A DNA stretch of 36,990 nt from a virus: positions 1-36,990 of IMG/VR virus record IMGVR_UViG_3300020213_000066; one strand, written 5' to 3'. The notes beneath the pieces are model-generated. The model had not been told where the DNA came from and made no database searches. It worked only from the letters and a program-made list of their open reading frames with translations. A program made the position numbers and the translations under genes. Shown here one piece after another: positions 1 through 36,990 of the stretch; the first letter of the stretch is position 1; each line of letters begins with the position of its first letter.

Positions 1-13
1 GATTTTTTTTCTG

Positions 14-502
14 ATGAGTGAGATTTTCGACCTGTTCGGCCACCCATCGCGCGCCCGGCAAGGCATGCGCGGCCGGCCGTCCTATCTGCCGACTGAAGAA
101 GATCGCAACAGGATCAAACTGTTGCTGGCTTTGGGCAAGTCCATCCCGATCATGGCGAACGCCATCGGCGTGTCGCCGGCAACCGTGAAGCGGTATTTTA
201 GAGCCGATCTGAAAGTTCGCGATGCCATGCGCCATCGCATGGAGGCGGCGTATGCGATGAAACTTTGGGCGGGCGTCCAGGACGGCAACGCCGGCGCCAT
301 GCGGCTGTGGCTGCTGTACGTCGATCGCAACGACCGCATGGATGCAGAGGCGACGATGGGGGAGGTGCCTGCCGACAAGCCCGCCGCGGATCGCCTCGGC
401 AAGAAGATGATCGACGAGCAGCGCGCCGCCGACGCCGACGCCGACCTGATGGCCGAGTTGGAGCAGGAAGCGGCCGGTCAAGATGCCCCCGGCGTCCACT
501 GA
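14..502 (+). CDS. Terminase small subunit-like DNA-binding protein
   Basis: 162 aa. This is the probable DNA-recognition subunit of the packaging terminase. Residues 26-65 form a helix-turn-helix of the phage small-terminase kind (an I-x-x-L-L-A-L-G-K segment, then a GVSPATVKRYF recognition helix), followed by an acidic, helical C-terminus rich in Asp, Ala and Glu. It lies directly upstream of the large terminase, and the two reading frames overlap by 20 bases, as expected for a translationally coupled pair. The HTH and the position are seen; the terminase role is inferred from gene order. The window starts 13 bases upstream, so any promoter lies outside. A generic HTH regulator is the alternative. 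Confidence 0.75.
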   Translation: MSEIFDLFGHPSRARQGMRGRPSYLPTEEDRNRIKLLLALGKSIPIMANAIGVSPATVKRYFRADLKVRDAMRHRMEAAYAMKLWAGVQDGNAGAMRLWLLYVDRNDRMDAEATMGEVPADKPAADRLGKKMIDEQRAADADADLMAELEQEAAGQDAPGVH

Positions 503-2174
503 GGCTCCGCGGTTCGCCTGTCCGAACTGGTGGGAGAAAATTCAGGCGGGCGAGACGCCGATGGCGCGCGTCCCGCTCAACGAAGCCAGGGCCGCCAAGG
601 CGCTGGCGTTCTTCAATCGGTTGAAGCTGCCGGACGTCGCCGGCAATCCTCCGCTGGCGGAGGCGTGCGGTGACTGGTTCCGCGACATCCTGTGCGCGTT
701 CCTCGCCAGCGAAGACCCACAGACCAAGAAGCGGCTCGTGTGGGAGCTGCTGTGCATGGTCCCGAAGAAGAACTCCAAGACGACCTACTGCGCCGCGCTC
801 GGGCTGACCGCGCTGTTCATGGAGGATGCGCCGAACCGCCAGATGCTGCTGGTGGCGCCGAGCCAGAACATCTCGGAGCGATGCTTCGACCAGGCGCAGG
901 GCATGATCCGGCTCGATCAGCGGCTGCGGGCGATCTTCAAGGTGCAGGACCATCTCAAGTGCATCTTGCGCCGCAAGACCGGCACCAAGCTCGACGTGAA
1001 GACGTTCGACACGTCGATCGTCACCGGCGAAATCCCGGTCCTCACCATCATCGACGAACTGCATGAGCTCGGAAGGAAGGCCAAGGCCGCATCGGTGATG
1101 CAGCAAATCCGCGGCGGCGGCATCACGATGCAGGGCGGCCAGCTGCTGATGATCACGACGCAGTCGGATGAGGCGCCATCCGGCATCTGGAAAACCGAAC
1201 TCAAGAAGGCCCGCGAAATCCGGGACGGCAAGGGCGGCGAGATGCCGATCCTGTTGCCTGTGCTCTATGAGTTTCCGAACGAATTGCAGCGCAATCAGAA
1301 CTACTGGCGCGATCAGCGCCACTGGCCGCAGATTCTGCCGAACCTCAACCGCTCGATCGACCCCGATCGCCTATCGGCCGACTACGACAACAACGGCAAG
1401 GTCAACGACCAAGCCGAGAAAATCTGGGCGTCGCAGCACCTCAACATCGAGATCGGGGTCGGCATCGGCAGCGACGCCTGGGGCGGCGCGGAGTTCTGGG
1501 AGCAGCGTGGCGATCCGACGCTGACGCTCGACGAGTTGATCCGGCGTTCCGAGGTGGCCACGGTCGGCATCGACGGCGGCGGGCTCGACGACCTGCTCGG
1601 GCTCTGCGTGATCGGCCGCGAAAAGATCACGCGGCGCTGGCTGGTCTGGAGCCACGCCTACGCGCACCCGATCCTGCTCGACCGGCGCAAGGAAATTGCC
1701 GCGCAGATTCAGGATTTCGAGGAAGAGGGCGCGCTGTCGTTCTGCGCGGTGCCCGACGACGTGACCGCACTCGCCGCCGTGGTCGGCAAGGTGCGCGACG
1801 CGGGGCTGCTGCCCGAGAAGAACGGAGTCGGCTTCGATCCAAACAACATCGGCGCCATCGTCGAAGCGCTGGCGCTGAAGAACATCTCCGGCGACGTGCT
1901 GCGCCGGCTGCTGCAGGGGCCGGCGCTCTCTCCCGCGTTGTGGGGGCTGGAGCGCAAATTGTCCGACGACACGCTCTCGCATGGCGCAACCCGGTTGATG
2001 AACTGGGTGGTCGGCAACGTGAAGATCGAGGTCAAGGGCAACGGCAATATGGCAACCAAGCAGCAAGCCGGCCGCGCCAAGATCGATCCGTTCGTTGCCA
2101 TGCTGTGCGCCGCAATCCTGATGAGCTGGAATCCTGCCGCTGTCGGCCGATCGTTTTGGGAAACGGCGGCGTGA
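483..2174 (+). CDS. terL: Terminase large subunit (Terminase_1/HK97 type)
   Basis: 563 aa, the usual length of this family. It is the ATP-driven motor and nuclease that cuts and packages DNA into the prohead. A deviant Walker A motif, PKKNSKTT, lies at residues 94-101. A Walker B strand with catalytic acid, VLTIIDE, lies at 186-192, followed by the MITTQSD coupling segment near 223-229. The RNase H-like nuclease begins with VGIDGGGLDD near 361-370 (first metal-binding Asp 364), and a late Asp sits in KIDPFVAML near the C-terminus. The gene overlaps terS by 20 bases and precedes the portal by 15 bases. Motifs and order agree, so the call is firm. The cos or pac packaging strategy cannot be read from the sequence. 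Confidence 0.95.
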   Translation: MPPASTEAPRFACPNWWEKIQAGETPMARVPLNEARAAKALAFFNRLKLPDVAGNPPLAEACGDWFRDILCAFLASEDPQTKKRLVWELLCMVPKKNSKTTYCAALGLTALFMEDAPNRQMLLVAPSQNISERCFDQAQGMIRLDQRLRAIFKVQDHLKCILRRKTGTKLDVKTFDTSIVTGEIPVLTIIDELHELGRKAKAASVMQQIRGGGITMQGGQLLMITTQSDEAPSGIWKTELKKAREIRDGKGGEMPILLPVLYEFPNELQRNQNYWRDQRHWPQILPNLNRSIDPDRLSADYDNNGKVNDQAEKIWASQHLNIEIGVGIGSDAWGGAEFWEQRGDPTLTLDELIRRSEVATVGIDGGGLDDLLGLCVIGREKITRRWLVWSHAYAHPILLDRRKEIAAQIQDFEEEGALSFCAVPDDVTALAAVVGKVRDAGLLPEKNGVGFDPNNIGAIVEALALKNISGDVLRRLLQGPALSPALWGLERKLSDDTLSHGATRLMNWVVGNVKIEVKGNGNMATKQQAGRAKIDPFVAMLCAAILMSWNPAAVGRSFWETAA

Positions 2175-2189
2175 TCGGAGAAGCCGAGA

Positions 2190-3452
2190 ATGAGCATCCG
2201 TTCGCGCCTTGGCGCCGCCTGGCGCGGATTGACGATCAAGGATGCCGGCACGATTGACCTCACACCCTATGGGTCGCTGGCGCCGTTCATCGAGGTCTAT
2301 GGTTCGCGGGCGTCGAAGTCAGGGCAGACGGTCAACTGGTCGAGCGCGCTGCAGGTTGCAACGGTGCTTGCTTGTGCGCGGGTGCTGGCCGACGGCGTTG
2401 CGCAGGTTCCGCTGAAGCTGATGCGCGAGCGGGCCGACGGCCGCGGCCACGATCTCGCAAAGGAGCATCCGCTCTATTACGTGATGCACCGGCGGCCGAA
2501 CCCGTGGCAGACCTCGTTCCGGTTTCGCGAGACGCTGATGCTGCACCTCGTGCTGTGCGGCAACTTCTTCGCTTTCAAGAACAGGGTCGGCAATCAGGTT
2601 CGCGAGCTGATCCCGATCGAGCCGGGCAACGTCGAGGTCAAGCAGAACCGCGATCTGTCGCTGTCTTACTTCGTGCGAAACGAAGCCGGAGAGCGCAAGG
2701 AATTCCCAGGCGAAGCCATCCTGCATCTGCGCGGCCCGTCGTGGAATTCCTGGATGGGCATGGAGGCGGTGAAACTGGCGCGCGAGGCGATCGGCCTGTC
2801 GATGGCGATCGAGGCGGATCAGGCGGGGCTCTATAAGAACGGGCTGCGCACTAGCGGCACATATTCGGTCGAAGGCACGTTGACACCTCCGCAGTACGCC
2901 GATTTGCGAAAGTTCATCAAGGAGCACCAGTCCGCCGGCGTCGGCGAGCCGTTGGTGCTCGATCGTGCCGCCAAGTATCTGCAGGAAACCATGAAGGGTG
3001 TTGACGCGCAGACTTTGGAGTCGCGCAAGTTTCAGGTTGAGGACACCTGCCGGCCGTTCCGGGTGTGGCCGATCATGGTGGGACACTCCGGCGACAGCGC
3101 ACCGACGTTTGCCAGCGCCGAGCAATTCTTCGAGGCACACAAGATTCACAGTCTGGGCCCCTGGTACGAACGTCTGCAGGAAGACTTCGACGAGCAGTTG
3201 CTCGACCAAGGCACCGAGGCCGATCTGCATTTCGAGTTTGTGCAGCAGGGTCTGGTGAAGGGCGCCTTCGAGACCCGCACCAATGCCTACGCCCGCGCGC
3301 TTGGTGCTGGCGGGTCGCCGGCATGGATGACGCCGAACGAAGTCCGCGAGCTCGAAGACATGAACCCGATCGAGGGTGGTGACGAATTGCCGAAGCCGCC
3401 GCCTGCGGCAACGGCCGCTAAGCCGGACCCGACGAAGGAACCGACGCAATGA
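2190..3452 (+). CDS. Portal protein (HK97 family)
   Basis: 420 aa. It forms the dodecameric ring at the unique capsid vertex through which DNA passes and to which the tail joins. Recognisable family features are the N-terminal VNWSSALQVATVLACARVLADGVAQVPL block (described by its positions 46-73), the YYVMHRRPNPWQTSFRFRE segment near 91-109 and the HLRGPSWNSWMGM segment. The C-terminus is proline-rich and probably disordered. The ATG follows a GAG-rich ribosome-binding site. The stop overlaps the next start as ATGA, placing it in the packaging-head operon. I see no unusual features. Confidence 0.94.
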   Translation: MSIRSRLGAAWRGLTIKDAGTIDLTPYGSLAPFIEVYGSRASKSGQTVNWSSALQVATVLACARVLADGVAQVPLKLMRERADGRGHDLAKEHPLYYVMHRRPNPWQTSFRFRETLMLHLVLCGNFFAFKNRVGNQVRELIPIEPGNVEVKQNRDLSLSYFVRNEAGERKEFPGEAILHLRGPSWNSWMGMEAVKLAREAIGLSMAIEADQAGLYKNGLRTSGTYSVEGTLTPPQYADLRKFIKEHQSAGVGEPLVLDRAAKYLQETMKGVDAQTLESRKFQVEDTCRPFRVWPIMVGHSGDSAPTFASAEQFFEAHKIHSLGPWYERLQEDFDEQLLDQGTEADLHFEFVQQGLVKGAFETRTNAYARALGAGGSPAWMTPNEVRELEDMNPIEGGDELPKPPPAATAAKPDPTKEPTQ

Positions 3453-4147
3453 ACAAGCTCGCATGTCCGATCGAGTTGAAGTTCGCGGACAACGCGCCGT
3501 CTGGGGTATTCGAAGGTTACGCCTCGGTGTTCGGCGTGGTTGACAGCCATCGCGACGTGATGGTGCCGGACGCCTTTAAGGCCACCATCGCCACCATGAA
3601 AGCGCGCGGCTTCAACGTGCCGATGTACATCCAGCACGGTGTGCTGGGTGGCACCGACAACAAACCTGTCGGGGTGTGGGAGTCGATCGAGGAAGATCAG
3701 AAGGGACTCGCGGTCAAGGGCCGACTGCTCGGTCTCGAAACAGACATCGGCAGATACAACTTCGACTTGGTCAAGGGTGGCGCGTTGCGCGGCATCTCGA
3801 TCGCCTATCGTGTGCCGTCTGGCGGCGCCACCTACGGCAAGACCGCGACCGAGCCTCGCCGCAAGTTGAAGCAGGTCGACCTTGGTCACATCGCGCTGGT
3901 CGACAATCCATCCAATCACATGTCGTTTGTTTCCGACATCAAGTCGATCGACGAAATCAACACCATTCGAGAATTCGAAGACGCGCTGCGCAACGGGACG
4001 TTGCCTCCGATGTCTTCGCGTGAAGCCAAGGCGTTTCTTGCCGATGGCTTTAAGGCGCTCAAGTCCGCGCGGGATGCCGGTGATGAGAGCGAAACCGTTG
4101 CTGCGCTCATTCGCAGCAACATCGCAAAACTCACACACAAAGGTTGA
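3449..4147 (+). CDS. Prohead maturation protease (HK97 U35 family)
   Basis: 232 aa. This serine protease removes the delta domain of the capsid protein during prohead maturation. The core GYASVFGVVDSHRDVMVPDAF (residues 23-43) is typical. The probable catalytic His63 lies in YIQHG and Ser117 in LRGISIAYR. The gene begins with ATG overlapping the portal stop (ATGA), and its stop touches the capsid gene region. Residues after about 165 are a charged tail that may act as scaffold or targeting region. Family membership follows from the motifs and position; the catalytic residues are assigned by analogy with HK97 gp4. Confidence 0.93.
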   Translation: MNKLACPIELKFADNAPSGVFEGYASVFGVVDSHRDVMVPDAFKATIATMKARGFNVPMYIQHGVLGGTDNKPVGVWESIEEDQKGLAVKGRLLGLETDIGRYNFDLVKGGALRGISIAYRVPSGGATYGKTATEPRRKLKQVDLGHIALVDNPSNHMSFVSDIKSIDEINTIREFEDALRNGTLPPMSSREAKAFLADGFKALKSARDAGDESETVAALIRSNIAKLTHKG

Positions 4148-4152
4148 TCCAC

Positions 4153-5481
4153 ATGGACAACATTGAAACCCTGCTCAAGCAGCAGGGCGAAGCCTTCGAT
4201 GCGTTCAAGGGAACGCTGAAGGAAATCGACGGCGAGGTGAAGAAGCTCGGCAGCGCCGATGGCCTTCTCACTGACCGGCTGACCAAGATCGAGGCCGGGC
4301 TCGACAAGGCGATCGAGGCGAAGGCCGCGATCGAGGCGTCGGTCAAGGCGGAAGCCAAGGCGCGCGAAGACCTCGAACTCAAGATGGGCCGGATGAATCT
4401 CACCGGCCACAGCGAGGAAAGCGCGCAACGCGAGGTCGAGTTGAAGTCGTTCAACACCGACATCGGGCAGCTCAACGCCGCGCGCAACAAGCCCTTCCAG
4501 CCCCTCGATATGAAGGGCATGGAGGAATACAAATCCGCGCTGATCTGCTACGTGCGCGGCACGGCAGGCCCCGACGAACTCAAGACCCTGTCGGTCGGCT
4601 CCGATCCCGATGGTGGCTATTGGGTTACGCCGGACATCGGCGGCCGCATGGTCAAGAAGGTCTATGAGTCCTCGCCGGTGCGCCAGAACGCATCGACGAT
4701 GACCATCTCGACCGACGCGCTCGAAGGCATCGAGGACTTGGGCGAGGCTGGCGCCGGTTACGCTGGCGAGCACGCTGTGGGCAGCGATACTACCACGCCG
4801 CAGATCGGCAAGTGGCGCATCCCGGTGTTCTGGATCGACACCGAGCCCAAGACCACCCAGCAGGTGCTCGACGACGCCAACATTAACGTCGAGGCATGGC
4901 TTGGCGACAAGGTGGGCAACAAGTTCGCTCGCTTCGAGAACTCCGAGTTCATCACCGGCGCCTCGAACAAAATCCGCGGGTTCATGCTGGGTTACACCCA
5001 GACCACGGACTCCGGCTCGGGCGTGACCTGGGGTGAGATCGGCTTTGTCGGCACCGGCACCAGTGCCGACTTCGCGGCATCGAACCCGGCCGACAAGATC
5101 ATCGACCTCGTCGGCACCCTGAAGAACGACTACCTGGGCAACGCCAAGTTCTTCACCCGGCGCTCCGTCATCACCAAGATGCGGAAGTTCAAGGACGGCC
5201 AAGGCCAATACCTCTGGCAGCCGTCGTTGCTCGCCGGCACGCCGGAGTCCTTCATGGGCTATCCGATCGTGCGCATGGAAGACATCTCGGCGCTGGCTGC
5301 GAGCTCTTACTCGCTGGCCTTTGGCGATTTGGCGCAGGCCTACCAGGTCGTCGACCGTCAGGGCATCCGCGTGCTGCGCGACAACCTCACGTCGAAGCCC
5401 TACGTGAAGTTCTACACCACCAAACGAACGGGTGGCGGTGTGGTGAATTTCGAAGCCATCAAGCTGATGAAGTTCATCTAA
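4153..5481 (+). CDS. Major capsid protein (HK97 fold)
   Basis: 442 aa from the ATG at 4153, which follows AAAGG by a normal spacing. An upstream in-frame TTG at 4144 is possible but less likely. Residues 1 to about 95 are a charged helical coiled coil of the kind that serves as an internal scaffold (delta domain) and is cut off by the neighbouring protease. The HK97 fold proper begins near the LKTLSVGSDPDGGYWVTPD block, with the ESSPVRQNASTM segment after it. The C-terminal AYQVVDRQGIRVLRDNLTSK block (about 20 residues) is also typical. The protease, portal and terminase lie immediately upstream. Confidence 0.95.
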   Translation: MDNIETLLKQQGEAFDAFKGTLKEIDGEVKKLGSADGLLTDRLTKIEAGLDKAIEAKAAIEASVKAEAKAREDLELKMGRMNLTGHSEESAQREVELKSFNTDIGQLNAARNKPFQPLDMKGMEEYKSALICYVRGTAGPDELKTLSVGSDPDGGYWVTPDIGGRMVKKVYESSPVRQNASTMTISTDALEGIEDLGEAGAGYAGEHAVGSDTTTPQIGKWRIPVFWIDTEPKTTQQVLDDANINVEAWLGDKVGNKFARFENSEFITGASNKIRGFMLGYTQTTDSGSGVTWGEIGFVGTGTSADFAASNPADKIIDLVGTLKNDYLGNAKFFTRRSVITKMRKFKDGQGQYLWQPSLLAGTPESFMGYPIVRMEDISALAASSYSLAFGDLAQAYQVVDRQGIRVLRDNLTSKPYVKFYTTKRTGGGVVNFEAIKLMKFI

Positions 5482-5495
5482 CCAGCCCGGCGCGC

Positions 5496-5521
5496 GCTCG
5501 CGCGGCTTCGGTCGCGCGAGC
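5496..5521 (+). other. Intercistronic GC stem-loop after the capsid gene
   Basis: GCTCGCGCG (5496-5504) and CGCGCGAGC (5513-5521) form a perfect 9-bp stem with loop GCTTCGGT. It starts 15 bases after the capsid stop. No U-tract follows, so it is not a standard intrinsic terminator. It could slow RNA decay or partly terminate, leaving more capsid mRNA than downstream mRNA; that role is inference. Confidence 0.6.
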
Positions 5522-5564
5522 GGTTCCATCCATCACATTCATCTCAAGTCTAGGAGCTTCCATC

Positions 5565-5990
5565 ATGCGAGACATGCATAATTCCATCGACGCCGAGCGC
5601 GTCATCGCGCCGGTGGCCAAGACCACCATCGCGGCGACGGTCGGCAAGATCATCGACCTCAAGGGCTATGAGGGATGCGAGTTCATCGTCAGCTACGGCT
5701 CGATCACTGCGACCGACGCCACGCTGACGCCGATCGTCAAGGACGGTGATGCAACGGGTTCGCTGGCTTCGGTTGCCGACACCTATCTGGTCGGCACCGA
5801 GGCCGGCGCAGGCATAGCGGCCGGCACGCCGCGCACCTCGAACTCCAACAAGAACGTCACCAAGCGCATCGGCTACATCGGAACCAAACGCTACGTGAAC
5901 GTCAGCATCGCGTCGACCGTGACGGCGGCGACCATCATCTCGGTCACCGCCTCCAAGGGCTATCCGTCTCGCCAGCCGGTCGCGACCTAA
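5565..5990 (+). CDS. Small structural protein next to the capsid gene, unknown role
   Basis: 141 aa, preceded by an AGGAG ribosome-binding site 8 bases before the ATG. It is rich in Thr, Ala, Val and Gly, with alternating hydrophobic residues typical of a beta-sandwich, and has no transmembrane segment or signal peptide. Its place directly after the capsid gene is where decoration (cement) proteins or head fibres are often found, so a virion-surface role is a reasonable guess. I do not recognise a named family. An intrinsic terminator lies 10 bases after the stop, so it ends the strongly expressed head transcript. Confidence 0.8.
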   Translation: MRDMHNSIDAERVIAPVAKTTIAATVGKIIDLKGYEGCEFIVSYGSITATDATLTPIVKDGDATGSLASVADTYLVGTEAGAGIAAGTPRTSNSNKNVTKRIGYIGTKRYVNVSIASTVTAATIISVTASKGYPSRQPVAT

Positions 5991-6000
5991 GTTCGGTAAC

Positions 6001-6034
6001 ACCGCCGGGGTCGCGCGGGCTCCGGCGGTTTTTT
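6001..6034 (+). terminator. Intrinsic terminator closing the head operon
   Basis: ACCGCCGG (6001-6008) pairs with CCGGCGGT (6022-6029) as a perfect 8-bp stem, followed directly by TTTTTG. The stem and U-tract are both seen, so rho-independent termination on the + strand is well supported. It probably makes the capsid transcript a high-level unit and leaves the genes from 6063 onward to read-through or a separate promoter. Confidence 0.88.
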
Positions 6035-6062
6035 GTTTGCTTGAAAACAAAGGGTGTAACCA

Positions 6063-6308
6063 ATGGCCACGCGACACTATCTCGCACTGGTTGACGGCTA
6101 TCGCTGGAGCGATGCAATCGGCGAGCACGTCTCCAGGGTTGGAGGCAAATACTGGCTGAGCGACGAGCTACTGGCTGCTTCGCCGGAAGGTGCGTTCGAC
6201 TTCGCAACCGACGCTGACCGGGCAGCCAAGCTGGCCGATGACGCCAGGCCCGCAGCCAAGCCCGCAGCCAAGCCCGCAGCCAAGCCCAAGACGAATGGGA
6301 AGCGCTGA
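6063..6308 (+). CDS. Small hypothetical protein with a Lys-Pro-Ala-Ala repeat tail
   Basis: 81 aa, with AAGGG upstream of the ATG. The first 60 residues look folded (motif LVDGYRWSDAIGEHVSRVGG). The tail carries a near-perfect tandem repeat of the 12-base unit CCCGCAGCCAAG, coding PAAK, and ends in KTNGKR. The basic Pro-Ala linker resembles DNA- or membrane-proximal tails, but no function can be assigned. The repeat could expand or contract by slippage. It sits between the head terminator and the DUF115-like gene, from which it is separated by two bases. Confidence 0.75.
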   Translation: MATRHYLALVDGYRWSDAIGEHVSRVGGKYWLSDELLAASPEGAFDFATDADRAAKLADDARPAAKPAAKPAAKPKTNGKR

Positions 6309-6310
6309 CC

Positions 6311-7126
6311 GTGGCTGGTTGGCGTCCGTCAGTCGCGCTCAAGGAAATCCAGCAGGCCGATGCTGCCAGGATGGCGGCTCCCGCTGCCCTGCAGCACGTC
6401 GCCATCCTAGGCCTTGGCCCATCGCTCGAAGCCTACGTCGATGTGGTCAAGCGCATCGGCAACCGGCGCTGGTTTGCCGATGAGGTGTGGGGCATCAACG
6501 CTGCTGCCGATGTGATCGCGTGCGACCGCGTCTTCCACATGGATGATGTGAGGGTGCAAGAGGTTCGTGCCGCGGCTTTGCCCGAGAGCAACATCGCGGC
6601 GATGCTGCAATGGCTCAAAAAGCATCCGGGGCCGGTTTACACCTCGCGCGCGCATTCGGACTATCCTGGGCTGATCGACTATCCGCTCGCCGATGTGATG
6701 AACTCCTGCGGGGGTGTCGGCTATTTCAATTCAACGGCGGCTTATGCGGTCGCCTTTGCGGTGCATCTCGGCGTCAAGAAGATCACGCTGTTCGGCTGCG
6801 ACTTCAGCTACGCCAACTCCCACGACGCTGAGAAGGGCCGCGCCTGCGTCGAGTTTTATCTGGGAATGGCCAAGGCCCGCGGCATCGCGATCGGCCTGCC
6901 GAACACCACATCGTTGATGGATGGCATCGCCACCAAGCAAGAGCGCATCTACGGCTACGACACACTGGACATTGAATTCATTCACGACGCCGACGACAAG
7001 ATCATCACCAAGTTTACCGAGCGCGAAAAGCTGCCGACCGCCGCCGAGATAGAAGCGCGTTACGACCACTCACGGCCCACCTCGCCGCACGTCCGTGCTG
7101 CGCAGACCAATGGAGAGACCACATGA
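6311..7126 (+). CDS. DUF115/MAF-like protein, possible nucleotide-sugar or pterin enzyme
   Basis: 271 aa from a GTG start two bases after the upstream stop. The N-terminal AILGLGPSLEAY (near 30-41) resembles the nucleotide-binding GxGPSL loop of DUF115-type glycosyltransferases. It is followed by WGINAAADVIACDRVFHMDD (about 57-76) and the strand-loop HLGVKKITLFGCDFSYAN. These three blocks in this order are seen in DUF115/6-HMP-kinase-like and motility-accessory sugar transferases. Its place among head genes suggests it modifies a virion component or host glycan. The family call is from pattern only; substrate unknown. The stop overlaps the next ATG (ATGA). Confidence 0.7.
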   Translation: MAGWRPSVALKEIQQADAARMAAPAALQHVAILGLGPSLEAYVDVVKRIGNRRWFADEVWGINAAADVIACDRVFHMDDVRVQEVRAAALPESNIAAMLQWLKKHPGPVYTSRAHSDYPGLIDYPLADVMNSCGGVGYFNSTAAYAVAFAVHLGVKKITLFGCDFSYANSHDAEKGRACVEFYLGMAKARGIAIGLPNTTSLMDGIATKQERIYGYDTLDIEFIHDADDKIITKFTEREKLPTAAEIEARYDHSRPTSPHVRAAQTNGETT

Positions 7127-7590
7127 AACGTTGGATCGTCGGACTTGCGGCATTTTCCGTCGTAGCCCTCGCCGGGATAGCCGGCGCGCAGAATGTCATG
7201 GAAGGCCAGGGTGCATTGTGGAGCATCCGCACCGGCGGCGTCCTCAACATAGAAACCGGCGGCGCGCTGAAGTTCAACAGCGTCGATCAGACGGCGGCGC
7301 TGGCGACCGCCCCGGCCGCTGTTGCTGCGGGTTACAAGATCGCGCGCGGCGAGACCGCGCTTGACGGCTCCAACCCGACGCCGGTTACGCCGGGGCTTGC
7401 CACCATCGTGGCGTGCTCGGTTTCGATCAAGGCAACCGCCGCGCCTGGAGTCGGCACGTCCGTGGTGACATACAGCACATCGACCACCACGCTTAACCTA
7501 TACGGATGGAAGGTCACCGGCACCGGCGATGCAACCTTGATCGCGTCGAGCGGCACCGACACGATTGGATGGGTCTGCGTCGGCACCTGA
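7123..7590 (+). CDS. Exported or surface protein with signal peptide, in the head module
   Basis: 155 aa. The start is a clean Sec signal: MKRW, then a hydrophobic segment through residue 20, with a probable cleavage after GAQ or AGA near 22-24. The mature part is Gly/Thr/Ala-rich and beta-prone, with the repeated idea of GGVLNIETGGALKF and ends in GTDTIGWVCVGT, containing two cysteines that could form a disulfide. Signal peptides are rare in virion head genes. The protein may be periplasmic in the infected cell, or the N-terminus may be cut during assembly. The start overlaps the previous stop (ATGA). Function unknown. Confidence 0.78.
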   Translation: MKRWIVGLAAFSVVALAGIAGAQNVMEGQGALWSIRTGGVLNIETGGALKFNSVDQTAALATAPAAVAAGYKIARGETALDGSNPTPVTPGLATIVACSVSIKATAAPGVGTSVVTYSTSTTTLNLYGWKVTGTGDATLIASSGTDTIGWVCVGT

Positions 7591-7610
7591 TAGCCAAAGC
7601 AGCCGTCGCC

Positions 7611-8252
7611 ATGTCAGCCATCCCCGCCCTGATCACCGCGCCCACGGCTGCAGTCGTCTCGGTTGACGACTGCAAGTCGCTGCTCGGCATTTCGGGCAGC
7701 AGCCAGGACGACATGATCGATGGCGCGATCGGTGCCATCGCGGCAACGCTCGATCCGGCCTCCGGCGGATGGTTGGGCCGTGCGCTGCGGCCGCAGACAT
7801 GGGAACTGCGGCTGAGTGGCTTTCCGGCGGGCGGTATCGAATTGCCCTATCCGGTGCAAACTGCGCTCACGTCGGTCAAGTATGACGACACCGCGGGCGT
7901 CGAGCAGACGCTGGTGGCCGACACGGATTACCGCGTGTTCGGTCTCAACGGCCATCACAAGGCGCGGGTGTCGCCGGTTTACAACGGCGCGTGGCCGGTT
8001 GCGCGCAGCGACGATGAGTCGGTGCGCATCCGCTACGTCTGCGGCTACGCCACCACGGCGATGCCGAAGCCGATCGTCAGCGCCGTCGCCTTAGGCGTGC
8101 GCAACCTGATCGCGACAGGCGAACGCAACCTCTATCTGTCTTCGGAAGAGGTGCCGGGCGTGCGCACCCGCAGTTGGATCGTCTCAGAGAATGCCGAAAA
8201 GGTTCTGCGACGTGCGTTCGAGAATCTTCTCTCCATTTATCGGGTCTATTGA
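7611..8252 (+). CDS. Head-tail connector protein (gp6/adaptor-like)
   Basis: 213 aa from ATG 7611; an earlier in-frame ATG would overlap the previous gene by 85 bases and is unlikely. The sequence has the pattern of phage adaptor proteins: VSVDDCKSLLGISGSSQDDM near the N-terminus, a middle section LPYPVQTALTSVKYDD describing beta strands, and a C-terminal helix ending in RRAFENLLSIYRVY. HK97 gp6 and lambda gpW/FII relatives bind beneath the portal to extend the connector. Position between capsid and tail-completion genes supports this. Confidence 0.85.
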   Translation: MSAIPALITAPTAAVVSVDDCKSLLGISGSSQDDMIDGAIGAIAATLDPASGGWLGRALRPQTWELRLSGFPAGGIELPYPVQTALTSVKYDDTAGVEQTLVADTDYRVFGLNGHHKARVSPVYNGAWPVARSDDESVRIRYVCGYATTAMPKPIVSAVALGVRNLIATGERNLYLSSEEVPGVRTRSWIVSENAEKVLRRAFENLLSIYRVY

Positions 8253-8259
8253 GGTCACC

Positions 8260-8715
8260 ATGCGCCCATCCGGCGAATATCTGCTCGGCAATTATGCGCT
8301 CACCACGGCGCTGACCGGGGAGGTGATCACATCGCAGCCGGCCGAGGCTGCTCCGCACCCGACCTATGAATATCTGGATGGCATGGAGAGTCTGCTTTAT
8401 GCCGGGCTTAGTGTAAATTTTGTTTATGGCTCGGGCGGCACCACATGCCGCGTCATGGTTGAGACAAGTCGTGACGGCGGGACGACTTGGGTCGAGGCCT
8501 GGCGCGCGCTGTTTGTAACGGCGAGCGAGAACAATCAAGTCAATCTCTCTGCGGCAACGCCGGTCACAACGCCTTACACACCCGTTGCGCTGTCCGACGA
8601 CACCGTGAAGGACGGCATTCTCGGCGCGCTGTGGCGTGCAAAAATTACATCAACAGGAACCTATGCCGGCAACACCAGCGTCAGTGTTCGGCTGGCCGCC
8701 CGGATGGGTTCTTGA
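8260..8715 (+). CDS. Beta-rich structural protein of the connector module, unknown role
   Basis: 151 aa. ATG 8260 follows GAGG with 5 bases spacing, and it is preferred to an upstream ATG at 8191 inside the previous gene. The middle contains VETSRDGGTTWVEAWR, a bacterial neuraminidase-repeat-like Asp-box segment (S-x-D-x-G-x-x-W), so a beta-sandwich or propeller fragment is likely. It ends one base into the next start codon (TGATG). It may be a tail-completion or head-decoration protein. Confidence 0.8.
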   Translation: MRPSGEYLLGNYALTTALTGEVITSQPAEAAPHPTYEYLDGMESLLYAGLSVNFVYGSGGTTCRVMVETSRDGGTTWVEAWRALFVTASENNQVNLSAATPVTTPYTPVALSDDTVKDGILGALWRAKITSTGTYAGNTSVSVRLAARMGS

Positions 8716-9053
8716 TGAGCGGCGACTACTCCGAATCCTACGCGCAGGTGCTGGAGGAAACCGTCATCGTGCGCCGCTACACGGGATCTGGAACGTCGCG
8801 CCCGAAGTTCGATGCGCAATGTCGTGCCAGGGCATCGGTTTACAATTTCACTGAGCTGGTGGGTTCGGTCCAGCAGGGCGATCAAAAGGTCGTGGTGCTG
8901 GTCGCGGACCTCACGCGAAACGGTCTCACCATGCCGGTCACCACCAATGACAAGGCGGTCGTGGCCGGCAAGGAATTGCAGATCGTGGCCCCGCTCGCGC
9001 GCAAGGCGCCCGATGGCTCTCTGATCGCCTACGAGCTGCAGGTGAGAGGGTAG
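8715..9053 (+). CDS. Head-tail joining protein (head closure)
   Basis: 112 aa; ATG 8715 shares its first base with the preceding stop. The length, the short beta-strand composition (YAQVLEETVIVRRYTG at 8-23, then AVVAGKELQIVAPLARKAPDGSLIAYELQVRG at the end) and position match small stopper proteins such as the Phage_H_T_join family. They close the channel after packaging and receive the tail. The identity is inferred from size, order and the typical last block with a DG turn. No odd features. Confidence 0.78.
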   Translation: MSGDYSESYAQVLEETVIVRRYTGSGTSRPKFDAQCRARASVYNFTELVGSVQQGDQKVVVLVADLTRNGLTMPVTTNDKAVVAGKELQIVAPLARKAPDGSLIAYELQVRG

Positions 9054-9055
9054 GG

Positions 9056-9880
9056 GTGTCGCAAGCGCAGTTCAACGCCGCATCCAGTCGAGCGCTTGTC
9101 GTGGCTCAATCGCGCCTGGTGGCGGTCGCCAAGTCGATGCACAGCGACGTCATGCGCCGCGATCCGCGTCCGGTTGGCTTCACGCGCATTGTCGATGGCC
9201 GGGTCGGCGCGCTGGAGACCGCGGTCAAGGCGGCCGGCATCATTACCTATATCTATCTGCGCCCGCAGATTGGCTTCGGTGACATCAAGGAAACCATCGC
9301 GCGGCTCGATGAGGTGGCGCGCTTCGCGATGCAAACGCTGCGTGATCTTTCTCCGGTTGTGTCCGGCGAATATCGCGACGGCCACAAGCTGTTCATCAAC
9401 GGCTATCCGGTGTCCGACGTGTCGCGCTGGAGGCCCGGCGCCGAAATCTCAATCACGAATTTCGTTACCTACAGCCGCATCCTGGAAGTGGGCGACGGCA
9501 AAGCCCGCGCGCCCAATCTGGTGTACGACCAGGCGCACGACATCATCACCGAGAAACACGGCAACGGCGCCAAGATCGACTTCACATGGCGCGGCATCAC
9601 CGACGCCATGCAGATCGCACAAGACCCGCGCCAGCGCCGCGGGCTTGGCACCCAGATCGCGGGCCGAACCCGCGCCCACAACAAATCACCAGCGCGCTAC
9701 CCGACCATCGTGATCGCACCGCACCCGGAGTCGGGAATGGCAAGGGCTGGCCGCTATGCCAACAACGCGCTTGCGCTTGCGCAAGGTGCCGCCGCCGTTC
9801 ACTCCGCGCTGTCGCTGGGTTCGCCTGCATCACAGGGCTCGCCGCTGATGCTGAGTGCGCCCGACGTGATCGAGAACTGA
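9056..9880 (+). CDS. HK97 gp10-like tail completion protein
   Basis: 274 aa from a GTG after a GAGAGGG site. The central part carries LRDLSPVVSGEYRDGHKLFINGYPV (described by positions 97-121), the hallmark of gp10-family proteins (L-x-x-x-S-P-V-x-x-G-x-Y-R). The C-terminal 80 residues are rich in Ala and Ser and probably flexible. The family joins the tail tube to the connector. It is longer than the 130-170 aa usual for gp10, because of an N-terminal helical extension and the C-terminal tail. Confidence 0.82.
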   Translation: MSQAQFNAASSRALVVAQSRLVAVAKSMHSDVMRRDPRPVGFTRIVDGRVGALETAVKAAGIITYIYLRPQIGFGDIKETIARLDEVARFAMQTLRDLSPVVSGEYRDGHKLFINGYPVSDVSRWRPGAEISITNFVTYSRILEVGDGKARAPNLVYDQAHDIITEKHGNGAKIDFTWRGITDAMQIAQDPRQRRGLGTQIAGRTRAHNKSPARYPTIVIAPHPESGMARAGRYANNALALAQGAAAVHSALSLGSPASQGSPLMLSAPDVIEN

Positions 9881-9887
9881 GGCTGTC

Positions 9888-10328
9888 ATGGCGGACTATG
9901 CCGGCGCCGTTGCCGCGATCAAGGCCCGCATGGCGGCGAACTGGACGACGACTCCGGTCGTCTATCAGAATGCGGCCAACGAATACGACCCCGCGACCGC
10001 CACGCAGACACCTTGGGTCTTCTTCGAGGTGATCGGCAGTTCCAGCGGGCTTCGCGGCGTGGGAATGCCCGGCAACCACGTCTGGCTCTATCGCGGCTTC
10101 ATCGCAGCGCATGTGTTCGTTCCAATCAACACCGGCACCGATCAGGCGCAGCAGTACGCCAACTCGATCGGTGAAATCTTCCGCGCCGAGGGCTTCTACG
10201 ACAACGGCGACGGTGCGCAGGTTCGCACCTGGGCGCCGCGCACGGATGGCGGCGGCAGCGATGCCGACGACGGCAACTGGTGGCGCGTGAGCTGCGTCAT
10301 TCCATTCGAGTATCTGCACCGCGGCTGA
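9888..10328 (+). CDS. Tail terminator protein (gpU/DUF4128-like)
   Basis: 146 aa, start preceded by GAGG. The features are the N-terminal helix AIKARMAANWTTTPVVYQN, the WVFFEVIGS strand and the C-terminal NWWRVSCVIPFEYLHRG. They fit the short alpha-beta proteins that cap the tail tube at its head-proximal end. Position just before the tube gene is as expected for this role. It closes the connector block; 125 bases without a gene follow, holding GC hairpins. I name the role from order and pattern, not from a database match. Confidence 0.8.
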   Translation: MADYAGAVAAIKARMAANWTTTPVVYQNAANEYDPATATQTPWVFFEVIGSSSGLRGVGMPGNHVWLYRGFIAAHVFVPINTGTDQAQQYANSIGEIFRAEGFYDNGDGAQVRTWAPRTDGGGSDADDGNWWRVSCVIPFEYLHRG

Positions 10329-10371
10329 GTGCGGCCCGCTTTCCCGACAATCCAAATCAAATCCTGACATC

Positions 10372-10394
10372 GGCGGCGTGACGCCCGCGCCGCC
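10372..10394 (+). other. GC hairpin in the spacer before the tail tube gene
   Basis: GGCGGCG (10372-10378) pairs with CGCCGCC (10388-10394) around a 9-base loop. A second weaker GCCGCC/GGCGGC pairing follows at about 10405-10428. No U-tract follows. The 125-base spacer 10329-10453 shows no convincing ORF. The tube gene is normally highly expressed, so a promoter may lie here, but I could not pick out certain -35/-10 boxes. Confidence 0.45.
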
Positions 10395-10453
10395 TTGACC
10401 TTATCGCCGCCGCCCTTGGGCAAGGCGGCTGCGATTCCAATGGAGATTCCATC

Positions 10454-11680
10454 ATGCCCTATCAGTCCCAGAGCAATGGTTTGGTCGCGTTCAAGGTTCA
10501 GAGCGCCAAGGGCACGACGTCCTCGGGCGGCTCCGGCTTCGTGCTGCGCACCGCCGGCGGGCCTGGCGGCAGGCTCACCAAGAACGTCTATGAGTCGAAC
10601 GAGGTGCGCCGCGATCTGATGCGCTCGCGCGGCCGGCATGGTCTGCGCAAGGCGTCAGGCTCCTACACCTGCGAGGTGTCGCTCGATAATTGCGATGCCT
10701 TCTATGAGGCGTTTTTTCGCGGCACATGGGAAACGGCATTAACCGTCACCGAGGCGACTGCATCGCTGACGTCGATCACCACGACCACCAGCACGATTGT
10801 TGCGGCTGCCGGATCGTGGATCACCGCGGGCCTGCGCGTCGGGGATATTGTCCGGCTGACCGGCCACTCCACTGCCGCCAACAACTCGCGCAACCTTCGC
10901 ATCACGGGACTGACGGCCTCGACCATCACGGTGGCCGAGACACTGACCGCGGACGCGGGTGCGGATACCGCGTTCACCATCATCCGGCCAGGCCAGAAAC
11001 TCATCAACCCGGCGGCGGGCTCCGCGGTGAAGTCGTTTTTCACCATCGAAGAGTATGATGGCGATCTGGACCTCACGGAAATCTTCTCCGACTGCATCAT
11101 CACGTCGTTGAAGTTCTCGATGAGCTCCAGCGGCTTCCTGATGTGCGACATCGCGTGGGTCTCGACCGGCCTGTTCACCACGGCATCGGCTGGCTCGGCT
11201 CCGACGTTTACCTCGCCGACCGAAAGCGTGGGCCTGCCGCTGTCGTGCGCCGAAGCCACGCTGCGCTATTCCTCGACCGACTTTGTCGATCTCACGTCCT
11301 GGGATCTGACGATGGAGATTGGCGGCGTGGCGCCGGAGGTGGTGGGATCGGTAATCTCGCCGGATGTGTTCACCGGCCAGATGATGGTCAGCATGAACTT
11401 CAGTATGCTCCGCACCGACTACGGCAAGATGACGGACTTCCTGGCCGAGACTGCGCTGACCTTCTCCATCATGGCGCAGGAAAACGAGACGGCACCCGCA
11501 GACTTCCTCGGGCTGTTCGTCCCGAACTTCACGCTGGGCGGTGTCGAGAAGTCGGCACTGTCGAAGGAAGCAGGACCGCGCACGCAATCGATCAGCGTTC
11601 CAGCCGGCCTCGTGGGAAAAGATACGACCGGCGGTGCCTGGGATGCAACGATGGTTAAGTTGCAGTGTTCGAATACTTGA
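10454..11680 (+). CDS. Major tail tube protein
   Basis: 408 aa, with GGAG upstream of the ATG. The N-terminal pattern (YQSQSNGLVAFKVQSAKGT, residues 3-21) and the CDAFYEAFFRGTW segment are those of siphovirus tube proteins built of stacked beta-barrels. Residues 105-180 (Thr/Ala-rich with GDIVRLTGHSTAANNSRNLR) look like an inserted beta-sandwich domain between two halves of the barrel, which explains the length above the usual 150-250 aa. A perfect 11-bp hairpin starts 27 bases downstream. The terminator protein lies upstream and the chaperones downstream, as in other siphoviruses. Confidence 0.85.
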   Translation: MPYQSQSNGLVAFKVQSAKGTTSSGGSGFVLRTAGGPGGRLTKNVYESNEVRRDLMRSRGRHGLRKASGSYTCEVSLDNCDAFYEAFFRGTWETALTVTEATASLTSITTTTSTIVAAAGSWITAGLRVGDIVRLTGHSTAANNSRNLRITGLTASTITVAETLTADAGADTAFTIIRPGQKLINPAAGSAVKSFFTIEEYDGDLDLTEIFSDCIITSLKFSMSSSGFLMCDIAWVSTGLFTTASAGSAPTFTSPTESVGLPLSCAEATLRYSSTDFVDLTSWDLTMEIGGVAPEVVGSVISPDVFTGQMMVSMNFSMLRTDYGKMTDFLAETALTFSIMAQENETAPADFLGLFVPNFTLGGVEKSALSKEAGPRTQSISVPAGLVGKDTTGGAWDATMVKLQCSNT

Positions 11681-11707
11681 GCAATTTCAATCTGTTGTGC
11701 TAGTGTT

Positions 11708-11737
11708 CCTGCCGGGCGCGGTTCATCGCCCGGCAGG
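11708..11737 (+). other. Perfect 11-bp stem-loop after the tail tube gene
   Basis: CCTGCCGGGCG (11708-11718) and CGCCCGGCAGG (11727-11737) pair perfectly around the loop CGGTTCAT. GTTGCTGG follows, so there is no U-tract. It lies between the tube stop and the start of the GIY-YIG gene. It could reduce transcription into the endonuclease or stabilise the tube mRNA 3' end. The structure is seen; the role is inference. Confidence 0.65.
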
Positions 11738-11746
11738 GTTGCTGGC

Positions 11747-12433
11747 ATGAGAGAGCGCGAGGTTCTTGCTCACATCAAAACGAGTGGCCGTCGTCATTAC
11801 GTCTATGTACTGCGTAGGCCCGATGGCCGGGCGTTCTATGTCGGTGTTGGCACCGGACGTCGGTTGCTCGATCATGCGATCTTCGCGCGCCGTCAGAATC
11901 TGGATAGCCACAAACTTCGTGTGATCCGCAAGCTGTGGAGATTGGAACAAGAGATCGACTACACCGTCCACGCATTCTTCGATCAGCGCGGGGATGCCGG
12001 CCGCGCCGAAGCCGCGCTGATTGCGGAGATTGGTCGCCACGATTTACGCGCGGGTCCGCTAACAAATGTTACGGCGGGCGGTGAGGGTGCGCCGAGTCCT
12101 TCGGATGAAGTGCTGTCCGCGCGTAGCATCAAGCTTCGCGCAGCGTGGGCAAAGCGCGACAAGGTTGCTGCGATGGCCCACCTTAATACGCCGGAAGTGC
12201 GCGCTAAAACCGCCGCTACGCGAACTGGACTAAAGCGTGGACCGTATCAATGGACGAAAAATCCAGGGGCAAGCCCGCCCGAACAGCGTGCGGCAGTATC
12301 AGCCAGACTGAAGGCCGATCCTGTTTCGCGGCGTCCTGGCGTGGCGACACGTCGCATCCGATCCGGAATGGCAGCCGATGAACACCGAGCCGAACGATGG
12401 CGCGTTCCGCCTTTACGGACTGCACGTCCATAA
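11747..12433 (+). CDS. GIY-YIG homing endonuclease, C-terminally replaced
   Basis: 228 aa as read. The N-terminal GIY-YIG domain is clear: YVYVL (18-22), FYVGVGTGRRLLDHA (30-44) with the catalytic Tyr and Arg, a Glu in AEAALIAEIG, and the LTNVTAGGEG block near 105-114 typical of free-standing homing enzymes. NUMOD3-like basic motifs (TPEVRAKTAATRTG, PPEQRAAVSARLKAD) follow. The last about 23 residues are not native: from 12364 on they read the duplicated 183-bp segment in a foreign frame. So the DNA-binding C-terminus is lost; a possible remnant lies at 12676-12780. The domain would nick DNA to spread its own gene. Activity after truncation is uncertain. Confidence 0.85.
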   Translation: MREREVLAHIKTSGRRHYVYVLRRPDGRAFYVGVGTGRRLLDHAIFARRQNLDSHKLRVIRKLWRLEQEIDYTVHAFFDQRGDAGRAEAALIAEIGRHDLRAGPLTNVTAGGEGAPSPSDEVLSARSIKLRAAWAKRDKVAAMAHLNTPEVRAKTAATRTGLKRGPYQWTKNPGASPPEQRAAVSARLKADPVSRRPGVATRRIRSGMAADEHRAERWRVPPLRTARP

Positions 12434-12546
12434 CATCAGCCATAACATCAGCCATTCTTGGCTTGAGATTCACTACGCCGCACTGAATGAAGAAGGGCAA
12501 CTGATCCTTCCGTCAGGGGATAATTTTGACGATTGGGCCTTTAACG
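12364..12546 (+). repeat. 183-bp duplicated segment, copy 1 (inverted relative to 28604-28786)
   Basis: Positions 12364-12546 match the reverse complement of 28604-28786 over 183 bases with only two differences, both C/T: CGTCCATAAC versus CGTCTATAAC, and TACGCCGCA versus TACGTCGCA. Identity ends abruptly on both sides. The segment carries most of a DUF551-like gene (NTEPNDGAFRLYGLH) and an internal 12-base tandem repeat, CATAACATCAGC twice. Here it is cut off at its 3' end and interrupts the endonuclease locus. Copy 2 carries the complete 3' end of the gene, so it is the likely donor. Confidence 0.95.
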
Positions 12547-12588
12547 GGCAAAAATATCAGCCGCGAAGGTGGGCAAGCCGATCAATAG

Positions 12589-12780
12589 TTGGATGCGGAC
12601 GCCTGCAGCGAAGCTTCGTTTCAGTCGCGGTGTGCATCCTCGCGCCCGCCCCATCGAAATGACGGCCGGCCCTTTGCCTGCAAGGCCGATGCAGTTGATG
12701 TGCTTGGTGTGTCGCTGTCCACCATTGATTACTGGCTCAAGCGCAGCCGCCACGGCGCTCAATTTCTTCCCAAACCCTAA
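12589..12780 (+). pseudogene. Relict HTH tail, possibly of the homing endonuclease
   Basis: In this frame the end reads CKADAVDVLGVSLSTIDYWLKR, an HTH of the type found at the C-terminus of phage homing endonucleases (A-x-x-LGVS-x-x-T-V-x-YWL). The upstream residues to 12670 look non-coding, and an in-frame stop lies between 12547 and 12589. The GIY-YIG gene upstream lacks such a domain. I therefore read this as the detached 3' end of that gene, separated by the 183-bp insertion and a further deletion. The HTH is seen; the link is inference. Confidence 0.45.
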
Positions 12781-12790
12781 GAGGCTAATC

Positions 12791-13030
12791 ATGTCACAGA
12801 TCGAAACCGCCGTGCGTGACACGGCGGCGGCGCTCCATGCCGCCATCAAGTCCGCGGTCGATGCGGGCTACCGCATCGGCTGGCCGTCATCGCCGGATGG
12901 GCTGTTGTCCATCGCGGTGAGCGAGACGGCGAAGGTGAAGCCCGCGGCGTATGTCGCGCCGGAGGCGAAACCTGCGCCCGCGCCGTCACGGTTTGCCCGC
13001 AATGTAAAGCCCGAAACGACCGGGCTCTAA
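12791..13030 (+). CDS. Small tail-module protein, unknown
   Basis: 79 aa from ATG 12791, following AGAGG with 6 bases spacing. An upstream in-frame ATG at 12569 would run through relict sequence and is rejected. The start is helical (IETAVRDTAAALHAAIKSAVDAGYRIGWPSSPDGL), the rest Pro/Ala-rich and basic. It may be an accessory tail protein, since it lies in the slot between the tube and chaperone genes. No family recognised. Confidence 0.68.
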   Translation: MSQIETAVRDTAAALHAAIKSAVDAGYRIGWPSSPDGLLSIAVSETAKVKPAAYVAPEAKPAPAPSRFARNVKPETTGL

Positions 13031-13074
13031 AACCCATCCTCGCGGCAGCGAGGTTTCGCAAACTACGCGCGTAG

Positions 13075-13106
13075 GGACGGGCGACATCTGCCGGTGTCGC
13101 CCGTCC
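13075..13106 (+). other. Perfect 12-bp stem-loop before the tail chaperone gene
   Basis: GGACGGGCGACA (13075-13086) and TGTCGCCCGTCC (13095-13106) pair perfectly around the loop TCTGCCGG. A smaller hairpin, CCTCGC/GCGAGG at 13038-13053 with TTT after it, lies just upstream. The large one is 21 bases before the chaperone ATG and could affect translation initiation or partly terminate. No U-tract follows it. Confidence 0.68.
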
Positions 13107-13127
13107 GCTTAACCGGCAGAGGAAAAC

Positions 13128-13595
13128 ATGGACAACACGGCAAACAACGCAGCGTCTCCCGCTGTGGTCAATCTCGCGGGCGCATTGCCCCACCAATCCG
13201 CAGAACTCTCAATCGTGTTTCAAGGCACCAGCAAGCCGACCGGATGGGTGATTACGATTGCAGGGCCAGGGCATCCCAAAACCATCGCCTACAACAACGA
13301 GATGGAACGCGAGCGGCTGCACCGCGATGCGCTGATCGAGCAGTCCCGCGCCAACGGAAAGAAGTACAAGTCCGACGAACTCACGCCGGAGGAAAGCCGC
13401 CGCAAGTTTGTCGAAGGCTTGACGGCCCGCATCGTCACATGGACGCCGGTCGATTTCGGCTGGGGCGTCGTGGAGTTTTCCGAGAAGACTGGCGTCGATA
13501 CGCTGCTGCGTCCCGAGCTTGGCTTCGCCGTCGGCCAGATCGTCGACTACCTGGTGGGCGAGCGGGCTTTTATGAAGGACGCCGCGAAGACCTGA
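13128..13595 (+). CDS. Tail assembly chaperone, short form (G-like)
   Basis: 155 aa; AGAGGAAAAC precedes the ATG. It corresponds in position and size to lambda gpG: the chaperone that coats the tape measure and recruits tube subunits before being discarded. Motifs are helical and charged (NEMERERLHRDALIEQSRANGKK), with WTPVDFGWGVVEFSEKTGVDTLLR in the middle. The overlapping -1 frame continues as coding sequence to 13984, giving the GT fusion. Between this gene and the tape measure there is no other gene, which matches the usual order. Confidence 0.85.
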   Translation: MDNTANNAASPAVVNLAGALPHQSAELSIVFQGTSKPTGWVITIAGPGHPKTIAYNNEMERERLHRDALIEQSRANGKKYKSDELTPEESRRKFVEGLTARIVTWTPVDFGWGVVEFSEKTGVDTLLRPELGFAVGQIVDYLVGERAFMKDAAKT

Positions 13596-13984
13596 AGGCG
13601 TTTGCGGCGTCTCAATTCAAACTATCAGCCCGCGAAAATGACGGCCAATCCGCCCGCGAATTGCTGGAGGGTCTGATCGAGCGATCGATCCTGGCCGGCC
13701 GGCCGGACGCCCATCGCGCCGAATGGGAGGCCGAGCTTTACGGCAATCCCTGTCCCGCCGCGATGGCCTACCTCTGGCGCATCTTCAACCGTTTGCGCCG
13801 GCGCGTGGGTGGCAACGGCTTCGGGGCCAACCCGATCTCGTGGCCGGACCTCGATGCCTTCGTTCGTTACTCACGGATCAATCTTGCTCCGTGGGAGATC
13901 GAAGTGATCGAAGACCTCGACGATCTCTTTCTGATCGCGATGGCACCCAAGCCATCCAGTCAGCCGCCGAAAGGAGAGTCCTGA
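13128..13984 (+). CDS. Tail assembly chaperone, frameshifted GT fusion
   Basis: The -1 frame after about 13571 is open to 13984 and reads YEGRREDLKAFAAS, then ELLEGLIERSILAG and WPDLDAFVRYSRINLAPWEIEVIEDLDDLFLIAM, clearly protein-like. It has no plausible start codon of its own near its beginning. If ribosomes slip back one base at GCT TTT A, the product is about 285 aa (148 + 137). Such -1 GT fusions are conserved in siphoviruses and set the ratio of short to long chaperone. The slip site is my best candidate, not proven. Confidence 0.7.
13566..13572 (+). promoter_or_regulatory. Candidate -1 ribosomal frameshift site
   Basis: GCTTTTA: zero-frame codons are GCT TTT ATG, and the Phe tRNA on TTT can re-pair with TTT one base upstream, after which TAT GAA GGA continues the downstream frame. 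It is not a perfect X-XXY-YYZ heptamer, because GCT to GGC re-pairing is poor. It lies 22 bases before the zero-frame stop (13593-13595), a normal distance. An alternative slip at GTG GGC about 15 bases earlier is possible. Confidence 0.5.
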
Positions 13985-13988
13985 TCCG

Positions 13989-16900
13989 ATGGAAGCCGTC
14001 GTCACCAAGCTGACCATTGATTCCTCCGATGCTGGCCGTGGTGCCGAGGCGTTCGCCGCAGCGATGCGGCGGTCATCCGCGGCGGCGGATGAGACGACCA
14101 AGTCCCTGACGGCAACCGAGCGGACGCACCGCAAGTGGACGGCTTCTCTGGGCGCGTCCGATCCCGCCATCAAGGCGCAGATCGTGCTGATGGAGAAGAT
14201 GCGCCAGCAGCACGCCGATGGTGCGAAGGCCGCCAACGACAACATGGCTGCGGCCCGCGATGCGAATAAGTCACTTGTTGATACCGGCGCCGAAGTTCTC
14301 AAGGTCGCCGGGCATCTAAAGTTTGCCGCGGTCGCCGCCTATGCGCTGTCTCCGGCATTCCGCGCGATGGTCAATCCTGCTGTGGTCGGTGCGCTGGCGG
14401 CGATGGGGCCGGCAGCCGTGTCGGCCGGGGCTGCCATCATGACAGCCATGGCGCCGGCGTTCGCTTTCATGGCGAAGATCGCAGTGCCAATTCTCGTTAT
14501 CGTTACGGCGTGGAAGGCGCTCAGTGCCGTCATCGATCAAGGAGCGTCGTTGCTGGAAAAATACGGCAACGCGCAGCGCGACCTGATCGCTGGTGTCGAT
14601 GACAACCTCAAGAAGCTGACCAAGTTTCAGGACGCAGGACTGACGGCGGAACAGGTTCAGCGCGCGACCGAGTTGGGCGCACGCCTGAACGAAGCCAACC
14701 GGACGATTGGCGAGTTTTCCCGCGTCCAATTTGGGCTGGTCGACCCTGCGCTCCAGTTGCAAGCGGTGTGGGTGCGCATCGTCGAACTGGTTGCTGCGGC
14801 GGTCGATAAACTTAACAGGGTGCCGTCGTGGGCAATTTCCATGATGGCTGGCGCTGCCACGGGCGCTGTTGTTGGCTCAGTGATCCCCGTGATAGGTACG
14901 GGTGTTGGTGCCGTGGCGGGGGCGGCGGCCGGCCTAGCGGCGAATTTGGCTTCATCTTCCGAGGCGGAAACGCAGGCTGTGTCACGGGCCGACGCCCTGA
15001 CTGCTGCACACCAGCGCCTCGGCGCCCGGGTGGGCTCGACCAGCAACTTCGCGGTTCGCTTCGGCCAAGCCGTCAACGATATTGCAAACCCTGTCAAGGA
15101 ATTGACGAAGGAGACGGTGAAGGCTGCGGAGGCAGCCAAAGGTCTCAATGAGTACCAAAACGCACTGCAGCGGATTAAAGACCAGACAGAGGTAATGGCT
15201 GAGCAGGTCAAGTGGCTCGGCAAGACCACGGAAGAGGTCGATAAACTTCGGATCGCGCGCGAGCTTGAACGCGCCGCGGGCAAGGCCGAGATGAAAATCG
15301 GCCCTGAAGCGCGCGCCGAGATTGACGCCCTGGCCCAGCGCTATGCAGCACTCAAGGAAGAACTGCGGCGGGTCAACGAACAGCGCGAGATGGTGGAGTC
15401 GCTGGGCAGTTCGATCGTCAGCGCTTTCATGTCGGGCGGCGATGCCGTCAAAAGCTTGACCAGGTCGCTGGCAAGCCTTGGTCAACAGCTTGCATCGAAG
15501 CAACTCAGCAAGTTTCTAAACGGCGACTTCACCGGCGGCAGCGCCAGCAACCTGATGTCGATGGGTGGCGTTGCCGGCATCGCCAGTGCCGGTGCCATGG
15601 GCTACCAGTCCGGCTCGGGGCTCATGGGGGCAGCGGGTGGCGCGTTGACCGGGTTCGCTGTTGGCGGTGTTCCGGGTGCTCTCATTGGTGGAGCCGTTGG
15701 CGGCATTGCGGGCATTTTCGGCGGTGCCTCGCAACGCCGTCAGCAGCGCCAGCAGCAGGCCGCCGAGGCCGCGCAGATCGCCCGGCAGACCCAGTTGCTC
15801 GGGATCGATACCACGACACGCTCTGGGTCGATGGAAGCGCTGCGCATCCAGCAGCAGGGAGAAATTGAAGCAGCGGCAGCCGAGCGAAACTGGGCCAAGG
15901 CGATGGCGCTGAGCAATCATCATCGCGCCCAGCAGCTTCAACTCGATAAGGAATGGAACACGCGCGAAGCCGAGGTGGCGAAGCAAAAGCGCGAGGAAGA
16001 ACTGCGGCTGGCCGAAGAGCACGCCAAGGCCATCACGGGTCGGATCCAGACCAATACGGATCGCGCATTGCTGGCGGGTCTCGATATCTCGACGCTAGAG
16101 GGTGCTGTGTTGGCCGCAGAGCGAGCGTTTCAGCGCGAGCGTGAGGCCGAAATCGAGGCTGGCGGCGAGGCGATGGTGTCGCTCGAGTTGGCGCACGGGA
16201 TGGAGTTGCAGAATATCCGGGACGGCTTTCACAAGCAGGCTCTCGATAAGACAAAGCAAGCCCAGGAGCAGCAGCTTGCCGCCATGACGCAGGCCGCTCG
16301 GGGCATCGTCAATTATCTCTCTGGTCTGCAGACCGGGCAGGAATCTCCCCTTTCGCCATCGGCACGACTTGGTGCTTCTCGGCAGACTTATGACGCAACG
16401 CTGGCGTTGGCGCGGGGTGGCAACGCAGATGCGTTGGGTCGCATTACCCAAGACGCCGAGACCATGCGGGTGGCCGCAAAGGAATTCTTTGGCTCAGGTG
16501 CCGGCTACCAGGATATCTTCAAGCAGATTCAATCGCAGTTGTTGAACCTGCCGGCGGTTCAAGCAGCAACCGATCCCACGGTCGTTGCTCTACGTGACGT
16601 GATCGCGGCAGTGAACGCCGGCACCGGGGCAAATACCAACATCGCGTTGCGCCAGGAAGGCGTCTACTTCGACGACATCGCCACGGCGACATATGTTTCT
16701 GCGGATCTGCAGAATAGTACAAACTCGTTGTTGAGTTCGATATTCGGCACGCTCAACGGCTTCCCGAGTTACTATCAGCAGATGATATCTGCGATGGGAG
16801 CAGTTGCGTCGTCGACTGCGGCGGCAGCAGCAACGGCACAGGCACAGGCTGACGCTGCCGCTGCCGCCGCTGCCGCCGCAAGAGCCGAGAAACAGAAGAA

Positions 16901-17411
16901 ATACGATCAAGCGTATTTAAATTGGCAGTTTCAAGTCGGACCACACGGTAGCTATAGTTCCATTCCGGGACAGGACAATTATCTGGCACCGCCAACCCCG
17001 GCACAATACGGCTTGCAGATGGGAGGCATGGTTCCTGGCTTTGCCAATGGTGGCATGGTCGGCAACGGCATCTGGGATCGTGACAGTGTGCTGGCCCGCT
17101 ATGCGGGTGGAGGTCATATCGGACTGGCGGGCGGCGAGTATGTCATGCCCGCCAACCAGACCCGGATGTATCTGCCTCAGCTTGAGGCGATGCGCTCCGG
17201 CGCTGCCAACGACAACGGCGGCGTGATTGCGGAATTGCGTGCATTGCGTTCCGAGAACGCGATGATGCAAGGCCAGATCGCGAAGTTCACCGCACAGTTG
17301 ACCGCTGTCGTGGCGGCTGGCTTCCGCGAACAGAACACGGTGATCAAAGACACCGAGCGCAAAGAGACCAGCGACCGCAGGGTTCGTAAGAGGACCGGCA
17401 CCGATGGCTAA
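13989..17411 (+). CDS. Tail tape measure protein
   Basis: 1140 aa; GGAGAG lies 8 bases before the ATG. It spans the tail lumen and sets tail length: at about 1.5 Angstrom per residue this predicts a tail near 170 nm. The N-terminus is helical; hydrophobic Gly/Ala segments occur near 120-185, 280-330 and 560-600 (AVGGVPGALIGGAVGGIAGIFGG region), of the kind that insert in the host membrane during DNA ejection. Long charged coiled coils (390-480, 600-770) and an Ala-rich run near 955-980 follow. The C-terminus has MGGMVPGFANGGMVG and GGGHIGLAGGEYVMP, typical of tape measure ends. Its stop overlaps the next start by 8 bases. Confidence 0.95.
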   Translation: MEAVVTKLTIDSSDAGRGAEAFAAAMRRSSAAADETTKSLTATERTHRKWTASLGASDPAIKAQIVLMEKMRQQHADGAKAANDNMAAARDANKSLVDTGAEVLKVAGHLKFAAVAAYALSPAFRAMVNPAVVGALAAMGPAAVSAGAAIMTAMAPAFAFMAKIAVPILVIVTAWKALSAVIDQGASLLEKYGNAQRDLIAGVDDNLKKLTKFQDAGLTAEQVQRATELGARLNEANRTIGEFSRVQFGLVDPALQLQAVWVRIVELVAAAVDKLNRVPSWAISMMAGAATGAVVGSVIPVIGTGVGAVAGAAAGLAANLASSSEAETQAVSRADALTAAHQRLGARVGSTSNFAVRFGQAVNDIANPVKELTKETVKAAEAAKGLNEYQNALQRIKDQTEVMAEQVKWLGKTTEEVDKLRIARELERAAGKAEMKIGPEARAEIDALAQRYAALKEELRRVNEQREMVESLGSSIVSAFMSGGDAVKSLTRSLASLGQQLASKQLSKFLNGDFTGGSASNLMSMGGVAGIASAGAMGYQSGSGLMGAAGGALTGFAVGGVPGALIGGAVGGIAGIFGGASQRRQQRQQQAAEAAQIARQTQLLGIDTTTRSGSMEALRIQQQGEIEAAAAERNWAKAMALSNHHRAQQLQLDKEWNTREAEVAKQKREEELRLAEEHAKAITGRIQTNTDRALLAGLDISTLEGAVLAAERAFQREREAEIEAGGEAMVSLELAHGMELQNIRDGFHKQALDKTKQAQEQQLAAMTQAARGIVNYLSGLQTGQESPLSPSARLGASRQTYDATLALARGGNADALGRITQDAETMRVAAKEFFGSGAGYQDIFKQIQSQLLNLPAVQAATDPTVVALRDVIAAVNAGTGANTNIALRQEGVYFDDIATATYVSADLQNSTNSLLSSIFGTLNGFPSYYQQMISAMGAVASSTAAAAATAQAQADAAAAAAAAARAEKQKKYDQAYLNWQFQVGPHGSYSSIPGQDNYLAPPTPAQYGLQMGGMVPGFANGGMVGNGIWDRDSVLARYAGGGHIGLAGGEYVMPANQTRMYLPQLEAMRSGAANDNGGVIAELRALRSENAMMQGQIAKFTAQLTAVVAAGFREQNTVIKDTERKETSDRRVRKRTGTDG

Positions 17412-18216
17412 CCTCACCAACTATGCGCAGAAGAAGCTGATGGATTTGACGATCCACGGCACGGCGTATTCGTCGCCATCGACATATCTTGGGCTGTTCA
17501 CGGCATCACCCGGTGAGACGGGCTCGTTGACGGCGGAGGTGTCCGGCGGGAATTACGCCAGGGTGGCCCTTACCGCGAAGATGGCGGCAACCGTGCTGGG
17601 CACGGGCGTCTGCGTCAATTCCGCGGCGGTGACGTTCCCGGTGCCGTCCGCTGCCTGGGGTGCCATCACCCATGTCGGGGTGATGGATGCGGCCACGGCG
17701 GGCAACGTGCTGATGTATTTCCCGCTGGCCGAGGCGCAGGTCAAGAATTCCGGTGATCCTGCGCTGGAGTTCGTGCCGGGCTCGCTCAACATCTTCACAC
17801 TGATCGCTGATCCGTCGCAGCTCACGCGATACCTCGCCAAGAAGTGGATGGACCACCTGATCGGCATTGCCACCTTCACGGCGCCGCCGGCAGGGCTCTA
17901 TCTCGGCATGTTCAGCGCCGATCCGACATCGACGGGCTCGCTCAGCGACGAAATCGCATCGGGCGGCTATGGCCGCCAGGCGCTCACCGCATTGATGGAA
18001 GAGACTGCGTTGACGACGGGCATTTCGATCAACGAGGACACGGTGCTGTTTCCAACGCCGACCGCGGCCTACAGCGTGACGCACTTCGGCATCATGGATG
18101 CGTCCACGGCTGGAAACATGCTGTTTCGGAAGGCTCGAACATCCACGCTGATTGTCACCAGCGGCGGCGCTGCGGTGCAGATTTCCGCTGGCCAACTGGC
18201 GTTGCGCGCGGCGTAA
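17404..18216 (+). CDS. Tail protein made of two tandem copies of one domain
   Basis: 270 aa. Residues 1-135 and 136-270 align with each other: LGLFTASPGETGSL with LGMFSADPTSTGSL, SGGNYARVALTA with SGGYGRQALTA, and THVGVMDAATAGN with THFGIMDASTAGN. Each is a beta-sandwich of the tail-fibre-like family common in siphoviruses (Y-x-x-LFT...GGYAR...THFGIFDA...G). Most relatives I recall carry one copy, so this looks like an internal gene duplication. It probably forms part of the tail tip or fibres. The start overlaps the tape measure stop. Confidence 0.85.
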   Translation: MANLTNYAQKKLMDLTIHGTAYSSPSTYLGLFTASPGETGSLTAEVSGGNYARVALTAKMAATVLGTGVCVNSAAVTFPVPSAAWGAITHVGVMDAATAGNVLMYFPLAEAQVKNSGDPALEFVPGSLNIFTLIADPSQLTRYLAKKWMDHLIGIATFTAPPAGLYLGMFSADPTSTGSLSDEIASGGYGRQALTALMEETALTTGISINEDTVLFPTPTAAYSVTHFGIMDASTAGNMLFRKARTSTLIVTSGGAAVQISAGQLALRAA

Positions 18217-18220
18217 GGCG

Positions 18221-19525
18221 ATGCCTGACAGCGACATCACGGTCACCAGCCTGACCATCACGCCGGGCAGCGGTCACAATCTCGCGAAATTTGCGTACAC
18301 CGATCCGAACGCGAACGGGCTACCTTCGCTCAAACTGGATGCTGTCGAACTCTGGGCGGCGACATCGAACGACCGCGCACACGCCTCGTTTGTCAAGGTC
18401 GATGAGGGCCGTGACAAGGCCGCTCACATGGGCGTGGTGGAGGGTTCGACCTATTATTACTGGGCCAAGGCGAGCAGCGCGTCAGGCCGTTATGGCGATT
18501 ATTATCCGAGCGGAGCAACGTCTGGCGTCATCGGCACGGTTGGGTTTGCTGCAGGCGCCGCTCAGGCGTTGATCAACGGCAAGATTACCGCCACGGTTGC
18601 GGCGAATGTTGTGACCGTTCGCATCAAGACGCTCTCGGGTGACGATCCCAGTTCGATCAATCCGGTGTTCGTTGGATTTCGCGGTCAGGACGGCAGTTAT
18701 GTGGTCCGCTCGATCACGGCGGCTCTGTCGCTGGTCATTTCTGCCGGATCAAGCCTTGGTGCCAACAGCGGCACGCCGGTTCGGCTTTGGCTGGTCGCAT
18801 TCGATGACGCCGCAGTGGTCAAGCTTGCTGCGGTCAATTGCTGCAGCGGGTTCGGCGTCTTGCCGCTCGATGAAGTGGGCACCGCAAGCGCCACGGCCGA
18901 GGGCGGCGCCGGCGGGGCCGATACACTCGGCGTGTTCTATGCGACGGCTGCGATCACGGCCAAGCAGTTCCGCATTCTAGGCTTCATCGAATGGACATCG
19001 ATCATTGTCACGGCCGGGCAATATCCGAACGCTCCGAACATCATCCATGTGGCTGGGCCTGCGACCAAGTTCCCCGGCGCGTTGGTGCAGACCGTTTCTG
19101 TTTACTCGGCCAGCCAAACCAACGGCGTCGTTGCCATCCCGGTTGACAACACGATCCCGCAAATCAGCGAGGGTTCGGAAGCCACTTCATATTCAGGGTT
19201 CGTGCCGAAGTCGCCCTGCAACGTGATCAAGACGGAGTTTCGGCTGCACGCAGCCCGCAGCACGGCCGGGCCGTTGATCGCCGCGGCTTTCAGTAGCCTG
19301 AGCAACGATTCACTGCATACGACGATACAGGCCGCGGTAGCGGATGCTCTTGAGTGCCTTGTTGGGGACTATGGCTACATGGCACTGAACACCACGTCGC
19401 GCGATTACTCGCTGCGGGGCGGCGCCAGCGGCGGCGCGACGTACTACCTCAACAGCAATTCAGGTGGCGGCTATTTCGGGGGAACGCTGCTCAGCAAAAT
19501 GACCGTCACGGAAATTGCAGGCTAA
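18221..19525 (+). CDS. Tail tip or fibre protein with fibronectin-like N-terminus
   Basis: 434 aa from ATG 18221, five bases after the upstream stop. Residues 1 to about 95 read as a fibronectin type III-like beta-sandwich (DAVELWAATSNDRAHASFV...VVEGSTYYYWAKASSASGRYGDYYP). These domains join tip proteins to other parts. The middle and C-terminal parts are Gly/Ser/Thr-rich and beta-prone, ending in TYYLNSNSGGGYFGGTLLSKMTVTEIAG. A receptor-facing or tip structural role is inferred from order and composition. No enzymatic motif seen. Confidence 0.78.
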   Translation: MPDSDITVTSLTITPGSGHNLAKFAYTDPNANGLPSLKLDAVELWAATSNDRAHASFVKVDEGRDKAAHMGVVEGSTYYYWAKASSASGRYGDYYPSGATSGVIGTVGFAAGAAQALINGKITATVAANVVTVRIKTLSGDDPSSINPVFVGFRGQDGSYVVRSITAALSLVISAGSSLGANSGTPVRLWLVAFDDAAVVKLAAVNCCSGFGVLPLDEVGTASATAEGGAGGADTLGVFYATAAITAKQFRILGFIEWTSIIVTAGQYPNAPNIIHVAGPATKFPGALVQTVSVYSASQTNGVVAIPVDNTIPQISEGSEATSYSGFVPKSPCNVIKTEFRLHAARSTAGPLIAAAFSSLSNDSLHTTIQAAVADALECLVGDYGYMALNTTSRDYSLRGGASGGATYYLNSNSGGGYFGGTLLSKMTVTEIAG

Positions 19526-19732
19526 ATGCTCGGTCTTCACGCCATATCGGAAGCCGCAATTTCGGCGCTTCCCGACCGTCTGACCGGCCGGGTGTCGGCG
19601 TCAGTCGTGGTGGCGGGGACATTCGACATTGTCACCACCAGTGCGTCACGCGCGATCCTGGTCGATCCGAATGAGGCTCCGGTGTTTGCGGTTGAAATTT
19701 ATGCCGCGCCGCTTTTGAGATCGGCCGCCTGA
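19526..19732 (+). CDS. Small tail protein sharing its N-terminus with the next gene
   Basis: 68 aa, starting at the base after the upstream stop. The first 16 residues, MLGLHAISEAAISALP, are nearly identical to those of the next protein (14 of 16). The rest is short and beta-prone (VVVAGTFDIVTTSASRAILVDPNEAPVFAVEIYA). The shared leader suggests a docking peptide for a common tail component or a partial gene duplication. No ribosome-binding site is visible, so translation is probably coupled to the upstream gene. Confidence 0.72.
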   Translation: MLGLHAISEAAISALPDRLTGRVSASVVVAGTFDIVTTSASRAILVDPNEAPVFAVEIYAAPLLRSAA

Positions 19733-19733
19733 C

Positions 19734-21353
19734 ATGCTGGGCCTTCACGCGATTTCGGCTGCGGCCATCTCCGCGCTGCCGGGTGTCTTTGCATTTGGTT
19801 CGGCGGGAGCCACGCTCGACATCACCGATTCCAGCGAAGGCGGGTTTGCGGTCCGCGCGTCGTCGTATCCGTTCATCACGCGGGCCACGGACGAGCCGGC
19901 CAACACGCCGTTCAAGGGCACGCTGCTCAAGCCGATCAGTTTCAGCCGTTCCATCGTCAACTCGGACGGGTTCGGTCGGCTCTCGGTTGGCTATGGCTCC
20001 ATTGAACTGATCAACGCCGAGGCCGACTACGACAGTCTGGTGCAGCACTTCGGCGTCGATGGCCGGCGCATTGTGCTCAAGGTGGGCGCCAAGACAGGCC
20101 CGCGCACGGTCGGGGCTTTCGATGATTTCGTCACCATCGCGGACCTCCAGGCCGAAGGCTGGGAGGCCGACGACGAGGTGCTGCGCATCAACGTCCGCGA
20201 CAAGTCTTATTTGCTGGAGGTTCCGACCCAGCCCAACACCTATGACGGCAGCGGCGGGTTGAACGGCTATTCGGATTTGAACGGTCTGCGAAAGCCGCTG
20301 GCGATCGGCGACGGCTCCTACGGCGCCAATGTCTCGCCGGTGCTCGTGATCCCGTCCGAGCTGGTGTACCACCTCAATGACGGCGCGGTGCAGGCGATCG
20401 GCGCGGTGTACGACTCAGGCTTCGCGCTCACCGCAACATCGGATTATGCAACGCTTGCGCTGCTGCGTGCGGCAACGATGGTGCCGGGGCAGTATGCCAC
20501 CTGCCTTGCCCAAGGCTGCTTCCGGCTTGGTGGTGCGGCGAACAGGCAGATCACCTGCGACTTCCAAGGTGCCAACAGCGGCGGCTATGTCAGCACGCTC
20601 GCCGACGTGATCCAATTTCTGGTGGAGAACGCAGCCGACGTCGATGCCGACGACTTCGACGACGCCACGTTCGCGCTGCTCAACGTGCTGCAGACCGCGA
20701 GCGCGGCCTACTATCTCGATCACAACTCGAACGAGATGTTGTCGGAAACCATCGGCAATCTGATGGGCAACATCGGCTGGGCCGGGTTCACGCGGCTTGG
20801 GCTGTTCGAGGTTCGTCGTTTCGACACCGCGGGAATAGCCCCGGTCGAGTATTTCAAGACCACGCAGATCGTCCGCATCAATCGCGAGAAACTGCCGAGC
20901 GGCATCGATGCGCTGGTGCAACGGGTGCGCGTCACCTACCAGCACAACTTCACGGTGCAGTCGAACACCGATCTGGTGGGCGTCGTGCTGGAGGATGAGC
21001 CGGAGCGGGCGCTCTATCTGTCGCAGCCGCATCGCGTGGCATCGACCACGGACGAGGAAGCAGCAGCCATCGTGGCGGATCATCCGCTGGCGACCGATCC
21101 TGCGCCCTTCGTTCTCTACTTCACGACAGAGGCTGCGGCGCAGGCCGAAGCCGACCGCCTGTTCGAAATCTATGGCACCGAGCGCGCTGTGTACCGCTTC
21201 ACCGTGAAGGGTCGGGCGTTCGGCGTCGATCCTGGCGACACCATCCATCTGACCTATCCGCGCTTTGGTCTCTCCGTCGGGCGCTTTGGCGTTGCGGTGT
21301 CGGTCGATGAAAGCATCGAGAACAACGAAACAACCATCGCGGTGCTGATCTGA
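19734..21353 (+). CDS. Tail hub or baseplate-like protein
   Basis: 539 aa; starts MLGLHAISAAAISALP like its upstream neighbour. Large, with clear alternation of beta strands and with FSRSIVNSDGFGRLSVGYGSIELINAEADYDSL, a pattern I associate with the tail-hub/minor tail proteins of siphoviruses infecting Hyphomicrobiales. The C-terminal AVYRFTVKGRAFGVDPGDTIHLTYPRFGL resembles the hub protein end that contacts the tube (V-x-x-GD-x-I-x-LT). It overlaps the next start by one base (TGATG). Function inferred from order and the end motif. Confidence 0.75.
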   Translation: MLGLHAISAAAISALPGVFAFGSAGATLDITDSSEGGFAVRASSYPFITRATDEPANTPFKGTLLKPISFSRSIVNSDGFGRLSVGYGSIELINAEADYDSLVQHFGVDGRRIVLKVGAKTGPRTVGAFDDFVTIADLQAEGWEADDEVLRINVRDKSYLLEVPTQPNTYDGSGGLNGYSDLNGLRKPLAIGDGSYGANVSPVLVIPSELVYHLNDGAVQAIGAVYDSGFALTATSDYATLALLRAATMVPGQYATCLAQGCFRLGGAANRQITCDFQGANSGGYVSTLADVIQFLVENAADVDADDFDDATFALLNVLQTASAAYYLDHNSNEMLSETIGNLMGNIGWAGFTRLGLFEVRRFDTAGIAPVEYFKTTQIVRINREKLPSGIDALVQRVRVTYQHNFTVQSNTDLVGVVLEDEPERALYLSQPHRVASTTDEEAAAIVADHPLATDPAPFVLYFTTEAAAQAEADRLFEIYGTERAVYRFTVKGRAFGVDPGDTIHLTYPRFGLSVGRFGVAVSVDESIENNETTIAVLI

Positions 21354-22132
21354 TGGCGAACCTCGCGCTGGCATGGGTGAACCTGGCCGACCTCGGAACG
21401 CTGACGGCTTCGGCGCAGTTGACGCTGGCGCCGGTGTCGATGTTGCAGAACAGGCATGTCGGCGAAAAGTGGCGGTTCAATGCAACCTCCGGCTACGTGG
21501 TGTGCGATCTTGGATCGACCAAGTCCGTGGACACCATCGCGCTGATGGGAATGTCAGGCGACGATCCCGCGCTGCGCGTGAAGGTCTCCACAGCCGACAG
21601 TTCCGGCGCCGCCGGCGATGCCTATGATTCCGGCGCGCTCGCAAGCGCATGGGACTCCGACTATCTGCCGTTCGTTCGGCTGATCTCGGCGCCGGTCAGC
21701 GGGCGCTATGTCCGCATCGATATTTCGGAAGTGGGCGTTGACTATATCGAGGCGGGCCGGCTGTTCATCGGCGTCCGCCAGCAATTCGGAATCAACTTCC
21801 GGCCCGGCTGGGAGCGCGCCATCGTCGATCCGTCGATCCGCACCGGCGGGCTTGGCGGCCAGACCTTCGACGATCTGCGGGACAAGTATCGCACGCTGGC
21901 GCTCACCATCGAGTGGGCCACGCTGACGGAGCGCAATAACATTATCGAGGCGATCGATCTGGCGCTGGGTCAAACGGGCGACATGCTGGTCGTCACCGAT
22001 CCGAACAGCAGCACGCTGAGCCGCGATTGCATTTGGGGCTATCAGGAAAATCTCAACCCCGTGATCGAGCCCGTCATCGTGGCGGACGGGCCACGGTTCT
22101 CACGCACCTTCAGCATCCGCGAGCGGCTGTAG
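21353..22132 (+). CDS. Tail protein with discoidin (F5/8C)-like N-terminal domain
   Basis: 259 aa. Residues 30 to about 145 read like a coagulation-factor 5/8 C-type jelly roll: YVVCDLGSTKSVDTIALMGM, then SGRYVRIDISEVG, with YIEAGRLFIG at its end. These domains bind carbohydrate or act as structural adaptors. The C-terminal part holds FDDLRDKYRTLALTIEWATLTERNNIIEAI. It probably sits at the tail tip near the hub. The fold is suggested by the pattern only. The start shares a base with the previous stop. Confidence 0.76.
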   Translation: MANLALAWVNLADLGTLTASAQLTLAPVSMLQNRHVGEKWRFNATSGYVVCDLGSTKSVDTIALMGMSGDDPALRVKVSTADSSGAAGDAYDSGALASAWDSDYLPFVRLISAPVSGRYVRIDISEVGVDYIEAGRLFIGVRQQFGINFRPGWERAIVDPSIRTGGLGGQTFDDLRDKYRTLALTIEWATLTERNNIIEAIDLALGQTGDMLVVTDPNSSTLSRDCIWGYQENLNPVIEPVIVADGPRFSRTFSIRERL

Positions 22133-22202
22133 CCGCACCCACTTCCACATTTTTCACGACTTGAAGGGAGCGCGGCGGGTCATTCCGTCTGCGTGAACAC
22201 GC

Positions 22203-23303
22203 ATGGCTCATATTATCAAGGATATGCGGCGCGAATCTGGAACCGTCACCGGGGCAGGCAATCCATATTCGCTTAACGGCCTGGTGACAGGATATGGCGA
22301 CTTCGATGTCGTTATGGCAACCGCCGACACCTCATGGTTCAGAGCGTCAGCCGGCGCCGATTACGAAACCTTCCTCGGTACGTTCACGGCGGGTTCTCCG
22401 AACACGCTGGCGCGCACCACGATCCTGGAGAGTTCCAACGGCAATAACGCCGTGGTGTGGGGCGCGAATACCATCGTCGATATCGTGATGACGGTGCCGG
22501 CGTCGATGCTTCCATTCCTTTCCACCACCCTACATTGCGGGCGACTGACCTACTCCAGTGCGACGGCGTTGCAGTTCTTGCCGCACAACGGCGATCTCAT
22601 CAGAATCAATGGACAAACCAAACGCATCTCGGCCGGAGGCATCGCGGGTCTCGCCAACACCTCCGTCTATGTCAACGCCGTGGCGGGGCAAAACCTCGGA
22701 GCAAGCGCGGACTATCTCATCTGCGTGTTCGACAATGCCGGAACGTTGACTGCCGATTTCCGAACCGGAAGCCGCGCGACGAGCACGACCACCGGGAACG
22801 TAGGTACCGAAATTCTCAGCGGCGATAATACACGAAGCGTAATTGGGCGATGCAAGACCAACGCATCGAGTCAGTTCGTTGATAGCGCCACCGCGCGCAT
22901 GGTGATTTCCTGGTTCAACCGGCGGAACATCGACGTGCTCAATGTGGTCGGTTCGACGCGAACCACGGTCTCGGCCGCCTATGTCGAGCTGAACTCAGTG
23001 GATCGCATTGAGTTTGTGTCGTGGTCTGAAGAGGTGGTGTCAATTAGCTTTTTCGCAAGCGTGGAGAACAGCGGCGCAAGTGGCGTGGTTTACGCCAGCG
23101 CGGGCATTGATGGAGCCACGGCAATTCTCGACCAGTATGCACAAGTTGTTGGTTCTGCAGGTTCCACCTCACAACTCGGTGCCACTGTCGTCAAATCTGT
23201 GACCGAAGGTGGGCATAACGTCAGGTTCTTAGGGGGCGCTGGCGTCGGTACTTCGTCTTATGGCGCAACCCGCCACGGACTGTCCGCCGTAATCAGGGGC
23301 TAA
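22203..23303 (+). CDS. Tail fibre / probable receptor-binding protein
   Basis: 366 aa; the ATG at 22203 has no strong ribosome-binding site, but a GAAGGGAG lies about 36 bases upstream. The N-terminal MAHIIKDMRRESGTVTGAG and TADTSWFRASAGADYETFLGTFT blocks are typical of tail-fibre attachment regions. The remainder is Gly/Ser/Thr/Val-rich beta sequence without repeats. Position last among large tail genes and before the lysis cassette fits a host-range protein. Codon use shows more T- and A-ending codons than its neighbours, which can indicate exchange, though I did not compute this. Confidence 0.72.
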   Translation: MAHIIKDMRRESGTVTGAGNPYSLNGLVTGYGDFDVVMATADTSWFRASAGADYETFLGTFTAGSPNTLARTTILESSNGNNAVVWGANTIVDIVMTVPASMLPFLSTTLHCGRLTYSSATALQFLPHNGDLIRINGQTKRISAGGIAGLANTSVYVNAVAGQNLGASADYLICVFDNAGTLTADFRTGSRATSTTTGNVGTEILSGDNTRSVIGRCKTNASSQFVDSATARMVISWFNRRNIDVLNVVGSTRTTVSAAYVELNSVDRIEFVSWSEEVVSISFFASVENSGASGVVYASAGIDGATAILDQYAQVVGSAGSTSQLGATVVKSVTEGGHNVRFLGGAGVGTSSYGATRHGLSAVIRG

Positions 23304-23307
23304 CACG

Positions 23308-23583
23308 ATGACCAAACAAATCGGACCATCATTCCCCGGCGAGCTTGAGGCGGCCGGCCTTTCTCAAAAGGTCAACAGCTTCGTGATTGGCGGAACGGAC
23401 GCTGACATTTACGCGCCCGACCTCACCGGCGCGGAGCGCCGCGCGCTGGAGGCGGTAATCGCAGCACATGACCCGTCGGCCCAATCAAAACCACCCGCCC
23501 CGGACCCCATTGCCGATCTCGCTGTAATGCTTCGCAATCCTGCCAAGGCGTTAAGGCTAAAGGCGCTGCTCGAAAGGGATTAG
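23308..23583 (+). CDS. Small tail-end protein, unknown (XkdW-like?)
   Basis: 91 aa, starting 4 bases after the fibre gene. The middle reads ADIYAPDLTGAERRALEAVIAAHDPSA, similar in layout to short proteins after phage fibre genes that are fused to or assist fibres. The C-terminus is helical (LAVMLRNPAKALRLKALLERD). No signal or membrane segment. A fibre-assembly role is a guess from position. Confidence 0.72.
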   Translation: MTKQIGPSFPGELEAAGLSQKVNSFVIGGTDADIYAPDLTGAERRALEAVIAAHDPSAQSKPPAPDPIADLAVMLRNPAKALRLKALLERD

Positions 23584-23655
23584 ATCGATCCGGTCTATGC
23601 CACGTCATTGCCAGTGGCGGCGTACACGTCCTTTTCCAAAACAGACAGGTGCCGA

Positions 23656-24228
23656 ATGCGATTGATTCTCGCAGCGCTCTTGCTTTGCCTTTTTGCCTTC
23701 CCGGCTCACGCCGTTATTTCAGCCGGCAAGGAATTCCTCCGCGCGCCGCCCGCGGTGACGCTGCATCAGCGCCACGCGCGCCCGGCCAAGGTCCAGAAGG
23801 CCAGGGGAGTCCACAGGCGCGCTGCTATCGCGAGGGCTGCGCCCAGGCCGTCCCGGACCATCGGGGGCTACGCGCAGCAGATCGCGAGCGGTCCTTCCCG
23901 CAGTCTCGCCGGGGTGGTGCCAGAGCTCGCCTCCAAGGCTCGTGAGATCGCGGCCGACTGCGGCGCGCGGGTGATCTCTGCGGTGCGAAATACCTACATC
24001 GCAGGCACGCGCACCAAGAGCCTGCACGCCTCCGGCCGGGCAGTCGACATGGCTGGAAACCCGTCCTGCATCGCGCGTCATCTGGCGAACTGGCGGGGCG
24101 GCGCGAGCAACGACTATCACCGCGTGGCGCACTACCACATTTCATGGGGCGGTTATGAGCATGGTCGGCGGTTCGCGCATGGTGTTAGCCGGAAGACGCG
24201 CAAGACGCGCTATGCGAGGGCGGGGTGA
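23656..24228 (+). CDS. Exported peptidase M15 (endolysin-type)
   Basis: 190 aa from ATG 23656; an upstream in-frame ATG would add 16 non-hydrophobic residues before the signal peptide and is less likely. Residues 1-19 are a Sec signal (MRLILAALLLCLFAFPAHA), so the enzyme reaches the periplasm without a holin. The M15 zinc site is present: SLHASGRAVD (122-131, with His124 and Asp131) and HYH (159-161). It would cleave peptide cross-bridges in peptidoglycan (D-Ala-D-Ala or L,D-type). A basic linker lies at 38-68. It opens the lysis cassette and ends within a GTGA overlap with the next small ORF. Confidence 0.88.
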   Translation: MRLILAALLLCLFAFPAHAVISAGKEFLRAPPAVTLHQRHARPAKVQKARGVHRRAAIARAAPRPSRTIGGYAQQIASGPSRSLAGVVPELASKAREIAADCGARVISAVRNTYIAGTRTKSLHASGRAVDMAGNPSCIARHLANWRGGASNDYHRVAHYHISWGGYEHGRRFAHGVSRKTRKTRYARAG

Positions 24229-24317
24229 AGCGGCCCTGCAATCTGACCGGCGATGACGCATTGAAGGCGCGGCTGTGCGCGCGTCGGCACCGCATCGTGT
24301 GGAAGGTTGAACAATGA
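24225..24317 (+). CDS. Mini-ORF between the two lysins
   Basis: 30 aa, GTG start. Its start overlaps the upstream stop (GTGA) and its stop overlaps the next start (ATGA), so both ends show 4-base coupling. The product is basic with two cysteines and ends RRHRIVWKVEQ. It may be real, or it may only be a linker that keeps ribosomes moving from one lysin to the next. No homologue recognised. Confidence 0.4.
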   Translation: MKRPCNLTGDDALKARLCARRHRIVWKVEQ

Positions 24318-24973
24318 CCGATCAACTGACGCAGCGCAACGCCGCGCGCTGGGCAGATGCCAAGATCACCCGCGGCTCTGAGCTAACGCCAGTCGCCAAA
24401 CGCCTCGTCGCGCAGAAGGCCCGCTATCAGGCTGTCGAGGCCATGACGCGCGTTCCGTGGTTCGTGATCGCCGTCATCCATCAGCGGGAATCCTCGCAGG
24501 ACTTCGCCCGTTCGCTGGCGCAGGGCGACCCATGGGACCGGATGTCCGTGCGTGTCCCGAAAGGCCGCGGCCCGTTCAATTCGTGGGAGGGCGCCGCGAT
24601 TGATGCGTTGGTGAACTGTCATCCGTATCTGGCGCGTTGGAAAGACTGGACGCCCGGCGGCACCATGACCGCGTTGGAGCAATACAATGGCTTAGGGTAT
24701 TTCAGGCGAAATATCCCGAGTCCTTACACATGGTCCGGGACTGACCAGTACCGGAGGGGCAAATACACGTCTGACGGCGTGTTCGATCCGAACGTGGTTG
24801 ACAAGCAGCTCGGCTGCGCGGTGCTGATCCTCGCCATGCAGAAGTTTGACCCGTCGATCGGCTGGATCGTAGCGCGGCCACCGCCTGACATTCCCATGCC
24901 AGGCCCCGTTGCCAAGCCGTCAGGGCTGGCCGGGCTGCTGGCGGCTTTCCTCTCCCTATTCAAACGGTCCTAG
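24314..24973 (+). CDS. Lysozyme-like peptidoglycan hydrolase
   Basis: 219 aa. The pattern VIHQRESSQDF (near 54-64) with Glu59, followed by a GDPWDRMSVRVPKGRGPF segment and WEGAAIDALV, matches a phage lysozyme or chitosanase-like group found in Hyphomicrobiales phages, with Glu59 as candidate acid catalyst. The C-terminus has a Pro-rich linker then a short hydrophobic tail, GLAGLLAAFLSLF, which could bring it to the membrane. There is no signal peptide, so it would need the holin. With the M15 protein it would cut both sugar and peptide bonds. Substrate unproven. Confidence 0.72.
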   Translation: MTDQLTQRNAARWADAKITRGSELTPVAKRLVAQKARYQAVEAMTRVPWFVIAVIHQRESSQDFARSLAQGDPWDRMSVRVPKGRGPFNSWEGAAIDALVNCHPYLARWKDWTPGGTMTALEQYNGLGYFRRNIPSPYTWSGTDQYRRGKYTSDGVFDPNVVDKQLGCAVLILAMQKFDPSIGWIVARPPPDIPMPGPVAKPSGLAGLLAAFLSLFKRS

Positions 24974-24982
24974 GAGCCTTCC

Positions 24983-25327
24983 ATGTTCGCCAATCCGCTT
25001 TGGTCGCTGCTGCTGCTCATCATCCCGGTCCTCGTCTATCGCTTCATCATCAGCCCAAGGCTGCGGAAGCGGTATTCCGAGATTTACGTCCACATTGAGT
25101 CGTTCTGGGCCAGACAGTGGGCGCGGGTCTATGCCTTCCGAACGTTCGTCATATCGGCCATGGGGACGGTGCTGGCGGCTGCGCCCGATCTTTTGGTGGC
25201 AATCACGCCCTTGGACTTTTCAACGATTCTGCCGCAGCCCTGGGGCCTCTACGTGGGCACTGGCGTTGCCATCGCGGTGGCGCTGATGAAGGCGTTCGAG
25301 ACGAAGCCGGGCGAGGTGAAGGCGTGA
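24983..25327 (+). CDS. Membrane protein, candidate holin
   Basis: 114 aa; AGGAG precedes the ATG. Three hydrophobic stretches: residues 5-24 (LWSLLLLIIPVLVYRFIISP), about 55-73 and 88-101, separated by a basic loop, RLRKRY. Size, membrane topology and place between the lysozyme and the next membrane protein fit a holin or a holin-assisting protein. The stop overlaps the next GTG. Two membrane proteins in a row may act as a holin/antiholin or holin pair; which does what cannot be read here. Confidence 0.72.
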   Translation: MFANPLWSLLLLIIPVLVYRFIISPRLRKRYSEIYVHIESFWARQWARVYAFRTFVISAMGTVLAAAPDLLVAITPLDFSTILPQPWGLYVGTGVAIAVALMKAFETKPGEVKA

Positions 25328-25725
25328 TCGGCGGCATCATATCCTCGATCGCGGGCGGGGCGTTCAAGGAACTATTCGGCGGGCTAGAACGCGCCTACAA
25401 GGCCAAGCTCGAAGCCAAGAACGATGCCGAGCGCATCGACGCCGACAAGCAGATCACATTCTTTCAGGGGCAGATATCGCTCGCACAGTCCGCCGCTCAG
25501 CATGACAAGTGGTGGAGCACCCGTGAGCTGATCGGCAAATGTGCGCTGATTTATGTATTCAAAATCGTGGTGTGGGACACGGTTCTAAAGCTTGGAGTCA
25601 CCCCGGACCCCGGCCCCCAGGTGACCGGCATCGTTATGTTGACAATCGGCTTCTATTTCGGGAGCAAAGCGGCAACCGACATTGCGGCGCGGCTGCTCTC
25701 CGCCTTCGCATCGCGATATCGATAA
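25324..25725 (+). CDS. GTA 3TM-type holin-like protein
   Basis: 133 aa from GTG 25324, overlapping the previous stop. The features are the N-terminal amphipathic GGAFKELFGGLERAYKAKLEAKN, the central WWSTRELIGKCALIYVFKIVVWD and the C-terminal GIVMLTIGFYFGSKAATDIA. They match the holin family first described from gene-transfer agents (three membrane segments). It would let the lysozyme reach the wall. The family assignment is by eye. It ends one base into the next start (TAATG). Confidence 0.7.
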   Translation: MIGGIISSIAGGAFKELFGGLERAYKAKLEAKNDAERIDADKQITFFQGQISLAQSAAQHDKWWSTRELIGKCALIYVFKIVVWDTVLKLGVTPDPGPQVTGIVMLTIGFYFGSKAATDIAARLLSAFASRYR

Positions 25726-26075
25726 TGGCAAATTTGGACTATCAGACGATAGCTCTCGTCGTCACCCTTCTCGGCATGGCCACGGGTGGCCTCTGGAAGC
25801 TGACCCGGATCGAAACCGAACTGCGCGCCTGCATCAATTCGTCCAGGGATGATGTCGAGGAAAAGCAAACCGAGCACTCCCGAGAATTTGGCGAGACGAT
25901 CTTAGCCCTGCGCCAGCACATCACGACATTCCAGCTTGAGGTCGCCAACAACTACGTTCGCCGGGACGGCTTCTACAAGGTCCGCGATGAACTGGCCTCC
26001 GACATCAAAAGCCTGGGCGATGAACTCAAGGCCACGCTGGTGCGCGTGGAAAGCAAGATCGACAGCAAGACATAA
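25725..26075 (+). CDS. Membrane-anchored coiled-coil protein, possible i-spanin analogue
   Basis: 116 aa; ATG 25725 shares a base with the previous stop. One N-terminal hydrophobic segment (YQTIALVVTLLGMATGGLW, residues 6-24) is followed by a long charged coiled coil to the end (VRRDGFYKVRDELASDIKSLGDEL). This N-in, periplasmic-coil layout is that of inner-membrane spanins, which join the membranes at the end of lysis; no o-spanin lipoprotein was found alongside. A terminator follows. The role is inferred from topology and place. Confidence 0.65.
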   Translation: MANLDYQTIALVVTLLGMATGGLWKLTRIETELRACINSSRDDVEEKQTEHSREFGETILALRQHITTFQLEVANNYVRRDGFYKVRDELASDIKSLGDELKATLVRVESKIDSKT

Positions 26076-26107
26076 GCGTAGCCGTGCGTGACTGTTCCTC
26101 CCAGACT

Positions 26108-26141
26108 GCCCCGGCACCCGCAGAGGGTCCGGGGCTTTTTT
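26108..26141 (+). terminator. Intrinsic terminator at the end of the lysis cassette
   Basis: GCCCCGG (26108-26114) and CCGGGGC (26129-26135) form a 7-bp stem followed by TTTTTTCG. It ends the long rightward structural/lysis transcript, just before the convergent tRNA and leftward operon. Confidence 0.88.
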
Positions 26142-26176
26142 CGTTTCAAGCCGTCTGCACTAGTATGCGCGCACGA

Positions 26177-26251
26177 TGGCAGGGACGGCAGGACTCGAAC
26201 CTGCAACCCTCAGCGTCAAAGGCTGATGCTCTACCATTGAGCTACGTCCCT
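26177..26251 (-). tRNA. tRNA-Gln (anticodon TTG)
   Basis: On the minus strand all arms fold: acceptor AGGGACG/CGTCCCT (7 perfect pairs), D-stem GCTC/GAGC, anticodon stem TCAGC/GCTGA with loop CTTTGAC (anticodon TTG), T-arm GCAGG-TTCGAGT-CCTGC, then discriminator G and an encoded CCA. It would decode CAA (and possibly CAG by wobble), a codon that is less used in a GC-rich host. The gene lies just after the lysis terminator and is transcribed toward it, at the end of the leftward operon. No attachment site or integrase is seen beside it. Confidence 0.93.
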
Positions 26252-26350
26252 ATGAGGGTTCCACCTTTCGCGTCACCCACAACCGTCGAGGCCACCGGCA
26301 CCATCCCGGTCTGTGATCCCTCATCTAAGGTGTACACCATCGACGTAGGC

Positions 26351-26408
26351 AGGGATTTGAACCCTAATTACTCACCTGATCTCGGCCAGCGAGGGGGAAT
26401 TGAACCCC
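26351..26408 (-). other. Two tRNA T-arm-like elements without full tRNAs
   Basis: On the minus strand GGGG-TTCAATT-CCCC (26408-26394) and AGGG-TTCAAAT-CCCT (26365-26351) each look like a T-arm with a B-box motif. I searched upstream for matching acceptor, D and anticodon arms and found none: the first has a GCGAG/CTCGC helix outside its T-arm with only 18 bases between, and the second has no partner for its 3' strand. They may be relics of deleted tRNA genes or tRNA-like RNAs. The spacer 26252-26496 holds no supported ORF. Confidence 0.4.
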
Positions 26409-26496
26409 ACCACTCTCGTTGCGCCTCGCAGCGCTATCTGTCCTCCGCTCCTTGCCCATGTGCGCGACTGTCGCGATGGTTTAGTTCGCGCTTCGC

Positions 26497-26778
26497 TTAT
26501 ATGCGGGCTTCAAATAGCGCACAGAAGAAATCCGGTGCAGTAAAAAGCTCGGCTCGGTACTCGCTACCGTCCTGCACATAGGCTCTTGCCGATTTTAACG
26601 CTTCGCCTACTTTCTCTGTATAGCCGTCCTCGAACTTCGTATCGCGCGGCACACCGTCGTCCACGATCCGCCAGCGTTCTCGAACGGCGAGACATTCACC
26701 GAAACCGGCAGACTTCGACTCCCACTCCTCATTGTCTGAGTCCTTTTTCCAGTGCTTGCACAGGTCGCAGCGCATCAT
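26497..26778 (-). CDS. Small Cys-containing protein, unknown
   Basis: 93 aa. The N-terminus MMRCDLCKHWKKDSDNEEW has C-x-x-C, and Cys residues occur again in FGECLAVRERW and DFFCALFE, so a small zinc- or iron-binding fold is plausible. The DGSEYRAELFTAPDFFCALFE end is a pattern seen in short early phage proteins. Its start overlaps the upstream gene's stop (ATGA). Last protein gene in the leftward operon. The exact function is unknown. Confidence 0.75.
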   Translation of the reverse strand: MMRCDLCKHWKKDSDNEEWESKSAGFGECLAVRERWRIVDDGVPRDTKFEDGYTEKVGEALKSARAYVQDGSEYRAELFTAPDFFCALFEARI

Positions 26779-27128
26779 GCGCGCGACTTGACGTATGCCG
26801 CCTTGATCTCGCGGCGATGTTTTTTGCGGCGGCGCAACCGTTCGCGGATTTGGTCAGCGTCATTGGTTTCGAGCGCGGCCATGATCTCGTTGTGGATGCA
26901 GTTCCGTAGCGATAGCTTCATGGTGGCCGGGCAGGCATCGACGGCGGCGGGGTACATCGTCTCAAGGTGGTGTACGGCGGCCTTGCCAATATCCATTGCG
27001 ATGGCCTTCACCAGTTCCTTGCTCCACTCGCCATCGCCTGGCCTGCGCTCGATCCGAACGACCGGCAGCGTGACCACGTTGCGGAGGTCGATGCCCTTGC
27101 CTCTGGCTTTCAGGTGTGTGCTCGGCAT
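26775..27128 (-). CDS. Conserved-looking hypothetical protein of the leftward operon
   Basis: 117 aa. Mostly helical with a very basic end (RERLRRRKKHRREIKAAYVKSRA), which suggests nucleic-acid contact. The N-terminus carries LRNVVTLPVVRIERRPGDGEWSKELVKAIAMDIGK. The middle part has paired Cys in DACPATMKLSLRNCIHNEI. It overlaps the downstream gene by 4 bases. Its start follows a 135-base spacer (27129-27263) in which I see no gene. Confidence 0.72.
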   Translation of the reverse strand: MPSTHLKARGKGIDLRNVVTLPVVRIERRPGDGEWSKELVKAIAMDIGKAAVHHLETMYPAAVDACPATMKLSLRNCIHNEIMAALETNDADQIRERLRRRKKHRREIKAAYVKSRA

Positions 27129-27263
27129 GTGTGTTCCCTCTGATGCCCTATGTGTACCGCAGCCCGCCCCGGCGGTTTGCAGAGAGCCTAGCCTGATCGG
27201 AAACCGCGAACGGGGACGGTCCAGGGCTCTCGCTGCGATTGGTGTTCATGGCGATGATGTCTC

Positions 27264-27755
27264 TTATGCGTAAGTTTCGAGCGGCGTCCCGCTCTTGAGG
27301 TAGAGCGGGTGTTTCGGTGCGCCAGTCTTCGTCTTGCCGAGGCAGAACACGGCGGGCCTATGGCTTCGCAGCAGCCCCTTGACCACGCTCGCCCGATTGA
27401 GCGCCATTCCGTGAGCGCCCCAGGCGCAGATAGCAACGTCGCAGCGTCCGATGGCGCGCTCGATAGCGTCATCATTGTTCGGGCCGACAGCATCGGCAAC
27501 GTAGGGAAGCTCGTCCGGGTCCGTTGCGCGGAAGGCGAATAAATTGACGACCTCCATGCTGCCGTAGCCAAGGCCGACCAGGAGACGAACGCAGGAGCGA
27601 ATGGTTGCGTCATCCTGCCGGGCGTCAGCGGTTGACGGATTGAGCATCACCAGAAGAGCGCGCGGCTTTCCGTGATCCCACGTCCGGCGCAGCATGTAGC
27701 GGTACGTCTCGCACTCCGAAAGCACCGCATCATTTTCTAGATAGTGGTTCGGCAT
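27264..27755 (-). CDS. DUF1643 family protein
   Basis: 163 aa from ATG 27755, which follows GAGTGAG; a longer in-frame start at 27812 would overlap the upstream gene by 53 bases and is rejected. Characteristic DUF1643 blocks: ALLVMLNPSTADARQDDATI (about 33-52), VVNLFAFRATDPDEL, a central CDVAICAWGAHG strand and the last APKHPLYLKSGTPLE. The biochemical role of the family is not known; relatives are common in phages and bacteria. The start is 4 bases from the upstream stop. Confidence 0.9.
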   Translation of the reverse strand: MPNHYLENDAVLSECETYRYMLRRTWDHGKPRALLVMLNPSTADARQDDATIRSCVRLLVGLGYGSMEVVNLFAFRATDPDELPYVADAVGPNNDDAIERAIGRCDVAICAWGAHGMALNRASVVKGLLRSHRPAVFCLGKTKTGAPKHPLYLKSGTPLETYA

Positions 27756-27759
27756 CTGC

Positions 27760-28152
27760 TCACTCTTTTTGCTGCGTCTGCGAAGGTGCGAGCGTGCGCC
27801 CAGACTCACCAAGACCGCGAGCTTTTAGTGCCGCGACGCAGAGGCAAAGCACCGGGGTAACTGCCGCCACCGATTTGATTTCTTCGTTTGGGGCATTGAG
27901 TTGAAAATTGACCAACTCTGCACCCGCGCAATGTCCGTCGCCGCCGTGGATCGACCACGCATCCCATTTAGCCGGAACGAGCGCGAAGGCCGCATCGAAG
28001 GACGCGGTGTAGGCAGGAAGCGTTTCAGACGGATCGTATTGTTCGAACGTCGAGATGTGGCGCTTGCGACCGTGGGCGACCTCAAAAATCAGTTCATCGA
28101 GATCACGGTCAGGTCCGTCGGCATTCTCAAGCCGTTCGATTAGGTCAAGCAT
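27760..28152 (-). CDS. Phage ABA sandwich domain protein
   Basis: 130 aa from ATG 28152 (an N-terminal extension to 28293 would overlap the next gene). The layout LIERLENADGPDRDLDELIFEVA, then LPAYTASFDAAFALVP and WDAWSIHGG matches the phage ABA-sandwich group (L-E-x-A-x-GP-x-x-x-LD ... YT-x-S-x-D-A-A-x-x-LVP). Members are small and of unknown role, carried by many alphaproteobacterial phages. The C-terminus VTPVLCLCVAALKARG is helical. Overlaps the upstream Cys-rich gene by 8 bases. Confidence 0.85.
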   Translation of the reverse strand: MLDLIERLENADGPDRDLDELIFEVAHGRKRHISTFEQYDPSETLPAYTASFDAAFALVPAKWDAWSIHGGDGHCAGAELVNFQLNAPNEEIKSVAAVTPVLCLCVAALKARGLGESGRTLAPSQTQQKE

Positions 28153-28369
28153 CGGGCTTCTCCGAGTTGAGTGATGCACCGTGAGCGGACGCCCCGAACT
28201 TGAACCCCTTGCGCGGGCACATCGGTGCCTCACAGGTTTTCTCAGAAGTTGGAGGGCATATGCAGCCGGGCGGCGTGTACGAAATCGGTCCATGTGAGAA
28301 CGGGTAGAGAGGCTGCAAGCCCGGATTGCAAATCGGGCACGGGCTAGAGGGGCAAGTGTGGACAGGCAT
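28145..28369 (-). CDS. Small Cys/Pro-rich protein
   Basis: 74 aa; GGAAGGG lies 8 bases before the ATG, an excellent ribosome-binding site that decides the start. Cysteines occur as C-P-S-S-P-C-P-I-C near the N-terminus and again in GCICPPTSEKTCEAPMCPRKG, with many prolines, suggesting a metal-binding or disulfide-held peptide. No family recognised. It sits in the leftward operon between short overlapping genes. Confidence 0.7.
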   Translation of the reverse strand: MPVHTCPSSPCPICNPGLQPLYPFSHGPISYTPPGCICPPTSEKTCEAPMCPRKGFKFGASAHGASLNSEKPDA

Positions 28370-28371
28370 CG

Positions 28372-28548
28372 CTATTTCCCTTCCGCATGTGGCTGTTCAG
28401 CCAATTTTTGGCGAAGCAGTTCGATCTTGTCGGCGGCAAGTCGCATAGCGGTTTGCTGCACGCTCTCTCCGCCATAGTCCGGCTTCGACCATTCTCGTAG
28501 GACGACCACAAGCCCGCGTTCTGCAATGTAGCGTTCCGTCGCACTCAT
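28372..28548 (-). CDS. Small helical protein
   Basis: 58 aa, ATG 28548 to TAG 28372-28374. Its ATG overlaps the DUF551-like gene's stop (ATGA), and its own stop is directly followed by the next ATG after 2 bases. The sequence is gene-like: SATERYIAERGLVVVLREW, then VQQTAMRLAADKIELLRQKLAEQ, a helical segment. It is shorter than a 60-residue cutoff, so automated callers using such a limit would miss it. Function unknown. Confidence 0.72.
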   Translation of the reverse strand: MSATERYIAERGLVVVLREWSKPDYGGESVQQTAMRLAADKIELLRQKLAEQPHAEGK

Positions 28549-28772
28549 TGGCTGTCACCGGACTTCAACGGATCGCGCGGCGCAGGAGCCCAGCACTCAA
28601 AATCGTTAAAGGCCCAATCGTCAAAATTATCCCCTGACGGAAGGATCAGTTGCCCTTCTTCATTCAGTGCGACGTAGTGAATCTCAAGCCAAGAATGGCT
28701 GATGTTATGGCTGATGTTATAGACGTGCAGTCCGTAAAGGCGGAACGCGCCATCGTTCGGCTCGGTGTTCAT
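28545..28772 (-). CDS. DUF551-like small phage protein (source of the duplicated segment)
   Basis: 75 aa from ATG 28772. The read-through upstream includes EWQPM before NTEPNDG, matching the W-x-P-M-x-T-x-P-x-DG start of DUF551-like proteins; the domain ends with WLEIHYVALNEEGQLILPSGDNFDDWAFN and CWAPAP. The coding region 28604-28772 belongs to the 183-bp repeat; the 3' end (28545-28603) exists only here. No start codon is visible before the EWQP block, because the upstream sequence is antisense to a nuclease fragment, so its true 5' end may have been cut off. Function of the family unknown. Confidence 0.72.
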   Translation of the reverse strand: MNTEPNDGAFRLYGLHVYNISHNISHSWLEIHYVALNEEGQLILPSGDNFDDWAFNDFECWAPAPRDPLKSGDSQ

Positions 28773-28786
28773 CGGCTGCCATTCCG
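28604..28786 (-). repeat. 183-bp duplicated segment, copy 2
   Basis: Inverted partner of 12364-12546, identical over 183 bases but for two C/T differences. On the minus strand it runs from CGGAATGG to TTTAACG. On its 5' side it abuts a GIY-YIG-superfamily (Mug113/T5orf172-like) fragment at 28787, and on its 3' side the gene continues normally to its stop. No target-site duplication or inverted terminal repeats are visible at either copy, so it is not a classic transposon. Confidence 0.95.
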
Positions 28787-28991
28787 CTACTTTGATGCAC
28801 TGCAGACTGGCGCGCCCCGTCGCCTGGAAATGTATGCCACGTTTCGCGGAACGCGCGCCGTCGAACAATATCTGCATGATCGCTTTAAGACGCACCGAAC
28901 ATCGGGCGAGTGGTTCAAATACCGAGAGCCTATCAAATCCTTTGTTGCCGCCCTTCATGAATTTGAATGGATGCGGAGGCTTTGCTCGTGA
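28787..28991 (+). pseudogene. C-terminal piece of a Mug113/T5orf172-type GIY-YIG nuclease
   Basis: In the frame ending at 28991 the sequence reads YFDALQTGAPRRLEMYATF, then EQYLHDRFKTHRTSGEWFKY. This is the second half of the T5orf172/Mug113 fold (LQTG-x-P-x-x-LE...LH-x-x-F...GEWF). The N-terminal GIY-YIG half is missing: upstream of 28787 the frame runs into the antisense strand of the DUF551-like gene. So it is a broken nuclease gene whose 5' part was lost at the repeat boundary. The pattern is strong. Confidence 0.8.
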
Positions 28992-29179
28992 GCAATCGAC
29001 GCGCGACCGTAACCCAGGCCGATGTCGCGGGCCCCGACGGGCACCGGCATATCTACGTCATCGCGCGTCTTGTCACTGGAATAGACCAGTCTCATCCCCC
29101 CGCTAGGAAACGCCAGCGCAACGGCGGCTGCAAGCCGCATCGGGGCGTTATCGTCAGTGGAGTGGATGGCTGGGCTCAC
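28955..29179 (-). CDS. Short protein, possibly truncated
   Basis: 74 aa; GTG 29179 overlaps the upstream stop (GTGA), in keeping with the operon. The first part, MSPAIHSTDDNAPMRLAAAV ALAFPSGGM (spaces added), resembles the N-terminal HTH of small excisionase-like proteins (M-R-L-x-x-A-V-x-x-AFP-x-GGM). The rest does not continue that pattern and overlaps antisense to relict pieces at 28988-29032. It may have lost its native C-terminus. Low confidence as an intact gene. Confidence 0.5.
   Translation of the reverse strand: MSPAIHSTDDNAPMRLAAAVALAFPSGGMRLVYSSDKTRDDVDMPVPVGARDIGLGYGRASIAHEQSLRIHSNS
28988..29032 (+). pseudogene. Short start of a small phage gene, relict
   Basis: A GTG overlapping the previous frame's stop opens VSNRRATVTQADVA, which looks like the opening of a small protein family (ATVTQADVARALRAA...) that I associate with the early regions of temperate phages of this order. 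After Ala the sequence changes character and the family pattern ends. The frame runs on to 29260 antisense to real genes. I read it as the surviving first 14 or 15 codons of a lost gene. Confidence 0.4.
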
Positions 29180-29460
29180 GCCAACGCCTCCAGTTCCTTA
29201 AGGCCTTCGGTTTCAAGATGCTGGCGGCGGTGTTCCGCATTATGCGAGGCCAACCAGTAGCGGTATTCGATGCGACCTTCGCGGGGCCGTTCGATGGCCG
29301 GGATGCGCTCGCGCTGCACCACGGCCATGTAGTGCATCTCGCCCAGCCGGGCGCTGGTGCGCGCGGCAGGCCAGTCCAGATGCACGCCCAGTTCTCTTGC
29401 CGTGGCGCCGGGGTAGAGGCCCAGGGCGACGATCAGGCGGTATTCGTATTCGGGTCCCAT
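29176..29460 (-). CDS. Winged-helix DNA-binding protein
   Basis: 94 aa from ATG 29460; a longer in-frame start at 29745 would overlap several genes. Helix, helix and wing can be read: YEYRLIVALGLYPGATARELGVHLDWPAARTSARLGEMHYM (positions 5-45), followed by the wing RIEYRYWLA. It resembles MarR/ArsR-type or phage wHTH regulators. It might control the leftward operon it belongs to. The neighbours on both sides are linked by short overlaps or gaps. Confidence 0.75.
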   Translation of the reverse strand: MGPEYEYRLIVALGLYPGATARELGVHLDWPAARTSARLGEMHYMAVVQRERIPAIERPREGRIEYRYWLASHNAEHRRQHLETEGLKELEALA

Positions 29461-29462
29461 GC

Positions 29463-29696
29463 TCAGAACTCCCGTCCTGTGTCGCGGTCGATCGGACGCG
29501 CGAAGGGTTTCATCGGCAGTTTGATCCCGCTCGCCCTGGTGCCGGTGATGGGCCGGAATTGCACCTTGCGGATTCCGCGGGCGTTGTCTCGGACGCGGTT
29601 TGACTTCGCGATCACCGGCTTGTCGTAGCCGTTGGTCTTGATGAGCAGCGCGACCGTGACGAGATAGCCCGCGAACAGGATTTGCTCTGCGCTCAT
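29463..29696 (-). CDS. Small membrane-anchored protein
   Basis: 77 aa from ATG 29696, overlapping the upstream stop (ATGA). One hydrophobic segment near residues 5-19 (ILFAGYLVTVALLIK) is followed by a basic cytoplasmic or periplasmic tail, KSNRVRDNARGIRKVQF. No family recognised. Membrane-anchored small proteins in early phage operons often deal with host functions, but that is not shown here. Confidence 0.7.
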   Translation of the reverse strand: MSAEQILFAGYLVTVALLIKTNGYDKPVIAKSNRVRDNARGIRKVQFRPITGTRASGIKLPMKPFARPIDRDTGREF

Positions 29697-29899
29697 TCGC
29701 AGCCCTCGCCCTGTCCGCAATGGATGCAGCGAGCATGTCCGTCATGCGGGCCGTATTGATGCTGCCCGGTGTGCGATCTCACACAATGCTCGAACACCTC
29801 CGGCCAGTCGGCATAGACTTCGCTGGCATGATCGAAGGCATCGGGATCGTCACCCGCTCGTGTCGAGACGGAAGCGATCTTGAGAAGGGGTTCGCTCAT
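29693..29899 (-). CDS. Small protein with a C-terminal Cys cluster
   Basis: 68 aa from ATG 29899, chosen because it gives a clean ATGA overlap with the upstream stop; an alternative start at 29908 adds MAG. The end reads HARCIHCGQGEGCE, with C-x-x-C and a further Cys, and several His (HTGQHQYGPHDGHARC) nearby, so a small zinc-binding site is likely. Function unknown. Confidence 0.7.
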   Translation of the reverse strand: MSEPLLKIASVSTRAGDDPDAFDHASEVYADWPEVFEHCVRSHTGQHQYGPHDGHARCIHCGQGEGCE

Positions 29900-30090
29900 T
29901 CCCGCCACCAGTCCAGCTTCTTGCTGGTGCAGAACACCGCAGCAACTTCGGTGCTCTTCTCGGTCTTCTGGATGATCAACGTTGATCTGGCCTGCTCGCA
30001 GGCCATCATGTCGGGGTAGCGAAACACAGAGAGAGTCTGCACCTGTCCGCTGTAGGTGATTGTGTGGATGATGAGAAAGGCGGCGAGCAT
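29896..30090 (-). CDS. Small exported or membrane protein; first gene of the leftward operon
   Basis: 64 aa. The hydrophobic start (MLAAFLIIHTITYSGQVQTL) is a probable signal or anchor. The remainder includes RYPDMMACEQARSTLII and FCTSKKLDW, with two Cys that may pair. It opens the leftward transcript: 41 bases separate its start from the + strand start at 30132, so a divergent promoter pair is expected in 30091-30131. I could not pin the boxes with confidence. Confidence 0.65.
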   Translation of the reverse strand: MLAAFLIIHTITYSGQVQTLSVFRYPDMMACEQARSTLIIQKTEKSTEVAAVFCTSKKLDWWRE

Positions 30091-30131
30091 GTGCTAAGCT
30101 GCGTTCGCGTTAAATCAGGGAGGGTTGCGTG

Positions 30132-30464
30132 ATGAGTGAGCCGGGCCAGATGACCGACTTTGAAATGCAGATGCTGGAATTGCTGCGAAGCATGGATCAG
30201 CGCCTCAAGACGGTTGAGGGGAGTGCGTTGTGGTTTCGGTCTCGGATCGAGGGGATGGATCGCGCGGCCCGAACGCTGCATCGAGTTCGGCCTTGGCCGC
30301 GATCACGTCAGCCACATAAACGTCAGGGCTGTCGCAGTTCACCCAGTAGTCGGTGGCGTAGCAGATGCTGTAGCCATCGGTCGCCTGATTGCCGTCGATG
30401 CTGTGGCCCAGCTTCTTCTCGACCTTGCGGACCCAGCGCCGCCAATCGCGCTCGTTGTCGCTGA
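30132..30464 (+). pseudogene. Gene start joined to antisense sequence (truncated gene)
   Basis: AGGGAGGG 7 bases before an ATG pair gives a strong start. The first about 45 residues read like a real coiled-coil protein (MTDFEMQMLELLRSMDQRLK). From about 30230 on, the frame is the antisense of the opposite gene and becomes Arg/Ser/Cys-rich nonsense (QPHKRQGCRSSPSS). So a genuine N-terminus runs into an unrelated gene. Its natural C-terminus was probably lost by recombination. It may still be translated. Confidence 0.5.
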
Positions 30465-30528
30465 CGTGGCTTTCGGAGAATGCCAGACCGAGGTGCGGAT
30501 TGATCTCAGCAAGATCGAGGTGCGTCAT
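30205..30528 (-). CDS. Hypothetical phage protein
   Basis: 107 aa from ATG 30528, which has GGAGGG at a 7-base spacing; the ATG two codons earlier sits too close to it. The sequence is protein-like: NERDWRRWVRKVEKKLGHSIDG and TDGYSICYATDYWVNCDSPDVYVADVIAAKAELDAAF. The last 10-15 residues (SETETTTHSPQPS) overlap the truncated + gene and may be foreign. No known family; alpha-beta character. It is transcribed away from the lipoprotein gene at 30623. Confidence 0.72.
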   Translation of the reverse strand: MTHLDLAEINPHLGLAFSESHVSDNERDWRRWVRKVEKKLGHSIDGNQATDGYSICYATDYWVNCDSPDVYVADVIAAKAELDAAFGPRDPSPRSETETTTHSPQPS

Positions 30529-30622
30529 AACCATTCCCTCCGTAAGGCGACGGGACCGGGGGACTTTCCTGCCGGTTGTCTGCTAGTGTGGACGGTTGTG
30601 AAGACACCCTGGGGAGGGCGTA

Positions 30623-31159
30623 ATGCTGCGTGTGAGTGTGGGGTTGGCCTGCGCCTTGGCGCTGGCGGGGTGTGCAGCGGTGCCCGCTTTGGCGGGTAGC
30701 GCCGCAGAACTGGCGACCATCCAGAGATGCTTTAAATCTAAGGTGTGGTGCGTCGCGTCGCTGACCGACCAAATCACACTGCACAAGATGCCATTCGCGA
30801 TGCTGGCGGCGCGGGGGCCGTCGCGCGTGAAAGGCACATCCAACCGAGTTGCATGGCACATCCCATGCGAAGCGGGGGCGCCAGCACTCTATCTCTCGGC
30901 GGAGAGCTTGTTGAGTTACAACGACATCCGTGTTCGCTTTCGGGCGGACCCCGGCGGGGTCATAGGGACAGCTCTTGCCGACCACACCGGGGGTGGAAAA
31001 ATGTTCACGGTCACGGACCCGCAGAAACTGATCGATGTGATGAAGGCCAAGGAAACGCTGACGGTTGAGATCACATTGCCCATGAATGCCGATCGTGCGC
31101 ACGCAACGTTCAGCGTCGGCGGGCTCGCCGGTGCTCTTCGAAAAATTGAATGCGGTTGA
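30623..31159 (+). CDS. Lipoprotein with a VasI-like domain, possible superinfection-exclusion protein
   Basis: 178 aa; GGGGAGGG precedes the ATG. Signal peptide with lipobox LAGC (Cys17), so a lipid-anchored periplasmic or outer-membrane protein. The body reads SYNDIRVRFRADPGG, then FTVTDPQKLIDVMKAKETLTVEITLP and ATFSVGGLAGALRKIECG, the layout of VasI-like/invasion-associated domains. As a lone lipoprotein beside the immunity region it could act in lysogenic conversion or block secondary infection; this is inference. Two Cys (C36, C43 region) might bridge. Confidence 0.75.
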   Translation: MLRVSVGLACALALAGCAAVPALAGSAAELATIQRCFKSKVWCVASLTDQITLHKMPFAMLAARGPSRVKGTSNRVAWHIPCEAGAPALYLSAESLLSYNDIRVRFRADPGGVIGTALADHTGGGKMFTVTDPQKLIDVMKAKETLTVEITLPMNADRAHATFSVGGLAGALRKIECG

Positions 31160-31171
31160 TGGCAAGGCCCG

Positions 31172-31189
31172 CTCCCGTGAATACGGGAG
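31172..31189 (+). other. 7-bp stem-loop between convergent genes
   Basis: CTCCCGT (31172-31178) and ACGGGAG (31183-31189) pair perfectly around GAAT. No U-tract follows on either strand. It lies between the lipoprotein stop and the repressor's 3' end and might act as a weak bidirectional terminator; an operator copy follows 4 bases later. Confidence 0.5.
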
Positions 31190-31193
31190 TATC

Positions 31194-31209
31194 GTTACCA
31201 ATAGTAAAC
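31194..31209 (+). promoter_or_regulatory. Candidate repressor operator, outlying copy
   Basis: GTTACCAATAGTAAAC. It shares TACCAATAGTA with the reverse complement of 31707-31722 and GTTACC-N4-GTAA with 31674-31689. It lies downstream of the repressor gene, between convergent genes, an unusual place for an operator. Confidence 0.5.
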
Positions 31210-31255
31210 GCAAGGGCGCAAGCAAAAAGTTGCGGCTAGTAACACGGGCGGTGGA

Positions 31256-31649
31256 TTAACCTTTCGTGCCGGTGCGGCGCGTCAGGCGCTCTGCCATGTC
31301 AGCAATCGCCTTTTGCGAATCCTCGTCAAGATCGGTCATGGCCCGCACGGTCCGCTCAACATGACCGTGCGTCTGATTATCGAACGGCGTGCCTTCGCCG
31401 CTCAGCAACCAAATCCAGTTGACCTTGAACTTTTGCGCGAACTTGGCTGCGGTCTGGTGGTCTAGCGGAATATGCTTTGACGATCCCAGGGGCGCGTTCG
31501 TAGGCGCGATATGTGCCGTCCTTCATGCCGAGCGACTTGGCTGCGTCCGTGGCCGTGCCGGTGCCCTTCTGCCAGCGTTTGCGCGCCCATCGAATGCGCT
31601 CGTGGGGTTCCGATAGTTCGCGCCATGTATCGTCATGTGCCGCCGCCAT
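31256..31649 (-). pseudogene. CI-like XRE repressor, split by a one-base frameshift
   Basis: The first frame reads HERIRWARKRWQKGTGTATD and AAKSLGMKDGTYRAYERAPG, a typical phage XRE repressor HTH. Then it shifts. Skipping one G of the GGG at 31485-31487 (minus strand) lets it continue SSKHIPLDHQTAAKFAQKFK and VNWIWLLSGEGTPF, then ERTVRAMTDLDEDSQKAIADMAERL, to a stop at 31256, giving about 130 aa. This restored layout matches the short repressor family without a peptidase domain. Unrepaired, the zero frame gives a 96-aa product ending at 31377. So lysogeny control is probably lost, unless this is a sequencing error or a programmed shift. Start ATG 31649 chosen; a GTG at 31667 is possible. Confidence 0.82.
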
Positions 31650-31673
31650 CACTGGAACGCTACCCACAGCGGC

Positions 31674-31689
31674 GTTACCGTGTGTAATT
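31674..31689 (+). promoter_or_regulatory. Candidate operator in the CI/Cro divergent region
   Basis: GTTACCGTGTGTAATT, matching the GTTACC-N4-GTAA form of the 31194 copy. It lies 25 bases upstream of the repressor ATG and about 33 bases (three helical turns) from the copy at 31707. Confidence 0.6.
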
Positions 31690-31706
31690 TCGTGCTTGCG
31701 CCATCC

Positions 31707-31722
31707 CGGTACTATTGGTACG
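31707..31722 (-). promoter_or_regulatory. Candidate operator next to the cro-like start
   Basis: CGGTACTATTGGTACG on the + strand; its reverse complement, CGTACCAATAGTACCG, shares TACCAATAGTA with 31194-31209 and is itself a near-palindrome. It ends just before the GGAAG ribosome-binding site of the cro-like gene, so protein bound here should block its promoter or early elongation. Confidence 0.65.
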
Positions 31723-31730
31723 GAAGACGT

Positions 31731-31928
31731 ATGACTGAATCGGCGGCTTCAATCATCGAACAGAACGGCGGGCCATCGGCCTTTGCCGAAAAAGTCGGGA
31801 AGAGGCCCGGTGCCGTTCGCGTATGGAAGCATCGCAACCAGTTTCCCCGTGAAGTCTGGCCCGAGATATTGACCGCGTTTCCTGACATCTCGCTTGAGAA
31901 GCTGATGGACATGGAGGCGCGTCGATGA
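31731..31928 (+). CDS. Cro-like HTH regulator
   Basis: 65 aa from ATG 31731 with GGAAG 5 bases upstream. A Cro/CarD-sized HTH can be read: IIEQNGGPSAFAEKVGKRPGAVRVWKHRNQFP (positions 8-39), with GAVRVWKHR as recognition helix, and EVWPEILTAFPDISLEKLMDME completing the domain. It is divergent from the repressor, the standard arrangement of a lysis-lysogeny switch. It probably represses the repressor promoter through the shared operators. The stop overlaps the next ATG (ATGA). Confidence 0.87.
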   Translation: MTESAASIIEQNGGPSAFAEKVGKRPGAVRVWKHRNQFPREVWPEILTAFPDISLEKLMDMEARR

Positions 31929-32122
31929 ACGCGCGCAGTCGGAAACTGCAACAGCATGATAATCCCCCCCTGATTGATTTTTCAGCGGGAGCAGCCTGTC
32001 ACAAAACTCCATCATCCGCTCATGAGACTTATTGCTTAGGCCATTTCGCACTGCACGCTGACGCAAATTCAACCGACTCATTCGGTTACACACTCGCGCG
32101 CCACGCCATGGTGGCGGCATGA
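31925..32122 (+). CDS. Doubtful small ORF after cro
   Basis: 65 aa. Its ATG overlaps the cro stop (ATGA), favouring translation, but the product (HETYCLGHFALHADANSTDS) has no clear fold. On the opposite strand, a reading frame beginning MSRLNLRQRAVRNGLSNKSH looks at least as gene-like for its first 40 residues, then runs antisense through cro. I cannot decide which strand is used in 31930-32229, so this region should be treated as unresolved. Confidence 0.3.
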   Translation: MNARSRKLQQHDNPPLIDFSAGAACHKTPSSAHETYCLGHFALHADANSTDSFGYTLARHAMVAA

Positions 32123-32229
32123 CCTCCACCCTCCGTGTTCAATCATCCGTAGCGCCCGACGATCATCGGTTGGGCGATGCCTGCTGCTTGTCAGCAGCCG
32201 CGATCGCTTGGCTTGATTTGCAACCCTTC

Positions 32230-32577
32230 TCATGCGTTCCCGACCTGCCCGTGACCTTGCATCAACTGCCCGGCGACTTCGCGCTCCCGCGCGGCTTGGC
32301 GGGTGAGCAGCTCCACGAGTCCAGCTATTTCGGCTGTTGGAATAACGATGCGCGCCACCACGGCGAAGGCAATAGCTTCGGTGTTCTTCCCCTCAATTAC
32401 CTTTTGCGCGTCCTGCCGTTGGGCGCTGAACGTGATCTGCATCAGGCCCGGCGCGTAGGGGCTAACCAGCGTCATCCCGGTTGCAAGAGTTTCCCTGTCC
32501 TCCCTGCATTGATCCGCCGATTGCGGCACGCCTGCCGGGCCTTCGTCAATGCGTGGAAACGCCCCGCCGAGGCTCAC
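32230..32577 (-). CDS. Hypothetical protein, possible early regulator
   Basis: 115 aa from GTG 32577; a shorter start at ATG 32475 is possible. The core reads MTLVSPYAPGLMQITFSAQRQDAQKVIEG, then AIAFAVVARIVIPTAEIAGLVELLTRQ, a short beta-alpha protein of unknown function that I have no name for. The same strand as the repressor suggests it may be transcribed in the same direction. The + strand ORF over it is rejected because its composition is poor. Confidence 0.65.
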   Translation of the reverse strand: MSLGGAFPRIDEGPAGVPQSADQCREDRETLATGMTLVSPYAPGLMQITFSAQRQDAQKVIEGKNTEAIAFAVVARIVIPTAEIAGLVELLTRQAAREREVAGQLMQGHGQVGNA

Positions 32578-32630
32578 TCATGATGGGCCATTTCACCATC
32601 GCTGCTGCCCCCCAGCCGGACGCAGCGACC

Positions 32631-32668
32631 CACGGACGGAGCCGATGTCGAAACCGGCTCCGTCCGTG
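32631..32668 (+). other. Perfect 14-bp inverted repeat between divergent genes
   Basis: CACGGACGGAGCCG (32631-32644) and CGGCTCCGTCCGTG (32655-32668) are exact reverse complements around a 10-base loop. The surrounding spacer 32578-32749 has no supported gene and must hold the start regions of the genes on both sides. No U-tract follows. Candidates: a terminator with unusual tail, a protein-binding cruciform, or a folded RNA leader. Confidence 0.75.
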
Positions 32669-32749
32669 TCTTCCGCACAACGCAAAGCTTCTGGGCTCAG
32701 GCGCGGGTGTTCTCTGTAATTGTTCTGTCGTGTGTGGAGTGCGTGTTTC

Positions 32750-33037
32750 ATGTCCAGCGTATTGGAGTCGATCTCGCGTTCGCCGTCGCCTGAAACCCGC
32801 CGAACAGAAGTTCGGCCTGCCGAACAATTGTTCGGTTCGGTCATGGGCGACATCGCAAGGCTGCTCTTTCCGGCCAAAACAGCGGCGCACATTGCGGTGC
32901 TGGTCGGCTGCGGCGAGCGCGCCGCCGAGATGTATCTCGCAGGCGATCGGGAATGGTCGGGCGATGCGATTGCCGCCATCGTCGCCGAAGTTCTGCGTCG
33001 GCACGCTTTACGCAACGTCAAGGTCCGCGCTCGATAG
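32750..33037 (+). CDS. Small HTH-like early regulator
   Basis: 95 aa if started at ATG 32750, or 64 aa if started at ATG 32843. Core: GDIARLLFPAKTAAHIAVLVGCGERAAEMYLAGDREW and AIAAIVAEVLRRHALRNVKV. This is the pattern of a short HTH family near the control region of alphaproteobacterial phages (LLFP-x-KTAAH-x-A...R-A-x-E-x-YLAG). The first 31 residues are poorly conserved in character and contain the two palindromes described at 32800-32835, so the shorter start would place those in the promoter region. Confidence 0.8.
   Translation: MSSVLESISRSPSPETRRTEVRPAEQLFGSVMGDIARLLFPAKTAAHIAVLVGCGERAAEMYLAGDREWSGDAIAAIVAEVLRRHALRNVKVRAR
32800..32835 (+). promoter_or_regulatory. Tandem palindromes CCGAAC-N4-GTTCGG
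   Basis: CCGAACAGAAGTTCGG (32800-32815) and CCGAACAATTGTTCGG (32820-32835), 20 bases centre to centre, about two helical turns. The second is a perfect 16-bp palindrome. The arrangement is that of a cooperatively bound operator. The core GAAC-N4-GTTC equals the Gram-positive LexA/DinR box form, not the alphaproteobacterial GTTC-N7-GTTC form, so a phage regulator is the more likely reader. Confidence 0.65.
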
Positions 33038-33046
33038 GAGGGCTGC

Positions 33047-33682
33047 TTGACCGCCCTTGTGGTGCCATCCCAAATCGAACTCTCTCTCCCGGCGCTGATC
33101 GATCGCACCGTAAAGGCGCTCGCCAACGCGCGCACCGCCGCGGAAGTTCTTGAGGCTCGCGAACTCGCCACACTGGCATACGACGCTGCAAAGCGCGCCG
33201 CCCGGATGGGTAAGGCCAAGGAGGCACACGATAGCCTGATCGCTGCCGCGCATCGCACGCAAGCCGACGCACTGGAACTTGAGGCTGGTGCAAAGCGGCG
33301 GCTGGCCGACGAATACGACGCGGCGCAGGAACGGGGGGAGATTGGCAAGCAGGGCGCTCATGTTCCAGACGGGAACATGAGAGCGGACGACATTTTGCCC
33401 CGGAAGGAATTACACGAGGCCCGCGAAATCCGCGATGCCGAACAGGCCGATCCCGGCATTGTCCGCAGGGTGCTGGACGAGGCCCTGGACGTCGGCGATG
33501 AGCCGACCCGCGCCAAGGTGAGGCGGGCAGTGAAGGCCAAGGTGATCCGGCGGCCGCGTGGTCACCACAACAAGGTCGAGGAAACGCAGCACGACCGCGA
33601 CCTGCGGATGCTTCTCGGAATGTGGGAGGCCGCCTGCCAATCGGCGCGGCAGGAGTTTCTAGGCATCGTGGAACAGGGGTGA
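33047..33682 (+). CDS. Conserved phage protein, ParB-neighbour family
   Basis: 211 aa from a TTG nine bases after the previous stop, with AGGAGG upstream. Helical N-terminus: ALANARTAAEVLEARELATLAYDAAKRAARM, then AHRTQADALELEAGAKRRLADEYDAAQERGEI. Residues 120-150 hold LPRKELHEAREIRDAEQADPGIV. This layout (role often annotated only as hypothetical) is common in Hyphomicrobiales phages, and the incomplete gene at 36685 has the same N-terminal helices, so the two are probably paralogues. A role in partition or replication control is a guess from that pairing and the ParB-fold gene next door. Confidence 0.8.
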   Translation: MTALVVPSQIELSLPALIDRTVKALANARTAAEVLEARELATLAYDAAKRAARMGKAKEAHDSLIAAAHRTQADALELEAGAKRRLADEYDAAQERGEIGKQGAHVPDGNMRADDILPRKELHEAREIRDAEQADPGIVRRVLDEALDVGDEPTRAKVRRAVKAKVIRRPRGHHNKVEETQHDRDLRMLLGMWEAACQSARQEFLGIVEQG

Positions 33683-33689
33683 GGACCGC

Positions 33690-34661
33690 ATGGGGAACAT
33701 TATTCCGTTTGGCAATAAGCCGCCTAAATCTTCGCAGAGCAAAATGGAAACGCTGGTCATCACGCCTGCGATGGTGGCGAGCTGGAAGCTGCCGCCGTGC
33801 CAGCGACCGCTGCGCATCAACGCAAAGGTGAGGGCCGTCTCCGAGGAGATCAAGGAGACGGAAGTCATCGAAGGAGTCCTGACACTCGGCAGGGTGACCG
33901 GGCACGACTGCTTCTACCTCGTCGATGGTCAACACCGGACAGAGGCGTTCAAGCTCGCCGGTCTTTCCGAGGCCATCGTTGATGTCCGCGTTATGATGTT
34001 TTCAAGCATGGCCGAACTGGCCACGGAGTTCTACCGGCTCAACTCGCGGCTGGTTAACATGCGCCCCGACGACAATCTGCGGGCGCTGGAGGAGGTGACT
34101 CCCGCTCTGCAGGCCATCCGCAAGAGCTGCGAGTTTGTCGGATACGACTTCATCCGGCGCAACACGGCATCGCCCATCGTGAGCATGTCCGCGCTGCTTC
34201 GATGCTGGACCGCATCAAACAGCGATACACCCGCCGGGTCGAACAGTGGCCGTTCCGCTGCCGAAATTGCAGAGACGTTGGATCAGCAATCGACCCAGAA
34301 CCTGATCGCATTTCTTTCAACGGCACACGCCGCATGGGGCCGCGATCCAGAATATTACCGGCTGTGGGGCAACCTCAACATGACGCTGTGCATGTGGCTT
34401 TGGCACAAGCTCGTGATCGATCGCGACCGTTACGGCAACAAGCGATATGTCGTCATGAGTATCCCGGACTTCAAAAAATGCCTGATGTCGGTCTCGGCCG
34501 ATGGCGATCTGTTGGCTTGGCTGCCGGGCCGCAATCTCACTGATCGCGACCGCAGTCCTTGCTTTGGCAAACTGAAAACCATTTTTGCGCGGCGGCTCGC
34601 AGAAGAATCGAGCGGCAGCAAGAAAATTCTACTTCCCGCGCCTGCGTGGGCTTCCAAGTAA
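33690..34661 (+). CDS. DGQHR/ParB-fold domain protein
   Basis: 323 aa; the ATG lies 7 bases after the previous stop. The LVDGQHRTEAFKLAG motif (DGQHR 79-83) and a following NSRLVNMRPDD segment are those of the DGQHR family, a ParB-like fold used in DndB-type and phage proteins. The C-terminal half is helical with SIPDFKKCLMSVSAD. Possible roles are DNA binding or nucleotide hydrolysis; none is proven. It is next to the 33047 gene, and the two may act together. No truncation seen. Confidence 0.85.
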   Translation: MGNIIPFGNKPPKSSQSKMETLVITPAMVASWKLPPCQRPLRINAKVRAVSEEIKETEVIEGVLTLGRVTGHDCFYLVDGQHRTEAFKLAGLSEAIVDVRVMMFSSMAELATEFYRLNSRLVNMRPDDNLRALEEVTPALQAIRKSCEFVGYDFIRRNTASPIVSMSALLRCWTASNSDTPAGSNSGRSAAEIAETLDQQSTQNLIAFLSTAHAAWGRDPEYYRLWGNLNMTLCMWLWHKLVIDRDRYGNKRYVVMSIPDFKKCLMSVSADGDLLAWLPGRNLTDRDRSPCFGKLKTIFARRLAEESSGSKKILLPAPAWASK

Positions 34662-34732
34662 TCCTCGTCTGTCACTTCCCTGCGTAGTGTTGCAGTCGCC
34701 GTGCGTACCTATTCCTTATCGGGGGATTCCGC

Positions 34733-34945
34733 ATGTGCTGCTTCGCGACAGCGAACGCGCGCGACTTCAATCTCACCATGCTGCGCTTCATCGGCGCACA
34801 GGCGGGATTGATCGAGCCGCGACCGAACGCACGAACCCATTTCCTTGCCGGCGCAGATGCGGCGGATGCCTTCAATCTTGAAGCCTGTTTCACGATGGTC
34901 GCCGCGCTAGATGGGCATGAGCGCGTTGTCGAGGTGCGGACGTGA
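34733..34945 (+). CDS. Small hypothetical protein
   Basis: 70 aa. N-terminus MCCFATANARDFNLTMLRF, then AGADAADAFNLEACFTMVAALDGHERVVEVR. No family recognised. It overlaps the next GTG start (GTGA). The 71-base spacer before it (34662-34732) holds no gene; a promoter could lie there, but the boxes are weak. Confidence 0.6.
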   Translation: MCCFATANARDFNLTMLRFIGAQAGLIEPRPNARTHFLAGADAADAFNLEACFTMVAALDGHERVVEVRT

Positions 34946-35067
34946 GCGTTCGCCCCGAGCTCGACGATCTTATGAGGGTGCGGGGCTGGATCGAGCGTGA
35001 GATCGCTCGGCTGCGTCGGCGCCTCGTGTGGCTTGACGCGCGCATTGCGAGGCGGAGCCGCAAATGA
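34942..35067 (+). CDS. Very short helical protein
   Basis: 41 aa, GTG start overlapping the upstream stop and stop overlapping the next start. It is Arg-rich and helical (VRGWIEREIARLRRRLVWLDARIARRSRK). Translational overlaps on both sides support it despite its size. Possibly a small DNA- or RNA-binding peptide. Confidence 0.6.
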   Translation: MSVRPELDDLMRVRGWIEREIARLRRRLVWLDARIARRSRK

Positions 35068-35228
35068 TGACCGCGCTGCTCGATCCCAGGATATTCAACT
35101 ACGTCATCATGGGGCTGTACGTCGCCAACTCAGCGCGATGGGCGCTGCATGGATCGTGGGCTGACGTGTCGTATTGGCTCTGCGCCTTCGGCATCACCGC
35201 AACCGTCACATGGGGGTATGGACGATGA
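35064..35228 (+). CDS. Two-TM small membrane protein
   Basis: 54 aa; starts ATG-ATG at 35064, overlapping the previous stop, and ends in an ATGA overlap. Two hydrophobic segments (FNYVIMGLYVANSARWAL and YWLCAFGITATVTWGY) with a short loop WADVS. I recall similar small membrane proteins in early clusters of alphaproteobacterial phages, of unknown role. It is shorter than the usual gene-call cutoff, but overlap, hydrophobic layout and coupling all support it. Confidence 0.72.
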   Translation: MMTALLDPRIFNYVIMGLYVANSARWALHGSWADVSYWLCAFGITATVTWGYGR

Positions 35229-35314
35229 CCGCCTCCCATCTGCTCTACACCCTCGGCGGACTCTTCCTGGCTCATGCTGCTGTGTTCGCAGCCATTCTGA
35301 AATGGGGGGAGTGA
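35225..35314 (+). CDS. Single-TM mini-protein
   Basis: 29 aa: ATG 35225 overlaps the upstream stop, and the hydrophobic core (LLYTLGGLFLAHAAVFAAIL) fits one membrane helix. The GGGGGAG inside its end provides the ribosome-binding site for the next gene. Its role may be only translational or a small membrane accessory to the 35064 protein. Confidence 0.55.
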   Translation: MTASHLLYTLGGLFLAHAAVFAAILKWGE

Positions 35315-35316
35315 GG

Positions 35317-36291
35317 ATGGCCGCGAACTCCAAGATCGAATGGACCGACGCGACGTGGAATCCGATCCGCGCCCGCAATCTCAAAACCGGCAAGGTCGGC
35401 TGGCATTGCGAGCACGTCACGACCGGCTGTGAGTTCTGCTACAGCGAGGGGTTTAACAAGCGGCTCGGCACCGCCCTGCCGTTCAAACCCGGACATCGCA
35501 AGGACGTCGAAATCTTCCTCGACGAAACCATGCTGACAGCGCCACTGCGCTGGAAAAAGCCGCGCATGATATTCGTCTGCTCGATGACCGATGCCTTCGC
35601 GTCGTTCGTCACCGACGAAATGCTCGACAAGATGTTCGCCGTCATGGCGCTGTGTCCGCAGCATACGTTTCAGGTGCTGACGAAACGTGCGGAGCGGATA
35701 CGGCGCTATTTAGATCGCGACCGCGCACGTTTCGATATTGATGCCGCAGTGATCGCAATACGAGAGGCTGGACATATCGGTCTAGTCCATCAGCACGATA
35801 GCTGCTTACGGCTCCTGCAGTGTTGGCCCCTCCCCAACGTCTGGCTCGGCGTCTCAACCGAACGCCAGCAGGAAGCCGACGAACGCATCCCACATCTGTT
35901 GCAGACACCGGCTGCGGTGAGATTCATTTCAGCGGAGCCGCTGTTGGGGCCGATTGATCTGATGATGCTCGGCAAAGGTGGCGACAAAGTCACCGACGCG
36001 CTGCAGGGCTGCATCGGTACTTCAGTTGGCGACGGTGAATACGACGGCGCGCGGCCGTGCGCGAAGCTCGACTGGGTGATTGTTGGCGGCGAAAGCGGGC
36101 CCGGAGCCCGCCGCATGGAGGCGCGCTGGGTACGCGACATCCACAGTCAATGTGCTGACGCATCGGTCCCATTCTTTTTCAAACAATGGGGTGCGCATGA
36201 TCCTGACACATTCGACGTCGTCGGCAAGAAAGCCGCAGGCCGCCTTCTCGACGGCAAGGAACACAACGCCATGCCGCAGGTGTCGGCATGA
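35317..36291 (+). CDS. DUF5131 (phage Gp37/Gp68 family) protein
   Basis: 324 aa from ATG 35317 with GGGGGAG upstream; the longer frame from 35149 overlaps two short genes and is rejected. N-terminus IEWTDATWNPIRARNL and a Cys cluster C31-x6-C38-x2-C41 (HCEHVTTGCEFCYSE) are diagnostic. Further blocks: FVCSMTDAFASFV, VLTKRAERIRRYL, NVWLGVSTE, FISAEPLLGPID and WVIVGGESGPGARRM. The Cys set resembles the spacing of an iron-sulfur or radical-SAM-like site. The family's reaction is not established; some consider it DNA- or tRNA-related. It overlaps the next gene by 4 bases. Confidence 0.92.
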   Translation: MAANSKIEWTDATWNPIRARNLKTGKVGWHCEHVTTGCEFCYSEGFNKRLGTALPFKPGHRKDVEIFLDETMLTAPLRWKKPRMIFVCSMTDAFASFVTDEMLDKMFAVMALCPQHTFQVLTKRAERIRRYLDRDRARFDIDAAVIAIREAGHIGLVHQHDSCLRLLQCWPLPNVWLGVSTERQQEADERIPHLLQTPAAVRFISAEPLLGPIDLMMLGKGGDKVTDALQGCIGTSVGDGEYDGARPCAKLDWVIVGGESGPGARRMEARWVRDIHSQCADASVPFFFKQWGAHDPDTFDVVGKKAAGRLLDGKEHNAMPQVSA

Positions 36292-36572
36292 CCCCCGATC
36301 TATTCGACCGTTTCAGCGGCGACGACGATGTCGTGCAGCGCGTCAAACTGCACGATCTTGCGATGGCGCTGCACTACGACACCGGCAAGGCCCTGCTGGT
36401 TTCAGAGACCGGCGAAGAGGCCAACGCAATCTGGCTGCCGCGATCCCAGGTCGAATGTGTTCCGACCGACAAGACCGTCGATGCCGTCAAGAAGGACGGC
36501 CAGATCGTCGCGCTGCCGTTGGTGACAATCACCATTCCTGAATGGCTTGCAAAAGATAAGGGGCTGATCTGA
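36288..36572 (+). CDS. Small conserved-looking protein after DUF5131
   Basis: 94 aa; ATG overlaps the DUF5131 stop (ATGA). It is an alpha-beta protein with KLHDLAMALHYDTGKALLV, EANAIWLPRSQVECVPTDK and VTITIPEWLAKDKGLI. The IWLPRSQ-x-x block and final PEWLA resemble short phage proteins that carry a single-strand-binding-like or NTF2-like fold; this is a weak guess. A 1-base overlap (TGATG) leads to the next ORF. Confidence 0.75.
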   Translation: MTPDLFDRFSGDDDVVQRVKLHDLAMALHYDTGKALLVSETGEEANAIWLPRSQVECVPTDKTVDAVKKDGQIVALPLVTITIPEWLAKDKGLI

Positions 36573-36688
36573 TGCCCCTCCAACCAATCCCGCGTCCGGT
36601 CTTTGAAACAGGCCCGCTTTCGGTTCAGTCAACCAGGGAGCCTGGATTCCGTTTCTCGGAAGGGACCGGACGCGGGTGTCGATCATGA
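36572..36688 (+). CDS. Mini-ORF overlying a structured RNA
   Basis: 38 aa; ATG shares a base with the upstream stop and the stop overlaps the next start (ATGA). The product is Pro/Arg-rich without a recognisable fold (PLQPIPRPVFETG). The underlying DNA folds into a 13-bp stem with internal hairpins (36589-36676), so this may be a leader peptide whose translation controls the next gene, or not a gene at all. Confidence 0.35.
   Translation: MPLQPIPRPVFETGPLSVQSTREPGFRFSEGTGRGCRS
36589..36676 (+). ncRNA. Candidate structured RNA leader
   Basis: CCCGCGTCCGGTC (36589-36601) pairs exactly with GACCGGACGCGGG (36664-36676), a 13-bp helix. The 62 bases between hold CCAGG-GAG-CCTGG (36633-36645) and TTCCG-TTTCT-CGGAA (36647-36661) hairpins and possibly a third, weaker TGAA/TTCA helix (36604-36607 with 36624-36627), giving a three- or four-way junction. 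It ends 8 bases before the next gene's ATG, so it would sequester or present that start. No match to a known riboswitch recognised. Confidence 0.5.
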
Positions 36689-36990
36689 CAGCGCTCACCA
36701 AATACGAGGCGGCGCGGGCGGCGCTGGCTGAATGTCGGACCATCGATGAGGTCAAGGACATCCGCGACAAGGCGGAAGCTCTCCGCGCCTATGGCCGGAT
36801 GGCGAACGACATCCAGCTTGAGATCGACGCCGCTGAGATCAGGTTGCGAGCAGAGCGGCGGCTGGGATTGATGCTGGCAGACACCCCGCTGCACAAGGGC
36901 GGTCGCCCGAAAACCGGTTCCGACGAGGAGCCGGTTTCAGCTCCTACGCTGGCTGACCTGGGTATCGACAAAAAGCTCTCCGCGCGCTCC
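36685..36990 (+). CDS. Partial gene, paralogue of the 33047 protein
   Basis: Runs off the window end, 102 codons seen. ATG 36685 overlaps the mini-ORF stop (ATGA). Helical N-terminus: AALAECRTIDEVKDIRDKAEALRAYGRM, then IQLEIDAAEIRLRAERRLGLML, then a positively charged linker KGGRPKTGSDEEP. The sequence of helices (x-E-V-x-x-I-R-D-K-A-x-A-L ... A-E-x-R-x-x-RRLG) is similar to residues 25-100 of the 33047 protein. Such proteins are frequent near phage DNA-processing genes. The C-terminus is outside the window. Confidence 0.75.
   Translation, partial: MTALTKYEAARAALAECRTIDEVKDIRDKAEALRAYGRMANDIQLEIDAAEIRLRAERRLGLMLADTPLHKGGRPKTGSDEEPVSAPTLADLGIDKKLSARS

Follow-up and report, generated by a model that had tools for sequence, protein, structure and literature searches.

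How did the same 183 bp come to stand twice in one phage genome, in opposite orientations and about 16 kb apart? The window, by which we mean the whole stretch of 36,990 bases that makes up this virus record, contains a single repeat of at least 50 bp, and it is this pair. An initial annotation had described it as an inverted, nearly identical copy with two C/T changes, sharp ends and a recent origin, and each of these points is borne out. The copies agree at 181 of 183 positions (self-comparison E = 2.5e-90), with a longest identical run of 68 bp; copy 1 has C at 12429 and 12478 where copy 2, read on the same strand, has T. In the frame of the gene to which the repeat belongs in copy 2, here called the orphan gene, both differences alter an amino acid. 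Identity ends abruptly on both sides, the flanks matching at 9 of 30 and 7 of 30 positions, which is the level expected by chance. The copying is recent on an evolutionary scale, that is, relative to the distance between this phage and its relatives. The features discussed below are listed in Table 1.

Table 1. Features at and around the two copies of the repeat, with positions in the window.
Feature	Position	Strand	Evidence or remark
Tail tube gene, to the left of the endonuclease locus	10454..11680	+	Phage_tube_2, E 2e-17; 74% identical in L004
5' part of GIY-YIG homing-endonuclease gene (nuclease domain, basic linker)	11747..12363	+	Profile matches
Repeat copy 1, insert inside the homing-endonuclease gene	12364..12546	+	181/183 to the reverse complement of 28604-28786
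Endonuclease continuation past the insert (NUMOD3-like repeat region)	12547..12664	+	Frame of the 5' part retained
Candidate C-terminal DNA-binding (helix-turn-helix) piece of the endonuclease	12664..12780 (within 12655-12785)	+	Other frame
Tail assembly gene (chaperone region), right neighbour	13128..13595	+	Homologues in L004, L078 and L061
Repeat copy 2, within the orphan gene (WQPM.T.P.DG protein)	28604..28786	-	Runs on to stop at 28545
Orphan gene remnant, 3' end complete, 5' end replaced at 28786/28787	28545..28786	-	79 aa in frame
5'-truncated MUG113-type (GIY-YIG superfamily) gene, in a row of minus-strand genes	28787..28991	+	Starts at the repeat boundary

Dispersed near-identical repeats are absent from 10 complete relatives of the same terminase lineage, which hold tandem arrays or diverged pairs at approximately 76-90% identity, among them dispersed ones in Xanthomonas phage CP1; a scan of about 1.5 Mb of other DNA returned overlapping or tandem pairs only. 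The pair is therefore neither a product of chance nor a usual feature of these phages. In CP1 itself (L110), positions 3119-3304 and 26056-26241 form a 186-bp dispersed inverted repeat at 77% identity; related pieces lie near 16.1 kb, and the pair consists of diverged paralogous pieces. The base composition of the repeat is also distinctive. Its G+C content is 52%, against 61% for the window, which places it in the lowest 1% of 183-bp stretches, and third-position G+C is 56-62% in the orphan gene, the MUG113 gene and the endonuclease gene, against 88% in the terminase gene. For these reasons all three genes look like accessory acquisitions.

The plus strand carries genes in the usual order: terminase, portal, protease, capsid, connector, tail tube, tail chaperone and, where the tape measure gene is expected, a long gene. 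The terminase shares 79% identity with that of Mesorhizobium phage vB_MseS-P1, and similar proteins occur in prophages of Hyphomicrobiales and Rhodobacterales; the host is therefore likely to be an alphaproteobacterium. A search of bacterial genomes with the tail tube protein gave no match. In L004 and L061 a chaperone-region gene follows approximately 100 bp after the tail tube gene, while in L078 these two genes are separated by a homologue of the small gene at 12791-13030; in this window the Phage_TAC_18 match sits in the frame 13094-13984, which overlaps the tail assembly gene. Since the endonuclease gene is missing at this site from all three relatives, it is an added gene, and the 183 bp are an insertion within that added gene.

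That copy 1 sits within a homing-endonuclease locus of the tail module, as first proposed, is upheld. The 5' part of the gene encodes a GIY-YIG nuclease domain with the motif YVYVLRRPDGRAFYVGVG. It matches PHROG 5356 (E 4e-8), PHROG 314, a homing endonuclease family (E 0.002), and Pfam LEM-3_GIY-YIG (E 2.9e-5; 24.5 bits, slightly below the curated cut-off of 27), and over the N-terminal 44% it is 45% identical to a homing endonuclease of Rhizobium phage RHph_X2_25; homing endonucleases of Burkholderia phages are also akin to it. The insert places a stop codon in this frame at 12431-12433. When the flanks of copy 1 are joined in silico, the frame stays open across the insertion site, and the 39 residues past the insert are similar to the repeat region in each of two related endonucleases, over a short match that outscored 498 of 500 and 499 of 500 shuffled sequences and is strongest in the frame that continues the gene. 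The NUMOD3 profile itself has no match in the region after the insert. Further on, a candidate helix-turn-helix piece matches HTH_23 (E 2e-4) and I-TevI_DNA-bd (E 0.0095), both under the curated cut-offs. Because this piece lies in a different frame, the gene appears to have a second lesion, a frameshift near 12660, and thus probably carries at least two.

Copy 2 belongs to a gene that is itself damaged. The orphan frame of 79 residues (EWQPMNTEPNDG...FECWAPAPRDP) has no Pfam match up to E 10, a longer 137-residue frame has none up to E 0.01, and the gene matches no NCBIfam or PHROGs family. We have accordingly dropped its assignment to DUF551 (PF04448), a label that reflects a resemblance of motifs only. 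Within the repeat, 12430-12453 holds the 12-bp unit ATAACATCAGCC in tandem, which encodes NISHNISH in the orphan protein; the tandem is present in both copies and is therefore older than the duplication.

At 28786/28787 the orphan gene meets the MUG113 gene head to head, each without its own 5' end. The MUG113 profile (PF13455) is matched at E 1e-6 and 29.7 bits, above the gathering cut-off of 22.3, over positions 16-62 of 73. The first 15 positions of the model are missing, while intact relatives carry that N-terminal part, so the gene is a truncated member of its family. Homology to MUG113 starts about 4-13 bp from the boundary, and most alignments with phage relatives start 1-4 residues past it. 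Open frames cross the joint on both strands, and around it we recognised no natural start codon for the orphan gene. The view of copy 2 as the source gene is thus right for the 3' end, which is complete, and fails at the 5' end, which is a recombination joint with a truncated gene: copy 2 is a mosaic remnant and not an intact donor. Nearby, a DUF1643 gene (27264-27812, minus strand, E 7e-44) has relatives at 68-75% identity in other viral contigs; the DUF1643-bearing L005-L010 share that gene but not copy 2, and L010 also shares the gene at 29463-29720.

Copy 2 runs on to its own stop codon, while copy 1 is a partial orphan gene inside another gene, which marks copy 1 as the inserted piece and suggests that it is the younger locus. 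We found no target-site duplication or terminal inverted repeats at the ends of the 183 bp and no transposase within them, in agreement with the initial annotation, and a transposon or insertion sequence is ruled out on these grounds. Neither joint has a shared base that could represent junction or priming microhomology; the sequence GCATC occurs near both left flanks, out of register, and we take it as chance. The lack of target duplication, terminal inverted repeat and shared base speaks for end joining or template switching and against transposition or homing.

We consider it probable that the repeat is a scar left by an illegitimate insertion of recent date, in which 183 bp of an accessory gene served to patch a break in the endonuclease gene. 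That gene, free-standing and of the GIY-YIG homing type, would first have taken up its place between the genes for tail tube and tail chaperone. A later break in it would have been mended with a fragment from the other side of the genome, the donor being copy 2, its sister molecule, or a DNA molecule with the same broken 5' end. The fragment would have been joined in the opposite orientation, with neither microhomology nor target duplication, and at this same boundary of the repeat the truncated MUG113 gene would have taken the place of the 5' end of copy 2. The insert and its stop codon may have been tolerated because a selfish endonuclease is dispensable once resident; together with the second, frameshifting lesion, this suggests that the gene is a tolerant, decaying site.

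We searched for other carriers of these sequences. Phage records contained no DNA nearly identical to the locus, and viral contigs yielded no relatives of the repeat, the orphan protein or the endonuclease with peptide seeds, nor with exact or degenerate DNA patterns. A tblastn search of phages and plasmids for single-copy relatives gave only non-significant matches (E 2-5). No single-copy relative was found in 398 genomes from the order of the host of the related Mesorhizobium prophage; four weak partial matches occurred there (E 0.002-0.01), two inside frames of 564-585 residues and two with internal stops. As no related sequence has the repeat in single copy, donor and direction are read from gene anatomy.

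The base at which the repeat begins (12364/28786) is a joint in both loci, with MUG113 homology starting within a few bases of it, and this raises an alternative: a piece of the orphan gene whose end was broken at a fixed base, supplied for instance by a co-infecting phage, could have been joined independently to the endonuclease gene and to MUG113, in which case copy 2 was not the template. That copying from copy 2 should have ended at random exactly on this boundary would be a coincidence. Against this, the same fragment must have been captured twice, copy 2 extends further at its other end, and no source was found in phages, plasmids, viral collections or the 398 genomes. We regard a common third source as rather unlikely; copy 2 is the simplest source of copy 1, and the data do not separate it from a fragment captured twice. 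A more specific proposal, that the GIY-YIG-type endonucleases themselves gave rise to both joints, a cut in the orphan gene having freed an end that was joined once to MUG113 and once into the homing-endonuclease gene, seems to us quite improbable. If true, the locus would bear witness to mosaic joints made by homing endonucleases at loci remote from their own.

An error of library or assembly, with one junction arising from a chimeric read or a wrong path in the assembly graph, also has to be weighed, because the record is a virus contig known here from its sequence and a search found neither the repeat nor the 3' part of the endonuclease gene in an independent viral contig. The two differences and the longest identical run of only 68 bp make an assembly mix-up unlikely, however, and the endonuclease gene is continuous and in frame on either side of the insert; a chimera would moreover leave the cut of MUG113 at the same base unexplained. 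Given this anatomy, we judge an artefact unlikely. A middle segment assembled in the wrong orientation is ruled out by gene order, since it would break the head-to-tail order and split the endonuclease gene. The orientation given keeps the order terminase, portal, capsid, tail tube, chaperone and tape measure of the relatives, and this head-to-tail synteny supports it. Homologous recombination between near-identical inverted repeats of 183 bp is feasible in principle, so an inversion of the 16 kb between the copies is possible in principle, in a form that would separate the halves of the endonuclease gene. Such recombination could also make the repeats a functional switch that flips the 16-kb tail-lysis segment. 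Yet one repeat sits in a broken gene and the other in the remnant of a gene, we saw no recombinase site or reciprocal arrangement of genes, a flip would place head and tail genes on opposite strands, and neither isomer occurs in any relative. Such a switch is highly improbable.

Templated insertions, or filler DNA, arise at double-strand breaks that are mended by end joining. The insertion that we propose resembles them in being a short copy of a distant sequence, which in such events may have either orientation, joined without target duplication, but differs in that no priming microhomology is visible. Our literature search returned no paper on templated insertions in phages.

Mosaicism through illegitimate or relaxed homologous exchange, extending to small gene fragments, is well known in phages (PMC3945230). 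The present locus is like the illegitimate recombination of tailed phages (PMC3945230, PMC2993671) in its sharp intragenic joints, its sub-gene fragment and its lack of transposon hallmarks; unlike in that mosaicism, this genome holds two copies of the fragment, inverted relative to each other and hardly altered. With free-standing phage homing endonucleases of the GIY-YIG (Seg-like) kind and the truncated relics of such genes (PMC2993671) it shares a lone gene between structural genes that is missing in relatives and decaying. The difference is that decay here includes a captured fragment of another phage gene, and homing by this endonuclease is putative. That homing endonucleases might cause mosaic joints at distant loci was raised in 2010, when no experimental evidence was available (PMC2993671); the present locus is compatible with such joints and does not show them. 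If more than chance has placed the shared break point beside two GIY-YIG-type genes, the case would be relevant to the question whether selfish endonucleases are a driver of phage mosaicism beyond their own locus.

The repeat seems to have arisen by a commonplace accident of illegitimate recombination; what is unusual is that both copies start where the same gene is broken off, next to GIY-YIG nuclease genes. The process is a known one, and the locus is a fresh example of it: an instructive but ordinary recombination scar, and a clean, young case of how phage genomes gain small gene pieces out of place. With a donor-like copy and the recipient site in one genome, nearly unchanged, the structure of the joints can be read directly.

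Two further observations concern the right-hand part of the window. A 38-bp imperfect palindrome lies at 32631-32668, close to early genes, and the plus-strand gene at 35149-36291 encodes a radical-SAM-like protein that is 42% identical to a product of vB_MseS-P1 annotated as spore photoproduct lyase.
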